DNA from: Spartobacteria bacterium
Lineage (GTDB): Bacteria; Verrucomicrobiota; Verrucomicrobiia; Chthoniobacterales; UBA10450
Direction of reading: 5' to 3'
Length of the DNA: 64,000 nt
Assembly: GCA_003167555.1 (NCBI GenBank)
Contig: PMSN01000012.1
Coordinates: forward strand, 62,001 to 126,000
In this document: piece by piece, positions 1-64,000 of the stretch
How positions within the stretch are numbered: the stretch's first letter is position 1
How the letters are laid out: every line of letters starts with the position of its first letter
The notes under the pieces: generated by a model
The model's input: only the letters and a program-made list of their open reading frames with translations
What the model was told of the DNA's origin: nothing
Databases searched by the model: none
Made by a program: the position numbers and the translations under genes

Positions 1-2
1 CG

Positions 3-2018
3 AACTTCCCATTTCTCTCGGCCGTCTGGCGGCAGGAACAAAACTTCGAGGACTTTCTCCAGCGCGAAGGCCGCAAGACCGCGACCCATCCCGACTTCGT
101 TTTTCTCGGGCTCGACCAGACCACGCTCGAGCTCCCTCCCTTCTCGGCGGAAGAGCTGGCGAGTAGCCGCGCGCTTCAGCTCATGACCGAGCGGCCCTAT
201 CCGTGGTCGCGGGAAGTTTGGGCGCTTTTGCTCGATCGACTTTTCGGGGCGGGGGCGCGCGCGGTGATGTTCGATTTCGTCTGCAACCCTCCGAACGATG
301 GCGATCCGGCGTTTCACGCGGCGCTCGACCGCTATCGCGATCGCGTCGTGGTCGGTGCGAACTTCGATCTCTCCCAGAACATGCAAGCCGTGCTGCCCAA
401 TGCCACGCTCATTCCGCCGCCCGCCTTGCTGGACGATCGCGTCGGCTTCGTCATTTTCTTTTCCGATCCGCTCGATCGCAAGGTGCGCACGGTTCGTTAC
501 ACGACGACCGACCGGATTCTCGCCGAACTGCCGCCGCATCCTTCGCAGGAAGTTTTCTACGCGATGTCCGCCCGCGTTCTGGCGAAGATCGGCCACACCG
601 CGGACATCCCGCTGGATTTTCTTCCGCGTCAATTCCGGTTCAGCGCCAACAATGCCTATCCGCCGCGTCCGCTCTACGAAGTTTTCGATCCAAAATTCTG
701 GCACGCCAATTATGCCGACGGCGCTTTCTTCAAAGATAAGATCATAATCGTCGGGGCATCCTCGCAGGTGCAGCATGATTTTGTCGCGACGCCGATGGAT
801 CCGGATACGCCGGGTCCGGTCCTGCACTTGCAAGCCATCGCCGCGGCGATCGATCACGATTTTCTCCAGCCCACTTCGGAACGGACCGATCTTATTCTGG
901 TCTGCCTCGCGGGACTGCTGGCGTGGACGTTGATCGCGTTCGTTCGGCGGCCGCTCATCTGTCTGATCGCGTTGCTCGCGATCGCGGCGGCCTATCTGAC
1001 TTTCGCGCGCGTCGCTTACGACCGCGCCGGTCTGCTCGTCCTCGTGGTTCCGGTGCTGAGCGCATTTCTCGCGGGCGGCATGCTCTCGCTAGGCTTCGAG
1101 TTCGTCCTCGAGCGGATGGAAAAATTGCGCACCCGGCGCACGCTCGAGCGTTACGTTTCAAAAAATCTCGTGAAAGAAATTCTCGAGAACCCCGACAGCT
1201 TTTACAGCAGCCTGCGCGGCGTGCGCCTCCCCGCCACCATCCTGTTTTCCGACATCGTCGGGTTCACCACCATGACGGAGAGCGCCGACCCGGAGAAGCT
1301 CGTGTCGCAGCTGAACGAATATCTCAGCCGCATGACCGCGGCGGTCTTCGAGAACAACGGCACGCTCGACAAATTCATCGGCGACGCTGTCATGGCGGTG
1401 TGGGGGAACGTGAGCAGCCGTGGCGTGGCGGAGGACGCGAAGTCGTGCGCGCGCGCGGCCTTGGCGATGCGCCGCGAGCTGCATTGGCTCAACCAAAAAT
1501 GGAAAGCGGACGAGTTTCCCCCGTTTGCGATCGGCATCGGGATCAATCACGGCGATGTCCTTGGAGGCAACATCGGTTCGCAGGAAAAAGCGGACCCGAC
1601 GGTGATCGGCGACGCGGTCAATCTCGCCTCGCGTCTTGAAGCGCTGACGCGGACTTATCCGGTCGATATCCTGGTCGGCGAGCGCGCGAGTGAATTGGTC
1701 CGCGATGAATTTCATCTCCGGAGCGTTGCGCTCGTCCAGGTGAAAGGGAAAACCAAACCGGTCGAGATCTTTACCCTGATTGGGGAGAAGAAGGATGCCG
1801 GGGACCAGGAGTTTCTCAAGCGCCTCGAGACCTACGAAGCCGGGTTCCGAAAATTCCGCGAGCGCGATTTTCGCCAGGCGAAGATCCTCTTCTCGCAATT
1901 TCTCGAGTTCTATCCCGAAGATGCTCTGGCCAAAATGTACCTGGAGCGCGCGCTCGAATATGAAGAACAGCCGCCCGACGCCACCTGGAATGCCGTCGAA
2001 GTTTTCAAGAAGAAGTAG
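3..2018 (+). CDS. CHASE2 domain adenylate/guanylate cyclase (5' end outside window)
   Basis: The reading frame is open from base 3, and the residues before the first ATG (183) already read as CHASE2 sequence (FVFLGLDQTTL), so the gene starts upstream of the window. The order is a periplasmic CHASE2 sensor, then three hydrophobic segments (about 890-1100), then a class III nucleotide cyclase domain. The catalytic domain keeps both metal aspartates (FSDIVGFT and GDAVMAVWG) and the NLASRLE transition-state Asn/Arg, so it should be active and make cAMP or, less likely, cGMP. The last 75 residues resemble a TPR-like helical tail. It probably couples an extracytoplasmic signal to a cyclic nucleotide. 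The substrate choice is not settled by the sequence. Confidence 0.93.
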   Translation, partial: NFPFLSAVWRQEQNFEDFLQREGRKTATHPDFVFLGLDQTTLELPPFSAEELASSRALQLMTERPYPWSREVWALLLDRLFGAGARAVMFDFVCNPPNDGDPAFHAALDRYRDRVVVGANFDLSQNMQAVLPNATLIPPPALLDDRVGFVIFFSDPLDRKVRTVRYTTTDRILAELPPHPSQEVFYAMSARVLAKIGHTADIPLDFLPRQFRFSANNAYPPRPLYEVFDPKFWHANYADGAFFKDKIIIVGASSQVQHDFVATPMDPDTPGPVLHLQAIAAAIDHDFLQPTSERTDLILVCLAGLLAWTLIAFVRRPLICLIALLAIAAAYLTFARVAYDRAGLLVLVVPVLSAFLAGGMLSLGFEFVLERMEKLRTRRTLERYVSKNLVKEILENPDSFYSSLRGVRLPATILFSDIVGFTTMTESADPEKLVSQLNEYLSRMTAAVFENNGTLDKFIGDAVMAVWGNVSSRGVAEDAKSCARAALAMRRELHWLNQKWKADEFPPFAIGIGINHGDVLGGNIGSQEKADPTVIGDAVNLASRLEALTRTYPVDILVGERASELVRDEFHLRSVALVQVKGKTKPVEIFTLIGEKKDAGDQEFLKRLETYEAGFRKFRERDFRQAKILFSQFLEFYPEDALAKMYLERALEYEEQPPDATWNAVEVFKKK

Positions 2019-2063
2019 AGCGCACTCCCCGCTTGCTCTCATTCCCAAGAAGATGAAAACCAA

Positions 2064-3257
2064 GTGAGCGGCATCGAAGGCTCGACGGGACCCGAGGCTG
2101 AGTCTCCGGCCTCCGCCGAATTCGACCACGCGGCCCTGGCCTCCTGGTTCCGGCGCGTGCGCAACATTCGTTATCCGCTCACGCTCGCGTTTCTTTCCGC
2201 GGCCATCACCTTCGCCTTCGGTTTCTGCGCTTATCTGGTGATCGAGAACACGATGCCGCCGGAAGGCTGGCTCGATATCTGGAACAGATGGGACGCGGTG
2301 CGTTACATCGAGGTGGCGCAGCTTGGTTATGGCGGAGAAGCCTCGGGGGAACACCGGTTCATGATTGTTTTCCTCCCGCTCTATCCGCTTACCATTTATC
2401 TCGCTCACTTCCTTATCACCAACTGGCACGCGGCTGCGGTTGTCGTCTCCAACCTTTGCTGCGCCGGCGCGTTCACCTATTGCTTTCTGCTAACGGAAAA
2501 GGAATACGGCCGGCGCGCCGCCAAGTTGGCCGTCTTCTACTTCTCCATCTTTCCGACCGCTTACTTTCTGCATGTCGCCTATTCGGAAAGCATCTTTCTT
2601 CTCCTGACGATTGGCGCCTTCTACTACGCGCGGCAGGGGCGCTGGCTCGCCTGCGCTCTCCTTGGCATGCTGGCGACGAGCAGCCGCCTTTCCGGGTTGG
2701 CGATCATGCTGCCACTCGCTTTCGAATACTTTCACCAAAAGCAGCTCCGCTGGCGCGCGATCCGATGGGACTGCGCGTTCCTGGCCCTTATCCCGCTTGG
2801 TTTGGCGGCCTATCTCTATATCAACAACTACTACTTCCAGGATCCGCTAAAGTTCCTTCAGTATCAGCGGGAACATTGGTTTCGCTCCTTCAGCTCACCT
2901 TTTCCAGCCCTCGAATCCAATTTGTATATGGTTACGCACGATCGCGCCAGCGTGGAGCGGGTCATGCAGCATGGGTCGAACCTGGTTGCGTTCGCCTTTG
3001 GGACAACCTTTCTTGTTATCGGGGTTTCCCGGCTTCGGCCTTGTTATACCATCTACCTCGCCCTCAGTTGGGTGCTCACATTTTGCGATAGCTTCACCTT
3101 GTGCTCGCCGCGTTATCTCCTCACCTTCTTTCCCATCTTTATGCTTCTCGGGCACTGGCGCCGGCGGGAATGGCTGCATTACTCCTTTACGTTACTGTTC
3201 CTTCTCTTCTATGCCATGAACGCGACGCAGTTCGTCCGCGGCTGGTGGGCGCATTAG
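2064..3257 (+). CDS. PIG-V-like mannosyltransferase family membrane protein
   Basis: This is a polytopic integral membrane protein of 397 residues with about ten hydrophobic segments. The N-terminal loop contains WDAVRYIEVAQLGY, followed by FLPLYPL and later YSESIFLLLTIGAFYYARQG and an SSRLSGL stretch. These match the pattern of the PIG-V (GPI mannosyltransferase 2) family, GT-C fold enzymes that use a polyprenyl-phosphate sugar donor. Bacterial members have no GPI substrate and probably glycosylate an envelope lipid or polymer; that is inference. The start is GTG at 2064, 45 bp after the cyclase gene, and the next gene begins 3 bp after the stop, suggesting co-transcription with the second GT-C protein. 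Confidence 0.72.
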   Translation: MSGIEGSTGPEAESPASAEFDHAALASWFRRVRNIRYPLTLAFLSAAITFAFGFCAYLVIENTMPPEGWLDIWNRWDAVRYIEVAQLGYGGEASGEHRFMIVFLPLYPLTIYLAHFLITNWHAAAVVVSNLCCAGAFTYCFLLTEKEYGRRAAKLAVFYFSIFPTAYFLHVAYSESIFLLLTIGAFYYARQGRWLACALLGMLATSSRLSGLAIMLPLAFEYFHQKQLRWRAIRWDCAFLALIPLGLAAYLYINNYYFQDPLKFLQYQREHWFRSFSSPFPALESNLYMVTHDRASVERVMQHGSNLVAFAFGTTFLVIGVSRLRPCYTIYLALSWVLTFCDSFTLCSPRYLLTFFPIFMLLGHWRRREWLHYSFTLLFLLFYAMNATQFVRGWWAH

Positions 3258-3260
3258 TTA

Positions 3261-4844
3261 GTGTCAGGCGAAATGGTGCGAGCAACGGCGCTTTTCAAGA
3301 ACCTTCTCCAGAAATGGAAGGATGAACCGCTCCTGGTTGTCGCCGTTCTTCTAGCTCTTCTGGTTCGGGTTGTTTTTTGGATCTACACCCACCGGATTTG
3401 GGAGGACGCTCTGATTAGCATCACGCCCGCCCGGAACTTCTGGCTTGGACACGGCCTTACCCATCACTTGAGCGAGCCCAGGGTTCACAGCTTCACTTCT
3501 CCCCTAAGTGTCCTTATCCCACTCTTGGGCGAGTGGATGGGTCGCGGACTTCTTTTTCTTCGACTCTCATCCCTCGCGGCGGCCGCCTGCGCGATTGTGT
3601 TCGCTCACCGCATAGCCTGTTTCCTTAAGATCCATTGGACGGTCGAGATATTTCTCCTCGGCTATCTGGCTTTCGATCAACTCCAGATTTTCTTCGGCAT
3701 GAGCGGCATGGAAACGGAAGTCGCAACTGCCATTCTTATCGCGAACGTTTCTTACCTTCTTACTCGCCAGTGGACGAAGCTCGGAGTCTGTTGCGGGCTG
3801 GCCATGCTCGCGCGTCCCGAAAGCATCTTCTGGCTGGCCCTGGTGGGTTGTTTCATTCTCATCCTGGAGCGCGGCGCCATCTGGCGCTGGGCTGCGCGGG
3901 TAGCTCTCGTCTACGGACCCTGGGTGCTTTTCACTACTCTCTACTATGGCTCACCTGTTCCGCACACGATTCTAGCCAAATCGTTTTACAATGGCGGAAT
4001 CGCCCACTGGATCACACTCCATCAATTGTGGGTCTCGCTTGTCGGTTTATGGACCTCGGTCGCTCCTTTCGCCCAATATTTCTTCACCTTCCGGACACCG
4101 TTCCCCGATTTCTTTCTCCAACTGGTTTCGTTTCTCTTCTTCCTGTTGTTCTTGTCGGGATTCTGGGCGGCGCTAAGGACTAAGTCGCCTTTGATCGCCG
4201 TCGGCGCCTTTGTGATCCTATTCTTTGCTTACCGCATCCAGGCGCAGATACCCACCTACTTCATGTGGTATCTCCCGCCGGTGACTGCGTTGGCGGCTAT
4301 CCTGGTCACGGTCGGCTTGCAACAACTGCGCCTGGCTCTGCCGAGACCTGCCGCCGTTCTTTCATTCTTCCTTGCTCTCGCTTACGCCATTCATATTCCT
4401 TTTACCTTCCCGCTGGAACGGCGGATCCAGCGGAAGGTCGAGATGGGGGTTCGATGGAAGGTGGGCCGTTACCTTGATAAGGTGATGTCGCCCAACGACG
4501 CGGTGGTGCTCGAAACGCTGGGCTACATTGGCTTCGCCGCTTTCAATAAGACGACTTACGATTATCCGGGACTCAGTTCGAAGGTGGTAACGGATACTCT
4601 CCAGTCGCTGCCGCCGGGAGAGCGATACATGAATGGAATGCTGGCGAAGCTCCGGCCGAAGTATGCCGCGCTCCGCGACGTCGAGCTGGACGCGTTCCGG
4701 AATACCTATCCGCTCGTCTTCCGCGAATACAGCGTTGCGGCGGTGTTTACCGCGGCACCCGGTCTGGATTTGAGGTGCGGCGGGGTCGAGTTCGTCAGCG
4801 TGGATTGGAAGTTTACGGTTCTTCGCCGAAACGATCGTCCCTAG
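3261..4844 (+). CDS. GT-C type glycosyltransferase, polytopic membrane protein
   Basis: The 527-residue protein has about nine to eleven membrane segments and a soluble C-terminal region of about 130 residues. The first extracytoplasmic loop reads WEDALISITPARNFWLGHG followed by a TSPL motif. This acidic Glu-Asp loop is typical of GT-C arabinofuranosyl/mannosyltransferase-like proteins that take lipid-linked sugars. It starts with GTG 3 bp after the PIG-V-like gene, so the two are very likely one transcription unit and may act in the same envelope glycan pathway. Donor and acceptor cannot be read from the sequence. Confidence 0.65.
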   Translation: MSGEMVRATALFKNLLQKWKDEPLLVVAVLLALLVRVVFWIYTHRIWEDALISITPARNFWLGHGLTHHLSEPRVHSFTSPLSVLIPLLGEWMGRGLLFLRLSSLAAAACAIVFAHRIACFLKIHWTVEIFLLGYLAFDQLQIFFGMSGMETEVATAILIANVSYLLTRQWTKLGVCCGLAMLARPESIFWLALVGCFILILERGAIWRWAARVALVYGPWVLFTTLYYGSPVPHTILAKSFYNGGIAHWITLHQLWVSLVGLWTSVAPFAQYFFTFRTPFPDFFLQLVSFLFFLLFLSGFWAALRTKSPLIAVGAFVILFFAYRIQAQIPTYFMWYLPPVTALAAILVTVGLQQLRLALPRPAAVLSFFLALAYAIHIPFTFPLERRIQRKVEMGVRWKVGRYLDKVMSPNDAVVLETLGYIGFAAFNKTTYDYPGLSSKVVTDTLQSLPPGERYMNGMLAKLRPKYAALRDVELDAFRNTYPLVFREYSVAAVFTAAPGLDLRCGGVEFVSVDWKFTVLRRNDRP

Positions 4845-4866
4845 TGTCGGCGCGACGACTCATTCT

Positions 4867-4996
4867 GGGGAGCGCAGGCTGCCAGCCTGCAGTTGCCGGC
4901 AGTTTGCCGGCAACAATCTGCGAACGCACGCATTCCAACCGCGTTACGCATTTCGGCAGGCTGCCGAAATGAACAGGCTGGCAGCCTGCGCTCCCC
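4867..4996. repeat. Palindromic interspersed repeat, family A copy 1 (reverse orientation)
   Basis: A ~130-bp element begins GGGGAGCGCAGGCTGCCAGC and ends with the inverted complement. Two inner palindromes (TTGCCGGC...GCCGGCAA and TTCGGCAGGCTGCCGAA) lie inside. It is the reverse complement arrangement of the copies at 6487 and 10192. It fills most of the gap between the GT-C gene and mpl. Confidence 0.9.
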
Positions 4997-5078
4997 AAAG
5001 AACTCTTCGCCGTCGCGGGAGCGATCAGCGCGCGCCTTTCAGTAGCCAAATGCTCACTCGCATCGTAAAGGAATCCGC

Positions 5079-6479
5079 GTGACAGAAACGCCACGCAATT
5101 TTCATTTCCTCGGTATCTGCGGCACCGCGATGGGAGCAGTCGCGGCGGCGTTGCGCGAGCGCGGCTTCATCGTCACGGGCTCGGACGAAAACGTTTATCC
5201 GCCGATGTCCACCTTTCTCGAGAGCAAAGGCATCGCGCTTTACGAAGGTTACCGCGCGGAAAATATTCCGGCCGATGCCGAGATCATCGTGATCGGCAAC
5301 GCCATGAAACGCGGCAACCCGGAAGTGGAAGCCGTCCTGAACCGGAAGCTTTACTACGCGTCACTGCCGGAAATCCTGAAGCAATTCTTCCTGCGCGGCC
5401 GGCACAATCTCGTCGTCACCGGCACGCACGGGAAAACCACCACGACCGCGCTCCTGGCCTGGATCATGACCTCGGCGAAACTGAATCCGGGTTACGTCAT
5501 CGGCGGCATTCCGAAGAATCTCGGGCAAGGCGCCGCGCTGCACGACTCCAAGTATTTCGTGATCGAAGGCGACGAATACGATTCCGCCTTCTTCGACAAG
5601 CGCTCGAAGTTCGTTCATTACCTGCCGGAATTGGTGATCGTGAACAACATCGAGTTCGATCACGCCGACATCTTCAACAACCTCGACGAGATCAAGCTCA
5701 GTTTCCGCCGGCTCCTCAACATCGTGCCGCAAAACGGCATGGTCCTTTTGAATGGCGACGATCCGAATTGCCTCGACGTCGTCCGGCAATTGCAGCCGCT
5801 GCTCGCCCAGATCGTCGAGATCGGTTTCTCGCCCAATTGCGCGCAGCAGATCCGCGACGTCTCCCTTTCCGCCGCCGGATCGCGCTTCACGCTCGGCGAC
5901 GACAAGTTCGAGCTGCCGCTCCACGGCGAATTCAACGTGCGCAATGCGGCCATGGCGATTTCAGCCGCGCGTTTCTACGGCGTCTCGCTGCCGAAGATCC
6001 GGAAAGCGCTCGCCAGTTTCAAAGGGATCGCGCGGCGGCAGGAAGTGCGGGGCGAAGCGCGCGGCGTGAAAGTGATCGACGATTTCGGGCATCATCCCAC
6101 CGCGATTCGCGAGACGATGCGCGCGCTGCGGCAGCGTTACGCGGGCAGCCGCATCTGGGCGATCTTCGAGCCGCGCTCGAACACGACCCGGCGCGCAATT
6201 TTTCAACAGGAGCTGCCCGACGCGCTCAAGCTGGCGGACGGTGTCTTTATTTCGCAAGTCGCGCGGCTCGATCAGATCCCGGAGAAGGAGCGATTGAATC
6301 CCGAGGCCGTGGTAGCCGCGATCGCGGAGTCAGGCCGGCCCGCGTTTTACGAACCCGACGCCGCGCATATTATCGCGCGTCTCGTTCCGCTGTTGAAGGC
6401 GGGCGACGTGGTCGCGGTTTTCAGCAACGGCGGTTTCGATGGGATCCATGAGAAGTTGTTGGGGAAGTTGAGAGGTTGA
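5079..6479 (+). CDS. mpl: UDP-N-acetylmuramate:L-alanyl-gamma-D-glutamyl-meso-diaminopimelate ligase
   Basis: This Mur-ligase family enzyme reattaches the recycled murein tripeptide to UDP-MurNAc in the cytosol. The 466-residue length is normal for Mpl. Visible motifs are the N-terminal Rossmann segment HFLGICGTAMG, the ATP loop GTHGKTTTTALL, the EGDEYDSAFFDKRSK signature characteristic of Mpl rather than MurC, the FGHHPTAI segment and the C-terminal NGGFDGIHEKLL. The start is GTG at 5079 with an AAAGGA site at 5067-5072. The gene stands alone between two copies of repeat family A. Its presence implies a meso-diaminopimelate peptidoglycan with recycling. Confidence 0.96.
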   Translation: MTETPRNFHFLGICGTAMGAVAAALRERGFIVTGSDENVYPPMSTFLESKGIALYEGYRAENIPADAEIIVIGNAMKRGNPEVEAVLNRKLYYASLPEILKQFFLRGRHNLVVTGTHGKTTTTALLAWIMTSAKLNPGYVIGGIPKNLGQGAALHDSKYFVIEGDEYDSAFFDKRSKFVHYLPELVIVNNIEFDHADIFNNLDEIKLSFRRLLNIVPQNGMVLLNGDDPNCLDVVRQLQPLLAQIVEIGFSPNCAQQIRDVSLSAAGSRFTLGDDKFELPLHGEFNVRNAAMAISAARFYGVSLPKIRKALASFKGIARRQEVRGEARGVKVIDDFGHHPTAIRETMRALRQRYAGSRIWAIFEPRSNTTRRAIFQQELPDALKLADGVFISQVARLDQIPEKERLNPEAVVAAIAESGRPAFYEPDAAHIIARLVPLLKAGDVVAVFSNGGFDGIHEKLLGKLRG

Positions 6480-6486
6480 GAGGCCT

Positions 6487-6617
6487 GGGGAGCACAGGCT
6501 GCCAGCCTGTTCATCTCGGCAGCCTGCCGAGATGCGGTGCGCGATTTGATTTCGATGCGTGAGCAGAATGTTGCCGGCAGGCTGCCGGCAACTGCAGGCT
6601 GGCAGCCTGCGCTCCCC
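6487..6617. repeat. Palindromic interspersed repeat, family A copy 2
   Basis: Same element as at 10192-10327 and in the same orientation: outer arms GGGGAGC(A/G)CAGGCTGCCAGC and its complement, inner palindromes CATCTCGGCAGCCTGCCGAGATG (split here for length) and TTGCCGGCAGGCTGCCGGCA. It lies between convergent mpl and the NTF2-like gene and could act as a bidirectional transcription stop. Confidence 0.9.
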
Positions 6618-6640
6618 AAGCGGACGCCCGCGCGCTCCGC

Positions 6641-7105
6641 CTACGACGTGTGATCGTGCACGATGCGCCAGCCGGCTGCCGTGCGGCGGAAGAGGAGCGT
6701 GAAACGTCCCTGTGGTTTGTCAGTTTTGCGGACCAGCTTCCAACGTCCGATGACGAGCGCGGCGTCGCGGCTGAGTGGCGTGATCTTTAGCTCGGAGAAA
6801 GTGAGCGTGCCCATCTTCTCGCGGCTGTCGTATTTCTTCTTGTAACGATCGCGCACCGTTTGCCAGCCGCGGGTGAGTTTGTCGCCCGAAACAAACTCCG
6901 TCGTCTCCGCGCGGGCGTAACCATTCATGAACCCATCGATATCGCCCCGGTTCCAAGCCAAAACCTGCGCCGCCATGACCGCCCGGATTTCCGCTGCGTC
7001 TTTGGATTCCGCCGCCGAAATGCTTCCCGCAGTGAACTCGATAATTAGAACTGCTGCCAGAGCAATCGCCGAACGAAGTATGGCGCGTGATATCAGGTTC
7101 TTCAT
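6641..7105 (-). CDS. Secreted NTF2-like (SnoaL/DUF4440 type) protein
   Basis: The longer open frame upstream is repeat-derived; the real start is the ATG at 7105, which gives a 154-residue protein with a clear signal peptide (MKNLISRAILRSAIALAAVL, then an Ala-rich cleavage region SISAAES). The mature part has the alpha+beta cone pattern of NTF2-like proteins: AEIRAVMAAQVLAWNRGDID helix split by a turn, DKLTRGWQTVRDRY, and the final strands GRFTLLFRRTAAGW RIVHDHTS. Such proteins bind or turn over small molecules; no catalytic residues are obvious, so function is unknown. It is convergent with mpl and divergent from the secretin gene. Confidence 0.75.
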   Translation of the reverse strand: MKNLISRAILRSAIALAAVLIIEFTAGSISAAESKDAAEIRAVMAAQVLAWNRGDIDGFMNGYARAETTEFVSGDKLTRGWQTVRDRYKKKYDSREKMGTLTFSELKITPLSRDAALVIGRWKLVRKTDKPQGRFTLLFRRTAAGWRIVHDHTS

Positions 7106-7141
7106 TGGACGTTGGATGTTGAGCGTTGGACGTTGGACGTT
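7106..7141. repeat. Short tandem heptamer-like repeat GTTGGA(C/T)
   Basis: Four imperfect copies of a GTTGGAC/GTTGGATG unit lie directly upstream of the NTF2-like start codon. A related fragment (GACGTTGGAAGT) sits upstream of mtnA at 24530-24541. They fall in the divergent promoter region, but no regulatory role can be shown. Confidence 0.5.
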
Positions 7142-7193
7142 CTGCCTTTTAAAGGCACCGCTACTCATTGCGCGATCAAAATCCCTAAGACTA

Positions 7194-7240
7194 TGTCCGG
7201 CAAGCTGCCGGACACTGCAGGCTGGCAGCCTGCGCTCCCC
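7194..7240. repeat. Half copy of palindromic repeat family A
   Basis: Only the right-hand half of the element is present: the inner TGTCCGGCAAGCTGCCGGACA palindrome (21 bp; first and last bases are the arm ends) and the outer GCAGGCTGGCAGCC...CTCCCC arm. It ends 57 bp before the secretin start. Confidence 0.8.
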
Positions 7241-7297
7241 TTGGCGGCTCCCCCTTATAGTGTTGACCCGGCCGCCCCGACCTATTACATAAAGCGC

Positions 7298-9724
7298 GTG
7301 CTTCGTCCCTCTTGTCTTGTGGCGCTGTGTCTCGCGGCGTTGACGCCGGCTTTTGGCCAGGTCCGGCCCATCTCCAAATCGCCCAAGGTCGAGATCCATC
7401 CGCCGACGAATTCGAACACCAATTCAAATCGCGAAGTCGCCCAGGTGAACCCTGAGCAACCCGCGCCGGAGGAATCCCGTCCGCCCGCGCCCGCGCCCAT
7501 GACCACGCCTTTTTCCAAAGGCCCTGGCACGCCGGACTCGACCGTGGTCCTCCAATATCCGAATAGCGACGTCGCTGACGTGCTCCATCTTTACGAGACG
7601 CTCACCGGCAAGAAGCTCGTCATGGATAATTTCGTGCAGGGCAAGGTCAACATCTTCATCAGCAAACCGGTCCCGCGCGACGAAGCCATCCGCATCATCG
7701 AGATCAACCTCCTCATGAACGGCTACTCACTCGTCCCCGCGGAAGGCGACATCGTCAAAGTCATCGGCACCGGGAGAAATCCGCGCGGCACCGGCGTCCC
7801 GATCATTTCCGACGAAGCCGACATCCCGGCCGGCGACCACGTCGTCAGTTTCCTTTTCAAACTGCGATACGCCGACCCGGTCGAGCTGCAGCAGGTGCTC
7901 GGGCAGTATCTTTCGCCGCCGGCGACCTACACCTCGTTTCTGGCGCTGCCGAAAGCGTCCGCCATTCTCGTCACGGAAAATTCCAGCGTGATCCGCACCC
8001 TCGCCCACATCATCGAGCAGGTGGACATCCCGCCCGCGGAAGTGGTGAGCGAGTTCATCAAGCTCACCCGGGCCGATGCGACCAAGGTGGTCGACATGCT
8101 GAAGGACGTCTTTGAAAAAGGAAATCAGCCCGCGCAACCGGGGGTGAACACGGCGGCCGGTGTGCGGCCCGTGCGGCCGGCGGCGCCCATCACCCCGCCC
8201 CAGCTCACTGCCGAAGGCGTCGATATCGGCGCGCTCTATGCGCTGACGGAGGATTCGATCGTGGTGGGCAAGATCAAGATTTCCGCGGACGTGCGGACGA
8301 ACCGGATCCACGTCATCACGCGGCCGATCAACATGCCCTTCATCCGCAAATTGATCTCCGAGTTCGATGCGAACGTGGAGTTCGCCAAGCCGGTCACGCG
8401 TCCGTTGCGTTACATTTCGGCGGCGGAGGTGTTGCCGGTGATCGTGCAGGCACTGACCGAACCGGGAGGAACCAATCAGCCGGGAGCTGAGACCACAGGC
8501 ACGAATCCGAACGCGCAACAGCAGCAGCAGCAGCGCCGAACCACGTCCACCAACACGAGCACGAGTGGAATGGATTCCAGCTCCAGTAGCGGCAGTCAGA
8601 GTTTCTCCGAGGAGCTTTCCACGCAAGCGGTCGATACGACTCCGAAAGCTGTCACGGTGGGCAATGCGAAGATCATCGCGGATCAACGAGCGAATGCGAT
8701 CATCGTTCTGGGTAATCGTGAAGTCGTGGTGAAAGTCGGGAAAATCTTGGACGAGATGGACGTAAAGGCGCCGCAAGTGGCGCTTAGCACTGTTATCGGC
8801 GAGCTCACTTTGAACAATGAGAAGGATCTCGGGATCGATTACTTTGCTCGAAATGCCAACCGCGTGGCCGGCACGACGAACTCCACTGGAATAGTTCCGG
8901 CTACCGGCGGCGCCAACGGCGTGCCGAGCGTTTTTAACCCTGGCAATATCGTGACGTTCACCCAACTGGCGACCGCCGCCGCTGCGGGCACGAATGTCTA
9001 TCTTGCCGCCGGCAACAGCCTCGCCGCCGTCGTGCATATGCTTGATTCGACCGGGCGCTTCAAGGTGCTCAATCGTCCGGTCGTTTTCACAAGCAACAAT
9101 AAGAAAGCAATTATCGCTTCAGGTCAGGAAATACCGGTTCCGGTAAATACCTTATCATCGTTCATTCCTACTTCTACGGTGAGTTCCACGCCTATCAACA
9201 ATTTTGGCACTCAATCGAGCATCCAATATAAGAAGGTCGCGCTACAACTCGAAGTAGTCCCGCTGATTAACTCCGAAAAGGAGGTATCGCTCGATATCCT
9301 GCAGAAACTCGACAGCCTCGGCACTCCCGCAATAGTCGATGGCAATTCGATCCCGACGATCGTGACACGCTATATCAAGACGACTGTTTCGGCCCCGAAT
9401 GGCTCGACAATTGTTCTTGGCGGATTGATCACGGACAACAAGCAAGTAAGCAAGACCGGTATCCCAATTCTCAGTCAGATCCCGGTGGTCGGCGCCCTTT
9501 TTAGAAATACGATCAGGAAGAACGATCGCACCGAGCTCATCGTTCTAATGCGTCCCGAGGTGGCTCTCACGAAACTCGATATCTATCGTCTCCGCCTGAA
9601 GATCGAAGGCAAAACGCATCTCGGCCCGGAACTCGACTCAGATGATTGCCCTGAGTGCCCGAAGCCGACCGAGGGCAAAGAACTGCAACTGCCCGCGCCC
9701 GATCTCCCCGTGGGAAGTAACTGA
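7298..9724 (+). CDS. gspD: Type II secretion system secretin (GspD family)
   Basis: Outer membrane secretin forming the exit channel of a type II secretion or related system. I place the start at GTG 7298 because the encoded MLRPSCLVALCLAALTPAFG is a signal peptide, while the upstream open frame is repeat sequence. A Pro-rich linker follows, then N0/N1-N3 domains (LQYPNSDVADVLHLYETLTG, LRYADPVELQQVLGQYLSPP, FIKLTRADATKVVDMLKDVF), a Gln/Ser/Thr-rich insert about residues 395-445, another N-type repeat and the C-terminal secretin core (VALQLEVVPLINSEKEV, VLGGLITDNKQVSKTGIPIL, LFRNTIRKNDRTELIVLMRP). At about 808 residues it is longer than E. coli GspD. No other gsp genes are in the window. Confidence 0.9.
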   Translation: MLRPSCLVALCLAALTPAFGQVRPISKSPKVEIHPPTNSNTNSNREVAQVNPEQPAPEESRPPAPAPMTTPFSKGPGTPDSTVVLQYPNSDVADVLHLYETLTGKKLVMDNFVQGKVNIFISKPVPRDEAIRIIEINLLMNGYSLVPAEGDIVKVIGTGRNPRGTGVPIISDEADIPAGDHVVSFLFKLRYADPVELQQVLGQYLSPPATYTSFLALPKASAILVTENSSVIRTLAHIIEQVDIPPAEVVSEFIKLTRADATKVVDMLKDVFEKGNQPAQPGVNTAAGVRPVRPAAPITPPQLTAEGVDIGALYALTEDSIVVGKIKISADVRTNRIHVITRPINMPFIRKLISEFDANVEFAKPVTRPLRYISAAEVLPVIVQALTEPGGTNQPGAETTGTNPNAQQQQQQRRTTSTNTSTSGMDSSSSSGSQSFSEELSTQAVDTTPKAVTVGNAKIIADQRANAIIVLGNREVVVKVGKILDEMDVKAPQVALSTVIGELTLNNEKDLGIDYFARNANRVAGTTNSTGIVPATGGANGVPSVFNPGNIVTFTQLATAAAAGTNVYLAAGNSLAAVVHMLDSTGRFKVLNRPVVFTSNNKKAIIASGQEIPVPVNTLSSFIPTSTVSSTPINNFGTQSSIQYKKVALQLEVVPLINSEKEVSLDILQKLDSLGTPAIVDGNSIPTIVTRYIKTTVSAPNGSTIVLGGLITDNKQVSKTGIPILSQIPVVGALFRNTIRKNDRTELIVLMRPEVALTKLDIYRLRLKIEGKTHLGPELDSDDCPECPKPTEGKELQLPAPDLPVGSN

Positions 9725-9732
9725 CGGGGCGC

Positions 9733-9892
9733 TGTCATCCCGAGCCGCGCTAGACGGCGAGGGACCTCGCAACTGCAATGCGGATCAGCTTGCGCCCTCC
9801 AACGCCGAAGACACGATCGGTGAGATGTATCGCGGAAGCACGCGTGTGAGCTTGTGTGAGGTCCCTCGCCGTCTGCGCGGCTCGGGATGACA
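9733..9892. repeat. Inverted repeat, family B copy 1 (TGTCATCCCGAGC type)
   Basis: Two near-complementary arms of about 36 bp (TGTCATCCCGAGCCGCGC... at 9733 and ...GCGCGGCTCGGGATGACA ending 9892) enclose about 90 bp of unrelated sequence. Related copies lie at 55621, 56789 and 57695. It follows the secretin stop and may act as a terminator or RNA-stabilising hairpin. Confidence 0.85.
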
Positions 9893-9986
9893 GGTTGCGC
9901 GCGCCGACGCCACAATTCAACCATTCCCGTCTTACCCGCTCGCCGCTTCTCCTGCGAATAAATGGTGAAAGGGAGGAAAAAAGGGC

Positions 9987-10103
9987 ATGAAACTGAAAGA
10001 GCAAATCAAGGAAACGGGAGTTGCGGGGTACATTTTGTTGTGGCTTCTGGGGATTCCTGTTCCGGTTCTACTTTTGTTTTTTCTGCTGCGCGGTTGCACA
10101 TAG
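9987..10103 (+). CDS. 38-residue single-pass membrane peptide
   Basis: A short open frame (ATG 9987, TAG 10101-10103) is preceded by a strong GGGAGG site at 9971-9976. The peptide begins with a charged amphipathic stretch (MKLKEQIKETGVAGY) followed by a membrane segment (ILLWLLGIPVPVLLLFFLLR) and ends Gly-Cys-Thr. The charge distribution, ribosome site and a T-rich stretch unlike the surrounding GC-rich DNA support it as a real small gene. I do not recognise a named family with certainty. It sits alone between two repeat elements, downstream of the secretin. Confidence 0.6.
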   Translation: MKLKEQIKETGVAGYILLWLLGIPVPVLLLFFLLRGCT

Positions 10104-10191
10104 AAGGTTAGGGGCGCAAGCAGGAGACCAGCCTGGCAGGAAATCGGTCGAGCAGGCCGTCGTTTCCAGCCAGGCTTTCTGTTGGACTTCC

Positions 10192-10327
10192 GGGGAGCGC
10201 AGGCTGCCAGCCTGCCCATCTCGGCAGCCTGCCGAGATGCATCGCGTGATCTGGAGTGAGCGCGATGCGGGACCAGAATGTTGCCGGCAAGCTGCCGGCA
10301 ACTGCAGGCTGGCAGCCTGCGCTCCCC
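10192..10327. repeat. Palindromic interspersed repeat, family A copy 3
   Basis: A 136-bp element with the same architecture as 6487-6617. The flanks carry a GGACTT direct repeat (10184-10189 and 10329-10334), which could be a target-site duplication left by insertion. The insert lies immediately upstream of the threonine aldolase gene. Confidence 0.9.
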
Positions 10328-10367
10328 AGGACTTGCTCGCCGCGGCGAATTCGCCTACCAACATTCA

Positions 10368-11414
10368 ATGACGCCCACGCCACGCCACCAACTCGCGAGC
10401 GATAACACGGCCGCGATTTGCCCCCCGGCCTGGGCCGCGCTCGTGGAAGCGAACGCGGATGGCGTCGGCTCCTATGGCGAGGATGAATGGACCCGCCGCG
10501 TGTGCGATCGCGTGCGCGAAATTTTCGAGACGGATTGCGAGGTGTTCCTGGTTTTCAACGGGACGGCGGCAAACGCGCTCGCGCTCGCGCAACTGGGCCG
10601 CTCGTTCCAGAGCGTGCTCTGCCACGAGAACGCCCACATCCACACCGACGAATGCGGCGCGCCGGAATTTTTTGGCGGCGGGATGAAGCTGCTCCCGACG
10701 CCGGGCGCGAACGGGAAGATCGATCTCGCGCAGGTGGAGGCGATGATCGCGCTCCAGCCGGAATTGCATGCGCCGAAGCCGCGCGTGCTCAGCATCACGC
10801 AAGCGACGGAGTTGGGGACGTTATATCAACTCGCGGAGATCGAGCGGATCGCGGAGTTCGCGCGGGGGCGCTCGCTTCTCCTGCACATGGATGGCGCGCG
10901 TTTCGCGAACGCCGTGGCCGCGCTCGGATGCGCGCCGAAATCGATCACGTGGGAAGCGGGCGTGGACGCGCTTTGTTTCGGCGGGACAAAAAACGGATTG
11001 GCCGCGGGCGAGCTGGTGATTTTTTTCAAGAAGGAGCTGGCCCGCGATTTCGATTACCGGGCGAAGCAAGCGGGACAGCTCGCGTCGAAGATGCGCTTCC
11101 TCGCCGCGCCCTGGCTGGGATTGCTGAGCGGCGACGCCTGGCTCGAGAATGCGCGGTACGCGAACGCCTGCGCGAAAACGCTCGCGGAAAAATTGGCGGC
11201 GGTGGGCATGGCGCCGGCGTTTCCGCGCGAAGCGAGCGCGGTCTTCGTGCGCATGGCGGAGCCGCTCGTGGCCGGATTACGCAGCCGCGGCTGGCATTTC
11301 TTTAAATTCATCGAACCGGATATCTATCGATTGCTCTGCTCGTGGTCGGTCACGGAAAAAGACATCGACGATTTTGTGAATGATGTGAAGCGCAGTCGCG
11401 TCACAGAAACGTGA
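10368..11414 (+). CDS. ltaE: Low-specificity L-threonine aldolase
   Basis: PLP enzyme of fold type I that cleaves L-threonine (or allo-threonine) to glycine and acetaldehyde. The start at ATG 10368 gives 348 residues, the normal length, beginning right at the family N-terminus (LASDNTAAICPPAWAAL). Visible features are VFNGTAANALAL, the active-site His-rich loop HENAHIHTDECGAPEFF, the HMDGARFANAVAAL segment with the PLP-ring aspartate, and FGGTKNG with the Schiff-base lysine. Sequence between 10278 and 10368 in the same frame is repeat-derived and not counted. It is a single gene with no obvious operon partner. Confidence 0.9.
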   Translation: MTPTPRHQLASDNTAAICPPAWAALVEANADGVGSYGEDEWTRRVCDRVREIFETDCEVFLVFNGTAANALALAQLGRSFQSVLCHENAHIHTDECGAPEFFGGGMKLLPTPGANGKIDLAQVEAMIALQPELHAPKPRVLSITQATELGTLYQLAEIERIAEFARGRSLLLHMDGARFANAVAALGCAPKSITWEAGVDALCFGGTKNGLAAGELVIFFKKELARDFDYRAKQAGQLASKMRFLAAPWLGLLSGDAWLENARYANACAKTLAEKLAAVGMAPAFPREASAVFVRMAEPLVAGLRSRGWHFFKFIEPDIYRLLCSWSVTEKDIDDFVNDVKRSRVTET

Positions 11415-11460
11415 ACGAATTTCTCTGGCGATGATGCAGATGCCATATAACAATAACCCC

Positions 11461-11976
11461 ATGAAGCCGGCTGGACGGATTCTTCTTCTCGGCGCAATCG
11501 CCCTCGGCGGTTGCCATGCGGCCCATGATGTGGCGGTCACCTCCTTTCGTGTGCTCGATGCGCCCGCGAATTATGTGCGCCACCGCGTCGACTCGGATTC
11601 CAATACGACCACGACGACGACGACAACCGTGGAATCGGATGCGGTGACGCCGGGCCACACCGTCAATCCCACGCCGGCTCCGGGCGACACGACCAAGCGG
11701 CGCACGACGCAGGAGCAGACGCGCCCGAGCCCTTCGCCAAACGCGAGCGCGAGTCCGCGGGTGACGCGCACGGAAAAAACGAAACCTTCGCCGACTCCGG
11801 CGCAAAAGAGCGCGACTACTCAAGCGCAGTTTCCGACCGCGCGGCCGGTGCCGAATAAACCTGGATACGTCTTCAGCCCGTTCGATCCCAGCGGCGGTTA
11901 TGTCGACGTGACCGGTTACGCGTCCGGGAGCAAGGTGAAGGATCCGTATTCGGGCAAGATCTTTCTCGTGCCGTAG
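11461..11976 (+). CDS. Lipoprotein with C-terminal PNKPG/VKDPYSGKIF motif
   Basis: The start at ATG 11461 yields a 171-residue protein with a lipoprotein signal (MKPAGRILLLGAIALGGC, lipobox LGGC). The middle is low-complexity, with eight consecutive threonines and Ser/Pro-rich segments. The last ~45 residues (VPNKPGYVFSPFDPSGGYVD then VKDPYSGKIFLVP) are nearly the same as the C-terminus of the lipoprotein at 43906-44280. The protein is probably anchored in the outer or inner membrane with the conserved tail exposed through a flexible stalk. Function is unknown. Confidence 0.75.
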   Translation: MKPAGRILLLGAIALGGCHAAHDVAVTSFRVLDAPANYVRHRVDSDSNTTTTTTTTVESDAVTPGHTVNPTPAPGDTTKRRTTQEQTRPSPSPNASASPRVTRTEKTKPSPTPAQKSATTQAQFPTARPVPNKPGYVFSPFDPSGGYVDVTGYASGSKVKDPYSGKIFLVP

Positions 11977-12149
11977 CTCGGTTTCCAGCCGCTCGGTATT
12001 TTTACGGAGCGATGCAGAAAAGTTCGCCGCATTGCCCGTTTGCGTACGGCAACTGCTCTATGAAATACATGAGCCGCTTCGGCCCTCGACCCTATTTCTC
12101 TGACAAAGCACTGTCATATTTGCGGAATCTGCGTTACAACGTGCCCGCA

Positions 12150-13640
12150 ATGAGGGTTGCGCTCTGTGCCGTCGTTGCGCTTGTCGCGAGTTTCTCCACC
12201 ACCGCGCGCGGTTACATTCTCGAAGGCAAGAGCTGGCCGAGTGGCACCGTCATCGTCGTGCAATTGAGCCTCGGAAATGCGGGCCGCACCCTCCAGGACG
12301 GCAACACCAACTGGAACGACGCGGTCGCTCCTGTCGCCGGGATGTGGAACCAGCAGATCGGGCGCGTGCAGGTCGCCAACGTTCTGAACTCACCGGTGCC
12401 CGCCGTCTCAGGCGATCATCTGAACTCGGCCGTCTTCTCGAGCACCGTTTACGGTCAGTCCTTTGGCGGGAGCACGCTCGCGGTGACCTACTATTCCTAC
12501 ACGGGCTCGACCATGGTGGAAGCGGATACGCTCTTTAACCTCGCGCAAAATTGGGATTCCTACCGCGGCCCGTTGCAATTCATCGCGCACGGACCGGCCA
12601 TCGCCGATATCCGCCGCGTTTTTCTTCACGAGATGGGCCATGGGCTTGGGCTCAATCATCCGGATACCGGCGGACAAAATGTCGTCGCGGTGATGAATTC
12701 CATTATGAGCAACCAGGAAGTGCTCTCGAACGATGACATCTCGGGCGGGCAATTTCTTTACGGCCCGCCGTTGCTCCCAACTCCGACGCCTACTCCCACG
12801 GCAACACCGACACCAACTCCGTCCGCTACGCCAACTCCGACGCCCACCACATCGCCAAGCCACCTCGCCAATATTTCGACGCGCATGCGGGTCGGTGTGA
12901 GCGACAACGTGCTCATCGGCGGTTTCATTGTTAAAGGGACGCAGCCGAAGAAATTAATTTTGCGCGCGATCGGTCCCTCGCTCACGGCGATGGGTGTGGC
13001 GAATGCGCTGGCCGATCCCGTTCTCGAATTGCACGACTCGACCGGCGCCGTCATCGCCTCCAACGACGACTGGCAGGACAGTTCGCAATGGAGCCAGATC
13101 CAGGCGAGCGGCATCGCGCCGACGAGTCAGTATGAATCGGCCATGATCGTTTCGCTGGCGCCGGGGAATTATACCGCGGTCGTGAGCGGATACGGTGGCG
13201 GGCAAGGCGTCGGCCTGGTCGAGGCGTATGAATACGACACGAACGCGACGAGGCTGGTGAACATTTCCACGCGTGGCCGGGTGGAGACTGGCGATGGCGC
13301 GATGATTGGCGGCTTGATCGTCCAGAGTGGCGCGGCCAAAAAAGTAATCATCCGCGCGCTCGGTCCGTCGTTGGGCACCGGGCCAAATCCAGTCGCGGGA
13401 GCCTTGGCCGATCCGATTCTCGAATTGCGTGACGGCAGCGGCAATTTGCTCGCGGTGAATGACGATTGGGGCAACAGCCCGCAGGCCGCCGACATCGTCG
13501 CGACCGGGGTGCCTCCGACGAACAATTTGGAGTCGGCGATCATCGCTACGCTCGGCTCGGGTAATTACACGGCCATCGTCCGCGGGGCCAACAACACCGC
13601 CGGCGTGGGCCTGGTGGAAGTTTTCGATCTCGATCCATGA
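12150..13640 (+). CDS. Secreted matrixin-like metalloprotease with tandem C-terminal repeats
   Basis: The ATG at 12150 is chosen because it starts a signal peptide (MRVALCAVVALVASFSTTAR); the open frame continues upstream to 12012 without family features. The catalytic part has HEMGHGLGLNHP, the metzincin zinc motif HExxHxxGxxH, followed by a VMNSIM Met-turn-like segment. A Pro-Thr linker of about 30 residues follows. The C-terminus has two ~120-residue repeats, each starting ANISTR/VNISTR, with an IRAxGPSL core and a GVGLVE end. It is likely a secreted, surface-retained protease whose repeats bind a surface or substrate; the repeat function is inferred. A second exported protein follows 72 bp downstream. 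Confidence 0.8.
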   Translation: MRVALCAVVALVASFSTTARGYILEGKSWPSGTVIVVQLSLGNAGRTLQDGNTNWNDAVAPVAGMWNQQIGRVQVANVLNSPVPAVSGDHLNSAVFSSTVYGQSFGGSTLAVTYYSYTGSTMVEADTLFNLAQNWDSYRGPLQFIAHGPAIADIRRVFLHEMGHGLGLNHPDTGGQNVVAVMNSIMSNQEVLSNDDISGGQFLYGPPLLPTPTPTPTATPTPTPSATPTPTPTTSPSHLANISTRMRVGVSDNVLIGGFIVKGTQPKKLILRAIGPSLTAMGVANALADPVLELHDSTGAVIASNDDWQDSSQWSQIQASGIAPTSQYESAMIVSLAPGNYTAVVSGYGGGQGVGLVEAYEYDTNATRLVNISTRGRVETGDGAMIGGLIVQSGAAKKVIIRALGPSLGTGPNPVAGALADPILELRDGSGNLLAVNDDWGNSPQAADIVATGVPPTNNLESAIIATLGSGNYTAIVRGANNTAGVGLVEVFDLDP

Positions 13641-13712
13641 TTTTTTTTACCGAGGGAAACCCACTAGATGTCTCGTAAAATTCGTGCGAATTTCCGCCAA
13701 CATTCTGTTCCT

Positions 13713-14279
13713 ATGAAAACCCTGCGCTCTCTTCTGTTGATGTCGTGCGCCGCGCTGGCCATCGCGAGCGCCCGGGCCACGACCGTCATCCCGCCTACCT
13801 TCGACCAGCTGGTCAACGATGCGGAGTTGATCTTCCAAGGCACGGTCACTGATGTGCGGTCGCAGTGGATCGGTGAAGGCGCCGAGCGCGCCATCGTGAG
13901 CTTTATCACGTTTCAGATCGAAGACACGCTCAAGGGAAATCCGGGAGGCAGTTACACCATCCGGATGCTCGGCGGCACCATCGATGGCAAGACTTGGGAG
14001 GTGACCGACGCGCCGAGATTCAAGGTGGGCGATCGCGACATTCTTTTCGTCGAGCACAACAACAGCCAGTTCGTGCCGCTGGTCGGGATCATGCACGGGC
14101 GTTTCCACGTGCAGCAGGCCGAGCCGAACGGGCCGGAGAGCATTTCCAAGGATAACGGCGCGCCTTTGGCCGATGTGACGAAACTTGGGAAAGATGAAGC
14201 GGCTGCTACTTCCGGCAAAGCGCTCTCGAGCGCCGATTTCAAATCGGCCATCCGCCAGAAACTGGCTGCGACCAGGTAG
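13713..14279 (+). CDS. Exported protein of unknown function
   Basis: The start at ATG 13713 gives a signal peptide (MKTLRSLLLMSCAALAIASA, cleavage after ARA) and a 188-residue product. The mature part has a compact beta-rich pattern: a LVNDAELIFQGTVTDVRSQW segment, then ISFITFQIEDTLKGNP and GDRDILFVEHNNSQFVPLVG. The DAELIFQGTV...EDTLKG pattern is seen in exported proteins of several soil bacteria, often beside matrixin-like proteases, as here (72 bp after the protease). It may be a binding or inhibitory partner, but that rests only on position. No catalytic motif is visible. Confidence 0.68.
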   Translation: MKTLRSLLLMSCAALAIASARATTVIPPTFDQLVNDAELIFQGTVTDVRSQWIGEGAERAIVSFITFQIEDTLKGNPGGSYTIRMLGGTIDGKTWEVTDAPRFKVGDRDILFVEHNNSQFVPLVGIMHGRFHVQQAEPNGPESISKDNGAPLADVTKLGKDEAAATSGKALSSADFKSAIRQKLAATR

Positions 14280-14326
14280 GGTCGGCGCGCTGCGCTGACC
14301 GGACGCCGCAGCGCGGCGTCCCTACC
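14276..14326. repeat. Palindromic repeat, family C copy 1 (GGACGCCGCAGCGCGGCGTCC)
   Basis: A 50-bp element with a GTAGGG start and a GGCGTCCCTACC end encloses a GC-rich palindrome. It overlaps the stop codon of the exported protein gene (TAG within GTAGGG) and ends just before the convergent small membrane protein gene. Further copies lie at 44286-44357 and inside rimO at 62113-62138. Confidence 0.75.
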
Positions 14327-14341
14327 AAACGGTGACGTCTT

Positions 14342-14572
14342 TTAGCGTGTGCCGTCTTCCTTGCGCTGCTCCGCGACCTGGCGCTTCACTTTTGCCGTCG
14401 TATCGAGGGCGTGTTTCATCCAGTTGTGCTCGCTGACCGGACGCGGTGAGACGCTCTGCGTGGCGACCGGTTGATTGGCGGCGGTCGTCGCAGCGCTTTG
14501 TTCATTACGCTTCTGGATCAGAAAAACCACGCCGAGTCCGGCCATGATGACGACGAAGACAAAGGTTTTCAT
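14342..14572 (-). CDS. Small N-terminally anchored membrane protein
   Basis: From ATG 14572 the product is 76 residues: a membrane segment (MKTFVFVVIMAGLGVVFLIQ) followed by a polar, Ala/Thr/Gln-rich tail ending in a charged helix (TTAKVKRQVAEQRKEDGTR). The frame remains open upstream to 14695, but that stretch overlaps the dsbD start, so the shorter form is preferred. No family is recognised. It is divergent from dsbD, with about 90 bp between the starts. Confidence 0.5.
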   Translation of the reverse strand: MKTFVFVVIMAGLGVVFLIQKRNEQSAATTAANQPVATQSVSPRPVSEHNWMKHALDTTAKVKRQVAEQRKEDGTR

Positions 14573-14664
14573 GCGCCAATTCAGAGCAGACCGCGAGCCA
14601 TTGGTGAGGTTGATGGTCGATCGAGGGACGTTGCTGCGGGAAGTCGCCGGTGGTAAGTAGGCGG

Positions 14665-16788
14665 ATGATCGCATGGCGACGGCGCGCGCCCGCATTTTTT
14701 GCGGCGCTTCTGCTCATCGGGCTGCATTGCGCGGCCCTCGCCCAGACATACGAGGGACGCGAGTTGGTCCACGCGAGCCTTGTGGCCGATTCGAGCGCAA
14801 TCGTGGCCGGAAAACCATTCACCGTCGGCCTGCTCCTTCGCATGGCCCCGAACTGGCACACCTACTGGAAATTTCCGGGCGACGCTGGCATTCCGACGGA
14901 GATGAAATGGAATCTCCCGCCGGGCTGGAAGGTCGGCGAAATCCAATGGCCGATCCCGCTCATCCTCAAGGAGCCGGGCGATATCCTGATCTACGGTTAT
15001 CACGACGAAGTATTGCTGCTTCAGGAAGTAACTCCGCCGGTTTCACTGACGGAATCCACGATCAAACTTTCCGCTGAGGCGACCTGGCTCGTCTGCGAAA
15101 AGATCTGCATCCCCGGAAGCGCGAAACTTCAAATCGAGCTTCCAGTTGCGACCCAAAACGCTTCGGCGAACGACGAACTTTTTGCACGATACCGGCGCGC
15201 GCTCCCGCAGAACTGGCCCGCCGGAAAAGTCGCGAGCGCGAGTTGGAAGCGGAACGGAGCGGAATTGCAGCTCACGGTGGAAAGCGCGGCCCTCGCGAAT
15301 TATCCCGTCGCCGAATTCTTCCCTCTGCCCGAGGGCAACCTTGTCGTGGGCCATCCGAAGACCGAGCGCGGCGCCGGCGGCAGAATCGATTTCCGCGTGC
15401 CGATTGAAACCAAGGATCCAAAACTGGCGTCGCTCAACGGCGTCGTTGTTTTCGGTCAGGACGAAAACGGAGCGGGTCGCAACGCGTGGTCGCTCGATCG
15501 CAATGCCGCCGCGGCGGCGACAGTCGCTGCCCCATCAGGCAGCCTCGCCAAGTTTCTCCTCTTCGGTTTTCTCGGCGGGTTCATTCTCAATTTGATGCCG
15601 TGCGTGCTGCCCGTGATTTCACTCAAGATTTTCGGATTCATTCAGCACGCCGGCCAGGATCGGCGGCGCATCTTGCGGAGCGGGCTCGCTTTTATCGCCG
15701 GAATATTCGCCTGGTTCATCGGGCTCGCGCTCCTGCTCATCATTCTAAAATCGGCCGGGCGCGAAATTACCTGGGCCTTCCAGTTCACGAACCCATACTT
15801 TGTGCTTTTCATGAGCGCGGTCGTGCTCGTCTTCGCGCTGAATTTATTTGGCGTCTTCGAAATCTCATTGCCGCAAAGCGCGAACCGCGGCTTGCTCGCC
15901 TGGACCGCGCGGGAAGGAGAGGCGGGTTCGTTTTTTCAGGGCGTGTTCGCGACCGTGCTCGCCACGCCGTGCACCGCGCCGTTTTTAGGGACGGCGCTCG
16001 GCTTCGCGTTCACGCAGTCCGGCTGGATGATTTTCGTGATGTTCGTGGCGATCGCGGCGGGAATGAGCTCGCCGTATTTGTTGCTCTCCGCGCAACCGGC
16101 GTGGCTGCGGCTTCTCCCCAAACCCGGCGACTGGATGCTGCGCGTGAAGCAACTCATGGGCTTCCTCCTTTTGGCGACGTTGCTCTTTTTGCTTTGGGTC
16201 CTCGGCGCCGAGCGCGGAATCGAAGCGGTTATCTGGACCGCCTGTTTTCTTCTCGCTCTGAGCGTCGCTTGTTGGATGAAAGGCGCCTTCCTGGTGCCGA
16301 CTGCATCCTTCGCCACGCGCGCTCTCGTGCTCGTGCTCATGCTGGCGCTCGTGCTCGCGAGCGGCTTTTATTTCATCGGCGCGAAGTTCAACGCCACGAC
16401 GCTCGTCACCGGCGACTCGCAAACCCAGGGCGACTGGCGCGCGTTCACCCCCGAGCGTTTGCAGGCTGAACTCGACCAGGGCCACACCGTCTTCGTCGAT
16501 TTCACCGCGGCCTGGTGCCTGACGTGCAAATTTAACGAAGCCGCCGTCCTCGAGAGCAGCGCCGTGCACGACGCGTTTCAACGCCGCGGCATCGTGAAGT
16601 TCAAAGCCGACTGGACGAACGCCGATCCCGCCATCACAAAAATTTTGAAACAATTTGGCCGGCCCGGTGTCCCAATGTATGTGCTGTATCCCGCGGGCAA
16701 GAGTCCGATTCTTTTTCCGGAGTTGCTCACGCAAAGCATCATTTTGGACAAACTCGAAACCATCTCACCTGACGTTGCGGCAAAATAA
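14665..16788 (+). CDS. dsbD: Thiol:disulfide interchange protein DsbD family
   Basis: Moves reducing equivalents from cytosolic thioredoxin across the membrane to periplasmic partners. ATG 14665 starts a signal peptide (MIAWRRRAPAFFAALLLIG) of a 707-residue protein. An N-terminal beta-rich domain (DsbC-like/DUF-type, about residues 30-270) includes WLVCEKICIPGSAKL with a Cys pair. A transmembrane DsbD core follows with NLMPCVLPVISLK and ATPCTAPFLG carrying the two redox cysteines. The C-terminal thioredoxin domain has VDFTAAWCLTCKFNE. All expected cysteine pairs are present. The redoxin gene begins 3 bp after its stop and is probably co-transcribed and a substrate. Confidence 0.92.
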   Translation: MIAWRRRAPAFFAALLLIGLHCAALAQTYEGRELVHASLVADSSAIVAGKPFTVGLLLRMAPNWHTYWKFPGDAGIPTEMKWNLPPGWKVGEIQWPIPLILKEPGDILIYGYHDEVLLLQEVTPPVSLTESTIKLSAEATWLVCEKICIPGSAKLQIELPVATQNASANDELFARYRRALPQNWPAGKVASASWKRNGAELQLTVESAALANYPVAEFFPLPEGNLVVGHPKTERGAGGRIDFRVPIETKDPKLASLNGVVVFGQDENGAGRNAWSLDRNAAAAATVAAPSGSLAKFLLFGFLGGFILNLMPCVLPVISLKIFGFIQHAGQDRRRILRSGLAFIAGIFAWFIGLALLLIILKSAGREITWAFQFTNPYFVLFMSAVVLVFALNLFGVFEISLPQSANRGLLAWTAREGEAGSFFQGVFATVLATPCTAPFLGTALGFAFTQSGWMIFVMFVAIAAGMSSPYLLLSAQPAWLRLLPKPGDWMLRVKQLMGFLLLATLLFLLWVLGAERGIEAVIWTACFLLALSVACWMKGAFLVPTASFATRALVLVLMLALVLASGFYFIGAKFNATTLVTGDSQTQGDWRAFTPERLQAELDQGHTVFVDFTAAWCLTCKFNEAAVLESSAVHDAFQRRGIVKFKADWTNADPAITKILKQFGRPGVPMYVLYPAGKSPILFPELLTQSIILDKLETISPDVAAK

Positions 16789-16791
16789 AAT

Positions 16792-17400
16792 ATGAAAACA
16801 AAACTGCTCATCGGCCTCCTGGCCTCTCTCGTTTCCACGGCCCTCTTCGCGGCGGATTCGCCGCCGGTCGGCAGCACGGCGCCCGATATTTCGGCCACCG
16901 ATTCCAAAGGCAAGACGCAGACGCTCTCGCAATACAAAGGCAAATACGTCGTGCTGGAGTGGTTTAATCCCGAGTGCCCGTTCGTGAAGAAACATTACGG
17001 CAGCGGCAACATGCAAAAGCTCCAGGAAGAATTCACCGGCAAGGGAGTCGTCTGGCTCACGATCGATTCTTCCGCGCCCGGGCTCGACGGCAATCTCACG
17101 GCCGAGCAGGCGAACCAGAGAATCGCCGAATGGAAAGCGCATTCGACCGCGTTCCTCCTCGATCCCGATGGGAAAGCCGGCCGGACTTACGCGGCGAAGA
17201 ACACGCCCCACATGTTTGTGATCAATCCCGAGGGCAAAATCGTTTACGAAGGCGCCATCGACAGCAAAGCGACGGCGAACCCCGCTGATATCGCCAGCTC
17301 GAACAACTACGTGAAGGCCGCGCTCGACGAATCGCTCGCCGGGAAAACCATCACCACGCCCAGCTCGCGGCCCTACGGTTGCTCGGTGAAGTACAAGTAA
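16792..17400 (+). CDS. Periplasmic redoxin (AhpC/TSA-thioredoxin-like) with single active-site cysteine
   Basis: A signal peptide (MKTKLLIGLLASLVSTALFA) precedes a 180-residue thioredoxin-fold domain. The active site reads EWFNPECPFVKKHY, with one cysteine (Cys62) where thioredoxins have CxxC; the second cysteine is near the C-terminus (PYGCSVKY, Cys197). This pattern occurs in a family of exported redoxins with a C-terminal resolving Cys, so a Cys62-Cys197 disulfide is plausible. The gene is 3 bp downstream of dsbD, which suggests DsbD keeps it reduced. It might be a peroxidase or a cytochrome-maturation-like reductase; the sequence does not decide. Confidence 0.85.
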   Translation: MKTKLLIGLLASLVSTALFAADSPPVGSTAPDISATDSKGKTQTLSQYKGKYVVLEWFNPECPFVKKHYGSGNMQKLQEEFTGKGVVWLTIDSSAPGLDGNLTAEQANQRIAEWKAHSTAFLLDPDGKAGRTYAAKNTPHMFVINPEGKIVYEGAIDSKATANPADIASSNNYVKAALDESLAGKTITTPSSRPYGCSVKYK

Positions 17401-17421
17401 GCGCCTCGGCTCGCGGGCAAT

Positions 17422-17448
17422 TGTAGGGCGGCTGTGTCAGCCGCCGCA
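17422..17448. repeat. Short palindrome GTAGGGCGGCTGTGTCAGCCGCC
   Basis: A 27-bp hairpin (GGCGGCTG/CAGCCGCC with a short TGT loop) lies between the convergent redoxin and SDR genes, resembling the family F units at 32655. It may serve as a terminator stem; no T-run follows on the plus strand. Confidence 0.55.
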
Positions 17449-17452
17449 TTGT

Positions 17453-18253
17453 TTACTTCCCGAATCGCGACGCGAACCGCAGCAGCGGCATCGGCGTCAG
17501 CCTGACGATCGCCATTGCGAGTTTCATCAGGAAACCCGGAATGACGAGCGGGCGACCGCGCTCGATCGCATTGAGCCCTGCGCGCGCGACATCCTCGACT
17601 GAGACGTAGGTAAACTTCGGTCCCGATTTTTCCCGTGAACCGGAAGCGCGCTGCGCCACCTGGGAAAATTCCGTGTGCACCGGGCCGGGGCAAAGCGACG
17701 CGACCGTCACGCCCGTGCCGTGCAGCTCGGCGCGAATCGCTTCGGAAAAACTGGTGACATACGCTTTCGTCGCGGCGTAAACCGCGAAGCCGGGGATCGG
17801 CAAGAAACTCGCCGAAGAGCTCACGTTCAAAATCGCGCCGCGCTTTCGCGCGATCATTCCCGGCAAGAGTGATCGCGTCAGGACCGTCAACGCCATCACG
17901 TTTACGGCCATCATTTCTTGCACGCGCTTTGGTTCGCTCGTCGCGAATGGACCGCGGTCGCCGAGGCCGGCGTTGTTGATCAGCAGATCGATCGCGATTT
18001 TTTCGCGTTCGAGCCAGCCGCACAAATCGGTTACGGCGTTTTCGTCCGACAAATCCGTCGGTCGAATGTGCACTTTAAAATTCGGATCGCGCCGCGTCAG
18101 CTCGTGGCGCAACTCTTCCAGCCGGTCGCGCCGCCGCGCCACCAGGACGAGCGAGCCGGCCCGGCCCGCGAGCTGGCGCGCAAATTCGCGCCCGATCCCG
18201 GCCGACGCGCCGGTGATGAGAGCGCAGCAATTTTTTAGATCGAATCGGCTCAT
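17453..18253 (-). CDS. Short-chain dehydrogenase/reductase
   Basis: Classical SDR of 266 residues using NAD(P)H. Features seen: TGASAGIG nucleotide loop near the N-terminus, NNAGLGDRG, the catalytic Ser in NVSSSASF, Tyr-Lys in YAATK, and the PGPVHTEF loop. The basic ARRRDR after beta-2 favours NADPH (inference). Its ATG overlaps the TGA of the upstream esterase gene by 4 bp, so the two are translationally coupled. Specific substrate unknown; the C-terminal hydrophobic stretch fits the DltE/lipid-type SDR group loosely. Confidence 0.87.
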   Translation of the reverse strand: MSRFDLKNCCALITGASAGIGREFARQLAGRAGSLVLVARRRDRLEELRHELTRRDPNFKVHIRPTDLSDENAVTDLCGWLEREKIAIDLLINNAGLGDRGPFATSEPKRVQEMMAVNVMALTVLTRSLLPGMIARKRGAILNVSSSASFLPIPGFAVYAATKAYVTSFSEAIRAELHGTGVTVASLCPGPVHTEFSQVAQRASGSREKSGPKFTYVSVEDVARAGLNAIERGRPLVIPGFLMKLAMAIVRLTPMPLLRFASRFGK

Positions 18254-18909
18254 TTTGCGCGCAGGATCGGCTCCAGTGTTCGCCAGACGACCTCGGCCAC
18301 GACACGATGGCCCGCCGCGCTCGGATGAATCAGGTCCGGCTGATTGAGCTCGCGATGGCCGCCGACTCCTTCGAGCAGGAACGGAATCAGCACGGCGTTA
18401 TTCGCTTGCGCGACCTCGGCATAAATGCGCGCAAACTCCGCCGCGTAGTCGGCGCCGAAATTTGGCGGCATCTGCATTCCGGCGATCACGATCTTGACCG
18501 CGGGATTTTTTGCTTTCGCCTTGTCGATGATCGCCTGGAGATTTGCCTTCAACGAATTCACCGGCAGGCCGCGCAGGCCGTCGTTGCCGCCCAGCTCGAT
18601 AACGAGCACGTCGATCGGCCGCTGCAGGAGCCACTCAATTCTGCGCAAACCGCCCGCGCTGGTGTCGCCGCTCAGGCCCGCGTTCTCGACCTCGAACGGC
18701 AAGCCGGCTGCGCGAATTTTCCCGGCGATCAACGCGGGGAAAGCTTCGCTCGGTTGCACGCCCAATCCTGCCGTGAGGCTGTCGCCCAGGAAAACAACGA
18801 TCTTCGTCCGGCCCGCCGTGGACGCCGGTGTCTCGTTGGAAAAAATTGCCGGCGAAAAAAAACAAAGCGCGAGCGCAATTCCGCAAATTGCTGGCATCGT
18901 TTTTCTCAT
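18250..18909 (-). CDS. tesA: GDSL-type arylesterase / lysophospholipase-thioesterase I (TesA-like)
   Basis: SGNH hydrolase of 219 residues starting at ATG 18909 with a signal peptide (MRKTMPAICGIALALCFFSP). The catalytic blocks are present: GDSLTAGLG (Ser), the Gly in GLSGDTSAGG, GGNDGLRG (Asn) and DLIHPSAAGH (Asp/His). TesA hydrolyses acyl-CoA, lysophospholipid and aryl esters in the periplasm. It is divergently arranged with the ABC genes exactly as tesA is with ybbA-ybbP in E. coli, which supports the assignment. An older frame extension to 18969 overlaps the neighbour and is rejected. Confidence 0.88.
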   Translation of the reverse strand: MRKTMPAICGIALALCFFSPAIFSNETPASTAGRTKIVVFLGDSLTAGLGVQPSEAFPALIAGKIRAAGLPFEVENAGLSGDTSAGGLRRIEWLLQRPIDVLVIELGGNDGLRGLPVNSLKANLQAIIDKAKAKNPAVKIVIAGMQMPPNFGADYAAEFARIYAEVAQANNAVLIPFLLEGVGGHRELNQPDLIHPSAAGHRVVAEVVWRTLEPILRAK

Positions 18910-18959
18910 GCGCCGCGAATCATGTTCGCGTAAGCAAGACGAACCCACACCCACCGTCA

Positions 18960-19631
18960 ATGACAGCATTCGCCATCCTCAACGTCCAGAAGCTCACCAA
19001 AACCTACGCGACCGGCGCGGGAAAATTGACGGTGCTGAAAGACATCTCCTTCGTCCTCCCCGCAGGCGGGACCTGCTCGATCCTCGGACCGTCCGGCAGC
19101 GGGAAGACGACTCTGCTCGGGCTTTGTGCCGGACTGGATCGACCGACGTCGGGCTCGGTCTTGCTGAATGGAATTACTTTGGGCGAAGCGGGCGAGGACG
19201 AGCGGGCCCGCATTCGGAACGAGCACGTCGGTTTTGTTTTTCAAAATTTTCAGCTAATCCCGACGCTGACCGCGCTCGAGAACGTGACGGTGCCGATGGA
19301 GTTGCGCGGGGATCGGAGCGCGCGCCAACTGGGGCTCGACCTGCTGCGGCGCGTCGGACTCGCCGAGCGCGTCGATCATTTCCCCGCGCAACTTTCCGGC
19401 GGCGAACAGCAGCGCGTCGCACTGGCTCGCGCCTTTATCAATCGTCCGAAGATTCTTTTTGCCGACGAGCCGACCGGCAATCTCGACGCGGAGACGAGCA
19501 GCGGGATCATCGAGATCATGCTCGAATTGAATCGCAGCGCGGGGACCGCGCTCGTCCTGGTCACGCACGATCCCGAGGTCGCCGCGCTCACCGAGCGCAC
19601 GATCCGGCTGCGCAATGGTGAATCAGTCTAA
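18960..19631 (+). CDS. ybbA: ABC transporter ATP-binding protein (YbbA/LolD type)
   Basis: ATPase subunit of 223 residues from ATG 18960. Walker A GPSGSGKTT, Q-loop FVFQNFQLIP, signature LSGGEQQRVALARAF, Walker B ILFADEP and the His switch LVTHDPE are all intact. The FxxFxLIPxLTALENV pattern is that of MacB/LolD-type exporters that work with FtsX-like permeases. The permease gene follows 141 bp downstream, separated by an inverted repeat. The divergent promoter gap to tesA is only 50 bp. Confidence 0.9.
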   Translation: MTAFAILNVQKLTKTYATGAGKLTVLKDISFVLPAGGTCSILGPSGSGKTTLLGLCAGLDRPTSGSVLLNGITLGEAGEDERARIRNEHVGFVFQNFQLIPTLTALENVTVPMELRGDRSARQLGLDLLRRVGLAERVDHFPAQLSGGEQQRVALARAFINRPKILFADEPTGNLDAETSSGIIEIMLELNRSAGTALVLVTHDPEVAALTERTIRLRNGESV

Positions 19632-19651
19632 TGGACGAGGTTCGAACAAGA

Positions 19652-19758
19652 CAGGTCTGGGTGGATCGCGCGCTCCGTCGCGCGATGTTCCATTTTTCGC
19701 TCCGAAAGCTTTCGGGGCCACGCTCTGGCATCGAGCGGCGGAGCGCTCGATCCACCTG
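19652..19758. repeat. Inverted repeat between ATPase and permease genes
   Basis: Arms CAGGTCTGGGTGGATCGCGC... and ...GAGCGCTCGATCCACCTG form a long imperfect inverted repeat around a ~50-bp centre (GCTCCGAAAGCTTTCGGGGC inner palindrome). It interrupts an otherwise operon-like pair and may attenuate permease expression. Confidence 0.75.
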
Positions 19759-19772
19759 AGCGATTCACGCGA

Positions 19773-22313
19773 ATGATTTCGACTTTCATCTGGAAGATGG
19801 CGTGGCGGGACAGCCGCTCGAGCCGCCGGCGCTTGTTGCTCTTTTCCATCTCGATCACGCTCGGCATTGCCGCGCTCGTGGGGATCGGTTCGTTCCGCCA
19901 CAGTCTCGCGCAGGCGATCGACGATCAGGCGCGGACTTTGATCGGCGCCGATCTCGTGGTGGAATCATCGAGAAAATTCCGGCCGGAAGATGAGGCGCTG
20001 CTTCACTCGTTAGGCGAACCGCAGGCGCGCGAAGTCCGCTTCGCGACCATGGCGGTTTTCCCGCGGAGCAATGACACCAGGCTCGTACACGTGCGTGCCC
20101 TGGGCGGCGACTTTCCGTTTTACGGCGGGATGGAAACAGTTCCGCCCGCCGCGGCGCGCGACTTTCGCGCGGGTGCGCGTGCGGTGGTGGACGAAAGTCT
20201 CCTCCTTCAATTCCACGCGCAGGTGGGCGATCCGATCAAGATCGGCGATTCGCAATTCATCGTCGCGGGCGCGCTGAGAAAAATGCCGGGCGAAGCGTCC
20301 GCCGCGGGCTCGTTCGCGCCGCGCGTTTACATTCCGCTCCAGGACCTCGCCCAAACGAATCTGCTCAAACCTGGCAGCATCGCGCGCTACCGCGATTATG
20401 TGAAGTTTCCCGACGGCATCGACGTGGAGAAGCGGATCGAAATCCTCGCGCCGCAAATTCAGCGCCTCGGCCTCGAATACGACACGGTCGCAAAACGAAA
20501 ACGCGATCTCGGGACCGCGCTGGAAAATCTCTATCGATTCTTGAACCTCATCGGCTTCATCTCGTTGCTGCTCGGCGCGGTCGGAGTAGCCAGCGCGATC
20601 CAGGCGCATCTCCAACAGAAGACAAGGACGGGCGCGATCTTGCGCTGTCTCGGAATGTCATCGACCGGAACCGTGTTGGTCTACCTGATCCAGACCGCCG
20701 CGATGGGCCTTATCGGCGCGACGACCGGCGCGCTCCTTGGCGTTGCGATGCAGCGCATCTTCCCGCGCGTGTTGCAAACATTCTTGCCGCTCGCAATTCC
20801 GACCACGATCGCCTGGGAGCCGATCGTTCGCGGGATCCTGATCGGCTTCACCATCTGCATTCTTTTCGCGTTGCCGCCGTTGCTGCGGTTCCGGCGGCTG
20901 TCGCCGCTGCGCGTTTTTCGCGCGGGGACGGACGTAGAACCGGCCGCGACGAAACGCGATCCGATTCTCTGGCTGGTTTACGCGTCGATCGTGACGGGCG
21001 TGACCGCGTTCGCCATCTCACAAAGCGAAACAATTATTCGTGGCTTGGTCTTTGCCGCTGCGCTTGGTGTGGCCGTCGGAATTTTTGCGGGCGTCGCGAA
21101 GTTATTGATGATCGGCCTCCGCAAATTCTTCCCGCACCGCTGGAGTTTCGTTGTGCGCCAAGGCCTGGCCAATCTCTATCGCCCGAACAACCGCACCTTG
21201 TTGCTCACGCTCTCGTTAGGCCTGGGCACATTCCTGCTGCTGAATCTTTATCTCACGCGCGAAGTGCTGCTCCAGCAGTTCCAATCGGTCGGCGCGAAAA
21301 ACCAGGCGAACATTTTTCTCTTCGATATTCAGCCGGACCAAAAAGCCGGCGTCGCCGAAATCGTGCGCGCGGCTGGAATGCCGGTCATCCAGGAAGCGCC
21401 GATCGTCACGATGCGGCTTGCGGAAATCAAGGGACGAAAAACGGAGGAGATCCTCGCGGACCCGCGCCGGAAAATTCCCGAGTGGGAACTTCAGCGGGAG
21501 TATCGCTGCACCTATCGCGAGCAGTTGTCGGACACGGAAAGGATCACGAAGGGACGCTGGATCGGGCGCGTCGATTATCATCCGGGCGACACCGTTCCCA
21601 TCTCGCTCGATGGCGAGATCGCGAAGGATTTCGACGCCAAAGTTGGCGACGAGCTGGTCTTCGACGTGCAAGGCGTGCCGATCAAGACAACGATCGCGAG
21701 CCTCCGCACCGTGGATTGGAAACGCTTTCAGACGAATTTCTTCGTGCTCTTCCCCGCGGGCGTGCTGGAAAGCGCGCCGACGTTTCACGTGCTCGTCAGC
21801 CGCGTCGCGACGCCATCAGATTCCGCCCGCTTGCAAAACGCCGTCGTGGCGAAATATCCGAATGTGTCCGCGATCGATCTGACGTCGGTCATTCAAACCG
21901 TCGATGCGATTCTGGGCAAAGTGGCGCTTGTCATCCGGGTGATGTCGCTCTTCACCGTCGGCGCGGGCGTGATTGTCCTGGCGAGCACGATCTGGAGCGG
22001 CCGCTATCAACGTTTACAAGAGAGCATTCTCTTGCGCACGCTGGGTGCGTCGCGGGCGCAGATTTGGAAAATTCTTTGCGCCGAGTATTTCCTGCTCGGC
22101 CTCTTCGCGAGCGCGACGGGGATCGTGCTGTCGGTCGGCTCGAGCTGGGCGCTGGCGCGGTTTATTTTCAAACTGAGTTATGCGCCGTCGTTGTGGCCCA
22201 TTTTTCTTGCGGCCGGTGCGGTAAGTCTGCTCACGGTAGCGGTGGGGCTTGTCGCGAGTCGTGGTGTGGGAAGCACGCCGCCCCTGGAAATCTTGCGCGC
22301 GGAAGCGGAATAA
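19773..22313 (+). CDS. ybbP: FtsX-like ABC transporter permease (YbbP type)
   Basis: Large permease of 846 residues with an N-terminal membrane segment, a periplasmic domain (about residues 45-245), a three-helix FtsX block (LIGFISLLLGAVGVASAIQ to about 370), a second periplasmic domain and a C-terminal FtsX block (VALVIRVMSLFTVGAGVIVL onward). The 10-helix, two-FtsX-domain design is that of YbbP rather than MacB or LolC. With the upstream ATPase it should form an exporter/lipid-handling complex; the substrate of YbbAP is not established. The WKMAWRDSR start segment supports ATG 19773. Confidence 0.88.
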   Translation: MISTFIWKMAWRDSRSSRRRLLLFSISITLGIAALVGIGSFRHSLAQAIDDQARTLIGADLVVESSRKFRPEDEALLHSLGEPQAREVRFATMAVFPRSNDTRLVHVRALGGDFPFYGGMETVPPAAARDFRAGARAVVDESLLLQFHAQVGDPIKIGDSQFIVAGALRKMPGEASAAGSFAPRVYIPLQDLAQTNLLKPGSIARYRDYVKFPDGIDVEKRIEILAPQIQRLGLEYDTVAKRKRDLGTALENLYRFLNLIGFISLLLGAVGVASAIQAHLQQKTRTGAILRCLGMSSTGTVLVYLIQTAAMGLIGATTGALLGVAMQRIFPRVLQTFLPLAIPTTIAWEPIVRGILIGFTICILFALPPLLRFRRLSPLRVFRAGTDVEPAATKRDPILWLVYASIVTGVTAFAISQSETIIRGLVFAAALGVAVGIFAGVAKLLMIGLRKFFPHRWSFVVRQGLANLYRPNNRTLLLTLSLGLGTFLLLNLYLTREVLLQQFQSVGAKNQANIFLFDIQPDQKAGVAEIVRAAGMPVIQEAPIVTMRLAEIKGRKTEEILADPRRKIPEWELQREYRCTYREQLSDTERITKGRWIGRVDYHPGDTVPISLDGEIAKDFDAKVGDELVFDVQGVPIKTTIASLRTVDWKRFQTNFFVLFPAGVLESAPTFHVLVSRVATPSDSARLQNAVVAKYPNVSAIDLTSVIQTVDAILGKVALVIRVMSLFTVGAGVIVLASTIWSGRYQRLQESILLRTLGASRAQIWKILCAEYFLLGLFASATGIVLSVGSSWALARFIFKLSYAPSLWPIFLAAGAVSLLTVAVGLVASRGVGSTPPLEILRAEAE

Positions 22314-22315
22314 AC

Positions 22316-22385
22316 TGTAGTCGCGGGGCTCTGTCGCCGCGAAACGAAGCGCGATCAGACACGGCGACAGAGCGCCGTGGCTACA
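22316..22385. repeat. Inverted repeat, family E copy 1 (CTCTGTCGCCGC type)
   Basis: Arms TGTAGTCGCGGGGCTCTGTCGCC and the complementary GGCGACAGAGCGCCGTGGC TACA enclose about 20 bp. The right end supplies the TAG stop codon of rluB on the minus strand. A related copy is at 59264-59343. Confidence 0.8.
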
Positions 22386-23079
22386 GCGCTTTGCGTGGAT
22401 CGAGCGATTTCAGCTCGCTTCTGCTCAGCGGCCGCCAATGTCCGCGCGGCAAATCGCCCAGGCGCAAATGGCCGAGGCGCGTGCGAATCAACTTTTCCAC
22501 TTCGTAGCCCAGCGCGAAAAACATCCGGCGAATCTGCCGGTTAATTCCCTGGCGCAGGACAACTCGAACGCGGGTGGGCCGGATGACGTGTACATTTTCG
22601 ATGCGCGCCCGTTGCCCATCGAGCATGATCCCGCTCCGCAACTTGAGCGCGAGACTCGGGTCCCACGGCCGATCCAGCGTCACTTCGTATTCCTTTTCCA
22701 CCTTGTAACGCGGATGCGTGAGGCGTTGCGCGAGGTCGCCGTCGTTCGTCAGGATGAGGAGGCCCTCCGTTTGTGCGTCGAGCCGGCCGATGTTGAAGAG
22801 GCGCGGGAATTTTGGCGGCAAAAGATCGAAGATGGTGTCGCGCGCGTTGGGATCGCTCCTGGTCGAAACGAAGCCGGCTGGTTTATGCAACACGATGTAA
22901 AGCGGCCGCTCGCTACGCACGAGTTTGCCGCCGACCTTGACGTGGTCGCCCTCGGCCGGCTGCGCGCTGAAATCGGTGCAGACGCGGCCGTTGATCGTGA
23001 CGCTTCCGGCGGCGATCAACTCATCGCAATGCCGCCGGGAACCGAGGCCGGCGGCGGCCAGAAAACGGTTCAGGCGCAC
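22381..23079 (-). CDS. rluB: 23S rRNA pseudouridine synthase (RluB/RsuA family)
   Basis: A 232-residue enzyme starting at GTG 23079 with an S4 RNA-binding domain (MRLNRFLAAAGLGSRRHCDE, about residues 1-60) followed by a TruB/RsuA catalytic domain. The catalytic motif GRLDAQTEGLLILTNDGDLA contains the nucleophilic Asp. NRQIRRMF is the conserved RluB/E/F/RsuA end motif. Similarity to Bacillus RluB makes U2605 of 23S rRNA the likely target, but RsuA-like specificity is not excluded. The small basic protein gene lies 43 bp upstream on the same strand. Confidence 0.88.
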   Translation of the reverse strand: MRLNRFLAAAGLGSRRHCDELIAAGSVTINGRVCTDFSAQPAEGDHVKVGGKLVRSERPLYIVLHKPAGFVSTRSDPNARDTIFDLLPPKFPRLFNIGRLDAQTEGLLILTNDGDLAQRLTHPRYKVEKEYEVTLDRPWDPSLALKLRSGIMLDGQRARIENVHVIRPTRVRVVLRQGINRQIRRMFFALGYEVEKLIRTRLGHLRLGDLPRGHWRPLSRSELKSLDPRKAL

Positions 23080-23122
23080 GGTGGAGAGGTTGAAGCGGGA
23101 AGCGTCTACACGCTTCAGCGCT

Positions 23123-23278
23123 TTATGCGTCCGGCTTCGTCTTCGGGAGGCCGATGACTTTCGTGCCTTCCTTGAATAGCCCGCGCTTCTTCAGAAGCTC
23201 GACGCGCTCGAAACGTTTCAGGACATTTCGTTTCGCCGTGATCGTGCTGGCTCCTTTTAAACTTCGGTGTTGCGACAT
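23123..23278 (-). CDS. Small basic protein, Chlamydiae/Verrucomicrobia type
   Basis: A 51-residue open frame from ATG 23278 to TAA 23123: it begins MSQHRSLKG, has a basic core KRNVLKRFERVELLKKRG and ends KVIGLPKTKPDA. From memory this matches the small basic protein family restricted to Verrucomicrobia and Chlamydiae (TIGR04137), which is proposed to be ribosome- or RNA-associated. It is upstream of and co-directional with the rRNA-modifying rluB, consistent with such a role. The upstream minus-strand sequence CAGGGAACAGGAGCACTTATG contains an AGGAG site (one base beyond 20 in the full string). Confidence 0.82.
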   Translation of the reverse strand: MSQHRSLKGASTITAKRNVLKRFERVELLKKRGLFKEGTKVIGLPKTKPDA

Positions 23279-23352
23279 AAGTGCTCCTGTTCCCTGGGAA
23301 ATCGAGCGGCAACGTTACAACGTGAGTTCACATTTTCAACTGCGATCCCACC

Positions 23353-23426
23353 GAGCGGCTCCGCGGAGCGTCGCCCTACCGCCCTTACTCAGACTCTTTT
23401 GGTAGGGCGAGACTCTGTTGAGCCGC
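23353..23426. repeat. Inverted repeat, family D copy 1 (GGTAGGGCGAGACTCTGT type)
   Basis: GGCTCCGCGGAGCGTCGCCC and TAGGGCGAGACTCTGTTGAG units flank a short centre. The right unit forms the last ~14 codons of mtnA. A complete symmetrical copy is at 27366-27450. Confidence 0.75.
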
Positions 23427-24527
23427 CTGCTCGGGGAAAAGCCGGAGGATGCTCTCTTCGTTCGCCTGGCAAATTCCGCGCTCGGTGATCAGCCCGGTGA
23501 CCAACTGGCGCGGCGTAACATCGAAGCCGAAGTTCGCCGCGGCGCTGCTCTGCGGAGTCACGCGCACTTCGATCTGCTCGCCGCGATGCCACCCATCAGC
23601 GTGGCTCACTTCCTCCGAGCCGCGTTCTTCGATGGGAATTTCCTTCAGGCCGTCGCGAATGTTCCAATCGAAGGAAGAGGAGGGGAGCGCGACGTAGAAC
23701 GGGACCGCGTTGTCTTTCGCGGCCAGCGCTTTTAGATACGTGCCGATCTTGTTCGCCACGTCGCCCGTGCGCGTGGTGCGGTCGGTTCCCACGATCACGG
23801 CGTCGACCCGGCCGTGCTGCATCAAGTGCCCGCCGGCGTTATCGGCGATGACCGTGTGCGGCACGCCGTGTTCGCCCAGTTCCCACGCGGTCAGCTTCGA
23901 TCCCTGGCTTCTCGGTCGCGTTTCGTCCACCCAGACATGGACCGAAATCCCGTGATCGTGCGCCGCATAGATCGGCGCGGTCGCTGAACCGTGATCGACG
24001 AACGCGAGCCAGCCCGCGTTGCAATGCGTCAGGATGTTGACGGGGCCGCCGCCTTTCTCCGCGCTCAGGCGCCGGATCAATTCCTCGCCGTGCTCGCCGA
24101 TCCGCCGGCAATATTCCGCGTCTTCGTCGGCGATTTGCTGCGCCATTTCAAACGCCGCGCCCCGCTTCTCATCCACCCCTTTCACCGCGCCGATCGCTTT
24201 CAATTGCCGCTCGATGGCCCACGCGAGGTTCACTGCCGTGGGCCGCGTGGCTTTCAACTTCGCCGCGAAAGCAGCGAGGTCGTCTTCGAACGAAGCGCCC
24301 GGCTCCGCGCTCAACGTCGCGAGATACATTCCGTAACCAGCCGCCGCGCCGATGAGTCCCGCTCCGCGCACGTGCATTTCCTTGATCGCGGTCGCCATTT
24401 CTTCCGGCGTGCCCACTTCCTCGATCACGAACTGATGCGGGAGAAAGCGCTGATCGATCAGCCGGATGATCTTCCCGTTCGACTCGTTAGGCCAGATCGT
24501 CCGGTAGTGTTGGCCGTTTACGTTCAT
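23385..24527 (-). CDS. mtnA: S-methyl-5-thioribose-1-phosphate isomerase
   Basis: Isomerises methylthioribose-1-P to methylthioribulose-1-P in methionine salvage. ATG 24527 gives 380 residues, beginning at the family N-terminus (RTIWPNESNGKIIRLIDQRF). Catalytic and binding motifs: ILTHCNAGWLA with the catalytic Cys, DETRPRSQGSKLTAWEL, the IVGTDRTTRTGDVANKIGTY segment with the catalytic Asp, and PSSSFD. The C-terminal residues after ITERGICQANEESILRLF are encoded by repeat family D and look appended. No other mtn genes are nearby. Confidence 0.93.
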   Translation of the reverse strand: MNVNGQHYRTIWPNESNGKIIRLIDQRFLPHQFVIEEVGTPEEMATAIKEMHVRGAGLIGAAAGYGMYLATLSAEPGASFEDDLAAFAAKLKATRPTAVNLAWAIERQLKAIGAVKGVDEKRGAAFEMAQQIADEDAEYCRRIGEHGEELIRRLSAEKGGGPVNILTHCNAGWLAFVDHGSATAPIYAAHDHGISVHVWVDETRPRSQGSKLTAWELGEHGVPHTVIADNAGGHLMQHGRVDAVIVGTDRTTRTGDVANKIGTYLKALAAKDNAVPFYVALPSSSFDWNIRDGLKEIPIEERGSEEVSHADGWHRGEQIEVRVTPQSSAAANFGFDVTPRQLVTGLITERGICQANEESILRLFPEQAAQQSLALPKESE

Positions 24528-24628
24528 TGACGTTGGAAGTCGGTAGTGGGCGGATTCAAGCCACCTAGAATGAGGCTGATTTCCGTGCAAGGCTACATCG
24601 GAAAATTGACCGAACCTCATTCGTTACC

Positions 24629-25195
24629 GTGGAAATCCTGAGCCCCATTCCATCAGCCGGCCCGCACGTGCCGAACGCGCGGCTCGGGTTCCTCATGACC
24701 GGCTTGATCGTGGCCGGGATCGCGTTGCTCGCCATGCGCAATGTCGATTGGTTCCTCCTGAAGAAATCGCTCCGGCATCGTTTTCCCAAAGTGGAATGGA
24801 TCACGACCCAGCAATTGTCCGACTGGCTCGCGGACAAACACCGCGAGAAGCCCGTGCTGCTGGATGTGCGGACCGAGGCGGAATGGAACGTGAGCCATCT
24901 TCGCGATGCGCGGCGCGTGGACCCGAGTGCGCCGACGGAAAATGCCTCGGCGGGAATCTCGAAAGATGCGCCGATCGTCACTTATTGCGCGGTGGGATAC
25001 CGCTCAGGCGATCTCGCGACCCGGCTGCGCGAAGCCGGTTTCACGCATGTGCAAAATCTCGAGGGCTCGATTTTCCAATGGGGAAACGAACATCGGCCTC
25101 TGGTGCGGGACGATACGCCGGTCAGCAGCGTTCATCCCTACAACAAATTTTGGGGCCGGCTGCTGACCGATGACGTGCGCGCGCCGCAGAAATAA
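24629..25195 (+). CDS. Membrane-anchored rhodanese-domain protein
   Basis: A 188-residue protein starting at GTG 24629: one N-terminal membrane segment (FLMTGLIVAGIALLAMRNVD), then a single rhodanese domain (VLLDVRTEAEWNVSHLRDA). The active loop CAVGYRS carries the catalytic Cys, so sulfur transfer or persulfide chemistry is possible. It is divergent from mtnA, about 100 bp apart, and ends 1 bp before the convergent ArnT-like gene stop. Partner and sulfur donor are unknown. Confidence 0.85.
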   Translation: MEILSPIPSAGPHVPNARLGFLMTGLIVAGIALLAMRNVDWFLLKKSLRHRFPKVEWITTQQLSDWLADKHREKPVLLDVRTEAEWNVSHLRDARRVDPSAPTENASAGISKDAPIVTYCAVGYRSGDLATRLREAGFTHVQNLEGSIFQWGNEHRPLVRDDTPVSSVHPYNKFWGRLLTDDVRAPQK

Positions 25196-25196
25196 T

Positions 25197-26882
25197 CTAG
25201 AGCTGATTGCTCAGCACGACGTAGGAGCCGCAAGTCGTGACCTGATGATAAATGTGGACCCGGGCGGTCACCAATTTCTGCCAGTGCGGGAGACGGCTTT
25301 GTTCGACAATGAGGAACAGGGGAGCAGCGCGGTCCCATTCCGTCAGGACAAAATTTTCGTCGAGATATTTCTCACGCGCGACATCGGTCCGGTCGAAAAA
25401 ATCGGGCGCCTGGTTCACGAGGAAAAACTTCCGGTTCAAATAAAAGGTGAGACTGCTCGCGCGCCGGGGCGGCCCTTCGAAAAGGACATGGCCGTTTTCT
25501 CCCAGGCGGGGATTGAGAAACCTGGCGGCATCGGCCAATGAGAAAAGAGGCGCAAGGCGCGCTCCGCCTTCGGCCAGACAGAGACCGATCGGAACCATCG
25601 ATCCAAGCACGACGAACAACGCAATCTCGGGACGATCTTTGGCGGAAAAGTAAAGTGCGACGAGCGAAATAATGAGCAGGGCCGGGCCGGCAAACTGGAA
25701 GAGAGGCCGGGGCACGTTCTGAAACCCTGTCTTTTCGAGGAACTCCGGGGCGAAGAAAGCGATGGCTGCGACGGCTGCTCCCGCGAAAATAAGAACGCCA
25801 ATCGCGCCGGCACGGAGCGGGCGCGGCGTTCGGTCCCAAGCAGAAGCAGCCCAGAGCGCGAAGGCGCTCCACATGCTCATCGAGGCGGAAGCGGATCGGT
25901 CACCGATCAGGAGGAGCGGAAGAAATCCGACGGCCATCCAACAGAGCGGGAGCGCGTCGCCGAAAACGATTTCACGCGGCCGGATGATTCTGCGCGCGGC
26001 GAAAAGAAAGCCGGGCAACGCGAGGAGGCACGCCGGAAACCACCACGCGAGATGCAAGGCGGCGAATTGCCATGCGGGTAGGCGGCTCTCGTTCGATCCC
26101 GTCAACGAGCGCAAGAAAAATCCCGGGAAATGATTTTCGGTCCAGACGAACCACGGCGCGACGAGCAGGAGAAAGGGAATGAGATAAGTCCAATGGAGCA
26201 GAAGGCGGAAACGGAGACGCGCTTCGCGAAAAAAAATTGCCAGGAGAACAAAAAGCGCCGCGAGATAAGGCAAAGCCGCTGGCCCTTTGCTCAGGCACGC
26301 CAACGCAGCGCACAACCAGACGCCTGCGAACCAGGCGCGGCGAAACCGGCGCCGTTGATAACCGCAAACCGCACAGAAGATCGCGCCCGCGATGAACGCA
26401 GCGAAGACCGCGTCGGGCGTGACTATGCGGCCGGGAAGAAACGCGCCTGCGGAACAAAGATAAATCAGCCCGGCCGCGAACCCGCGCCAATAATTCGCGA
26501 GGCGTTCGCCAATTAGAAACGTCAGCGCGACGGAGGCGATCATGGCGATCGCGATCGGCGCGCGCGCCGCCGCCGCGCTGACGCCGAAGATTTTGTAGGA
26601 GAGAACGATCAGCCAGTAAACGAGCGGCGGCGTTTGCAACTGCGGGACGTTATTGTTCGTCGGGACGAACCATTGCTGGGTTTCCAACATCTCGCGCGCG
26701 CCGCCGGCGAATTGGCCTTCCGTGCCATCGTAAAGATCGCTCCAGCCGGCGTTGGCGAGATGAAGGACGGCGGCGAGCGCGAGGAGAAAAACGAGAAGCG
26801 CGTGGCGGGTGGGCGGCGGATTGAGGACTTGCGGTTCGAGGAAAGTATCTTCGAGCGTGAAGGTGCGAGCACCGGCAACCAT
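25197..26882 (-). CDS. ArnT/GT39-like glycosyltransferase membrane protein
   Basis: GT-C fold transferase of 561 residues with about eleven membrane segments and a soluble C-terminal part. The first periplasmic loop has DLYDGTEGQFAGGAREML (the catalytic acid loop typical of GT39/ArnT), followed by QTPPLVYWLIVLSYKIFG and a SKGPAALPYLAAL segment. Such enzymes move a sugar from a polyprenyl phosphate to lipid A or another envelope acceptor. It follows the thioesterase gene by 12 bp, and the LPS fusion gene lies upstream on the same strand, in keeping with an LPS/envelope function. Confidence 0.78.
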   Translation of the reverse strand: MVAGARTFTLEDTFLEPQVLNPPPTRHALLVFLLALAAVLHLANAGWSDLYDGTEGQFAGGAREMLETQQWFVPTNNNVPQLQTPPLVYWLIVLSYKIFGVSAAAARAPIAIAMIASVALTFLIGERLANYWRGFAAGLIYLCSAGAFLPGRIVTPDAVFAAFIAGAIFCAVCGYQRRRFRRAWFAGVWLCAALACLSKGPAALPYLAALFVLLAIFFREARLRFRLLLHWTYLIPFLLLVAPWFVWTENHFPGFFLRSLTGSNESRLPAWQFAALHLAWWFPACLLALPGFLFAARRIIRPREIVFGDALPLCWMAVGFLPLLLIGDRSASASMSMWSAFALWAASAWDRTPRPLRAGAIGVLIFAGAAVAAIAFFAPEFLEKTGFQNVPRPLFQFAGPALLIISLVALYFSAKDRPEIALFVVLGSMVPIGLCLAEGGARLAPLFSLADAARFLNPRLGENGHVLFEGPPRRASSLTFYLNRKFFLVNQAPDFFDRTDVAREKYLDENFVLTEWDRAAPLFLIVEQSRLPHWQKLVTARVHIYHQVTTCGSYVVLSNQL

Positions 26883-26894
26883 GGCGACGATTCG

Positions 26895-27317
26895 TTAGGC
26901 CGCACTCTTTCGATATCGATCCCATTCGTCCGGGACCCGGAGCAATTTGCCCTCCGGCATCTGAATGATCGCGAGCATCTGGCGGCACTCGGCGATGAGC
27001 GTTTCGTCGGAAGGGCGCACGATCCGGAACGCGCACCAGAACCGGACGCGCTCCAGGCGGTCGAGCCGGCCTTCCACCACGAGCCGATCACCCAGCTTCG
27101 CCGCGCGCCGGTAATCGATCTCGGTCCGAACTACGACCGGATATTTCTGCGTCTCGGCCATCTGCGCGAGGCCGAGCCCGAGTTCTTCGGCGAGCAGGGT
27201 GCGCGCGACTTCGACGAAGCGGAGATAGGCGATGTTATGGACGACGGCCGCGCAGTCGGTATCGAAAAACATCACCTGCAACTCGGTGCGAATGTGCGGT
27301 GCGTTTTCGTTCAGCAT
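26895..27317 (-). CDS. Acyl-CoA thioesterase, YbgC/4-hydroxybenzoyl-CoA thioesterase family
   Basis: Hotdog-fold protein of 140 residues. The signature MFFDTDCAAVVHNIAYLRFV has the catalytic Asp and the following aromatic/helix pattern of YbgC-like thioesterases; VVVRTEIDYRRAAKLGDRL forms the next strands. It is 12 bp ahead of the ArnT-like gene, same strand. Substrate length cannot be predicted; phospholipid-associated acyl-CoA or acyl-ACP is likely by analogy with YbgC. Confidence 0.87.
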   Translation of the reverse strand: MLNENAPHIRTELQVMFFDTDCAAVVHNIAYLRFVEVARTLLAEELGLGLAQMAETQKYPVVVRTEIDYRRAAKLGDRLVVEGRLDRLERVRFWCAFRIVRPSDETLIAECRQMLAIIQMPEGKLLRVPDEWDRYRKSAA

Positions 27318-27365
27318 GCCAGACCATCATTTCGCAAGCGTTCGGTAAAGCAACGGAATTGTCTT

Positions 27366-27450
27366 TGGTAGGGCGGGACTTTTGGTAGGGCGAGACTCTG
27401 TCGAGCCGTGGACGTATTTCGTGTGGCTCGACAGAGTCTCGCCCTACCAA
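27366..27450. repeat. Inverted repeat, family D copy 2
   Basis: TTGGTAGGGCGAGACTCTGT CGAGCC and its near-perfect complement GGCTCGACAGAGTCTCGCC CTACCAA surround an 18-bp centre, with an extra TGGTAGGGCGGGACT fragment at the left. It occupies the gap between the LPS fusion gene stop (27452) and the thioesterase start. Confidence 0.85.
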
Positions 27451-27451
27451 C

Positions 27452-29401
27452 TCAGTTTTCCGACTGCGTGCGATTGTCCCTCGCAAGATAGCTCTCCCAT
27501 TTTTTCAGCATCGACAAAACGCCGCCCGTCACTTCCTCCACCGTCACTGCTTTCATGCAGCGGAAATCGATCGGGCACTCTCGCAAAAAACACGGACTGC
27601 ACTCGACCTGATGACGGATGATGTGATGACCAGTGCCGAGCGGGCCGGTAAGCCGCGGCTCAGTCGAACCGAAAACCGCGACAACCGGGACGCCGATAAC
27701 AGTGGCGAGATGCATTGTGCCGGTGTCGTTCGTCAGGAGCAGCGCGCACTCGCTCAGCTCGGCGATGAGCTGGTCGAGCGTCGTTTTCCCGATCCGGTTG
27801 GTGCAATTCGCGCCGACGGCCGCTTCGATCGTCGCGCCGATTTCCGAATCGCTGGACGTGCCAAAGAGAATCCACTGAACGGCCTGCTGGTTTGAAACGG
27901 CGGCGGCAACTTCGGCGAAACGTTCCGGCAGCCAACGTTTCGCAGGACCATATTCGGCCCCAGGACAAAGTCCGATCTTGGCGCTGGCGCCGTTCGCTTT
28001 TGCGCGCGGCAAAAACATTCTGACCGGCGAAGGCTCCGATGGTGCTCCCAGCTCCCGCGCGATTTGCAGAAAACGCAGAACCTGATGTTCGACCGGACCT
28101 TTCCTCGGCCGCTCGGAAATTGTTTGGTTTAGGAGCAAGGAACGATGATGCCCGGGATACCCGATTCGCCGCGGCACGCCGGCGAGCCAAATTTCCAAAG
28201 CCGCACGCAAGGAATTTGGGAAAAGGATCGCGACATCAAAGATTTTCCGGTTTCGAATCAATCTGACCGCAGCAAAGAGCGAACGTCTCGTTAGGCCAAT
28301 GACCTCGTCGACTTCGGGCACGAGCTTCCAGACCGTGGCGATTTTTTCCGGCGCGAGGATCGTGAGGTGAGCGTCGGGGCGGCCGGCCTTGATCGCGCGG
28401 ACAGCCGGCATGCTGATAATGCTGTCACCCAGCCAGTTTGAGGCGCGAATCAGAATTCGAAACGGTTTGAGCTGGGTCGCTGGCGTTTCCGGGGGCACGT
28501 AAACGCCGCGCTTGTAATGAGTGAGAAGAAAATTCGGCTTCGGAGTTTTCCAGCGGTTGTGCACCCAAAGCCAATCCTCGGGTGCCCGGCGAATTTGTTG
28601 CTCGATCTGCTCATTCGCTTTCGCGGTGATCGAGTTCACGGAGTCGCCGGACAAATCGAGGCGCGGAGTAAAAATCATCCGCCAGCGGCCCGGCCCCTCC
28701 GTGTGGACCGCCGCCGCCATGACGACCGCACCGGTTCGTTTCGCGAGCAATCCAGGGAGCGCCGAGGTCGAGGCCAGCCTGTCGAAAAAAGGCGTCCAAA
28801 GTCCATGATCGCCCGCGTGTTGGTCCGCAAAAATCCCCAGAAGCCCCCCGGAACGAAGCAACTCGATCGGCTTATGAAAGCCTTTGCTTCGATCGAAGAG
28901 CTCCGAGCCAGTGCGGGCCCGTCTTCGGTTGACGTCCCGGTCGATATAACGGTTCCTCAGGCTCTGGTAAGGCGAGCCGATCCGCGCGTAAGGCGCGTAA
29001 AGTGGCACGAGCTGGGCCGCCAGTTCCCAGGGGCCGATGTGGCTCAGAAGGAGAACCACGGGCCGGCCGCCGCGGAGCTCTTGATGGACTGCGTCGAGAT
29101 TTTCCGTTTCGACATAGCGCGCCAGTTTTTCCGGCGGCATCGAGACCATCTTGAGGCCGCAAATCAGATTGGCGCTTAGCCATTGAAAATTCCGGCGGCT
29201 GATCCGGCGCAACTCTCGCGGCGACTTCTCATCGGCGAAGGCGATCTCGAGATTGCGCCGCGCCAGCCGGCGATACTGAGGAAGGAGCAACCAGGCGAGG
29301 AAGCCCATGAAATTCCCGATGGCAAACAAAACGCGCACCGGAAGCGCGCTCGCGATTGCGGTGCCCGCGCGGTAGAGAAGGTAGATGCTGAAATCGAGCA
29401 T
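27452..29401 (-). CDS. Fused lipid A acyltransferase (LpxL/HtrB-like) and ADP-heptose:LPS heptosyltransferase (WaaF-like)
   Basis: The single 649-residue frame holds two enzymes normally encoded apart. Residues ~1-305: LpxL/LpxM-type acyltransferase with LLLSHIGPWELAA (the HxxxxE catalytic motif), GGLLGIFADQHAGDHG and WLWVHNRWK; an N-terminal hydrophobic segment anchors it to the inner membrane. Residues ~314-640: GT9 heptosyltransferase starting FRILIRASNWLGDSIISMPA, with GLCPGAEYGPAKRWLPERF, NDTGTMHLA and FGSTEPRLTGP, and a CSPCFLRECPIDFRC cysteine cluster. Both halves look complete. It should add a secondary acyl chain to lipid A and a heptose to the inner core. No frameshift or stop separates the halves. 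Confidence 0.9.
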   Translation of the reverse strand: MLDFSIYLLYRAGTAIASALPVRVLFAIGNFMGFLAWLLLPQYRRLARRNLEIAFADEKSPRELRRISRRNFQWLSANLICGLKMVSMPPEKLARYVETENLDAVHQELRGGRPVVLLLSHIGPWELAAQLVPLYAPYARIGSPYQSLRNRYIDRDVNRRRARTGSELFDRSKGFHKPIELLRSGGLLGIFADQHAGDHGLWTPFFDRLASTSALPGLLAKRTGAVVMAAAVHTEGPGRWRMIFTPRLDLSGDSVNSITAKANEQIEQQIRRAPEDWLWVHNRWKTPKPNFLLTHYKRGVYVPPETPATQLKPFRILIRASNWLGDSIISMPAVRAIKAGRPDAHLTILAPEKIATVWKLVPEVDEVIGLTRRSLFAAVRLIRNRKIFDVAILFPNSLRAALEIWLAGVPRRIGYPGHHRSLLLNQTISERPRKGPVEHQVLRFLQIARELGAPSEPSPVRMFLPRAKANGASAKIGLCPGAEYGPAKRWLPERFAEVAAAVSNQQAVQWILFGTSSDSEIGATIEAAVGANCTNRIGKTTLDQLIAELSECALLLTNDTGTMHLATVIGVPVVAVFGSTEPRLTGPLGTGHHIIRHQVECSPCFLRECPIDFRCMKAVTVEEVTGGVLSMLKKWESYLARDNRTQSEN

Positions 29402-29424
29402 GCGGAAGGAGCGGGGCGAGGCGG

Positions 29425-31902
29425 ATGAATTCGCGCCGAAGCGTAAATTTGCCTGCGCCCCGCTTCAATCAATATAATGTCCCTGTGTTGCCGTCCTCTC
29501 CGCATTCCGTCCGGGCCGATTTCGCGCAGTTCATCGCGCGCAAGTTTGCGCCGGGCCATTTTCTCGTCATCGGGCCCGAGCGTGAGGAATTGGAGCGGCA
29601 GTTCGAAGAGGCAGGGCTGAGAGCGACGGTTTGCGCCGCGGCGGAGCTGGCCACGAGAGTTCCGCAAAACGGCAGCGCTCCGCCGGCCGATTTCGCCATC
29701 TGGTTTTATCCGGCGGACAAGAGCCACGATAAGCAAATGGCGGAAGAGATTGCGTCGCGCGCGGGAGATGTCCTGCTTGTCTCCGGCGCCGGCGCCGAGA
29801 TCGCCAAGCGCCGTCCGCATTTGGTGGAATGCTTTCGGCCTTTGGGTTTCCAACCGGATTACGAATGCGATCTGGGCGATTTCGAGCCGGCCGCTCTTCG
29901 GTTGGTGCGCCGCCCGAAAGAATCCGGCGACGTGCTCGTGCCGGCGGTCGAGTCTGCCTTTGCGCGATTGAACCGGCACGTGCGCGGGCTGGAGCGCACC
30001 TTGCGCACCCGCCTGTCCGAGCTGGACGCGGCGGACCGCCACATCGCGAAGCTCGAGGAAAAACTTCTCACGCTCAAAGAAGCGAAGCGGCAACTGAAGC
30101 AGTTGAAGCAGGAAAAACAGGCGCTGCGCAAATCGCCCGAGCGCAAGATCGGGCAGGTTTTTCTCGCGCCTTACCGTTTGCCGCAAAAACTCGTGCGCGA
30201 GATCCGCAAGCGATATCCCAAGCCGGGAAAATCGCAGCGCGCGTCGATTCCCACGAGCGAATACCAGAAATGGTTCGAGGCGCACCGAATGAGGAGCGGT
30301 GAGGCGGCGGCGTCGCGCGAAACATCGCGCGCGTTCGCTTACCAGCCCTGCATCAGCATCATCACGCCGGTCTTCAACACGCCGGTGCGCTGGCTCACCG
30401 AATGCGTCGAGTCGGTTCTGGCCCAGGCCTACGAGAAATGGGAGCTGATCCTGATCGATGACGATTCCACCGAACCGGAGCTGCTCCAGCTGTTGCCCGA
30501 GCTGGCGGCACGCGACTCGCGCATCATCCTGGGGAAAGTGGAACACCGCGGTGGAATCTCCGCCGCCTCAAATCGCGGCCTCGCTCTTGCGGCAGGCGAT
30601 TGGGTCGGTTTTCTCGATCACGATGATCTGCTCGAACCGGATGCGCTTTTTCAAAATGTGAAATGGCTCCAGGAACATCGCGACGCGGACCTGATCTATT
30701 CCGACGAAGACAAGCTCACCGAGGAAGGTCTCGACTCGCCCATCTTCAAACCGGATTGGTCGCCGGATTATTTTCTCTCCTGCAATTATCTGTGCCACTT
30801 CACCATCATCCGACGCGGGCTGGTAAACGGGGTCGGCGGTTTCCGGTCGCAGTTCGATGGCGCGCAGGACTACGACCTTCTGCTGCGGGTGATCGAACGC
30901 GGAAAGCGGATCGATCACATCCCGCGCATCCTTTATCATTGGCGCCGCAGCCTCACCTCCACCGCCGATAACATCCGCCGCAAGCCGGGTTCGCTCGAGA
31001 CCGGGCGCCTCGCGCTCGAATCACACTTGGAACGCACCGGCCAGCCCGGCCACATCAGCGTCGACTGGCGCACGCACGCCTATTGGATCAAGCGCGAGCT
31101 GACCGAGGCGAAGAAAATCTCCATTATTATTCCGGTGCGCGATCGCGTGGATCTGCTGGCGCGCTGTCTCGACAGTCTGACGGCGAAAACCAGTTACGCG
31201 CCCTATGAGATCGTCGTGGTCGATAACGACAGCACGTCGGAGGAGGCGCGCGAATATTTTTCCACGTTGAAGCATCGGATCTTGCGCTACAGCGGACCGT
31301 TTAATTTTTCGGCGATCAATAATTTTGCCGTCGAGGAAACCGACGGTCCTTGGCTCCTCTTTTTGAACAACGACATCGAGATGATCGAGAGCGATTGGCT
31401 CACGACGATGGCCGAGCACGTGCAGCGCGAGGAGGTCGGCGCGGTCGGTCCGCGGCTCCTTTATCCCGACGACACCGTGCAGCACGCCGGGATCGTGGTG
31501 GGCGTGGGCGGGATCGCGGAACACGCCTTTCGCGGTTTTCCAGCGGAGGCGCCCGGCGTTTGCCGGCAGTTGCAGGTAACGCGCAACTACAGCTCGGTCA
31601 CCGGCGCGTGTCTGCTGACGCGGCGCGACGTATTCGACGAAGTGGGCGGGTTTGATGAGGAACGGTTGCCGGTCACATTCAGCGATGTCGATCTTTGTCT
31701 AAAAATGCGGCGGGCCGGTTATCTCATCGTTTACACTCCGTTCGCGAAATTGTATCACCATGAATCCGGCACGCGCCGCCGCACCGTGGAACCGCTCGAG
31801 ACCGGGGTGATGCGGGAACGCTGGCCCGAAATTCTGGCGGTCGATCCCTATTATAATCCAAATCTTTCTCGCGACCGGGCCGATTTCTCGTTAGGCAACT
31901 GA
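29425..31902 (+). CDS. Two-domain GT2 family glycosyltransferase
   Basis: The 825-residue cytosolic protein has an N-terminal Rossmann-like region (~1-180), a predicted coiled coil (ELDAADRHIAKLEEKLLTLK, about 190-245) and two GT-A glycosyltransferase domains. Domain 1 begins CISIITPVFNTPVRWLTECV (~residue 307) with DDDS and FLDHDDLLEP metal-binding acids. Domain 2 begins ISIIIPVRDRVDLLARCLDS (~562) with FLNNDIEM and a FSDVDLCLKMRRAGY C-terminal motif. Such tandem GT2 proteins build rhamnan or O-antigen-like chains. ATG 29425 is only 23 bp from the divergent LPS fusion start; GTG 29485 is an alternative start. Confidence 0.88.
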   Translation: MNSRRSVNLPAPRFNQYNVPVLPSSPHSVRADFAQFIARKFAPGHFLVIGPEREELERQFEEAGLRATVCAAAELATRVPQNGSAPPADFAIWFYPADKSHDKQMAEEIASRAGDVLLVSGAGAEIAKRRPHLVECFRPLGFQPDYECDLGDFEPAALRLVRRPKESGDVLVPAVESAFARLNRHVRGLERTLRTRLSELDAADRHIAKLEEKLLTLKEAKRQLKQLKQEKQALRKSPERKIGQVFLAPYRLPQKLVREIRKRYPKPGKSQRASIPTSEYQKWFEAHRMRSGEAAASRETSRAFAYQPCISIITPVFNTPVRWLTECVESVLAQAYEKWELILIDDDSTEPELLQLLPELAARDSRIILGKVEHRGGISAASNRGLALAAGDWVGFLDHDDLLEPDALFQNVKWLQEHRDADLIYSDEDKLTEEGLDSPIFKPDWSPDYFLSCNYLCHFTIIRRGLVNGVGGFRSQFDGAQDYDLLLRVIERGKRIDHIPRILYHWRRSLTSTADNIRRKPGSLETGRLALESHLERTGQPGHISVDWRTHAYWIKRELTEAKKISIIIPVRDRVDLLARCLDSLTAKTSYAPYEIVVVDNDSTSEEAREYFSTLKHRILRYSGPFNFSAINNFAVEETDGPWLLFLNNDIEMIESDWLTTMAEHVQREEVGAVGPRLLYPDDTVQHAGIVVGVGGIAEHAFRGFPAEAPGVCRQLQVTRNYSSVTGACLLTRRDVFDEVGGFDEERLPVTFSDVDLCLKMRRAGYLIVYTPFAKLYHHESGTRRRTVEPLETGVMRERWPEILAVDPYYNPNLSRDRADFSLGN
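29449..29478 (+). promoter_or_regulatory. Possible sigma70-type promoter inside or before the GT2 gene start
   Basis: TTGCCT (29449-29454), an 18-bp spacer and a perfect TATAAT (29473-29478). It lies 24-53 bp inside the longest GT2 reading frame. If used, translation must start later, e.g. at the in-frame GTG 29485 with almost no leader. Confidence 0.3.
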
Positions 31903-31911
31903 CTTCCGAAT

Positions 31912-32658
31912 ATGAGCACTCCCGATAAAAAACTGTGGCAGGGCCTGACGGCGGAAACGCGGGCGGCGCTCGCGATGCGCGATTACAGCGCGCAATCGTT
32001 TGCGCAGCAGTTGGCCGGCACGGGCGTTGAAGCAGGCAAGCTTGCGTCGGCGGATCGCTCCAAGGCAGAAGTGCGCGATGCCTGGATTCCAGGGGTGGAG
32101 ATTTTTCCGCGCACGATCCACCCGCAGCGGCATCGCGGCGTCTTCGGCGAATTTGTCCGGCGCGATGAGGGCGTGTTGGCGCGGCTCGGTTTCTGGCCTG
32201 CCCAATGGGCCAACGCGCGCATGTTCGCGCAGACCGCCAAGGGCTTTCACGTGCACCCGCCCAGCATTCCCGATGGAACCGCGGCGGCCGATTGGATGCG
32301 CCGATGTTTTGTCGATGAGCCGGAGAACTATTCGCTCCGCCGATACGCGGACGAGCAATGGGACGTCATGTTCTTCGTCCAAGGCGTGGCCGAAATGATT
32401 TTGCGCGACGGCCGCGAAGGGTTGCCCGCGCGCACGATGCGCCTCTTCGTCGATGGAGACAATCACCGCAGCGCGAACAACGCCGGCATCGTCGTGCCGC
32501 CGGGAGTGGCGCACGCGATTCGGGTCGAGGGCTCGGAAGACGTCATCATGGTTTACGGCACGAGCACATCTTTCAAACCGGAGTTTGAAGGCCGGATCGC
32601 GAGCGAAGCGGAGACGGCCGCATTGCCGGAATCGTGGCAGAGGTTTCTCGACCTGTAG
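31912..32658 (+). CDS. RmlC-like cupin protein, possible sugar epimerase
   Basis: A 248-residue protein 9 bp after the GT2 gene. The region from IFPRTIHPQRHRGVFGEFVR, through FHVHPPSIPDG, WDVMFFVQGVAEMILRDGR and NAGIVVPPGVAHAIRVEGSE, to MVYGTSTSF has the spacing of dTDP-4-keto-rhamnose 3,5-epimerase-type cupins. Proximity to the GT2 gene suggests it alters a nucleotide sugar for the same polymer. The usual RmlC catalytic His-Asp dyad is not obvious, so the epimerase role is tentative. Confidence 0.6.
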   Translation: MSTPDKKLWQGLTAETRAALAMRDYSAQSFAQQLAGTGVEAGKLASADRSKAEVRDAWIPGVEIFPRTIHPQRHRGVFGEFVRRDEGVLARLGFWPAQWANARMFAQTAKGFHVHPPSIPDGTAAADWMRRCFVDEPENYSLRRYADEQWDVMFFVQGVAEMILRDGREGLPARTMRLFVDGDNHRSANNAGIVVPPGVAHAIRVEGSEDVIMVYGTSTSFKPEFEGRIASEAETAALPESWQRFLDL

Positions 32659-32761
32659 CGGCGGTCTATGACCGCCGCCGAATTCTTTTGTAGCGGCGGT
32701 CTCAGACCGCCGAATCTTGTTTTGCAATCCAGCCCATCGGCGGTCAGAGACCGCCGCTACA
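32655..32761. repeat. Multi-unit palindromic repeat, family F (TAGCGGCGGTCT type)
   Basis: Three GTAGCGGCGGTCT...AGACCGCCGCTAC units in tandem and inverted arrangement fill the gap between the cupin and methyltransferase genes. The first TGTAG includes the cupin's TAG stop codon, so the element abuts the gene exactly. Confidence 0.85.
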
Positions 32762-32765
32762 GGGG

Positions 32766-33467
32766 ATGAAGCGCCAATTCGATCCGGCCGCACCGGAACT
32801 AATGGACCGTCCGCAGCCGGTCACGCCGGAATTGGTGAGCGACCTGCGAAACCTGCGCCAGCTCAATCGTTATTTTGGTAGCTATGCGCTCATTGAACAT
32901 TTGTTGCGACGCTGGGTCCGTCCGTCCGAGCAACTGCGCGTGCTCGACCTCGCGACCGGTTCAGGTGACATCCCGCGGCTTGTGATCGATTATGCTAGGA
33001 AAGCGGGCGCGACGGCGACGGTGGATGCGATCGACCAGCAAGAGTCGACGCTGAAGATCGCGCGCGATTTGAGCGCGAATTATCCCGAGATCGTTTTCAA
33101 GACCGGCGATGTTCTTAATTTCGAGGACAGCGCGAAATACGACATCGTGCTTTGCTCACTCGCGCTCCACCATTTCGGCGACGATGCCGCGGTCCAGTTG
33201 CTCAGGCGATGCCGGGAATTGTCGCGCCGGTATGTGCTCGTTTCCGATCTGCGGCGCGGCCTCCTCGCCACGATCGGCGCGTATCTTCTCACCGCCTTTA
33301 TCTTTCGCGATTCCATGACGCGCACCGATGCGCGGCTCTCCGCCGCGCGCGCATTTTCCTTCCGCGAATTCCGCTCACTCGCCGAACGCGCCGGCTGGAA
33401 GAACTTTCGTCGTCGCAAATTTCATTTCGCGCGCCAGGCTATCTGGCTCGAGCCCGAAGGAACTTAG
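32766..33467 (+). CDS. Class I SAM-dependent methyltransferase
   Basis: A 233-residue Rossmann methyltransferase. Motif I VLDLATGSGDIPRLVIDYAR, an acidic DAIDQQEST (motif II), GDVLNFED and LALHHFGDDAAVQLLRRCRE (motif post-II) are visible, and the C-terminal region is helical. It resembles small-molecule/ubiquinone-type methyltransferases. The stop is 2 bp before panC, and panC overlaps nadB, so the three form a probable operon. The substrate is unknown. Confidence 0.82.
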   Translation: MKRQFDPAAPELMDRPQPVTPELVSDLRNLRQLNRYFGSYALIEHLLRRWVRPSEQLRVLDLATGSGDIPRLVIDYARKAGATATVDAIDQQESTLKIARDLSANYPEIVFKTGDVLNFEDSAKYDIVLCSLALHHFGDDAAVQLLRRCRELSRRYVLVSDLRRGLLATIGAYLLTAFIFRDSMTRTDARLSAARAFSFREFRSLAERAGWKNFRRRKFHFARQAIWLEPEGT

Positions 33468-33469
33468 AA

Positions 33470-34300
33470 ATGGAAATATTCCGCACTGTTTCCAGTGTGC
33501 CAGCCACGGCGAAGCGCAGAGTTCTTGTTCCGACAATGGGGGCGCTCCATCGGGGTCACGGTGAATTGATCCGGATCGCGCGCGAAGCTGCTGGTTCGGA
33601 TGGCGAAGTCGCGGTCAGCATTTTTGTGAACCCGCTGCAATTTGCGCCGGGCGGCGATTTCGAAAAATATCCGAGGCCGGAAACGGACGACGAGGAGTTT
33701 TGCAGAAGTGCGGACGTGGATTTGATTTTTCGGCCGAGCCCTGAGGAAATGTATGCGTCCGATTTTTCGGTTTCCGTCGAGGAGACTTCGTTGTCGAACA
33801 CGCTTTGTGGCAAGTCGCGGCCCGGGCATTTCCGCGGGGTCTGCACGGTGGTCGCGAAGTTGTTTCACATCCTGACGCCCGACGCAGCAGTGTTCGGGGA
33901 AAAAGATTTTCAACAGCTCGCCATCATTCGGCGCATGGTGCGCGACGTGAATTTCCCGATCGAGATTATCGGCGCTCCCACCGTGCGCGAGGCGGATGGG
34001 CTGGCGTGCAGTTCGCGGAATCAATATTTGAGTCAGACCGAGCGGCAGCAGGCGCCCGCGTTGCGCGCCGCGTTGCTGGAGGCGCAACGGTTGGCTGCGC
34101 AAGGGGAGCGGGCGGCGCCGATCATTCTGGATGCCGCGCGCAAAGTGATCGCGACCGCACCGCTGGCGCGCATCGATTATTTGGAACTGGTGAACGCGGA
34201 GACCTTGCAGCCGATTGAAAGCGTCCAGCCGAATTCGCTCGTCGCGCTTGCCGTTTTTTTTGGACAAACTCGACTGATCGATAACATCCGCCTGCCATGA
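33470..34300 (+). CDS. panC: Pantothenate synthetase
   Basis: ATP-dependent condensation of pantoate with beta-alanine. ATG 33470 gives 276 residues, the usual length; a longer frame upstream only shadows the methyltransferase gene. Motifs: PTMGALHRGHGELIR (HIGH-like ATP site), SIFVNPLQFAPGGDFEKYPR, GHFRGVCTVVAKLFHI, FGEKDFQQLAIIRRMVRDV and SSRNQYLS. It overlaps nadB by 4 bp (ATGA). Confidence 0.94.
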   Translation: MEIFRTVSSVPATAKRRVLVPTMGALHRGHGELIRIAREAAGSDGEVAVSIFVNPLQFAPGGDFEKYPRPETDDEEFCRSADVDLIFRPSPEEMYASDFSVSVEETSLSNTLCGKSRPGHFRGVCTVVAKLFHILTPDAAVFGEKDFQQLAIIRRMVRDVNFPIEIIGAPTVREADGLACSSRNQYLSQTERQQAPALRAALLEAQRLAAQGERAAPIILDAARKVIATAPLARIDYLELVNAETLQPIESVQPNSLVALAVFFGQTRLIDNIRLP

Positions 34301-35895
34301 AGGAATACGATTTCGTCGTCATCGGCAGCGGTATCGCGGGGCTCACCTTTGCGCTCAAGGCGGCGGAGCATGGGTCGGTCGCGGTGATCACAAAACGGAA
34401 GGGCGCCGATTCGAACACGGCCTGGGCGCAGGGAGGAATCGCGTGCGTGACGAGCGACGAAGATTCCTTCGAGCTTCACGTGAAAGACACTCTCGAAGCC
34501 GGCGCGGGGCTCTGCGACGAAGCGGCGGTGCGGACAATTATCATGGAAGGTCCGGAACGCGTCCGCGAGCTGGTGGAGGTCGGATTGCATTTCGACGATC
34601 GCGAAGTAGGGGGACATCGCGAACCGGACTTGGGGCGCGAGGGCGGGCATTCGAAGCGGCGCGTCTTGCATGTGCAGGATGTGACCGGGCTGGAGATCGA
34701 GAAGACGCTCCTGCGCGAACTCGAGAAATCGCCGGCAGTCGAGTTGATGGAGAATCACATGGCGGTCGATCTCATCACAGCCGGCAAACTCGGGTTCGCC
34801 ACGGAAGATCGCTGCCTCGGCGTCTACGTGCTCGATGAGCGCACGGACGAAGTGGAGACGATCCGCACCGACCGTCTCGTCCTGGCCACGGGCGGCTGCG
34901 GGAAAGTTTATCTCTATACCACCAATCCCGACATAGCGACGGGCGACGGCGTGGCGATGGCGTGGCGGGCCGGCGCTGTGATCGCAAACATGGAATTCAT
35001 CCAATTCCATCCCACGTGTCTATTTCATCCGAACGCGAAATCATTTCTCATCTCCGAAGCCGTGCGTGGGGAAGGCGGAATTTTACGCAACAGCCGCGGC
35101 GAAGATTTCATGGAGCGCTATCACCCGCAGCGCTCGCTCGCGCCGCGAGACATCGTCGCGCGCGCGATCGACGCGGAGATCAAACGCCTGGGCGCGCAAT
35201 GCGTCTATCTCGACATCACGCATCAGACGCCGGAGTTTTTGCAGGAGCGTTTTCCGCACATCTACGCGACCTGTCTGCGGTTTGGAATCGATATGGCAAA
35301 ACAGGCGATCCCGGTCGTCCCCGCCGCGCATTATCAATGTGGCGGCATCAAGACCGACGTGAACGGCGCGACGACGTTGCCCGGTCTTTATGCCATCGGC
35401 GAGGTCGCCTGCACCGGATTGCATGGAGCGAACCGGCTGGCGAGCAATTCCCTGCTCGAAGGATTGGTCATGGCGCATCGCGCCTGCGACGCCTCCGTGC
35501 GCGCACAGCCGACCTCGCACGCCGCGCGCGAGATCGCGCTGCCGGAATGGGAATCGGGCGACGTGCAGGACGTGGACGAACTGGTCGTGATCTATCACAA
35601 CTGGGGCGAAATCCGGCGGTTGATGTGGGATTACGTCGGCATCGTCCGAACGGATAAACGCCTGCAACGGGCCAGCGCGCGGCTGCGAAATCTCCAGCGG
35701 GAAATCCGCGAGTTTTACTGGAACTTTAAGATTTCCGTGGACCTGCTCGAGCTGCGCAATCTGGCGACGGTCGCCGCGTTGATCGTCGATTCGGCGCTGA
35801 GCCGGAAGGAAAGCCGCGGCCTCCATTTCACGCTCGATTATCCGGAGCTTTCCGACCGGCGTTTTAAGCGTGACACGGTGGTTAGCCGCACCTGA
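34297..35895 (+). CDS. nadB: L-aspartate oxidase
   Basis: FAD enzyme oxidising aspartate to iminoaspartate, the first step of de novo NAD synthesis. Its 532 residues match the family. FAD motif DFVVIGSGIAGLTFALKAAE, then NTAWAQGGIACV, REGGHSKRRVLHVQDVTGLE, the active-site region EFIQFHPTCLFHP and the conserved QCGGIKTDVNGATTLPGLYA then NSLLEGLVM. The C-terminal helical domain (RRLMWDYVGIVRTDKRLQRA) is complete. nadA and nadC are not in the window. Translational coupling to panC is likely. Confidence 0.95.
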   Translation: MKEYDFVVIGSGIAGLTFALKAAEHGSVAVITKRKGADSNTAWAQGGIACVTSDEDSFELHVKDTLEAGAGLCDEAAVRTIIMEGPERVRELVEVGLHFDDREVGGHREPDLGREGGHSKRRVLHVQDVTGLEIEKTLLRELEKSPAVELMENHMAVDLITAGKLGFATEDRCLGVYVLDERTDEVETIRTDRLVLATGGCGKVYLYTTNPDIATGDGVAMAWRAGAVIANMEFIQFHPTCLFHPNAKSFLISEAVRGEGGILRNSRGEDFMERYHPQRSLAPRDIVARAIDAEIKRLGAQCVYLDITHQTPEFLQERFPHIYATCLRFGIDMAKQAIPVVPAAHYQCGGIKTDVNGATTLPGLYAIGEVACTGLHGANRLASNSLLEGLVMAHRACDASVRAQPTSHAAREIALPEWESGDVQDVDELVVIYHNWGEIRRLMWDYVGIVRTDKRLQRASARLRNLQREIREFYWNFKISVDLLELRNLATVAALIVDSALSRKESRGLHFTLDYPELSDRRFKRDTVVSRT

Positions 35896-35948
35896 GACTG
35901 GCCTGCATAGTGCTAAGTAAGAGATGACCCCGGGAGCGCTGGCTGGTT

Positions 35949-35984
35949 CCACCATGGAAAACGGCTTGCCGAACGGTGGTTTTT
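35949..35984 (+). terminator. Putative Rho-independent terminator after nadB
   Basis: CCACC (35949-35953) pairs with GGTGG (35975-35979), with an inner CGGC/GCCG stem, followed by five T residues (35980-35984). It lies 54 bp past the nadB stop and before the next gene's preferred start at 36014. Confidence 0.45.
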
Positions 35985-36013
35985 CGGATAAAACAACTCC
36001 GCCCATTGGCTCA

Positions 36014-36835
36014 ATGAGAAGATTTTTCGCCTTCGTTTCCCTGCTCGCGGCCAGTGTCGTTGGTCTCAACGGCCAATCGCCCTACGAAAGCAGCGCGGAC
36101 TTTGCGAAATACGCGATGAAATTGCGGGAGCAAGCGCTCCTCAAAGTCGAGCCCCAGGTTTTCGTGCCCACGACTTCGCGCGCGAGCATGACGCGCTTCC
36201 CGTGGAAGACGAGCATCGTAACGACGGTGTTCTGGATCGGCGAACAAGCCGGCGGCAATAACCCGGTGCCGAATGTGAAAAGCTCCTGGGACGCAAATTG
36301 GACTTCAAATTACGGGGGCTTCGACTCTCCGGACGCGGGATCGCGGCGGAACTTTATCCCGGTTTCGTTCGTGCCGCGGCAGAATCCGTTTTATTGCGCC
36401 TTGCCTTACAACGATGTGACGCACGGGCAGTTCAAGCCGGAGGCGGCGTTGGTCATCCCGTGGTTCAAGCAGGCCTACACCGAGCCGGGCCGGTCGGTTT
36501 GCAAGGACCATTGGCTCGCAATCCGCAAGGGCAACAAGACGTGCTACGCGCAGTGGGAAGATTGCGGGCCATTCCGCACGGATCATTTTCAATATGTCTT
36601 CCAGAACGAACGGCCCAAGCCGAACCTGAACCGCGGCGCCGGTCTCGATGTCTCGCCGGCGGTGCGCGATTATCTGGGCTTATCGCCCACGGACGTGACC
36701 GACTGGCAGTTTATCGAAGTGCGCGATGTGCCGCCGGGCCCGTGGCGCAATTATGGCGACAACAATCATTTCGTTATCGCCAAGCGGCTGACCGAAGAAA
36801 AGGTCGCGCAGGAAACGTCCGGCAAGAAGAAGTAG
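36014..36835 (+). CDS. Exported protein with a possible double-psi beta-barrel (RlpA-like) domain
   Basis: ATG 36014 starts a signal peptide (MRRFFAFVSLLAASVVGLNG) of a 273-residue protein; an upstream ATG at 35924 lies before the terminator and is not favoured. The C-terminal half reads KTCYAQWEDCGPFRTDHFQY, then LDVSPAVRDYLGL and FIEVRDVPPGPW. This order of a DCGPF loop, a D-x-S-x-A-x-x-x-L-G helix and a VRxVPxGPW strand resembles the double-psi beta-barrel of RlpA and expansins, which act on glycans. The link is pattern-based, not certain. Several Cys residues (three in the middle) may form disulfides. Confidence 0.6.
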   Translation: MRRFFAFVSLLAASVVGLNGQSPYESSADFAKYAMKLREQALLKVEPQVFVPTTSRASMTRFPWKTSIVTTVFWIGEQAGGNNPVPNVKSSWDANWTSNYGGFDSPDAGSRRNFIPVSFVPRQNPFYCALPYNDVTHGQFKPEAALVIPWFKQAYTEPGRSVCKDHWLAIRKGNKTCYAQWEDCGPFRTDHFQYVFQNERPKPNLNRGAGLDVSPAVRDYLGLSPTDVTDWQFIEVRDVPPGPWRNYGDNNHFVIAKRLTEEKVAQETSGKKK

Positions 36836-36841
36836 CCGTCG

Positions 36842-38563
36842 CTACCGGCGAAGGCTTGATGACACTTCGCCAAGTTTCTCCCGCAACTTTCCCGCCTGCT
36901 GCATGAGCGGCTCGTAACGTTTCCGCTCGGTCGTGCAGAAAGTGGCGAGCGGCTCGAACGCCACCGAAATTTCTTTGTAAAAAAGATCGATGGCGTGTTT
37001 CATCTGGGCCTCGATGGCAGCGCTCAATTCCACGCGTTTCTTTTCCATCTCCTTTTCGTAGGCGGACAGAATTTTCCTGCGCTGCGAAAAAGCGACGATC
37101 GTTCCGATGACAGCGGCCGAAGCGGCGAGCACGCCCGTGACATCGGCGACCGCGGCGCTGCTCATCGCCACGATGATGGTGACGATCCCGCCGGCCGCCG
37201 CCACGCCCACGGGCAACCGCAGCCACGCCGCGGTTTCGCGAAACATCCGTCCCAGCTGTTCCTCGACTCCCTTGCCCGCCACGCGTTCCACGAGGGTGAG
37301 CTGAATCGATTGCAGAAGTTCCCGGCGCTGGCGGGCGAAATCAGGAACCGTTTTTTGCACGCGCGTTTTCCCTTCGGAAGCCAGCTGCGTCTCGATCGCG
37401 TCCTGCAATTGCGGCCAAAGCCCGCGCAGATCGGTCTCGAGTAATTGGACCGCGTTCTCGACCTGCGGCTCGACGGTCTGGCGAATTCTCGTTTCCACGT
37501 CCGTCTGGAAATCGTGCTGCCATTGCTCGCGGCTCCAGACGAGACGCCAGGTCCGCCAGAACGAGAGTTTCTCCTCGAGCAATCGCGTTCCTTGCTTCGA
37601 GCACTCACGGCAAGCCTGTTCCACGCCCCGCAAGAATCCCGCGACCTGCCTCAAGGTTTGGTCTTTGCGCACCTGAAGAAATTCGCTCACGCGTCCGAGA
37701 TGTTTTTCGTCGCGCAGGATTGTCTCCACGGCTCCGCTGATTTCTTCCGCCAGTTCCTCGAGGACAACCCCGGCCGTGCGCGCCGTCGATTGCAGTTTCA
37801 ACATCCGCACGCCGGATTCAGCGACCATGCGATTGATCTGTTCTTCCAGCGGGCCGAATCCACTCTCCTGCCAAAGCCGTTCCGGATCCAGACCCGTCGT
37901 GCGCGCGAGCAACGCTTTCCGGGCGGAAACGGGAAAGATCGGCGGCGTGAAGCCAAGTTTTTGCATGGCCGTGTCCTGGAGATGGCGATGAATGACCTCG
38001 ATTTCCGAAGCGTTGCGCAGATCGGCCTGTTGTAGAACGAAGACGACATTCTTGAGCCATTTTTTCTGCACGAATTTCAGCAGGTCCCACGCGGACTGCG
38101 ACCACGGATTGACCACCGAGAAAACGAAGAGCACCAGGTCCGCGCGCGGCACAAAATTCTCGGTGATGGTCTGGTGCTCGGCCACCATCGTGTTGGTGCC
38201 CGGCGTATCCACGACGTTGAAGTCGCGCAGAAATGGAATCGGCAGATAACGCTCCGTGAGCTGCTGCGAGATCTCGACCGATTTTTCCTCGGCGCCGAAA
38301 CGAAAGATGTAAACGCGATCCGTCGCCGGGAGAACGTCGACTTTCGCAAATTCCTGGCGAAAGAGCGCGTTCAGCAGCGAGGATTTTCCAGCTTTGACCT
38401 CGCCGACCACGACAAAGAGAAGCGGCTCCCGGATGTCGGTGAGCAATCCGTGGAGCGTGTCGAGTGTGCCCGCGTCGCGGCGCATTTCGGAGCCGAGTTT
38501 GAGCAGACCTCCCAGCGCAGTTTCGAGATCGGTTCGAAGCTGCAGATAATTATCCGCGATCAT
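36842..38563 (-). CDS. Dynamin-like large GTPase
   Basis: The 573-residue protein has a P-loop GEVKAGKSSLLNALF (~54-68), G2 Thr region PATDRVY (~79-85), G3 DTPGTNTM (~119) and a G4 position occupied by VLQQADL (~178-181), i.e. QQxD instead of NKxD. Long helical segments follow, with a paired hydrophobic segment at ~455-500 (VGVAAAGGIVTIIVAMSSAA) resembling the membrane-paddle region of bacterial dynamin-like proteins. It probably remodels or protects membranes. The deacetylase gene ends 10 bp upstream; both are on the minus strand. Confidence 0.85.
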   Translation of the reverse strand: MIADNYLQLRTDLETALGGLLKLGSEMRRDAGTLDTLHGLLTDIREPLLFVVVGEVKAGKSSLLNALFRQEFAKVDVLPATDRVYIFRFGAEEKSVEISQQLTERYLPIPFLRDFNVVDTPGTNTMVAEHQTITENFVPRADLVLFVFSVVNPWSQSAWDLLKFVQKKWLKNVVFVLQQADLRNASEIEVIHRHLQDTAMQKLGFTPPIFPVSARKALLARTTGLDPERLWQESGFGPLEEQINRMVAESGVRMLKLQSTARTAGVVLEELAEEISGAVETILRDEKHLGRVSEFLQVRKDQTLRQVAGFLRGVEQACRECSKQGTRLLEEKLSFWRTWRLVWSREQWQHDFQTDVETRIRQTVEPQVENAVQLLETDLRGLWPQLQDAIETQLASEGKTRVQKTVPDFARQRRELLQSIQLTLVERVAGKGVEEQLGRMFRETAAWLRLPVGVAAAGGIVTIIVAMSSAAVADVTGVLAASAAVIGTIVAFSQRRKILSAYEKEMEKKRVELSAAIEAQMKHAIDLFYKEISVAFEPLATFCTTERKRYEPLMQQAGKLREKLGEVSSSLRR

Positions 38564-38573
38564 GGCCGCCCGA

Positions 38574-39419
38574 TTAACCGCCGGGAGTGCTCGTTGTAAC
38601 GGGCGGGGTGGAAACCGAAGCAGGCGATGGGATGGGCGTGGTGCTTGCGCGTGGCGAAGGCGATGGCTTCGGCGGCAATGGTTTCGCCAGCGCCAGCAAA
38701 TCGGTCACGGTGACGGATTTGAAACCTTTGGCCTCGAGTTGATTGAACGTCGCCACCATGGCTTCGATCGTTGGCGGGTGAATGTCGTGCGACAGAACAA
38801 TCGAACCGGGTCGCGTTTCCTTCAGGATCCGGCTGGTGACCACGCTTGGCCCGGGCCGCTTCCAATCGAGCGGATCCACGTCCCAAATAATAATGCGATA
38901 GCCGAACTCGTCGTGGATCCAGCGCTTCTGGTTAGCCGTGATGGAGCCATAGGGCGGGCGCAGCAATGCCGGCCGCTTGCCGATGGCCGCGACGATCGCG
39001 TCTTCCGTTTTTTGCAACTCATGCCGGACCGCTTCGTCCGACATTTTTGCCAGGTTCGGATGCGACCAGGAATGGTTCCCGATCTCATGCCCCTCGCGGA
39101 CCGCGCGCCGGAGAATCTCAGGATGGTCCGCCGCGTTTTGCCCGACGACAAAAAATGTCGCTTTGAAATGATGGGCCGCGAGGAGATCCAGCAGTTTCGG
39201 AGTGAGCGTGGCGTTGGGGCCATCGTCGAAGGTGAGAGCGATGTAAGGGCCTTCGACGTGGACGGAATTAAACGTGATCTGGGGCTGGGCCGGCGTGGGC
39301 GCGGCTACGGCCGTACTCGCGCCCGGAAGCGACGGAACAGGAGTGGCGCTTTGCCCGGGAGTCACCTGAGAAAACAAGAGACTGAGCGAGAAATAAACAA
39401 ACAACCGTCGAGCGAACAT
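38574..39419 (-). CDS. Exported polysaccharide (NodB-type) deacetylase
   Basis: Carbohydrate esterase 4 fold of 281 residues with a signal peptide (MFARRLFVYFSLSLLFSQVT). Catalytic blocks: ALTFDDGPNATLTPKLLDLL (Asp-Asp), NHSWSHPNL (metal-binding HxxxH), RPPYGS (Arg), and IIWDVDPLDW / VLSHDIHPP near the end (His). All metal and acid/base residues are present. A Ser-Pro-Thr tail follows the domain. It may deacetylate peptidoglycan or an exopolysaccharide. It is transcribed toward and just upstream of the dynamin-like GTPase. Confidence 0.9.
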   Translation of the reverse strand: MFARRLFVYFSLSLLFSQVTPGQSATPVPSLPGASTAVAAPTPAQPQITFNSVHVEGPYIALTFDDGPNATLTPKLLDLLAAHHFKATFFVVGQNAADHPEILRRAVREGHEIGNHSWSHPNLAKMSDEAVRHELQKTEDAIVAAIGKRPALLRPPYGSITANQKRWIHDEFGYRIIIWDVDPLDWKRPGPSVVTSRILKETRPGSIVLSHDIHPPTIEAMVATFNQLEAKGFKSVTVTDLLALAKPLPPKPSPSPRASTTPIPSPASVSTPPVTTSTPGG

Positions 39420-39637
39420 TTGATGACTAAAAACGAGAGCAGAAAACTTTCGCTGTATCTAGCAGAGGCAACCTGCAACGCAAGCCACGGCGCAGCCGGA
39501 TTTTTCCGGGATAAATGGCATCTCGTGGCAGTCATCCTGCTCCAAACAATTGCGACCAACTACTCCGCCTGAGGCGGAACGACGCGCCCGCGCGAGGTGA
39601 GACCTTGGGGTGCGCTGCGATAATTGCTTCTCCTGAA

Positions 39638-41530
39638 ATGAAAATTCTGCTCATCGAAGACCATCCGGGCAGCCGGCGCAACCTCCAGCGGCTCATCGCG
39701 CGGCGCGGCCACGAGGTCGTTGCCCTGGCCAGCGCCGAAGAGGCCGAGGCCGCGCTCGCGAACGAGACCTTTCCGTTTCTGATCCTCGATTGGATGTTGC
39801 CCGGGAAAAGTGGAGTCGACTTGTGTCGCGAGCTGCGCGCCAAACCGAACGGCGACGAGATGTTTATTCTGCTGGTCACGGCGCGGGCCGATACCGCCGA
39901 TCTCGAACAGGCGCTGCAAGCCGGCGCCAACGATTATCTGACGAAGCCGCTCGACGTCGGACTCCTGAACGTTCGAATCTCCGTGGCCGAGCGGGAAATT
40001 CGCGACCTCGCCGAACGCAATCACGCCCGCGCGGCCTTGCAGGAATCCGCGCGCACGATGACGAATATTCTTGAGAACACGACCGACGGATTCTTCGCGG
40101 TCGACTCGGAATGGAAACTTGCGTATCTCAATGCGGAAGCCGAAGCGATCCTCGGCCGCACGCGGAATGAATTACTGGGCGGCGTTCTCTGGGAACGGTT
40201 TCCGGAATTGGTCGGCTCCGTTTTTCAGGCTAATTACGAGAGGGTCATGGCGGAGCAGGCCGCGATGGAATTTGAGGCGAGCGATCGCACCGGGGAAATT
40301 TGGTACGAAGTGCACGCTTATCCCAGCAACGGCGGCGTCTCGATTTTTTTCCGCGACATCAGCGAGCGAAAGAAATGCGAAACCGAACGGCTCACGACGA
40401 GCAAACTCGAATCGCTCGGCACGCTCGCGGGCGGCATCGCTCACGACCTGAACAACATTCTCACAGTGATCTCCGGCAACATCGGGCTGGCGCAAATCGA
40501 GGCGCCCGCGGAATCGGGCAATCTGCTTGGGTTCCTTTCCAAAGCCGGCCAGGCGGCGCAGCACGCGGCGCATCTTTCGAGTCAGTTGCTGACTTTTTCG
40601 AAGGGGGGCGCGCCGTTGAAAAAAGTCATCTCGATCGGCGAACTCCTCGAGCACTCGGCCGAGTTCGCGCTTTACGGATCGAACCTGCGCGCGGATTTCG
40701 ATATTGCCGTGGATCTTTGGAAAGCGGAAGTCGACGCCGGTCAGATCGAGCAAGTGGTCAACGCGCTGATGCTGAACGCGCGCGAAGCGATGCCGCACGG
40801 AGGGACAGTTCGCGTCCGCTCACGCAATGTCGTTCTTGAAGATGACGCCAGCGCGATTCTTCCGGCCGGTCATTACGTCAAAGTCACGATCACGGATCGC
40901 GGCCCCGGAATTTCCGACGAGCTGCGCACGAAGATTTTCGATCCGTATTTCACGACGAAGCCGACCGGCACGGGATTGGGGCTGGCGATCAGTTACTCGA
41001 TCGTGAAGAAACACGGCGGTTTCCTGCTTCTGGAGAATTCCTCGCCGGAAGGTTCCGCTTTCGCCTTTTATTTGCGCGCGAGCGATCGCCGGATAGCGGC
41101 GCCGGAAGTGCGAAGTGCGCCGCGCCCGTTTCATTTCAATCATCAACGCGTCCTCGTGATGGATGACGAAGCCGCGATCCGGGAATTGACTTCACAGCTT
41201 CTCGGCACGCTTGGTTACGAAGTGACGGCGGTGCCGGACGGGCTCGAGGCGGTAAAACTTTACGAACGCGCCCTGCGCCGCGGCGAACATTTCCAGGCAG
41301 TGATCCTCGACGCCACCGTGCGCGGCGGGATGGGCGGCGTGGCGACGATCGAGCGTTTGCGCGCAATGGATCCGGAAGTCAACGCCATCATTTGCAGCGG
41401 CTACTCCGATGAGGCGGCGCTCTCGGAATTTCTCGCCTACGGTTTTCGCGGCGCGCTCCCGAAACCATTCACGCGCTCAGAGCTGGCGGAAGCGTTGCAA
41501 CGGACGTTCGAATCGACGAACGCGAATTAG
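39638..41530 (+). CDS. Hybrid sensor histidine kinase (receiver-PAS-kinase-receiver)
   Basis: ATG 39638 begins MKILLIEDHP, the first strand of a receiver domain, so the longer upstream frame is dropped. Order of 630 residues: receiver 1 (phospho-acceptor Asp51 in LDWMLPGKSG), PAS domain (~135-245, ILENTTDGFFAVDSEWKLAY), HisKA with GGIAHDLNN (His269), HATPase with NALMLNAREAMPHGG, DRGPGISDE and GTGLGLAISYSIV, and receiver 2 (VLVMDDEAAI, Asp in LDATVRGGMGG). No membrane segment is seen, so it is cytosolic. The double-receiver layout suggests a phosphorelay; no output partner is adjacent. Confidence 0.92.
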   Translation: MKILLIEDHPGSRRNLQRLIARRGHEVVALASAEEAEAALANETFPFLILDWMLPGKSGVDLCRELRAKPNGDEMFILLVTARADTADLEQALQAGANDYLTKPLDVGLLNVRISVAEREIRDLAERNHARAALQESARTMTNILENTTDGFFAVDSEWKLAYLNAEAEAILGRTRNELLGGVLWERFPELVGSVFQANYERVMAEQAAMEFEASDRTGEIWYEVHAYPSNGGVSIFFRDISERKKCETERLTTSKLESLGTLAGGIAHDLNNILTVISGNIGLAQIEAPAESGNLLGFLSKAGQAAQHAAHLSSQLLTFSKGGAPLKKVISIGELLEHSAEFALYGSNLRADFDIAVDLWKAEVDAGQIEQVVNALMLNAREAMPHGGTVRVRSRNVVLEDDASAILPAGHYVKVTITDRGPGISDELRTKIFDPYFTTKPTGTGLGLAISYSIVKKHGGFLLLENSSPEGSAFAFYLRASDRRIAAPEVRSAPRPFHFNHQRVLVMDDEAAIRELTSQLLGTLGYEVTAVPDGLEAVKLYERALRRGEHFQAVILDATVRGGMGGVATIERLRAMDPEVNAIICSGYSDEAALSEFLAYGFRGALPKPFTRSELAEALQRTFESTNAN

Positions 41531-41551
41531 TTCTGCGCCGCGGTTACGCGG

Positions 41552-42061
41552 TTATCCTTTAGGGATTTTTTCCAGCTCCGCAATGAAAGCGGCCGGCCCG
41601 CCCTCGACGTAGCCCAGCTCTCCCACCTTCTTCCCGCTGCCGTTGAGCACGATGATGGTCGGGAAAGCCTGGATCTCAAACTTCTCCGCGAGCTTGTTGT
41701 TCTGAGTCTTGAGCTCATTCGGGATCTGCCGCCTCATCGGGAAATCGATTTCCAGAAGAACCAGGTTCTTGGTCGCATATTCCTTGAAGGCGGGCTTGGA
41801 AAAAATCTCCTTGTCGATTTTGATGCACCAGCCGCACCAATCCGAGCCGGTGAAATCGAGCAGCAACAGTTTGTTGTCAGCCCTGGCTTTCTGTTCGGCC
41901 TGTTCGTAACTGGTCAGCCATCCCGTTTTAGCCGCGACTGAGACGGAATCTGCCGGCTGGACAGACTCCTCCATCGCTTCCGTTCGCCGGCTGCATCCGG
42001 AAAGGGCGAAGACCGCGAGGGCAACAACGAAAAGGCGGAGGCAAACCGGCAATTTTTTCAC
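41552..42061 (-). CDS. Thioredoxin-fold lipoprotein
   Basis: GTG 42061 starts a lipoprotein signal (KKLPVCLRLFVVALAVFALS, lipobox LSGC) of a 169-residue product. The thioredoxin fold has LLLLDFTGSDWCGWCIKIDK (CGWC redox site), QAFPTIIVLNGSGKKVG with the cis-Pro in FP. It is probably a periplasmic disulfide reductase or isomerase, of the DUF255/SoxW-like kind with an N-terminal extension. A short gap with no clear signal separates it from SWIB upstream. Confidence 0.88.
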   Translation of the reverse strand: MKKLPVCLRLFVVALAVFALSGCSRRTEAMEESVQPADSVSVAAKTGWLTSYEQAEQKARADNKLLLLDFTGSDWCGWCIKIDKEIFSKPAFKEYATKNLVLLEIDFPMRRQIPNELKTQNNKLAEKFEIQAFPTIIVLNGSGKKVGELGYVEGGPAAFIAELEKIPKG

Positions 42062-42196
42062 GCGCCAACTTCCGGTGGATTCCGTCGCCGCGCAAGCAGC
42101 AGGGAGCGCAGTGCGACCGTTTCAAAGTCGCACGGCGCGGACTCGTACAAAACTAGCCCGGCGCAGGACGCCGAGCTAAGAAATCAACCGAGAGAT

Positions 42197-42484
42197 TTAC
42201 CTGATGTGTCCCGAGACGAGCTTGGTCATCTCGAACATGCTGACCTGGCTCTTGCCGTTGAACACGGGCTTGAGCGAATCATCCGCATTGATCATCGTCC
42301 GCTTTTTCTTGTCCTGGCATCCGTTCTTCTTGATGTAGTCCCAGAGCTTCTTGGTGAGTTCGGAACGTGGGAGCGGTTTCGAGCCGACGATCGCGGAGAG
42401 TTTATCATCGGGCTGCACCGGCCTCATGAAGGCGGCGTTCGGTTTACGTTTTGAAGGAGTCTTTTTGGCTTTGGTTTTCGGCAT
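42197..42484 (-). CDS. SWIB/MDM2 domain protein
   Basis: The protein is 95 residues: a basic Lys-rich N-terminus (MPKTKAKKTPSKRKP) and one SWIB domain (SELTKKLWDYIKKNGCQDKK, then TMINADDSLKPVF and MFEMTKLVSGHI). SWIB domains mediate chromatin or protein contacts in eukaryotes; stand-alone bacterial copies are well known in Chlamydiae (fused to topoisomerase I or alone). The basic tail suggests nucleic acid association. Function here is unknown. Confidence 0.88.
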   Translation of the reverse strand: MPKTKAKKTPSKRKPNAAFMRPVQPDDKLSAIVGSKPLPRSELTKKLWDYIKKNGCQDKKKRTMINADDSLKPVFNGKSQVSMFEMTKLVSGHIR

Positions 42485-42554
42485 AGAGGCTGATTAATCC
42501 TTCGCTCGTAGGAGGGCAATATTAATTTTAGCGAATCGGAAAATTTTTCGCCCC

Positions 42555-43721
42555 TCAATCCACCCGCCGGACCGCTATGGCGGCCACGTCGTCAGTGGCC
42601 GGCTCCCCGCCATCGTTCTGCGCGGCCTGCCCGACCACGCGTGTGAGCAAGGCCTGAGCGGTGCCCGCCATCGGCTGCAACATCTCTGAGAGCCGCGCCG
42701 CAGAGAGCCGCGGATTTTCGTCGTGCCCCGAACTCTGCAAGCCATCGGTGTAGAGGAAAAACACGTCGCCGGGCTCCAGGTCGATTCTGGTTTCGACAAA
42801 CTCCGAGCGCTCGAGCAATCCCAGCGGCGGCGCCGAGGACGGAACCGATTCGGTCCGTCCATTGGTGCGCGCCACGAGCAAGGGCGGATGTCCCGCGCCC
42901 ACCACGCTGGCACGGCCGGTCGCCGGATCGAGCGCGACGCACATCGCCGTCATGAAGGAGCGCGCGCCGAAAATGCTCCGGAAATCGTTGTTCACCGCCT
43001 CCATGATTTCCGCCGGGTCGTTATTCTCCACCGTGCCGTGATGAAAAAGAAGTTTTGCCAGGGTGGTGAGGAGCGCCGCCGAAGCGCCGTGTCCCGTCGC
43101 GTCCGCGATCCAGAATAACGTCCTCCCATCGGCCATCCGGATCCATCCATAGATATCGCCGCCGACCTGAATGACAGGCCGATAACAAGCCGCGATGTCC
43201 CAGCCCGGCAGCACCAGCGGTTTGTGCGGAATGAGAGATTGCTGCGTCAGCCGCGCGGCGGCGAGGTCGCGCTCGAGATTGTGCCGCCAGGCTTCGAGCT
43301 CGTCATTCTGAGCCTGCAATTGGCGCCGCATCGAGCGGAGGCGCAATTGGGTGTCGATCCGCGCGCGCAAGACGGCTTGATTGATTGGCTTGGTCACGAA
43401 ATCGTCCGCGCCTGCTTCGAGACACAACACTTCGCTCTCCTCCCCGCCGTGTCCCGTTAACATGATCGTGGGGATCTGAGCGATGGCGTCGTCGCTGTCC
43501 TGCCGAAGTTTTTTCAGAACTTCCGCGCCATCCATCCCCGGCATGTCGAAGTCCAGGAGCAAGAGCGATGGCGGCTCCTCATGCAGCATTTGCAACGCCT
43601 GGATTCCATCGGCGGCCTGCGTGGAGGAAAAACCGGCGCTCGACAGAATGCGCGCCAGCAGCTTCCGGCTCGTCGCGTCGTCGTCTGCCACCAGGATTCG
43701 TTCGCTCGGTTTGCGGCTCAT
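42555..43721 (-). CDS. Response regulator with SpoIIE/RsbU-type PP2C phosphatase output
   Basis: ATG 43721 gives 388 residues: a receiver domain (ILVADDDATSRKLLARILSS, phospho-acceptor Asp57 in LLLLDFDMPGMDG, Thr in MLTGHGGEE, Lys in FVTKPIN), a coiled-coil linker (~135-165) and a SpoIIE-type serine phosphatase (GGDIYGWI, ADATGHGASAAL, VGAGHPPLLVA, DVFFLYTDGL, TDDVAAIAV). Such proteins dephosphorylate an anti-anti-sigma (STAS) partner when phosphorylated. The only STAS gene in the window is at 53112, ten kilobases away, next to another SpoIIE phosphatase. Confidence 0.92.
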   Translation of the reverse strand: MSRKPSERILVADDDATSRKLLARILSSAGFSSTQAADGIQALQMLHEEPPSLLLLDFDMPGMDGAEVLKKLRQDSDDAIAQIPTIMLTGHGGEESEVLCLEAGADDFVTKPINQAVLRARIDTQLRLRSMRRQLQAQNDELEAWRHNLERDLAAARLTQQSLIPHKPLVLPGWDIAACYRPVIQVGGDIYGWIRMADGRTLFWIADATGHGASAALLTTLAKLLFHHGTVENNDPAEIMEAVNNDFRSIFGARSFMTAMCVALDPATGRASVVGAGHPPLLVARTNGRTESVPSSAPPLGLLERSEFVETRIDLEPGDVFFLYTDGLQSSGHDENPRLSAARLSEMLQPMAGTAQALLTRVVGQAAQNDGGEPATDDVAAIAVRRVD

Positions 43722-43850
43722 CTTTGCTTGTGATTCGAAAACAACAGGCCGCGGAATTGTATTTTTTCGTTTTCTCAAAAAATACGGGCCGGTCGAAACC
43801 GCGCGAAGTGGCCCGATTCGCACGCTTCTGGGTTGTGGGTAAGATACCGA

Positions 43851-43879
43851 TTGTCAGCGGCCCTACATTGAATTACAAC
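43851..43879 (+). promoter_or_regulatory. Possible sigma70-type promoter for the lipoprotein gene
   Basis: TTGTCA (43851-43856), a 17-bp spacer and TACAAC (43874-43879), 26 bp before the ATG at 43906. Fit to consensus is 5/6 and 4/6. Confidence 0.35.
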
Positions 43880-43905
43880 GGATAGACTTTCGTCGAAACC
43901 AACTT

Positions 43906-44280
43906 ATGAAACTTTCGCTCTCGCTTGCGCTATTCGGTGCCTTGCTCTTCCTCTCCTCGTGCGAGGACGAACCGCCGGTGCGTTCGACGCGACACCATCC
44001 CCCTTCCCCTTCGGCGCAGTATCCGCCGCAGCCGCAGCCCTACGAGAACGGGCCGCAGCCTCCGGCGCCCGAGGTGACGCAAGAGCCGACTTCGCAACCA
44101 GCCGCGACGCCAGCGGTGAAGCCCAAGGGCGACATCCCGTACGGAATCCCTGTTCCGAACAAGCCCGGGTTTGTCACCAGTCCTTACGCGCCCAATTCCG
44201 GCTACGTCGACGTGCGCGGATTTCCTCCGGGAACTGAAGTCAAAGATCCTTACACGGGAAAAATATTCCTCGTTCCCTGA
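43906..44280 (+). CDS. Lipoprotein with C-terminal [15 protein letters not shown] motif
   Basis: A 124-residue product begins with a lipoprotein signal ([19 protein letters not shown], lipobox LSSC). A Pro/Gln-rich middle leads to the conserved tail [20 protein letters not shown] then [18 protein letters not shown], almost the same as in the lipoprotein at 11461-11976. About 32 of the last 45 residues agree by eye. The pair probably belongs to one family expanded in this lineage; role unknown. Confidence 0.75.
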
Positions 44281-44285
44281 CGCAT

Positions 44286-44357
44286 GGTAGGGACGGCGCG
44301 CTGCGCCGTCCGGTGCGTGGGCGAAACCTTCGGACGCCGCAGCGCGGCGTCCTTACC
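44286..44357. repeat. Palindromic repeat, family C copy 2
   Basis: GGTAGGGACGGCGCGCTGCG CCGTCC and GGACGCCGCAGCGCGGCGTC CTTACC form the two ends of a compound palindrome downstream of the lipoprotein. Confidence 0.8.
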
Positions 44358-44470
44358 CAAGCGGCAGCACTGGACAACCCCGCCGATTATCCGATGCTGT
44401 GCGTCGCGCGCGCCGCGATCTTTGCAGGAGCGCACCGCCTGGAGCCGAACCGATTGATTAATAGAGTGGT

Positions 44471-45826
44471 ATGGAATTTCGCGTAAAACGGGCGCCTCGC
44501 ATCGAGGCCGAAATCACGGTGCCGGGCGACAAGAGCATCTCGCATCGCGCTGTTATCATCAGCTCGCTCTCGAATGGCGTGTGCGTTTTGCGTGGATTTC
44601 TCGCGAGCGACGATTGCCTGCGAACCGTGCAGGCCTTGCGCGCGCTCGGAATCAAGATCGAGCATCCCGAGCCGGACATGCTCATCGTGCATGGGAAAAA
44701 GCGTCTGCTCACCGCGCCGGCTGGAGAAATCGATTGCGGCAATTCCGCCACCACCATGCGCCTCCTCGCTGGACTCCTCGCGGGCCAGAGTTTCGACAGC
44801 CGCCTCGTGGGCGGCGCCACGCTCTCGGCCCGCCCGATGGATCGCGTCATTCTCCCGCTGCGCAAAATGGGCGCGAACATCGTCGCCGAAGGTCCAGGCG
44901 AAACCGCGCCGGTGAAAATTCACGGAGTGAAACTCCGCGGGGCCCGGCACGAATTATCAGTCGCCAGCGCGCAGGTGAAAAGCGCGTTGCTTCTCGCCGG
45001 TCTTTTCGCCAAGGGAAAAACCACGGTCAAAGAACCCTCTCAGAGCCGCAACCATACGGAGCTGATGTTGGATTATTATCTGGTCCGCACGGTGCGTGAG
45101 GAGAACGACGGAGGCATCAGCATCTTCGGCGATCAAGTTCCCGAATCGCGCGATTTTCTCATTCCCGGAGATATTTCCTCGGCCGCTTTCTGGCTCGTCG
45201 CGGCTGGCGCGCAACCGGGCGGACATTTGCTGGTACGCCACACGGGTTTAAACGACACGCGCACCGCGCTGCTCGGTGTTCTCATTCGCATGGGCGCGCA
45301 GGTGCGCGAAGCGATCGAGGAGGTCGATCAGGTCGAGCCGCGCGGCACTGTGGAAATAACCGGCGTGCCGCTCAAAGGCACCGTCATTCAAGGCAGGGAA
45401 ATTCCGCAGCTCATCGATGAGTTGCCGATCCTCGCCGTGGCGGGCGCCTTGGCGAGCGGGCCGACGATTATCCGGCACGCGCAGGAGTTACGGGTGAAAG
45501 AAAGCGACCGGATCGCGGCCATCGCGCATAATTTGCGGGCGATGGGCGTGCAAGTCGTCGAGCAGAGCGACGGCCTTGAGATCCAAGGTGGCGCCACGCT
45601 CCGCGGCGCGCGCGTCGCAAGCTTCGGCGATCATCGCATCGCCATGGCTTTTGCGATCGCGGGAATGTTTGCGGAAGGCGAAACGATCGTGCAGGACGTC
45701 GAGTGCGTGCGCGAGTCCTACCCGGGGTTCGAGAAAACTCTGGATGAATTCGTGAGCTCGAAACGTGTGCGCCTGACGACTCCCGTGATCAGCTCTCTCA
45801 CCCCAACGAAAACAGACGAAGAATGA
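44471..45826 (+). CDS. aroA: 3-phosphoshikimate 1-carboxyvinyltransferase (EPSP synthase)
   Basis: Transfers the enolpyruvyl group to shikimate-3-phosphate. The 451-residue protein has VPGDKSISHRAVIISSLSNG at the N-terminus, GNSATTMRLLAGLLAG, GGATLSARPMDRVILPLRKM, SAQVKSALLLAGLF, DISSAAFWLVAAGA, PILAVAGALASG and LRVKESDRIAAIA. The PGDKSISHR and SAQVKSALLLA motifs are those of the class II type (as in Gram-positives and Agrobacterium CP4) rather than the E. coli type. Its TGA overlaps the cmk ATG by 4 bp. Confidence 0.96.
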   Translation: MEFRVKRAPRIEAEITVPGDKSISHRAVIISSLSNGVCVLRGFLASDDCLRTVQALRALGIKIEHPEPDMLIVHGKKRLLTAPAGEIDCGNSATTMRLLAGLLAGQSFDSRLVGGATLSARPMDRVILPLRKMGANIVAEGPGETAPVKIHGVKLRGARHELSVASAQVKSALLLAGLFAKGKTTVKEPSQSRNHTELMLDYYLVRTVREENDGGISIFGDQVPESRDFLIPGDISSAAFWLVAAGAQPGGHLLVRHTGLNDTRTALLGVLIRMGAQVREAIEEVDQVEPRGTVEITGVPLKGTVIQGREIPQLIDELPILAVAGALASGPTIIRHAQELRVKESDRIAAIAHNLRAMGVQVVEQSDGLEIQGGATLRGARVASFGDHRIAMAFAIAGMFAEGETIVQDVECVRESYPGFEKTLDEFVSSKRVRLTTPVISSLTPTKTDEE

Positions 45827-46470
45827 CGACCCGTATCGTCGCGATCGACGGTCCCGCGGCGTCCGGCAAGAGCAGCGTCGCGCGGGAACTGGCCCGACAG
45901 ATTGGTTTCGATTATGTGAACTCGGGCGCGATGTATCGCGCGGTGACCTGGCACGTTTTGCAGCGTGGAATCAATCCGGCCGACAGCAACGCCGTCGTGC
46001 GTCTCTTGGAGGAATCGCGCATCGATTGCGATCTGGTGCAGGGCGATTCCCGCATTTCGATCGATGGCGTCGACCCGGCCGAACATCTGCGTGACGATCG
46101 CGTGAACGAGGAAGTGTCGCGCATCAGCAGCATCCCGCGCGTCCGGGAAATCCTTGTCACCGAAATGCGCGGCTACGCAAAAGATCGCGACATCGTGATG
46201 GAAGGGCGCGATATCGGCTCGGTGGTTTTCCCCGAGACGCCCTACAAGTTTTACATCGACGCGTCCCCCGAGGTCCGGCTGCGCCGGCGCATTGCCCAAG
46301 GCCACCGCGACCAGATCGCGGCGCGCGATCGGGTCGATTCCTCACGGCGCGCGTCGCCGTTGATCATCGCGGAGGATGCCCTCGTCATCGACAGCTCGAA
46401 CCTGACCATCGAAGGCGTCGTCGGCGAAATCATCGGCCGGCTGAAAATGAAAGGGATGATCATTAGTTAA
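45823..46470 (+). CDS. cmk: Cytidylate kinase
   Basis: Phosphorylates (d)CMP. 215 residues with IDGPAASGKSSVARELARQI (P-loop), FDYVNSGAMYRAVTWHVL, EEVSRISSIPRVRE, GRDIGSVVFPETPYKFYIDA and RDRVDSSRRASPL (LID arginines). Translationally coupled to aroA; plsC follows after a 77-bp repeat. The aroA-cmk-plsC order is found in several Gram-positive and PVC-type genomes. Confidence 0.95.
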   Translation: MTTRIVAIDGPAASGKSSVARELARQIGFDYVNSGAMYRAVTWHVLQRGINPADSNAVVRLLEESRIDCDLVQGDSRISIDGVDPAEHLRDDRVNEEVSRISSIPRVREILVTEMRGYAKDRDIVMEGRDIGSVVFPETPYKFYIDASPEVRLRRRIAQGHRDQIAARDRVDSSRRASPLIIAEDALVIDSSNLTIEGVVGEIIGRLKMKGMIIS

Positions 46471-46542
46471 CGAATTGGCGAATGAGCGAATTAACGATTG
46501 CCGATAATCATTCGCTAATTCACTAAGTCGTTAATTCGCTAA
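46471..46542. repeat. AT-rich inverted repeat, family G copy 1 (ATTCGCTAATTC type)
   Basis: CGAATTGGCGAATGAGCGAA TTAACGA pairs with TCGTTAATTCGCTAAG, both much lower in GC than the surroundings. A second copy is at 59611-59682. Confidence 0.75.
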
Positions 46543-46547
46543 GTATT

Positions 46548-47162
46548 TTGAATCCTTATTACTGGTTCTGCTATAACCTGGTCCGGTTGGTCGGCCGGAT
46601 TTTCTTCCGGCTGCGCGTCGTGCATCGCGAACGGATGATCAATCATGGGCCGGTGATTTTGGCGTCGAACCACCAGAGCTATCTCGATCCGCCGCTCGTG
46701 GGCAGCGTTTGCGATCGCGCGATTTTTTTTCTCGCGAAAAAAACGCTCCTAAAAGGGCCGGTATTTGGCTGGCTTTTGCCGAAGCTAAATGTGATCCCGG
46801 TCGATCAGGAAGGGAAAGATCGTATTGCGCTCAAGGCGTTGATTCGCATCCTGAAGGCGGGCGAAGGGACGCTGGTTTTCCCCGAAGGCGGCCGCACCAC
46901 CGATGGTAACCTGCAACCGGCTTTGCCCGGCGTGGGGCTCGTCATCGCGAAGACGCTGGCCCCGGTCGTGCCGGTGCGGATTTTCGGCGCGTACGAAGCG
47001 TGGCCCATCGGACAGGATTGGTTTCGTTTTGGACGCATAACGGTTGTCATCGGCACACCGATTCATTTCACCGAGGCCGATCTGGAGCCGCGCGGCAAAG
47101 ATCTTTATCTGCGTTTGAGTCAGCGCGTCATGGACGCGATCGCGGCGCTTTCGCTCGATTGA
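46548..47162 (+). CDS. plsC: 1-acyl-sn-glycerol-3-phosphate acyltransferase
   Basis: Makes phosphatidic acid in the inner membrane. 204 residues from TTG 46548 (no ATG fits; MNPYYWFCYNLVRLVGRIFF as read). An N-terminal hydrophobic segment precedes NHQSYLDPPLVGS (the HxxxxD catalytic motif), FFLAKKTLLKGPVFGW, VFPEGGRTTDG (glycerol-phosphate site) and PVRIFGAYEAWP. The repeat upstream separates it from cmk. Confidence 0.92.
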   Translation: MNPYYWFCYNLVRLVGRIFFRLRVVHRERMINHGPVILASNHQSYLDPPLVGSVCDRAIFFLAKKTLLKGPVFGWLLPKLNVIPVDQEGKDRIALKALIRILKAGEGTLVFPEGGRTTDGNLQPALPGVGLVIAKTLAPVVPVRIFGAYEAWPIGQDWFRFGRITVVIGTPIHFTEADLEPRGKDLYLRLSQRVMDAIAALSLD

Positions 47163-47163
47163 C

Positions 47164-47400
47164 TTGCGTTTCGCGCAGCGGACGGTGCGGCAAGTGGAAC
47201 GGTCGAACGGCAAAGAGACTGTGGCGGATTCCTCGCCCGCGCCGCGCAACGGTGTGCGCTTGATGATCGTTATCCTTGTTGCGATGGCGCTGCTCGCGAT
47301 TTACGCCAACGTCCAGAAAGCCCGGCGTGACAAGATCGAGAATACGGCAATCATTCCGGTGCCGAGCGCCAGCGCGCCGGCTGCATCTCCCGTGCGTTGA
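47164..47400 (+). CDS. Small single-pass membrane protein
   Basis: A 78-residue frame directly after plsC (one base after its stop) starting at TTG 47164; GTG 47194 is an alternative start. It contains one membrane segment (VRLMIVILVAMALLAIYANV) and an Ala/Pro/Ser-rich tail. No family recognised. Confidence is limited by the weak start. Confidence 0.45.
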   Translation: MRFAQRTVRQVERSNGKETVADSSPAPRNGVRLMIVILVAMALLAIYANVQKARRDKIENTAIIPVPSASAPAASPVR

Positions 47401-47478
47401 TTCAACACGCCGTCGCGGATGCTGGCCGCAGCGCAGTTTCATTCGAATAACGAGGAGCCGTCCCGGTCTAATCCCACA

Positions 47479-49644
47479 ATGAAAAAGTTTTGCATTTTCC
47501 CGGTCATCGCAGCGCTCGCATTTTTTGTCTCCTGCGAGAAACCGCAATCGGAGGACGAAAAGAAGGCTGAAGTCGAGCGCCAGGTGCAGGAACGGCTCGC
47601 GGCTGAGCGGCAGACAGACGAGGCAAAACGCCTTGCCCAACAGCAGGCCGACTTGGACGCGCGTGAAAAAGCGCTGGCTGAAAAAGAAGCCGCGGCGGTC
47701 GCGGCGACGCCAACCGAGGCGCCCACTGTGACAGAAGCGCCCGCAGTGACCGAGGCGGTGCAGGAGACCACGCAGGACACTTCGGAAAAACGCGAGACCA
47801 CGGAGACGTCCGAAAAGCGCTCGGCTGGTTCTTACGGCATGTTTTACCAGAAGCTGGAACCGTATGGAGCCTGGCGGGAAACATCGGACTACGGTTATGT
47901 CTGGCAACCGCGCGAGGCCGAGGCAGCGGGCGGTTGGAGGCCCTACACAGATGGCCGCTGGGTCTATTCCGATGCCGGCTGGACCTGGATGTCGGAAGAG
48001 CCATTCGGTTGGGCCACCTATCATTACGGTCGATGGGTGCGGCTGAGCCGTGTTGGCTGGGTCTGGGTGCCCGGCGATGAATGGGCGCCGGCCTGGGTCT
48101 CGTGGAGAACGAGCAAGGATTACGTCGGCTGGGCGCCGTTGCCGCCGGAAGCGCGCTTCGATCGTCGCAGCGGCATCCGGAACTGGGCGGATAATTATTA
48201 CGACATCGGACCCGACCAATACGCCTTCGTGCCGACAAATGAATTCACTTCGGAGCGCGTCCGGCGCGTCGTCGTTCCAGCTGAGCGGAATGTCACGATC
48301 GTGCTTGAGACGACGAATGTCACCAACATCACCTACACGAATACGACGATCGTGAACGAAGGACCGAACTACGAGGAGATGCGCTCCCGCAGCCAGCGGC
48401 CCATCGAGCGTTATCGTTTGCGGCGGCATGCGGAGTTGGATGGAGCGACGTTGCAGGCGCGGGTTCGCGGCGACGAGATCGACATTTCAGCGCCCGTGAT
48501 AACCAGAGTGCCGGGAATCGATCGACCGCAGAGGGTAAAAGAAACGATCGTTAAAATCGCGATTGATACGGGCTGGAATGCGATCGCCGATCGTTCCGCC
48601 GCGGACCGCGCTCGGAAGAAAATCAAATCGGAAGCCACGCCGCCGCCAAACGCGCCTTCGAAAACATTTGTGAAACCGGAGATAACTCCGAGCGCGCCCG
48701 CGACAACTGCGACGCCGGTAGCGACCGCATCACCTGCCGTAACGGCAACGAAGCCTGCGGTGAGCGCCACTCCTGTCGCGACCGCGACGCCGGTGGCAAC
48801 GGCAACAATTGCTCCGGCCGCCAGCGCGACTGCGTCGGCGTCGCCTCGGGTGCGCCCGGTTCGTCCATCGCCCACGGCTTCAGTCTCACCTGCAATATCC
48901 AGTTCACCGCTGGCTACGGCAACGCCGCGGACAACTCCCACCGCGATTGTGCCATCTCCAACGCCGCGCCCGACAGCATCCGTTTCGCCTCCAGTCACGC
49001 GGCCACTGCCGTCGATCTCTGTAAGGCCGCGTCCGTCGGCAACGGTTTCTCCGATCGCGACTCCCATATTGCGGACCTCCCCGGTCACGGCGTCGCCTTC
49101 TGTCACGCCGACACAACCTGAGGAACAAATTCCTTCCAACCCAAGTTCCGCCGCGCAGAAAGCCGAACTGCAACGCGAGCTGGACGAAATGCGCAAAGCG
49201 AAAACGCTCCAGAACAAATCGCCGGCCGCTCCGGAGCGTCCGGTAACGCCGTTCCCCACTCAGGCGCCACCGCGAGTTGTGCCGACTCCCGCCACCACAC
49301 CGTCGCCTCGGCCAACGTCGCTGCGGTCGACCGAACCGACAGTGAAAGAGCTTCCGGCTTCGACTCCGGTCGCGAAATCGATCGTGACTCCGCGGCCCAC
49401 GCCGCGACCCGCGATTACAACCCCGCCGCCTGTGCGAGAAACCACGACCACCGTGACCACGCCCGTGCCGACGGCGCCGATTCGCAATATTCCCCGGCCA
49501 CCCACTCATGCTCCAGCGAGGGAACCGAACGAACTGAACGCGAGCCCGTCTCCAGCTTCCGCGCCCTTATCGAACGAGGCCAACGCGAGGAACAAACGAC
49601 CGAACGTAAAACCAACGTCAACACCGACGCCCGCGTCCCAGTAG
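47479..49644 (+). CDS. Large lipoprotein with aromatic WRPY repeat domain (DUF6600-like) and Pro/Thr-rich tail
   Basis: ATG 47479 begins a lipoprotein signal (MKKFCIFPVIAALAFFVSCE). The order is: charged helix (KKAEVERQVQERLAAERQTD, ~25-75), a Trp/Tyr-rich domain (~115-265: LEPYGAWRETSDYGYVWQP, GGWRPYTDGRWVYSDAGW, GWATYHYGRWVRLSRVGW, APAWVSWRTSKDYVGWAPL), a beta-rich region, then ~330 residues of Pro/Thr/Val/Ser low complexity. The aromatic domain matches, from memory, DUF6600 proteins. It probably stretches across or out of the envelope. The 3' end meets the convergent ligase gene with 10 bp between stops. Confidence 0.75.
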   Translation: MKKFCIFPVIAALAFFVSCEKPQSEDEKKAEVERQVQERLAAERQTDEAKRLAQQQADLDAREKALAEKEAAAVAATPTEAPTVTEAPAVTEAVQETTQDTSEKRETTETSEKRSAGSYGMFYQKLEPYGAWRETSDYGYVWQPREAEAAGGWRPYTDGRWVYSDAGWTWMSEEPFGWATYHYGRWVRLSRVGWVWVPGDEWAPAWVSWRTSKDYVGWAPLPPEARFDRRSGIRNWADNYYDIGPDQYAFVPTNEFTSERVRRVVVPAERNVTIVLETTNVTNITYTNTTIVNEGPNYEEMRSRSQRPIERYRLRRHAELDGATLQARVRGDEIDISAPVITRVPGIDRPQRVKETIVKIAIDTGWNAIADRSAADRARKKIKSEATPPPNAPSKTFVKPEITPSAPATTATPVATASPAVTATKPAVSATPVATATPVATATIAPAASATASASPRVRPVRPSPTASVSPAISSSPLATATPRTTPTAIVPSPTPRPTASVSPPVTRPLPSISVRPRPSATVSPIATPILRTSPVTASPSVTPTQPEEQIPSNPSSAAQKAELQRELDEMRKAKTLQNKSPAAPERPVTPFPTQAPPRVVPTPATTPSPRPTSLRSTEPTVKELPASTPVAKSIVTPRPTPRPAITTPPPVRETTTTVTTPVPTAPIRNIPRPPTHAPAREPNELNASPSPASAPLSNEANARNKRPNVKPTSTPTPASQ

Positions 49645-49654
49645 CGACCTTGAT

Positions 49655-52357
49655 TTAGCTGGCGGCGTCCGTGCTGTTGGTGCGTTGATTCGCGAGCGAC
49701 CGCGCGTAGGCCAGCGTGTCGATCGCTTCCAACGTTTTATCACGCCGAATGGCTTTGATGCGGGGAAAGCGCAGCGCCAGTCCGCTCGCGTGTCGCGTGC
49801 TCGGCTGGATCGAATCGAACGCGATTTCGAGCACGGTGTCGGGTTTCACCTCGCGATAACGGCCGCGATTCTTGATCGTCTGTTTTTTGAAATGCTCGGT
49901 CAACTCGGCGATCTCGACATCAGTCAGACCGCTGTAGGCTTTTCCAATCGTGGATAGCTCGCCGGTTTCCTCATCGCGAACCGCGAAAGTGTAGTCGCTC
50001 AAAACATGATTGCGCTTGCCGTGCCCCAGCTCTGCCGCGACGACGACGACGTCGAGTGTGGCCAGTTCCTTCTTTAGTTTGAACCAGAACATTCCGCGCC
50101 GGCCGGGGGAATAAATGCTGCCGGGATCTTTCACCATCAGGCCTTCATTCAACCGGCGGCGCGCGAGCTGGAAAGCGTCTTCGATCTCTTCCGCTGAATG
50201 CGCGGGATAAACTTCCGCGACTTGGAATTGCGGCGGCAACTTTATCTCGCGCAGGCGATCGCGCCGTTCCCGCAGCGGCTTTCGCAGGAACGATTGCCCG
50301 TTTTTCCAAAGCAGATCGAACGCGACGAAAACGACGGGGACATCAGCGGACGCCGCCGCGAATAGATCAGCGCCTTCACTTTTGCGGCCGAGACGTTTTT
50401 GCAGATCGAAAAAGGTGAGCTTCTTGCCCAGCTCGAACGCCATGATCTCGCCGTCGAGAATGATTTCGTCTTCAAACGCCCGGGCTTGCTCAGCCAGCTC
50501 GGCGAACTGGTCCGTCATGCGGCGAAGGTCGCGCGAAAATATTTCTACGCGCGTCGCGCTGCGGTGAAGCTGCGCGCGAATTCCATCGAATTTGTCTTCA
50601 ACGTAGACGGTTGGTGCAGTTCCATCACTTTCTTGCGCGAACCGCGCCCAGATCGATTCCGCTGTCGGCTCCGGACTCGCCAGCATGCATTTGATGGGCC
50701 GGAAGAGGGACAGCTCCGCGTGTTGCAATTCGCCTTTGAGCGCCAGCACGGCTGTTTCGCCGATGTCGCCCAAGAGCATGTTCGCCTCTTTCACATCATC
50801 GAGCGGAGCGGCGAAGGCCGAGGAGATCGCCTCTTCGACCAGGCCTTCGCGCAAGCCGATGCGAAGATCGCCGGTGAGGATCTTGATGACATACTGTCCT
50901 TCGCGCGCCGACAATTTCACCAAGCGTCCCTGGAGAGTCTCGGTTTTCGCCAGCGGCCCGCGCGCTTTGTGCAGCGATTCGAAAAATTCCCGTGAAGCGG
51001 TTAGCGCGAACGGCTCCGGAACCGTCCGGCCTTCGAGCGTTTCCAAAGCGGTCTTGCCTGCGTCCCCGTGGGAACTCGCGATGCGCCGAAATTCCGTTTC
51101 GCTCAGCTTCGCCGCGCCGAGCAAGGCGCGCTGGATCACCGCCCAGCCCGCCTGAAGTGTGCGCAGATCATTTTGCGGAAATGGTTTCCCGGTGAAATAA
51201 ATCGCGGCAATGGAGAGCTCCGCGGGATCGAGCGTGCGCAAATATTCCGCGAGCAACCGCACTTTCTCGAGCTTGGCCGGTTTCGCAGCGATCACTTCTC
51301 CCACCTCGGCGAACGTTCGAAATTCCGAGTCGATTTCCGTCGACGATTCGCGCGCCACCGGGATAGTGCTCGCGCGGAACGTTCCGAGCGTTAACTCGAG
51401 TTGGTTGTGGCCGGTCAGCGCCCACGCTTCCACGCCGCGATCGCGCAGATCGCGCGCGAACTCGGTCGCAAATCCATGCAGCGTCAGGACGCGTTGCGGC
51501 TGGACCAGTTCCACATAGCGCAAGAGATCGGAGTAATCCGCGTGATCCGAGAGCGGAAACGCCGCGTCGACCTGATAGCGATAGACGGCGTTCTGATCGA
51601 TCGCCCAGCCGCTGATCATCGCGACACGTTTGTTCCGAATTCTCTCGAGCATCTGGGAACGGTTAGCGCTCGGCGGACAAATCAAGACCTTGCCCTCGAC
51701 CGCGTCCGCCTTGTAGCGCTCGTATTCGCAAAACGATTGCCCGAATTGCTCGTAGATCCGCGTCATCTGATGGACGGAGCCGTGCAGCATCGGCTTCAAT
51801 CCCGCCCCGGCAAGCGAGCAAAGAATTTCCTGCGCTTTGCCTAACGAATAGCCGAGCAGCACCGGGACGGCGCCGCTCTCGAGCGTATCCTGGCAAAATG
51901 CCACGATCTGGCCGACGACTTCGTCCGTCGGCGGCAGGCGATAGCGGGGCAAACCGTAAGTGGTTTCCATGATCAACGTCTCGGCCGGCCGCCATTCCGC
52001 CGGCTCGGCGGAGCGGCCGGGACGCAGTTTGAAATCGCCGGTGTAAAGGAGCGAGCCGCTCGCGGTCTCGAGAAAGAACTGGGCCGAACCGAAAATGTGA
52101 CCGGCTGGAAGAAGCGTGAGATCGAGGCCGCGAATGGCGGTGCGCTCGCCAAAGGGAACAATGTGCTCGTGGCGCTTTCCCGGGAGGCGCGCCTGCATGA
52201 GACGCGCGGTTCGCTCCGAAACAACGATCTCATCATGAGCGGCGATGTGATCGCTGTGCGCATGCGAGACGAACGCGAACGGTTTTCGGTCCCATGGATC
52301 GAGCCAAAGATCCTCGTTCGGCAGATAAATGCCGCGCTCATAACGGACTTTGATCAC
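49655..52357 (-). CDS. MBL-fold nuclease fused to ATP-dependent DNA ligase
   Basis: One 900-residue frame from GTG 52357. Residues ~1-325: metallo-beta-lactamase nuclease of the ligase-associated exonuclease type, with SHAHSDHI (His32, His34, Asp36, His37), LLPAGHIFGSAQFFLE, LLYTGDFKLRPG and FPLSDHADYSDLL. Residues ~350-880: ATP-dependent DNA ligase with an N-terminal helical domain, nucleotidyltransferase motif I EDKFDGIRAQ (Lys589), LDGEIMAF (motif III), VFVAFDLLW, GLMVKDPGS (motif IV), MFWFKLKKE (motif V), then an OB domain. In other bacteria these are two neighbouring genes of a DNA repair cluster with a DEXH helicase and a phosphoesterase; neither partner is here. Confidence 0.93.
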   Translation of the reverse strand: MIKVRYERGIYLPNEDLWLDPWDRKPFAFVSHAHSDHIAAHDEIVVSERTARLMQARLPGKRHEHIVPFGERTAIRGLDLTLLPAGHIFGSAQFFLETASGSLLYTGDFKLRPGRSAEPAEWRPAETLIMETTYGLPRYRLPPTDEVVGQIVAFCQDTLESGAVPVLLGYSLGKAQEILCSLAGAGLKPMLHGSVHQMTRIYEQFGQSFCEYERYKADAVEGKVLICPPSANRSQMLERIRNKRVAMISGWAIDQNAVYRYQVDAAFPLSDHADYSDLLRYVELVQPQRVLTLHGFATEFARDLRDRGVEAWALTGHNQLELTLGTFRASTIPVARESSTEIDSEFRTFAEVGEVIAAKPAKLEKVRLLAEYLRTLDPAELSIAAIYFTGKPFPQNDLRTLQAGWAVIQRALLGAAKLSETEFRRIASSHGDAGKTALETLEGRTVPEPFALTASREFFESLHKARGPLAKTETLQGRLVKLSAREGQYVIKILTGDLRIGLREGLVEEAISSAFAAPLDDVKEANMLLGDIGETAVLALKGELQHAELSLFRPIKCMLASPEPTAESIWARFAQESDGTAPTVYVEDKFDGIRAQLHRSATRVEIFSRDLRRMTDQFAELAEQARAFEDEIILDGEIMAFELGKKLTFFDLQKRLGRKSEGADLFAAASADVPVVFVAFDLLWKNGQSFLRKPLRERRDRLREIKLPPQFQVAEVYPAHSAEEIEDAFQLARRRLNEGLMVKDPGSIYSPGRRGMFWFKLKKELATLDVVVVAAELGHGKRNHVLSDYTFAVRDEETGELSTIGKAYSGLTDVEIAELTEHFKKQTIKNRGRYREVKPDTVLEIAFDSIQPSTRHASGLALRFPRIKAIRRDKTLEAIDTLAYARSLANQRTNSTDAAS

Positions 52358-52454
52358 GCGAAAAAATTACGCGCGAAACCGAGTGGGCGAAACTGGCATT
52401 CGACGGCTCGCGGTTGCATTGACGGTGTATTGCGATTCCCTTTCCGTAATCCTG

Positions 52455-53024
52455 ATGAAGTTTGCGACGTTATTTTTCCTGGCCGCCTTGAGCAGCGGTT
52501 TGGCGGCGAGTGAGCCAAAGGTAATCCCAAAAGTCCTGGCGAAGGTCAACGCGTTGCCAATGGCCTTGAGCAATGATTTCGAGTTCCGGAAAACCAAGCT
52601 TTTTTACCTGAACGAAAATCCTCCCAAGGCCAAGAAATCCCTTTCTTCATCGCTCTCGAGCAATCCGAATAACCCAACGGCAGGAATCGCGGAAGCTTCG
52701 CTCGGCTTCGAGCGCACTTACCGGATGTATGGCGCGCTTACCGGAGCGGACCAGCGCCAGCGTTTCGGCAACTATTTCGATTTCTTCTTGCGCGTGAAAC
52801 GGCCGGCCAACGTGACGGTGCGGCTGGAGTATCGCCAGGAGAAGCTGCGTTCCTTTGTGCAAGCGCGGGAGATTTCCTACGAAAACGTGAAGGGCAATCT
52901 CAAGACGGAGTTTGCCATTATCGGCGACGATTATTTCAATGACGGCCGGGTCATTTCCTGGCGTTGTTTGTTGATCGAGAACGGCCGAATCGTCGCCGAG
53001 AACCGTTCCTATCTATGGGAATGA
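52455..53024 (+). CDS. Exported protein of unknown function
   Basis: ATG 52455 begins a signal peptide (MKFATLFFLAALSSGLAASE) of a 189-residue product. The mature protein has a ~100-residue beta-rich part: RQRFGNYFDFFLRVKRPANV, VRLEYRQEKLRSFVQAREIS, TEFAIIGDDYFNDGRVISWR, LIENGRIVAENRSYLW. It resembles a small immunoglobulin-like fold but I do not recognise a family. It is divergent from the ligase gene. Confidence 0.65.
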   Translation: MKFATLFFLAALSSGLAASEPKVIPKVLAKVNALPMALSNDFEFRKTKLFYLNENPPKAKKSLSSSLSSNPNNPTAGIAEASLGFERTYRMYGALTGADQRQRFGNYFDFFLRVKRPANVTVRLEYRQEKLRSFVQAREISYENVKGNLKTEFAIIGDDYFNDGRVISWRCLLIENGRIVAENRSYLWE

Positions 53025-53072
53025 GACCGCTGTCGGGGCGGCCTGGCAGCTGCTAGAGGAAGTGCTGTTGGT

Positions 53073-53100
53073 TTGACAGCCCCTAGTGCGATCTTATATT
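53073..53100 (+). promoter_or_regulatory. Near-consensus sigma70 promoter before the STAS gene
   Basis: TTGACA (53073-53078, perfect), 16-bp spacer, TATATT (53095-53100, 5/6). This overlaps a possible TTG start, arguing that the STAS protein instead starts at GTG 53112, about 12 bp after the -10 box. Confidence 0.6.
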
Positions 53101-53111
53101 TCCTACACGCA

Positions 53112-53624
53112 GTGCAGTCGTCAATTCAAGTCGGGGTAAACGGCAATGCCGTTTGGGTGAAAGTTGAGGGTAAGGGCAGCTTCCTCAATAGCGGCAGCCT
53201 AAAGGAATTCACCCGCGAGATGGTCAACCGCGGCTATCGTGAGTTCGTGGTCGATCTCGAGAACTGCGCGATGATGGATTCCACTTTCATGGGAACAATG
53301 GCCGGCGTCGCGTTGCGTTTGAAGGAACTCGGTCACGGACATCTCCATGTGGTCCATTGCGGCCCGCGCAGTCGCGATCTGCTCACCGGGCTCGGGCTCG
53401 ATCAGATCTTCAGCATTCACGCGAACGGCTCGGCCGCGCCGGAGTGCCAGCTGCTCAAGGGCGGCGCGAACGGATCGCCGGAGGAAAAGAAGCAGCAGAC
53501 CGCGCAAGAGATGCTCGATGCGCACGAAGCGCTCTGCCAGGCGGCGCCGAAAAATCTTTCCCGTTTCAAAGACGTTCTCGATTATCTAAAGCAAGATCTC
53601 CATCACGAGACGCCGTCGAACTGA
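53112..53624 (+). CDS. STAS-domain anti-anti-sigma factor-like protein
   Basis: From GTG 53112 the product is 170 residues with one STAS domain: VWVKVEGKGSFLNSGSLKEF, VVDLENCAMMDSTFMGTMAG (the Ser/Thr segment where phosphorylation occurs in SpoIIAA-like proteins is DSTFMG), and HVVHCGPRSRDLLTGLGLDQ, followed by a charged C-terminal helix. The SpoIIE phosphatase gene starts 17 bp after its stop, so the two form a partner-switching pair. The matching kinase is not in the window. Confidence 0.85.
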   Translation: MQSSIQVGVNGNAVWVKVEGKGSFLNSGSLKEFTREMVNRGYREFVVDLENCAMMDSTFMGTMAGVALRLKELGHGHLHVVHCGPRSRDLLTGLGLDQIFSIHANGSAAPECQLLKGGANGSPEEKKQQTAQEMLDAHEALCQAAPKNLSRFKDVLDYLKQDLHHETPSN

Positions 53625-53641
53625 TCCAGCTCCCGCGGCGC

Positions 53642-55078
53642 ATGTGGCCAATCCTTTTCTCCGGCCTGTTGATTGCGTCTCTCGCGGGCTGGCTTTTCAC
53701 CTGGCGGCAGCAGCGCGTCCGGATTCGCCAGCTCGAGCGCTCGAACGAAGAAATCCAGATCGAAGAGACGCTCGTCTTCGATTTCCTGCACGGACTTGGC
53801 GAGGCTTTTAGCGAAACCATCCGAGCCGCGGACCTGCACCGTTTGATCGTCGAGGGCGCGTCCCGCATTCTCGATGCGCAAGGCGGTGCGCTTTACATGA
53901 TGGAGCGGGCGGGAGGAAAGCTGGCGCCCGCCTATATTTCGAAAGGTTGTCCGCCGTTCGTTGAGGTGCCGCCGCACGTCCTCCAGCAAGCGGCGGGAAA
54001 CCCGGTGGCGCTGGAAAGTTATTTGCGTCTCCACACCGTCCCGCCCGGCGAAGGAATCGTGGGGCGCGTCTGGCAAATGCGCGCGCCGGTCCACCTCACG
54101 AATGTGGCGGACGCTCCGGAACTGGCGGCCGCACGCGGCACGTCTTTCGCCGCCAGCTCCGTCATGATCACGCCGTTGCTTTACGGAAAACAAAACATGG
54201 GCGTCCTCGCGCTCGGCAATGGTCCCATGAGCGCGCCTTTCACCCAGAGCGATTTCGTCGTCTTCAAATCGATCGCCGAGCAGTCCGCTTTCGCTCTCTA
54301 CAACGCGATCGTTTACTCGGAGGCGAATGAAAAAAAACGGCTCGATCACGATCTCGAGATCGCGCGAGACATCCAGCGCATCCTGTTGCCGAGCGAAGCG
54401 CCCGTCATCGAGGGATTCGAGATCAGCGGGCTCAACATTCCGGCGCGCCACGTCAGCGGCGATTATTTCGATTACATCGCGGTGGACGAGAGCCGGCTCG
54501 GTGTCGCGATTGCCGATGTCTCTGGCAAAGGTGTGCCCGCGTCGATCATCATGGCGATTTGCCGGAGTGTTTTGCGCAGCCAGGCCCCCGGGAATCCTTC
54601 GCCCTCCGATGTTTTGCAAAAGGTGAACCGGCAGCTTTATCCCGACATCAAAGAAGACATGTTCATCAGCATGGCTTACGTGATTCTCGATCACGCAGGC
54701 CACAGCGTGACGCTCTCGCGCGCCGGCCACGACGCTCCGATTCTCTACCGGCGCGCGGACCAATCCGCCACGCCGATCAAGCCGCCGGGGATGGTGCTGG
54801 GAATTGACAGCGGAAGCGTGTTCGATAGGATAACGGGCGACTTCGCTCTTTCGCTCGAACGAGACGATTGCCTGCTTCTCTACACCGATGGAGTGACAGA
54901 GGCCCTCGACGTAAACGGAGATGAATTCGGCTTCGACCGCATGATCCAATGCGTGCACGCGAGCGCGCCAGAAGGTGCGCCCGCTTTGATCGCGCGGATC
55001 ATCGAAGAGCTGCGGAAGTTCGTGGGAGCGCAGCCGCAAAATGACGACATTACTTTGATCGCAATTCGCAAAACATGA
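53642..55078 (+). CDS. Membrane-anchored GAF-SpoIIE serine phosphatase
   Basis: ATG 53642 gives 478 residues: an N-terminal membrane segment (MWPILFSGLLIASLAGWLFT), a coiled coil, a GAF domain (~60-215, LHRLIVEGASRILDAQGGAL, VPPGEGIVGRVWQMRAPVHL, SAFALYNAIVYSEANE), then a SpoIIE/RsbU phosphatase (ARDIQRILLPSEAPVIEG, SGDYFDYIAVDES, ADVSGKGVPASII, DIKEDMFISMAYVILD, RAGHDAPILYRR, DCLLLYTDGVTEA, NDDITLIAI). It should dephosphorylate the STAS partner encoded just upstream in response to a GAF-bound or membrane signal. Its stop overlaps grpE by 4 bp. Confidence 0.93.
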   Translation: MWPILFSGLLIASLAGWLFTWRQQRVRIRQLERSNEEIQIEETLVFDFLHGLGEAFSETIRAADLHRLIVEGASRILDAQGGALYMMERAGGKLAPAYISKGCPPFVEVPPHVLQQAAGNPVALESYLRLHTVPPGEGIVGRVWQMRAPVHLTNVADAPELAAARGTSFAASSVMITPLLYGKQNMGVLALGNGPMSAPFTQSDFVVFKSIAEQSAFALYNAIVYSEANEKKRLDHDLEIARDIQRILLPSEAPVIEGFEISGLNIPARHVSGDYFDYIAVDESRLGVAIADVSGKGVPASIIMAICRSVLRSQAPGNPSPSDVLQKVNRQLYPDIKEDMFISMAYVILDHAGHSVTLSRAGHDAPILYRRADQSATPIKPPGMVLGIDSGSVFDRITGDFALSLERDDCLLLYTDGVTEALDVNGDEFGFDRMIQCVHASAPEGAPALIARIIEELRKFVGAQPQNDDITLIAIRKT

Positions 55079-55620
55079 GAAAAATTCCTGTCACTGAAGC
55101 GAGGAACGAGAGCGGACCGCCCGCGCCAGACGCCGAGGCGCAGAAGATTTCCGCGGACGAAAACGAAGACGACAATTTGCAGGCGGACCTCGACCGGTTT
55201 CGCGATCTCGCATTGCGCAGCCAGGCCGACTTTGAGAATTACAAAAAGCGGGCCGCCCGCGAGAAGGACGAGGCGATCAAGTACGCCAACAGCGCGCTCC
55301 TGGAGAAGCTGATCGCGATCGTGGATAACTTCGAGCTCGGTCTGGAGGCTGCGCGTGCGGAGGGCGGGAACTCCCCGGTTTTTTCCGGCATGAGCATGGT
55401 CTTGAAACAATTGATGGATTTTCTCACGGACAACGGGCTTCAGCCGATCGACGCGACCGGGCAGAAGTTCGATCCGAACCTGCACGAAGCGATCGCGCAT
55501 GAGCCGAGCAAAAAATATTCCGAAGGCGTCGTCGTGCGGCAGACGCGCCGCGGTTACCGGATGAAAGACCGGTTGTTGCGCCCCTCCAGCGTCGTGGTCT
55601 CGAGCGGGCCCGCGGCTTAA
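55075..55620 (+). CDS. grpE: Nucleotide exchange factor GrpE
   Basis: DnaK nucleotide exchange factor, 181 residues. A polar acidic N-terminus, a long helix (DLALRSQADFENYKKRAARE), LIAIVDNFELGLEAARAEGG and the beta-domain (FDPNLHEAIAHEPSKKYSEG, RGYRMKDRLLRPSSVVV). It overlaps the phosphatase gene (ATGA) and precedes dnaJ by 33 bp, placing a heat-shock pair under or behind a phosphatase module. Confidence 0.94.
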   Translation: MRKIPVTEARNESGPPAPDAEAQKISADENEDDNLQADLDRFRDLALRSQADFENYKKRAAREKDEAIKYANSALLEKLIAIVDNFELGLEAARAEGGNSPVFSGMSMVLKQLMDFLTDNGLQPIDATGQKFDPNLHEAIAHEPSKKYSEGVVVRQTRRGYRMKDRLLRPSSVVVSSGPAA

Positions 55621-55653
55621 CGTCATTCCGAGCGAAGTCGAGGAATCCCGAGT
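55621..55653. repeat. Half copy of repeat family B between grpE and dnaJ
   Basis: CGTCATTCCGAGCGAAGTCG AGGAATCC fills the whole gap and runs up to the dnaJ ATG; its GGAATCC would have to serve as, or lie near, the dnaJ ribosome site. Confidence 0.85.
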
Positions 55654-56781
55654 ATGGCTGAGAAGCGCGATTACTACGAAATCCTCACGGTCGAGCGGAC
55701 CGCGAGCGAAGAGGAAATGAAGCGGGCGTATCGCAAACTCGCCGTCAAATTTCACCCGGACAAAAATCCAAACGATCCCCACGCCGAGGAGAAATTTAAG
55801 GAACTCGGTGAAGCCTACGACGTGCTGATCGATCCCGATAAGCGCGCGGCCTACGATCGTTTTGGCCACGCCGCATTCGCGCAGGGGACCGCCGGACGTG
55901 GCGGCGGTTTTCACGATCCTTTCGATATTTTCCGGGAGGTGTTCGGCGGCGGTGGAATCTTCGAATCGTTTTTTGGCGGCGGCGCGAGCGCCGATCGCGA
56001 AGGACGCCAGCGCGGCTCGGACCTGCGTTACGACATGCAGATCACGCTCGAAGAAGCGGCCTTCGGAGTGGAGAAAGAAATCGAAGTGCGCAAGCTCGAC
56101 ACCTGCGGCAAATGCGAGGGCAAAGGCGCCGAGCCCGGCTCGCGCACGATCAATTGTCCGGCCTGCGGCGGTCGCGGCCAGGTCATCAGCTCGCGCGGTT
56201 TCTTTCAGGTTTCCCAAACCTGTCCACGCTGCCGCGGCGCCGGTCAGATCATCGAGAAACCTTGTCGCGCGTGCGGTGGAGAAGGCCGCGTGGAAAACAC
56301 GAGCCGCATCAAATTGAAAATTCCCGCCGGAATTTCTGACGGCTCGCGTCTTCGCACCTCGGGCAATGGCGAGGCCGGAATTCGCGGCGGCGCGCCCGGC
56401 GATCTTTACGTGGTCATCCACGTGAAAGAGCACGACATTTTCCAACGAGAAGACGACAACCTTTTCTGCGAAGTTCCCGTTTCATTTACGCTGGCCGCGC
56501 TTGGCGGAGAGATTGCCGTTCCGACGCTCGAAGGAAAGGCGAATCTGAAAGTGCCCGCGGGAACCCAGAGCGGCCGGGTTTTCAAGCTGCGCGGCAAAGG
56601 CGTGGTAAACGTGAACAACCGCGACCGTGGCGATCTTCTTGCGCGCCTCCTCGTTGAAGTGCCCACGCGTCTGAACAGCGAACAACGCCAGAAGCTCGAA
56701 GAATTTTCCGCCCTGTGCGGCGACGAAAACACGCCGTTGCGCAAAAGCTTCTTCGATCGCGCGAAGGACTTCTTTCGCTAA
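55654..56781 (+). CDS. dnaJ: Chaperone DnaJ
   Basis: Hsp40 co-chaperone for DnaK, 375 residues. J domain with [11 protein letters not shown] (HPD), Gly/Phe-rich linker ([18 protein letters not shown]), four zinc-finger repeats ([32 protein letters not shown]), and a C-terminal peptide-binding region ([20 protein letters not shown]). All zinc cysteines are present. dnaK is not in the window. Confidence 0.97.
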
Positions 56782-56788
56782 GCCCTTT

Positions 56789-56918
56789 TGTCATTCCGAG
56801 CGCAGTCGAGGAACCCCGTGTTTTCACTTGCAGCGAACCTCTGCCTGTTCCGCGTTCAAGTATTCCACGGGGTTCTTCGACTTCGTTTCGCTTCTGCGAA
56901 ACTTCGCTCAGAATGACA
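56789..56918. repeat. Inverted repeat, family B copy 2
   Basis: GTCATTCCGAGCGCAGTCGA GGAACCCCGTG and the complement CACGGGGTTCTTCGACTTCG...GAATGAC surround a ~65-bp loop between dnaJ and rsmE. Confidence 0.85.
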
Positions 56919-56936
56919 GGCGAAAGAGGAAATAAC

Positions 56937-57683
56937 ATGCACCGCTTCTACATCCCACCGGAACAATGGCAGCCGGATGCCCTTGTTCTGACCGCTGCCG
57001 AGGCGCATCACGCCCGCAACGTTCTGCGTCTCGAGCGCTCTGCGAAGGTCGTGGTTTTCAACGGCCTCGGCCGCGAGATCACTGCCGAGATCGTTTCCAG
57101 CGAAGGCGTTCAGATTCGATTGCGCAAACTCTCCGCGACAGAAACGCCCCCGCTGCGCTGCCGCATCACCTTGGGCCAGGCGATTCCAAAGGGGAAGAAC
57201 ATGGATTTGATCGTGCAGAAAGCGGTCGAGATCGGCGCGGCGGAAATCGCTCCGCTGCTTTCCGATCGCACGGTCGTGCGGCTCGACGAAGAAAGCGCCG
57301 CGTCCAAACAAACGAAGTGGCAGACCGTGGCGATCGAAGCAGCCAAGCAATGCGGCCAGAATTGGCTGCCGGAGGTGCAACCGCCGAAGACGCTTGCACA
57401 GTTTTTCGCGGACCATCGACGCTTCGATCTGCAGTTAATCGGCTCGCTCCAATCCGACGCCATGCATCTCAAGAAAATCCTGGCGGAATATTCCCGCGAA
57501 CATGGCGATCGCCCGGCCAGCGTCCTGATGTTGGTCGGCCCCGAGGGCGATTTCACGCCGGCCGAACTTTCCCTCGCGCGGAGCCATGGCTGCCATCCGA
57601 TCACTCTCGGTCCCGTGGTGCTGCGTGTGGAAACGGCGTCGATCTACTGTCTGAGCATTCTCTCCTACGAATTATTGGTCTGA
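56937..57683 (+). CDS. rsmE: 16S rRNA m3U1498 methyltransferase
   Basis: SPOUT methyltransferase of 248 residues starting at ATG 56937 (AGAGGA at 56925-56930). N-terminal PUA-like part (MHRFYIPPEQWQPDALVLTA, AAEAHHARNVLRL), then the knotted domain: GQAIPKGKNMDLIVQKAVEI, AIEAAKQCGQNWLP, LMLVGPEGDFTPAELSLARS, TLGPVVLRVETASIYCL. Commonly found downstream of dnaJ (with prmA between), as here. Confidence 0.95.
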   Translation: MHRFYIPPEQWQPDALVLTAAEAHHARNVLRLERSAKVVVFNGLGREITAEIVSSEGVQIRLRKLSATETPPLRCRITLGQAIPKGKNMDLIVQKAVEIGAAEIAPLLSDRTVVRLDEESAASKQTKWQTVAIEAAKQCGQNWLPEVQPPKTLAQFFADHRRFDLQLIGSLQSDAMHLKKILAEYSREHGDRPASVLMLVGPEGDFTPAELSLARSHGCHPITLGPVVLRVETASIYCLSILSYELLV

Positions 57684-57694
57684 GTCTAACGAGC

Positions 57695-57776
57695 GTCATC
57701 CCGAGCGAAGTCGAGGGACCCCGCAGCCCGGCGTTCGATTCAGCCACGGGGTCCCTCGACTACGCTCGGGATGACA
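57695..57776. repeat. Inverted repeat, family B copy 3
   Basis: GTCATCCCGAGCGAAGTCGA GGGACCCCG and the complement CGGGGTCCCTCGACTACGCT CGGGATGAC surround a ~24-bp centre, an almost perfect hairpin after rsmE and before the convergent yraN. Confidence 0.9.
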
Positions 57777-57833
57777 GCGGAGAATGCGCGCTTCACTTAC
57801 CGCCGTAGCTCACTCGCCAGATTGTTTTGTTCT

Positions 57834-58286
57834 TCAATAAATATACGGCTCGGGCAGGGAGAAGGCGTTGCGCAGCAGCTCGACGCGCGGCTGCTTGCCT
57901 TCGGCGATGATCACTTCGACGACGTCGAAGCGAAAGAGGATGTCGGGATCATCGAGCAATCGCAGCCAGGCGAGACCACCGCGCGCGATTCGTTTTTGTT
58001 TATTTCGATCGACGGCGTCGAAAGGCCGTCCGAAATCTTCGCGCGTGCGCGTTTTCACTTCGACGAAAACAAGGGTGTCGCGCTCGCGGCAGACGATATC
58101 GATCTCGCCGCCGGTGCGGCCGCGAAAATTACGAGACAGGATCTTGTAACCGTTCCGGCGCAGGAACCGGCAGGCCAGGTTCTCCCCCCGCGTGCCAAGC
58201 CGGAGATGCTGGGGACGCGAACTCGAAAAGCGGTTGCGCCACCGGTTCGAAAGATCGGCGATGAATCGGACAAGGCCCGTGTTCAT
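57834..58286 (-). CDS. yraN: YraN/UPF0102 family endonuclease-like protein
   Basis: A 150-residue protein with a restriction-endonuclease-like fold: LGTRGENLACRFLRRNGYKI, FRGRTGGEIDIVCRERDTLV (catalytic GxxxE-D motif), FVEVKTRTREDF (ExK), followed by NKQKRIARGGLAWL. The family is broadly conserved and of unclear role, probably a DNA/RNA-processing factor. Its first ~52 codons overlap the 3' end of rnhB in another frame; family members usually begin near the LG..GE segment, so the N-terminal 28 residues may not be translated. Confidence 0.85.
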   Translation of the reverse strand: MNTGLVRFIADLSNRWRNRFSSSRPQHLRLGTRGENLACRFLRRNGYKILSRNFRGRTGGEIDIVCRERDTLVFVEVKTRTREDFGRPFDAVDRNKQKRIARGGLAWLRLLDDPDILFRFDVVEVIIAEGKQPRVELLRNAFSLPEPYIY

Positions 58287-58839
58287 GCAATTTAATCAGG
58301 TGCAATTCCGTGCCGTAGCCTTTGTGCTGGCTGAAACAATACTCCGGAAAACGCGCGCAGAAGTCGCGCATAATCGTGTCGCGCGTAACTTTCGCGATCA
58401 CGCTGGCCGCGGCGATGCTCAGGCTGTAGCAATCGCCATCAATGATCGCCGTTTGCGGGAGCGGAAAAGGAAAAACCGGCAAGCCATCGATGAGCACATG
58501 GTCGGGCTGCACGCCCAGCGCACCGATGGCGGCGCGCATCGCCTTGTGGGTGGCGCGCAGGATGTTGATCGCATCGATCTCGACCGAATCCACAATCCCG
58601 ACGGCCCAGGCGATCGCATCGTTCGCGGTCAGGTCGCGGTAAATTTCTTCGCGCCGTTCGGGTAGGAGTTGCTTCGAATCGTTCAGCCGCCGATGCCGGA
58701 ACTTCTCCGGAAGGATTACCGCCGCCGCTACGACCGGACCGGCCAGCGCGCCGCGCCCCGCTTCATCGACGCCAGCGATCGTGGAGACACCGAGCGCGCG
58801 CAATCTGCGTTCATGCCGGAAACCACAACGACGGTACAT
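58129..58839 (-). CDS. rnhB: Ribonuclease HII
   Basis: Removes ribonucleotides and RNA primers from DNA. The 236-residue enzyme has STIAGVDEAGRGALAGPVVA (DEAGRGxxxGP), LNDSKQLLPERRE, IDGLPVFPF, IDGDCYSLSIAAASVIAKVT (catalytic Asp) and FPEYCFSQHKGYGTELHLIK, ending HRRSFEPV plus an extra ~35-residue tail. Gene order rplS-rnhB-yraN is conserved in many bacteria. The tail and overlap with yraN (58129-58286) are unusual. Confidence 0.94.
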   Translation of the reverse strand: MYRRCGFRHERRLRALGVSTIAGVDEAGRGALAGPVVAAAVILPEKFRHRRLNDSKQLLPERREEIYRDLTANDAIAWAVGIVDSVEIDAINILRATHKAMRAAIGALGVQPDHVLIDGLPVFPFPLPQTAIIDGDCYSLSIAAASVIAKVTRDTIMRDFCARFPEYCFSQHKGYGTELHLIKLHEHGPCPIHRRSFEPVAQPLFEFASPASPAWHAGGEPGLPVPAPERLQDPVS

Positions 58840-58875
58840 CGGGGGGAAAATACTGAAACACTGAAAAACTGAAAT

Positions 58876-58892
58876 GCTGAAATTATTTCAGC
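58876..58892. terminator. Small hairpin between rplS and rnhB
   Basis: GCTGAAA-TTA-TTTCAGC, a 7-bp stem followed on the plus strand by TTTT. On the rplS strand it is followed by ATTTCAGTTTTTCAG, giving a weak terminator or attenuator between rplS and rnhB. Confidence 0.3.
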
Positions 58893-58903
58893 TTTTCCGC
58901 GTT

Positions 58904-59245
58904 TTATTCCCGCACCGCCGTCGCTTCCTTGCCTTTGCGGTCGCGCAGGAAGTTCAGCTTCGCGCGTCGCGCGCGACCTTCCTTTTCGACTTCCACCTTC
59001 GCGATGCGGGGCGAGTGCAGCGGGAAAACGCGCTCGACCCCTTCGCCGTAGGAAATGCGGCGGACGGTGAACGTCTCGTTCAAGCCGCGGCCTTTTCGGC
59101 CAATGACGATTCCGGCAAAAATCTGGATGCGCTCCTTGTCGCCTTCCACCACGCGGGTATGGACCCGGACGCCGTCGCCGACTTTGAAATCGGTCACGTC
59201 GGCTTTCAGTTGTTCTTTTTCAATCGCGTCAATAATCCTGCTCAT
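58904..59245 (-). CDS. rplS: 50S ribosomal protein L19
   Basis: Ribosomal protein bL19, 113 residues. Typical segments: [60 protein letters not shown] and [15 protein letters not shown] strong GGAGG site lies upstream of ATG 59245 on the minus strand. First gene of rplS-rnhB-yraN. Confidence 0.97.
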
Positions 59246-59263
59246 AATAATCCTCCGCGCACT

Positions 59264-59343
59264 GTAGCCGCCTCGCTCTGTCGAGGCGCAAGGGCCGACT
59301 TCGCGACAGAGCCAAAAACGGCGACAGAGCGCCGTTGCTACAG
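59264..59343. repeat. Inverted repeat, family E copy 2
   Basis: TGTAGCCGCCTCGCTCTGTC and GGCGACAGAGCGCCGTTGCT ACA form its ends, with an inner CGCGACAGAG fragment, upstream of rplS. Together with the repeats at 59414 and 59611 and the tRNA it accounts for the 436-bp gene-free gap 59246-59682. Confidence 0.8.
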
Positions 59344-59413
59344 CGGGCGGTCATTTTCAGTCGGCTAAGGGGGAAATGCAAAAGGAAATCTCGGGAGGGG
59401 TCTTCCGGCCTCA

Positions 59414-59480
59414 ATCTACCTCTTCCTCTTAGTCTTCGGCGAAACGAATTTCAGATTCAGAGGTAGAGGTAGAGGAAGAG
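59414..59480. repeat. Pyrimidine/purine-rich inverted repeat
   Basis: CTACCTCTTCCTCTTAG and the complementary AGAGGTAGAGGTAGAGGAAG AG flank a ~30-bp centre. The strand asymmetry is strong; the element precedes the tRNA gene. Confidence 0.65.
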
Positions 59481-59534
59481 TGGATGCGACATGAGGTTGT
59501 GATCCAACCTTGCCCCGCTATAATTCGCGGAGCT

Positions 59535-59608
59535 GCGCCCGTAGCTCAACTGGATAGAGTGACAGCCTCCGAAGCTGTAGGTTGCGCGTTCGAGCCGCGC
59601 CGGGCGCA
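59535..59608 (+). tRNA. tRNA-Arg (anticodon CCG)
   Basis: Seventy-four bases fold as a cloverleaf: acceptor GCGCCCG/CGGGCGC (59535-59541 with 59601-59607), D-arm GCTC...GAGT, anticodon arm ACAGC-CTCCGAA-GCTGT with anticodon CCG, T-arm GCGCG-TTCGAGC-CGCGC, discriminator A. CCA is not encoded. It reads codon CGG. Confidence 0.93.
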
Positions 59609-59610
59609 AA

Positions 59611-59682
59611 TCACTTAGCGAATTAACGACTGAGCGATTGCCTGCATTCGTCAAATCATTAATTCGCTAATTCGTTAATTGT
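59611..59682. repeat. AT-rich inverted repeat, family G copy 2
   Basis: TCACTTAGCGAATTAACGAC and ATTCGCTAATTCGTTAATTG pair around a ~30-bp centre between the tRNA and the trxA stop; likely a terminator for the convergent transcripts. Confidence 0.75.
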
Positions 59683-60024
59683 TTACCCCTTCAGCGCGTC
59701 GAGCCGGCCGAGCAAATCTTTCTTGCTCGTCATCCCCACCACCTGATCGCGCAGTTGCCCGTTCTTGAAAAACAGCAGTGCCGGAATCGCGCGAACATTG
59801 TACTTCACAGAGAGGTTCTGGTTCTCGTCGACGTTCACTTTCGCGACTTTGACCGATCCCGCTTTCTCCGCGGCGATCTCGTCGAGCATCGGCGAAATCA
59901 TTTTGCACGGCCCGCACCAAGGTGCCCAGAAATCGACCAGCACGGGCTGATCGTTCTGTGTTATTTCCTTGTCAAAATTCGAGTCGTTGAGACTCACGAT
60001 GGGCGAGGCAGTGGAGTTTGGCAT
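59683..60024 (-). CDS. trxA: Thioredoxin
   Basis: Cytosolic dithiol reductase of 113 residues: LVDFWAPWCGPCKMISPMLD (WCGPC site), KVNVDENQNLSVKYNVRAIP (cis-Pro in AIPALLFF), and the terminal helix SKKDLLGRLDALKG. It starts 4 bp after the stop of the tail-anchored protein gene, so the pair is probably one transcript. Confidence 0.96.
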   Translation of the reverse strand: MPNSTASPIVSLNDSNFDKEITQNDQPVLVDFWAPWCGPCKMISPMLDEIAAEKAGSVKVAKVNVDENQNLSVKYNVRAIPALLFFKNGQLRDQVVGMTSKKDLLGRLDALKG

Positions 60025-60028
60025 GAGT

Positions 60029-60652
60029 TTAAGATGAGAAGTAATTCCAGATTTGAATGAGAAGAATGAACGCGGAGATGCCGAGTAAACCCCAGCAAAA
60101 AGACCGCGGGACTAAATCGAACCCGTGCACCGGTCTGGATGTAACGACCGTGATCGGCGAAGCGGGCGCGTTTCCGGCCGGACGCATAATCAGGGGTTGC
60201 GTCTTGGTCATGTTCACGGCCGGTTTCGGCGCCACGACGGGCTTCGGCAGAATCGTGATGCGGGCGGTTTCCTTTTTCGGCCCTGGCTCGACCGAGGCAT
60301 CGGGATGGATCTCCGCCGCAGTTTGTTCAGCGGCTGGAGGAGCAACGCTGGCGGTCGATTCCTCTGGCGCCTGAGTGATTCCAGGCGGCTTCGGCCAAGG
60401 ACGCAACAGCGGGGAAGGAGGCGCCACCGGCGGGCGACGCAATGAAATGACGGGAGATTCGTTCGCGGCATCAGGAGCGGGAGTTGGCGGCGCGATCGTC
60501 GGTGGCACGCGCCGGGGCGGAATGACGGGCGCGCGCGAGGGCAGGACAATTCGCGCGGTGTCCCGTTTTTCGCCGCCGTTTTGGCCACCATCTTTCGGGG
60601 CCGCCCGCGGCGGCAGGGCAATGCGAACAGTTTCCTTTTTCGGTTCAGCCAT
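60029..60652 (-). CDS. Tail-anchored protein with repeated K(K/R)(E/D)T(A/V)RI-LP motifs
   Basis: From ATG 60652 the product is 207 residues. The N-terminal part has KKETVRIALPP and KRDTARIVLPS, and the centre KKETARITILP, i.e. three copies of one motif joined by Pro/Ala-rich linkers. The C-terminus is one membrane segment (FCWGLLGISAFILLIQIWNY). The arrangement suggests a cytosolic, flexible protein with repeated linear binding motifs tethered by its tail. No family is recognised. It precedes trxA directly. Confidence 0.65.
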   Translation of the reverse strand: MAEPKKETVRIALPPRAAPKDGGQNGGEKRDTARIVLPSRAPVIPPRRVPPTIAPPTPAPDAANESPVISLRRPPVAPPSPLLRPWPKPPGITQAPEESTASVAPPAAEQTAAEIHPDASVEPGPKKETARITILPKPVVAPKPAVNMTKTQPLIMRPAGNAPASPITVVTSRPVHGFDLVPRSFCWGLLGISAFILLIQIWNYFSS

Positions 60653-60754
60653 GGCGCACCATTGTTGCGTCACTAAAATCGCTGAAAATTAATTTCTTGT
60701 CACTCTTAACTTTCCGCGCGCTCTGTTTTCAGCGATAGCACGAGGGAACGCGCT

Positions 60755-62170
60755 TCAAGCCAACAGATCGTAGCCCCGGCTGCCGGTGATGCGGCGGTGG
60801 GTGAATTCCCCGACCGCTGCCGGCTGGGAAAGAATCACGCGGGCATCGACGTCGGGCGCGTCCGCTTCCGTGCGGGCCACGAGCGGCTCGTCGACCAGAA
60901 GCCGCAACTCGCGTCCGATTTTTTCGTGCGCCATCTCGCGCGCGATCCGCTGCTGCGCCGTCATCGCGCGGCGATAACGCTCGTTTTTTATTTTCGCTGG
61001 AATTTGCTCCGGCATTTTCGCCGCCCGCGAGCCCTCTTCCTGCGAATATTTGAAAACTCCGAGCCGGTCGAATCGCGTCCGCTCGATGAATTCGAGCAGC
61101 GACTCGAAAGCCGCGTCAGTTTCGCCGGGAAATCCGACGATGAACGTCGTGCGCAACGCCACCCCTGGAATGCCGGAGCGCAGAGCTGCCACCAGATCCT
61201 CGATATGCGCGCGACTAGTTTCCCGGCGCATCAGGCCAAGCATGCCCTCATCGATATGCTGGAGCGGCATGTCGATGTAACGCGCGACCTTGTCGCATTG
61301 CGCGATCGTCTCGATCAGCTCGTTGCTCCAGTGCGCGGGGTGTGTGTAAAGCAGCCGCACCCAAAAATCTCCCTCGATGTTTTGGATGTCGCGGAGCAAA
61401 GCCGTGAGCGTCGGCCCACGCGACGAATCCACCGGCTGGCGCGGCCCGGCCTTCGCCGTCCACAAATCCATTCCGTAGTAAGTGGTGTCCTGGCTGATGA
61501 GGTTTATCTCCCTCACCCCTTCGGCCACGAGCCCACGAATCTCGGCGAGGACCGAGTCCGGCTGCCGGCTGCGATGCCGCCCGCGCATTTGCGGGATCAC
61601 ACAGAAACTGCACGGATGATTGCATCCCTCCGCGATTTTGAGATACGCGCTGTGGGTGGGCGTCAGTCGGAACCGGGGCGTGTCATAATTTGGAATGTAA
61701 GTCGGCCGCTCGGTGACAAAACTGTCGCCTGTCTCGTTCCCGCCGGTCAGCACGCGCTGCACGATGGCTCCCAACTCCGCGACCTGGTCCAAGCCGACGA
61801 ACGCATCCACTTCGGGCAATGATGCGCGAAGCTCGCGCGAAAAACGTTGCGCCATGCAGCCGCTCACGATCAGTTTTTGGCCCGGCTTTTTCCCGAGCCC
61901 GCGCTGTTGATGCGCCTCAAGGATTGCATCGATCGATTCTTCTTTCGCGGAATCGATGAACGCGCACGTGTTCACGACGAGCACGTCGGCTTCCTCGGCG
62001 AGGGATGTGATTTCCATTCCGTGCTGCAAAACGCTCCCGAGCATGATCTCGGCATCGACCAGGTTCTTCGCGCAACCCAGGCTGATCATGCCGACTTTGG
62101 CGGCGGACTTCTGGTAGGGACGCCGCGCTGCGGCGTCCGTGTCGGAACTCACGCTAATCGATCGTGACAT
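60755..62170 (-). CDS. rimO: Ribosomal protein S12 methylthiotransferase
   Basis: Radical-SAM methylthiotransferase adding a methylthio group to an Asp of S12. Of 471 residues: N-terminal UPF0004 domain (ISLGCAKNLVDAEIMLG, SGCMAQRF, with three cluster cysteines), radical SAM CNHPCSFC (CxxxCxxC), RGRHRSRQPDS, GFPGETDAAFESLLEFI, and a C-terminal TRAM domain (LVDEPLVARTEADAPDVDAR). ATG 62170 makes residues ~11-19 from repeat family C; the next candidate start is Met28 at 62089. It overlaps the RodZ-like gene by 17 bp. Confidence 0.94.
   Translation of the reverse strand: MSRSISVSSDTDAAARRPYQKSAAKVGMISLGCAKNLVDAEIMLGSVLQHGMEITSLAEEADVLVVNTCAFIDSAKEESIDAILEAHQQRGLGKKPGQKLIVSGCMAQRFSRELRASLPEVDAFVGLDQVAELGAIVQRVLTGGNETGDSFVTERPTYIPNYDTPRFRLTPTHSAYLKIAEGCNHPCSFCVIPQMRGRHRSRQPDSVLAEIRGLVAEGVREINLISQDTTYYGMDLWTAKAGPRQPVDSSRGPTLTALLRDIQNIEGDFWVRLLYTHPAHWSNELIETIAQCDKVARYIDMPLQHIDEGMLGLMRRETSRAHIEDLVAALRSGIPGVALRTTFIVGFPGETDAAFESLLEFIERTRFDRLGVFKYSQEEGSRAAKMPEQIPAKIKNERYRRAMTAQQRIAREMAHEKIGRELRLLVDEPLVARTEADAPDVDARVILSQPAAVGEFTHRRITGSRGYDLLA
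62113..62138. repeat. Palindromic repeat, family C copy 3, inside rimO
   Basis: GGTAGGGACGCCGCGCTGCG GCGTCC lies wholly within the N-terminal part of the rimO frame. Confidence 0.8.
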
Positions 62171-63068
62171 TCGCGTCTCCCTTGGTGATCCGCTTGCCGT
62201 TTTTCTTGATCTCGACCGCGGTGGTGTCGAGCACCTTCACGGCGATATGGGTTCCTTGAAAATGCACGACCCCATCGGTTGGAGTGATCCAACGCTCCAA
62301 GGCGGACGCCTCGTCGTCATCCACGGTCACCTTCACGTAGGTTTTCTTGAGCGCGCGAATCTCGACTTTGGTCGGACCGCTCGGCGAGGCAGACGCGCTC
62401 GTTTGTGCCTTGGCCAAATCGTCGGGATGCACGGCCTCGGCACGCCGCACTTCCGGTTCGGAAGCGGCCGGTGTCGGAGCCGGTGTGGTGACGGCTACGG
62501 TCGGTTGGACCGGCGGCGCGGTGGTCGCGGCAACCACTGGCGGGGTGGCGTTCTCCGCGGGCAAAGCACGAGGCGCGACAACTTTTGTTTGGCTCGCGCT
62601 CGGTGAGGCGGCCGGAGTGTTCGCCGGCCTCGGCTTGAGACGCTGGAGTTCGAGAATCCACCGGATGCAGACGAACCCGACCACCAAGACAATGACGCCG
62701 ATGACGAAGGGCGCGAGCGATCCGCGGTTTCCCCCGCTGCTGCTGCGGCTAACCGTGCGTTGTTTTCGCGTCGACATTGGCCGGCTCGGCGGCGGCTCGG
62801 GGTTGTCCTGGAGATACGCATAACCATCTACCGTCACGCCTTGGGAGTTCTCAAACGCCTCCAGGTAAGGAGACACGTCCACCTCCAGGAACTTTCCGTA
62901 GATGACGAGAAATCCCTTGGCGTAAGCCAGACTGGCGAACTGCGAAAAATCCTCGTTCTCGATCTCTTCGAGGCGGCCCGGCCGGATTTTGGTCATGCGG
63001 CCGGCTTCTTCGAGCGTGAGATTTCGCGCGAGGCGTGCGTCCTTTAATTTCTTACCGAGACCTTCCAT
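62154..63068 (-). CDS. rodZ: RodZ-like helix-turn-helix membrane protein
   Basis: The 304-residue protein has an N-terminal Cro-type HTH (GKKLKDARLARNLTLEEAGR, IRPGRLEEIENEDFSQFAS, YAKGFLVIYGKFLEVD), a basic juxtamembrane stretch, one membrane segment (LAPFVIGVIVLVVGFVCIRW), a Pro/Ala/Thr-rich linker and a C-terminal DUF4115-like beta domain (VEIRALKKTYVKVTVDDDEA, VHFQGTHIAVKVLDTTAVEI). RodZ links MreB to the elongation machinery. Lies between ftsK and rimO. Confidence 0.88.
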   Translation of the reverse strand: MEGLGKKLKDARLARNLTLEEAGRMTKIRPGRLEEIENEDFSQFASLAYAKGFLVIYGKFLEVDVSPYLEAFENSQGVTVDGYAYLQDNPEPPPSRPMSTRKQRTVSRSSSGGNRGSLAPFVIGVIVLVVGFVCIRWILELQRLKPRPANTPAASPSASQTKVVAPRALPAENATPPVVAATTAPPVQPTVAVTTPAPTPAASEPEVRRAEAVHPDDLAKAQTSASASPSGPTKVEIRALKKTYVKVTVDDDEASALERWITPTDGVVHFQGTHIAVKVLDTTAVEIKKNGKRITKGDANVTID

Positions 63069-63092
63069 GGAAAATTCGTGTGCGTCGCCCGG

Positions 63093-64000
63093 TTACACCG
63101 TGGCGTCGAGGTCGACGAGAATCTCGCGCGGCTTCGCGCCTTCGCCGGGCCCCAATATGCCGCGCTGCTCCAGAATATCAACGATCCGTGCCGCGCGCGT
63201 GTAACCCAGACGCAGACGGCGTTGCAACAGCGAAGTCGACGCGCGTTTCTCCTGCCGGATAATTTCGAGACATTTTTCCACGAGCTCCTCGTCTTCATCA
63301 GTCACTTCCTCCGCGGATGCGCTCGACAATTGCAATTTGTCCTGCATCGCGAGATCGAACGATGGCGGACTTTGCGCGGCGACGAATTCGACGAGCCGAT
63401 GAATTTCTTCGTCGGTCACGAGCACGCCTTGCGCGCGGATGAGCCGCGACGTGCTCGGCGGCAGATAAAGCATGTCGCCTTGGCCTAACAAACGGTCCGC
63501 GCCGTTTTCATCCAGGATCACGCGGCTGTCGATCTTCGATGCTACTTGAAACGCGATTCGGCTCGGGATGTTCGCCTTGATCACGCCGGTGATGACGTCG
63601 GCGCGCGGCGTTTGCGTCGCGACGATGAGATGGATTCCGGCCGCGCGCGCCATTTGCGTGATGCGCGCGATGGCGCTTTCCACATCGGCTGGCGCCGTTT
63701 GCATCAGGTCCGCCAGCTCGTCAATGATGATGACGATGTAAGGCATGCGATCCGGAATCACGAGTTCGTCTTCGCGCGGGACTTTGATCTCTGCGGTGGT
63801 CGCTGCGTCCGCGCTTCGATTACTGGCCGGCGACACGCCCGCCTCTGCCTCGTCATCCAATTCCTTCTGAGTCTTCTTCGGCGGGCGTCCGTTGAAGCTC
63901 GTGATGTTGCGAACGCCAGCCTGCGCGAAAATCTTGTAGCGCTTTTCCATTTCATCGATCACCCAGCGCAACGCCAGCAGCACCTTCTTCGGATCGGTCA
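63093..64000 (-). CDS. ftsK: DNA translocase FtsK, C-terminal part (5' end outside window)
   Basis: The frame runs off the window: the codons before the first in-window start (GTG 63983) read TDPKK, which is family sequence, so the gene continues beyond 64000. Seen are the ALRWVIDEMEKRYKIFAQAG segment, RNITSFNGR, a ~40-residue charged insert, Walker B YIVIIIDELADLM, ATQTPRADVITGVIKANIPS, SRVILDENGADRLLGQGDML and the C-terminal gamma winged helix (STSLLQRRLRLGYTRAARIV) that reads KOPS DNA sites. It moves chromosome termini at division. Spaced 24 bp before the RodZ-like gene. Confidence 0.95.
   Translation of the reverse strand, partial: TDPKKVLLALRWVIDEMEKRYKIFAQAGVRNITSFNGRPPKKTQKELDDEAEAGVSPASNRSADAATTAEIKVPREDELVIPDRMPYIVIIIDELADLMQTAPADVESAIARITQMARAAGIHLIVATQTPRADVITGVIKANIPSRIAFQVASKIDSRVILDENGADRLLGQGDMLYLPPSTSRLIRAQGVLVTDEEIHRLVEFVAAQSPPSFDLAMQDKLQLSSASAEEVTDEDEELVEKCLEIIRQEKRASTSLLQRRLRLGYTRAARIVDILEQRGILGPGEGAKPREILVDLDATV

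Follow-up and report, generated by a model that had tools for sequence, protein, structure and literature searches.

What are the repeated palindromes in this stretch of 64,000 nucleotides (hereafter the window), and which enzyme moves them? A preliminary description had likened them to REP/BIME or MITE elements, suggested that they are mobile, placed their transposase elsewhere and pointed to a possible target-site duplication. Our analysis indicates that the palindromes are REPINs, very small mobile elements of a known kind, and that the gene of the transposase most likely to mobilise them is hidden in the reading frame of recG, the gene of the DNA-repair helicase RecG.

Three full copies and a half copy are present in the window, all four at the positions first reported. 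Copy 1 (4867-4996, minus strand) consists of two inverted REP arms, GGGGAGC...GCTCCCC, with conserved edges reaching to about 4864-4999. Copy 2 (6487-6617, plus strand) directly follows the end of an open reading frame at 5079-6479, and copy 3 (10192-10327, plus strand) lies between a hairpin-like stretch and an open reading frame with a likely start at ATG 10368. The half copy (7194-7240, plus strand) is a single REP arm in which hairpins of 9 bp and 7 bp are followed by GCTCCCC. As had been noticed, copies 2 and 3 share one arrangement and copy 1 has its reverse complement, the inverted pairs (I1, I2, I3 and I5) being 86-96% complementary. A REP arm is built of a GGGGAGC tag, directly preceded by CT, and two small hairpins, and a REPIN of two inverted arms around a short spacer; the CT in front of GGGGAG is the predicted cut site. 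Allowing at most 2 mismatches, the window contains 7 occurrences of the core CAGGCTGSCAGCCTG, with 0.09 expected, and 0 of 100 shuffles reached 7. Folding as single-stranded DNA gave z-scores of -11.25, -9.55 and -11.94 for the three full copies, with 0 of 200 shuffles folding as well, and the whole REPIN unit folded into a long hairpin in all three. The tag being GGGGAGC, we did not find at the REP foot the GTAG tag that marks the GTAG REP superfamily, and an Rfam search of the window at gathering thresholds returned one tRNA and no match at the repeats.

Strong folding and the position of copy 2 directly after a gene would also suit regulatory or terminator elements that stay where they were inherited, a reading that the distribution of the copies makes very improbable. 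At the site of copy 3, 7 of 7 genus relatives have no REP. Downstream of its left flanking gene copy 2 is likewise missing from 7 of 7, 5 of which have the two flanking genes side by side, and the half copy was not found in the 4 relatives having both flanks; the gene upstream of copy 1 had no match in genus relatives among the matches listed. The elements are thus not always syntenic, and the mobility first suggested from the window is supported by empty sites for copies 2 and 3 and the half copy in the checkable genus relatives. Within one genus, moreover, species have anywhere from 0 to 108 REPs. REP abundance follows the presence of a cognate RAYT (REP-associated tyrosine transposase), with a median of 34 in 12 family genomes with a cognate RAYT versus 1 in 68 without (p = 5.5e-7, in a test that ignores relatedness), and some genomes hold many REPs despite the absence of a cognate RAYT (G142, 37; G141, 37; G143, 32). 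A genome-wide count, proposed in the preliminary description, gave 40 elements: 30 pairs, 9 single copies and a long one in which a RAYT gene takes the place of the spacer. This count rests on loci with at most 3 mismatches to the REP (73 hits in the search, 75 once the fetched loci were rescored, with four hits overlapping a REP on the other strand removed before counting), so that more diverged copies elsewhere fall outside it. The 30 pairs span 100-160 bp and all have their GGGG ends outward, an orientation for which the pairing rule itself looked.

GGACTT direct repeats do flank copy 3 (10184-10189 and 10329-10334, plus strand) and, together with the inverted termini, this one flanking repeat would suit a MITE reading, with a cut-and-paste element of a DDE transposase and a 6-bp target duplication. 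Over 31 elements (the 30 pairs and the RAYT copy) flanking repeats showed no excess over shuffled flanks, with a mean best match of 1.48 versus 1.33 (p = 0.19) and repeats of at least 5 nt at 1 of 31 elements versus 0.49 expected (p = 0.38). The GGACTT repeat is therefore a chance match and no evidence of target-site duplication. Y1 elements are not known to duplicate their target on insertion, and the gene that these arms enclose codes for a Y1/HUH transposase. Since in the long copy a RAYT gene replaces the spacer, the short elements are REPINs and not DDE-type MITEs, a possibility that is by now scarcely credible. What stands of the preliminary description is the REP/BIME likeness, the signs of mobility and, probably, a transposase encoded elsewhere; the target-site duplication is not supported.

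The RAYT bounded by the same arms on both ends lies on contig C1 (3700-4314), outside the window. Compared with the dispersed REP, its arms show 1 mismatch (at C1:3700) and 0 mismatches (at C1:4291). The RAYT lies between them, all within one open frame of 929 codons in recG that reads helicase, REP arm, RAYT, REP arm, helicase. This frame scores 685.8 bits for RecG (cut-off 659.4) in two stretches with the RAYT between them, and the insertion point is a loop whose length varies, bordered by APTQILAEQH and GTHALL. Against NF047646 REP_Tyr_transpos the protein between the arms scores 79.4 bits (E 2.3e-22; curated cut-off 80). Eight fusions of relatives were scanned with the same model: two passed the cut-off (L132 with 82.2 bits; L240 with 125.5, over two RAYT stretches) and the remaining six scored 67.2-79.1 bits. 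The HUH residues His1, His2 and Tyr are all three present in the RAYT of this genome. The modelled fold of a clade RAYT found as its best PDB match 4er8, TnpAREP bound to a REP hairpin (E 6.5e-6, TM 0.63), to which the RAYT profile also matches (E 9.4e-6). For this the RAYT was folded and structure-searched alone, because structure matches of the whole fusion (VIA-align) cover mainly the helicase part; the fusion model has low overall confidence (pLDDT 66, pTM 0.55), with the arms modelled as disordered. Lying outside the window, the in-frame seat in recG was not visible to the preliminary description.

Other candidate mobilisers in this genome were set aside: the Y1 gene on C18 has IS200 as its best match, the Y1 gene at C1:64-1041 has a DnaA C-terminal domain, and the RAYT-like genes on C23 and C19 (two) are free-standing. 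No REP (at most 3 mismatches) adjoined the other Y1 genes of this genome among the matches listed. We consider it quite probable that the palindromes are REPINs whose most likely mobiliser is their cognate RAYT, placed in frame in recG as an inserted domain.

The seat is not peculiar to this genome. In the RAYT clade 79 of 89 records are in frame in host genes, namely RecG (42), MetH (15, at two sites) and AlaS (14), as well as CarB, ThrS, PriA and a methyltransferase gene; the methyltransferase host (L182) and the hosts of a distant RAYT lineage were named by eye. There are also 89 places, because the record set omits L152, which has the same RAYT as L151, and counts the frameshifted L190 twice, both times among the 10 records not embedded; by place 80 of 89 are embedded, L152 being a filled RecG. 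An open host frame of at least 100 residues on both sides is found in 67 of the 79 embedded records, while in 10 one side runs off the contig and in L146 and L191 the frame ends 21 and 6 residues past the matched part, so that these two are not intact fusions as assembled. A GTDB set, of which 45 of 83 members are shared with the first, gave 78 of 83 in host genes, 67 of them with both sides long. In an even sample of the phylum all 8 close hits, this genome included, lie in frames of at least 730 aa, and weaker RAYT hits lie in long frames in 14 of 103 cases. Judged by these frames, related transposases use the same hiding place in other housekeeping genes.

The genomes compared are nearly all MAGs. 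Across 39 genomes including this one, recG was filled in 12 (among them G001, whose contig ends in the RAYT), uninterrupted in 23, and partial or undetected in 4. No second intact recG was seen in the filled genomes among the matches listed; second RecG-like hits of about 1060-1160 aa are presumably Mfd. In 16 genomes the RAYT interrupts AlaS; the two halves share one frame in 12 of them and are on different contigs in 4, and no uninterrupted second AlaS appeared in these 16 genomes among the matches listed. In the cultured verrucomicrobium Ereboglobus sp. PH5-10 the AlaS halves are split between two contigs, with the RAYT next to the C-part. AlaS and ThrS are essential enzymes. In the 72 of 79 embedded records in which start codons were searched, an ATG lies at most 20 codons upstream of the conserved LPH in 4, and an ATG, GTG or TTG within 20 codons in 30. 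Given these 30 candidates the embedded RAYT may have a separate start; most likely it is made as an inserted domain.

One could suppose that the host protein becomes active only once the RAYT segment has been taken out in an intein- or intron-like manner, whether through protein splicing, excision from the mRNA or ribosomes bypassing the arm hairpin. The insertions do sit in needed enzymes (AlaS, ThrS, RecG), the disordered arms of the model would suit such an event, and the arms of the short elements can pair as a long DNA hairpin, as those of the long copy may in the transcript. We nevertheless give this only a slim chance. The host loops at the insertion sites vary in length and in other genomes hold unrelated inserts or, in some loops without a RAYT, arm-like remnants, so that removal is not needed. 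In 67 of the 79 embedded records the frame also runs unbroken across the arms and the RAYT on either side, most of the others being cut by contig ends, and RNA-level excision would not require this.

The RAYTs have for the most part retained their catalytic residues and purifying selection. In the clade His1 is conserved in 85 of 88, His2 in 88 of 88 and the tyrosine in 83 of 87, and the median pN/pS of the RAYT is 0.218, the two RecG flanks having 0.299 and 0.199 (55 pairs among 11 sequences; this genome's clade has 12 rows, of which 11 were used). Given the loss of the tyrosine in 4 of 87 and of the first histidine in 3 of 88, some clade RAYTs may be decaying. Such selection could mean that the RAYT was taken over as a working part of the host, for example as a hairpin nuclease at stalled forks together with RecG or PriA, and persists for host benefit, the more so as RecG hosts more of the records in the order than any other protein (42 of 89) and PriA occurs once. 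We regard this as unlikely, since the same domain sits in AlaS, MetH, CarB and ThrS, none of them fork proteins, and between closely related RecGs the RAYT is quite dissimilar or missing. RecG segments that are 93% identical hold, in the same loop, RAYTs just 56% identical, and in the RAYT tree (84 rows, 5 short rows left out) the starred branches force at least 3 host changes for RecG. On the evidence of the sequences, the same loops have been used by different RAYT lineages.

We propose that the REPINs are non-autonomous and most likely mobilised as single-stranded DNA by the RAYT, a Y1/HUH transposase of the TnpAREP class, which would be translated within a fusion in the order RecG N-part, REP arm linker, RAYT, REP arm linker, RecG C-part. 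The REP arms would serve as flexible linkers, and the helicase is presumably still functional, since the insertion occupies a loop whose length varies. A seat in a needed gene would supply promoter and start codon to the transposase and make it hard to lose, because only in-frame deletion would be tolerated; the advantage would be a selfish one. The dispersed REPINs of this genome are mostly outside genes, with one clear intragenic case among the 40 elements. A REPIN without RAYT lies in frame in metH of this genome, at a site that holds a RAYT in relatives. Frames run through 8 elements, the RAYT copy included, and among the 6 read out only metH is a convincing gene on both sides: in a murF-like frame (named by eye) the element is upstream of the start, and four other frames look like chance frames. 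At the C7:69217 element the frame is antisense to a gene. Any in-frame bias of the dispersed REPINs is weak (3.57 open frames of 6 versus 2.97 in Markov resamples), and REPIN length modulo 3 shows none (9, 13 and 8 of 30).

A broader reading, to which we would give even chances, is that of a phylum-wide element class persisting by translational camouflage: in-frame entry into tolerant loops (RecG, AlaS, MetH, ThrS, CarB, PriA) with REP ends as linkers, expression only within the host enzyme, repeated re-invasion of a few homing-like loops, and REPINs spreading from there. RAYTs are described in PMC8049555 as single-copy transposases inherited for millions of years. An in-frame seat in a needed gene would be a simple and testable answer to how they escape loss. 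If this is true, many RecG, AlaS and MetH proteins of Verrucomicrobiota carry an HUH endonuclease domain of about 160 residues, and length filters can discard such proteins as fusions or annotation errors. The insertion loops also point to natural sites at which a host protein may tolerate the insertion of a whole enzyme.

As in the REPIN/RAYT systems of PMC3116915 and PMC2817692, the mobile unit is two inverted REPs and a Y1 transposase gene goes with a cognate REP family; unlike there, the transposase gene is in frame in a housekeeping gene and not free-standing, and the arms belong to the open frame. The REPtrons and TIRtrons, as sketched in PMC3733652, similarly have GGGG-tagged double-palindromic arms around a tyrosine transposase, and the tag here, GGGGAGCG, is one base off the TIRtron TIR motif GGGGWSAS. 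The same source reports REPs inside repair genes, some of them from the verrucomicrobium Opitutus terrae, whereas here it is the transposase gene that is inside a gene. Rickettsia palindromic elements likewise lie in frame within protein genes, and for the CGTC repeats, the kind to which they are assigned, that account found no associated transposase genes (PMC3733652); here, by contrast, the transposase-bearing copy is itself in frame. With TnpAREP subclass 2.x of PMC6006769 our RAYT shares a Y---NP tyrosine motif and a HuH motif; five subclasses are given there as REP-flanked, and the motifs DHVH / WE / YITRNP, compared by eye, fit no row of its table exactly. Our literature search found no case of a RAYT or other Y1 transposase residing in recG, in alaS or in another housekeeping gene. 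Inteins reside in frame in essential genes, and their sites are reused by different lineages. The embedded RAYTs resemble them in their in-frame residence in a host protein and in same-site reuse by different lineages, and differ from them in being HUH transposases, not homing endonucleases, seated in loops of variable length.

The palindromes of the window were recovered where the preliminary description had placed them, as three full elements (copy 1, 4867-4996; copy 2, 6487-6617; copy 3, 10192-10327) and a half copy consisting of one arm (7194-7240), and the REP core has 7 matches in the window against 0.09 expected, far above chance. Each arm comprises GGGGAGC and then two hairpins, the first of 7 bp (GCAGGCT/AGCCTGC) and the second of 8-10 bp. 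In every full element the arms face one another, which is the layout of a REPIN, and a folding computation gave strong hairpins. The window palindromes are members of this already known kind of element. A second, unrelated palindromic repeat of ~160 bp (GTCATCCCGAGCC...GGCTCGGGATGACA) lies at 9737-9892 and recurs elsewhere in this genome and in its relatives, and a short tandem of TTGGACGTTGGA-type units lies close to the half copy (7105-7146).

Across the genome (4.2 Mb, 29 contigs; ≤3 mismatches) the REP core has 73 matches, the reversed control pattern having none in the same search. The matches sort into 30 pairs (100-160 bp, GGGG facing out), 9 unpaired copies and a single long element, four overlapping opposite-strand matches being left out of the element count. 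The consensus at the element edges is TTCT/GGGG...CCCC/AGAA (slashes mark the edges). Direct repeats at the edges of the genome's elements are not in excess; the GGACTT repeats flanking copy 3, proposed as a possible target-site duplication, are accordingly taken as chance. Empty sites in close relatives, suggested as a check on mobility, were found for copies 2, 3 and the half copy. No REP (≤6 mismatches) was present at the copy 3 site in 7/7 genus relatives. In 5 genus relatives the interval bounded by the genes flanking copy 2 lacked it, and in 2 others the interval from the left of these genes to the next conserved one did. The half copy was absent in all 4 relatives keeping both of its flanks.

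A transposase encoded elsewhere had been anticipated. A Pfam search of the genome gave five Y1 matches, one of them a gene resembling the REP-associated tyrosine transposases (RAYTs) and enclosed by two arms of the window's own element (contig C1, 3762-4259; 1 and 0 mismatches). Its product falls 0.6 bits below the REP_Tyr_transpos cut-off, and its clade is predicted to adopt the TnpAREP fold. REP sites have a median of 34 in the 12 same-family genomes with a close relative of this RAYT versus 1 in the 68 without (p = 5.5e-7, kinship between genomes ignored), although three of the latter still have 32-37. On the same contig (L036, 64-1041) there is also a free-standing Y1 transposase that includes a DnaA C-terminal domain; by eye it has inverted ends near GGGGTCGTGTCTAAACATTTGACAT, and it resembles the TIRYT/subclass 2.1 type.

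The recG of this genome is a single open frame of 929 codons reading RecG, arm, RAYT, arm, RecG. Of the 39 genomes compared, this one included, 12 have a RecG filled at this position and 23 an uninterrupted RecG; in the other 4 the protein is partial or was not detected. In the filled proteins the profile match stops at 322-326 and restarts at 323-340 (the first half alone being visible in G001), and no second intact recG occurs among the matches listed for these genomes. Order-wide, 64 of 213 genomes have close RAYTs, at 89 places, none with a stop codon within the RAYT match. In 79 of the 89 records the RAYT is embedded in frame in a host gene: RecG (42), MetH (10 and 5, at two sites), AlaS (14), CarB (3), ThrS (3), PriA (1) and a methyltransferase (1, by eye only, the family scan naming the RAYT alone), host families being confirmed by profile on representatives. 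The frame stays open for at least 100 residues on both sides in 67 of the 79, runs off the contig on one side in 10, and stops 21 and 6 residues past the matched part in 2. At L190, immediately 5' of a gene that by eye resembles PilB/GspE, a frameshift splits a free-standing RAYT in two.

The catalytic histidines (85/88 and 88/88) and tyrosine (83/87) are kept. Within the clade to which the RAYT of this genome belongs, median pN/pS is 0.218, similar to the RecG flanks (0.299 and 0.199). In the 20 codons preceding the conserved LPH motif, only 4/72 embedded RAYTs have an ATG, and 30/72 an ATG, GTG or TTG. The structure predicted for the fusion protein of one relative (901 aa, pLDDT 66, pTM 0.55) matches the RecG fold (1gm5, Z 25.1, rmsd 9.9 over 585 residues), with the RAYT core at pLDDT ~80 and the arm regions below 50, mostly below 40. 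Taken together, these sequence and model data favour a RAYT that would be translated as an inserted domain of its host protein.

RAYT lineages cluster by host site (17 host changes on the RAYT tree versus 39.5 when shuffled), yet the correspondence is not one to one. For each of RecG, AlaS and MetH site a, starred branches of the tree require three or more changes of host. RAYTs sharing 56% identity occupy the same loop in RecGs whose N-side segments are 93% identical, and 41 pairs combine RecG identity above 80% with RAYT identity below 60%. RAYT-less RecGs occur within the same genus, some of their loops (e.g. G014 and G018) with apparent arm remnants by eye. The metH of the window's genome carries a RAYT-less REPIN, in frame, at a site holding a RAYT in relatives. 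Its AlaS (L314, about 2809-3018) has an unrelated, non-REPIN-like insert of ~70 residues in the loop where relatives carry a RAYT; these loops therefore accept foreign segments. A palindrome-like proline-rich insert lies at another place in this AlaS.

Among named GTDB genomes (best 80 of 182 loci, giving 83 matches, 45 of which overlap the order-wide set), 78/83 RAYTs are embedded, 67 with a long frame on both sides; RecG and AlaS host 31 each. Two MAGs, one of Methylacidiphilum and one of Opitutaceae, are among the carriers, as is the Ereboglobus sp. PH5-10 genome, whose AlaS halves lie on two contigs. At three loci a single host frame contains two RAYTs: L240 (MetH, both sites), L248 and L300 (both AlaS). 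In an even phylum sample of 387 genomes, 8, this one among them, have a close match, and every one of these matches lies in a frame of 730 aa or more. RAYTs as a whole are mostly free-standing: frames above 500 aa hold 14/103 weaker matches, and 14/150 among the NF047646 matches listed, at least 3 of those 14 being this embedded clade. A more distant lineage (L080, L082, L084, L081, L077, L079) likewise lies in long open frames, by eye apparently of CarB, ValS, a Sua5-like protein and a methyltransferase.

We found no report of RAYT genes in frame within housekeeping genes in the open-access literature, most subscription papers lying outside the search. REPINs and RAYTs are well characterised already (PMC3116915, PMC2817692), intragenic REPs are known, also in Opitutus terrae repair genes (PMC3733652), and a family survey excluded proteins longer than expected, treating them as fusions or misannotations (PMC6006769). 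The CT preceding GGGGAG here is reminiscent of the CT at which E. coli TnpAREP cleaves (PMC8266576) and may be its counterpart. What is new is the lifestyle of the transposase and not the window palindromes themselves.

Follow-up and report, generated by a model that had tools for sequence, protein, structure and literature searches.

A nuclease-ligase fusion of the Verrucomicrobiae in a genome that has lost the helicase and phosphoesterase partners by in-place deletion

Here, we describe a gene of a Spartobacteria bacterium that joins a metallo-beta-lactamase (MBL) nuclease and an ATP-dependent DNA ligase in one chain, in a genome where the Lhr-core helicase and the phosphoesterase MPE have been deleted. 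The gene lies in the window, the whole stretch of 64,000 nucleotides that was analysed. The reading that best accounts for it, to which we give a probability of roughly 0.7, is that of a two-module cut-and-seal enzyme that originated in the bacterial nuclease-ligase-Lhr-MPE cluster, has descended vertically and has recently lost its partners by deletion. The N-terminal MBL/beta-CASP module would trim or open a damaged nucleic-acid end, and the LigB-type ligase, held on a flexible tether, would seal the resulting nick with ATP. As the helicase and the MPE endonuclease appear to have been deleted recently in this lineage, the fusion would now act without them. We infer a DNA substrate, coupling between the cutting and the sealing, and a pathway that repairs DNA damage.

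The gene is a single intact frame of 900 codons that starts with GTG and contains no internal stop, and its features are as follows.

49655..52357, minus strand: nuclease-ligase fusion gene, 900 aa (open frame; full-length orthologues in family and class; dN/dS)
51404..52357, minus strand: MBL/beta-CASP nuclease module, residues 1-318 (TIGR04122, RMMBL, fold alignment)
52247..52264, minus strand: motif II HAHSDH (H32, H34, D36, H37), identical in all V-type rows covering the site
51326..51403, minus strand: flexible inter-domain linker of ~25 residues, at about residues 319-344 (pLDDT <50; stand-alone homologues end here)
49682..51325, minus strand: LigB-type ATP-dependent DNA ligase module, residues 345-892 (PF04675, PF01068, PF04679; fold match)
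50825..51325, minus strand: ligase DNA-binding domain PF04675, residues 345-511 (Pfam DNA_ligase_A_N)
50072..50686, minus strand: ligase adenylation domain PF01068, residues 558-762 (Pfam DNA_ligase_A_M)
50591..50593, minus strand: catalytic lysine K589 in motif I EDKFDGIR (alignment)
49736..50011, minus strand: ligase OB-fold PF04679, residues 783-874, with motif VI RFPRIKAIRRDK near its end (Pfam DNA_ligase_A_C)

A sequence-only reading of the window had recognised a complete MBL nuclease and a complete ligase in this 900-residue frame, and the domains, the motifs and all catalytic residues were indeed found. Its view that this is one gene also stands, since full-length fusions occupy the same locus throughout the family and across the class Verrucomicrobiae. 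Most of 58 relatives carry the full-length fusion, as do nearly all of 62 genome-contig loci (almost exclusively from close relatives, some cut by contig ends), and a frameshift, chimera or assembly join is thereby ruled out. In all 34 long family loci the gene is flanked by aroA, cmk and plsC on one side and by orf224, STAS-domain-like, PP2C-like, grpE and dnaJ genes on the other, some of these names having been given by eye from the sequence. The fusion gene in the window lies on the strand opposite to its neighbours on both the aroA/cmk/plsC and the grpE/dnaJ side, and is thus probably transcribed alone. The nearest congener copies are up to 86% identical. A search for phage copies gave no match, and among the best 30 plasmid places listed the annotated ones are separate genes. 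The fusion has probably been inherited vertically at a fixed chromosomal locus. Adjoining the fusion is a 741-aa ORF (47419-49644) whose second half is long, of low complexity and rich in Pro, Thr, Ala and Ser; it was detected in only 13 of the 34 family loci, though both flanks of the locus are conserved.

The ligase module has the composition of LigB-type enzymes (PMC10140301), with a PF04675 DNA-binding domain, PF01068, PF04679 and the motif I lysine, and motifs III-VI are present. TIGR04120, the NCBIfam model of bacterial cisplatin-response ligases, matches residues 348-886 with 307.5 bits, under the equivalog cut-off of 400, and the fold matches are archaeal and eukaryotic DNA ligases, the best of them archaeal (Z 38.9). 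The lysine K589 is invariant in 31 aligned fusions and is substituted in the dead-ligase cases described below. In the AlphaFold model of the fusion (mean pLDDT 88) two ordered modules are separated by a disordered linker, with pLDDT <50 at model residues 318-339, and a pTM of 0.53 leaves the relative placement of the modules undefined.

The nuclease module is matched by TIGR04122, the NCBIfam model of ligase-associated exonucleases, at residues 7-315 with 238.6 bits, under the equivalog cut-off of 325, and by RMMBL (Pfam) at residues 268-312. It carries the residues that define a beta-CASP MBL nuclease, namely motif II H32/H34/D36/H37, motif III H87, motif IV D108, motif A E131 and motif B H272, and these catalytic residues, together with H294 of motif C, are conserved in the alignment. 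Its fold matches are KH-CPSF, CPSF-73 and TTHA0252 (Z 29-32), with archaeal KH-CPSF aligning over residues 1-318 at Z 31-32, and among solved nuclease structures the DNA nuclease SNM1A ranks first by sequence search. Motif C is His in all aligned rows and not the Val of SNM1-type nucleases. CPSF-73 binds metal through its motif C His, SNM1 nucleases carry Val there, and a Val to His change in SNM1A left both activity and substrate choice unaltered (PMC7458816); H294 thus suggests a two-metal CPSF-like site and is compatible with either a DNA or an RNA substrate.

Which parts of the module are kept was surveyed in 384 genomes of the phylum, each at least 90% complete. Of these, 96 carry a TIGR04122-type nuclease, which is canonical (over the cut-off) in 21 and divergent in 75. 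The divergent nucleases (~109-251 bits) all belong to the window's class and form a clade of their own with support 100/100; they are fused in 40 genomes and stand alone in 35, with lengths of ~325-420 aa and one 600-aa open frame. Every one of the 55 genomes with a PF04675 ligase also has the nuclease, and the PF04675 ligase, Lhr-core and MPE were found in none of the 35 genomes with the stand-alone nuclease. Lhr-core and MPE are both present in 28 of the 40 fusion genomes and both absent from the other 12, and overall they occur together in 36 of 37 genomes, where the Lhr-core count leaves out long Lhr proteins (~1,400 aa or more) and takes in three partial matches adjoining an MPE; these association counts and their Fisher values ignore relatedness. 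With phylogenetic control, the comparison of fusion state with Lhr presence, which offers few independent pairs, gave a median p of 0.5. The fusion adjoins Lhr and MPE in five genomes of one family (f17) and in G329, and elsewhere the partners are mostly dispersed.

The sequence-only reading had placed nuclease and ligase in one polypeptide derived from the four-gene cluster and separated from its partners, which agrees with these data. Its suggestion of a streamlined repair enzyme was half right: both partners are still present in 28 of the 40 fusion genomes, so the fusion did not take their place, and here they were deleted only later. Trimming specifically of 3' ends, for which it had proposed an assay, is not supported by these data.

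Fused and stand-alone forms intermingle in the nuclease tree, with 8-9 changes, of which at least five are forced by well-supported branches. In three genomes (G057, G276 and G338) a dead-looking ligase is fused to a nuclease with intact residues. The catalytic Lys is Gln in G057, and in G276 and G338 it is Leu or Arg, the motif III Glu is Thr and the OB domain is absent. G057 is moreover the sister of the stand-alone nucleases of G041 and G050. Dead ligases within fusions, and the position of G057, support the view that the stand-alone nucleases probably arose by ligase loss from fused ancestors and not by repeated fusion. A tblastn search with fused ligases at E 0.01 found no remnant of a ligase next to the stand-alone nucleases. 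The opposite case is G407 (L126, G407:C19:1-6000), at a contig end, in which the nuclease is decayed and the ligase motifs look intact. It is the only fusion with decayed nuclease metal ligands (H87 to Asn, H272 to Arg), and it belongs to the same family as two 0.9-Mb reduced genomes.

Taking the nested retention together with the dead ligases beside intact nucleases, what these sequences appear to capture is a known fusion amid the step-by-step loss of a repair module in which the nuclease is retained longest. We lean slightly towards the stronger proposition that the nuclease is the functional core and that the Verrucomicrobiae dismantle the module in a fixed order, in which Lhr and MPE would go first and the ligase half next, through decay of its active site and truncation, until only a nuclease remains that works on its own. 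The stages of dismantling (full set, fusion only, dead-ligase fusion, nuclease only) reveal which part stands alone and predict which single mutants should show a phenotype. In the window's genus the same fusion is found both in species that have the helicase and MPE and in species that lack them, which offers a ready comparison of DNA-damage tolerance.

Frequent loss of the ligase while the nuclease remains indicates that the nuclease does not need coupling for its role, and the motif C His, with best nuclease folds that are RNA-processing, leaves room for an RNA substrate. One may ask whether the nuclease is mainly an RNA-processing enzyme, with the ligase a separable and dispensable appendage kept by linkage. 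The invariant H294, the top fold matches to archaeal KH-CPSF, CPSF-73 and the RNase-like TTHA0252, the 35 genomes that keep the nuclease alone and the dead ligases still fused in three genomes are all in keeping with this. We nevertheless consider it unlikely, as both halves of live fusions are under purifying selection: measured against copies from its own genus, the gene has a dN/dS (Nei-Gojobori) of 0.06-0.08 in the nuclease half and the ligase half alike, values that are approximate because dS exceeds 1. The nuclease accompanies the ligase in 55 of 55 genomes, and in related clusters the ligase lies with the helicase and MPE. SNM1A leads the sequence search among solved nuclease structures, and its substrate choice was unaltered by the change of Val to His at motif C (PMC7458816).

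A cut-and-seal enzyme that persists without its partners is also to be weighed against a relic, that is, a fusion no longer used once the helicase and MPE are gone and bound to decay. The recent scars of Lhr and MPE in the window's genome and the later loss of the ligase in other lineages would fit such a course. Its probability is small, however, given that the gene is undamaged and has congener copies of up to 86% identity, that 12 of the 40 fusion genomes keep the fusion although both partners are absent, and that dN/dS is low in a pair of genomes that both lack the partners (G312-G139; 0.07 in the nuclease half and 0.18 in the ligase half).

That neither neighbour of the fusion is a helicase or phosphoesterase had been noted from the window, and this holds genome-wide. 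A search of the proteome for the two partners, proposed at that stage, found neither in the draft of 29 contigs: the best match to Lhr-core (TIGR04121) has 62.8 bits against a cut-off of 850, and MPE/PdeM (TIGR04123) has no match. The genus includes seven further genomes; an Lhr-core-like helicase is present in five of them and an MPE in six, and in most congeners the two lie at dispersed loci, on contigs other than that of the fusion. The Lhr and MPE loci of one congener (G003) were located in a 633-kb contig (C23) of the window's genome (G000). What remains at the Lhr locus is the first 20 codons fused in frame to the last ~28, MRMQPAATSRALERRLHPRL|EDPASAIERIYREMDAKVESAATQGAAI*, with ~2.53 kb missing relative to the congener, 4 bases shared at the junction, and 89% and 86% DNA identity in the two aligned pieces. 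At the MPE locus the flanks align on both sides and the first ~30-32 codons are recognisable (LVAHEILLDGRLAFFHQHERWLAVADLH), while ~277 bp of different sequence stand in place of the catalytic body. The scar loci are ~290 kb apart, both inside the contig, at about 240.1-240.4 kb and 530.2-530.3 kb of C23. Lhr and MPE were thus lost by in-place deletion at two loci and not through an assembly gap, and the loss is genome-wide and secondary, and to all appearances recent. The alternative that the partners are encoded elsewhere, which had been put forward from the window, describes most congeners, whereas for the window's genome the genome-wide searches and the scars at both syntenic loci rule it out. 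That an incomplete metagenome assembly merely mimics the loss, as a draft of 29 contigs might suggest, is highly improbable, because two loci ~290 kb apart are affected, each flanked on both sides within the 633-kb contig, the Lhr ends meeting in frame over 4 shared bases and the MPE keeping ~32 codons before the ~277 bp.

Two kinds of repeat were encountered in the window's genome. A dispersed, REP-like palindromic repeat of ~80 bp, matching on both strands, lies at about 32650-32762 of the window (G000:C7:94650-94762) and gave some thirty or more genome matches in the MPE-flank search. The first ~800 bp (L202:3225-4030) of a large gene beside Lhr in G003 belong to a large paralogous family with dozens of matches across the window's genome (~63-92% identity), e.g. 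at about 13470-13621 of the window.

The architecture is already known, and the gene described here, with an RMMBL module N-terminal to DNA_ligase_A_N/A_M/A_C in one chain, belongs to the published RMMBL-LigB fusion type. In 2023, 13 metagenomic proteins from the Antarctic Dry Valleys with an RMMBL nuclease N-terminal to a LigB-type ligase were described (PMC10140301), so that both the architecture and its solo occurrence are on record. In one of these fusions the ligase half closed nicks in DNA using ATP, and the nuclease half proved insoluble. What the LigB-nuclease-Lhr-MPE module does biologically is, according to the same paper, not known. We found no report of nuclease activity for any member of the fusion family. 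The sequence-only reading had allowed that the fusion might prove common and already characterised, which is largely the case, as fusions are spread widely through the Verrucomicrobiae and ligase data have been published.

Compared with the canonical cluster (TIGR04122, TIGR04120, TIGR04121 Lhr-core and TIGR04123 MPE/PdeM, as on the Comamonas plasmid NZ_CP106882), the nuclease and ligase are homologous and in the same order at ~31% identity. There, however, they are separate genes accompanied by Lhr-core and MPE, whereas the window's genome has them fused and is without both partners, and in the tree the nucleases of the Verrucomicrobiae group separately, as sister clade to the canonical ones (support 100/100). 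On the Haladaptatus plasmid NZ_CP111040 (L199, 3965-6802) the order is reversed relative to the fusion, ligase then MBL nuclease, and no helicase or MPE is annotated alongside. SNM1/Pso2 nucleases (SNM1A, Apollo, Artemis) share the MBL/beta-CASP superfamily and detectable sequence similarity with the fusion nuclease, but carry Val at motif C where the latter has His. No member of the SNM1 family is known to have a fused ligase.

Closest to the present gene are the fusions of Opitutus terrae and the Dry Valleys, which have the same domain order and similar length and, compared by description and architecture only, show no structural difference. The Dry Valley proteins were aligned by their authors to O. 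terrae OTER_RS15935, and in O. terrae, according to the citation of Ejaz & Shuman (2018) in PMC10140301, the fusion occurs with the operon present. None of the Dry Valley fusions examined is in an Lhr/MPE operon configuration, and neither is the present gene. In that report the absence of partners concerns the neighbourhood, whereas in the window's genome it is genome-wide and marked by deletion scars. What is added here is this apparently recent, genome-wide loss of both partners, with its scars, and a nested retention that seems to centre on the nuclease.
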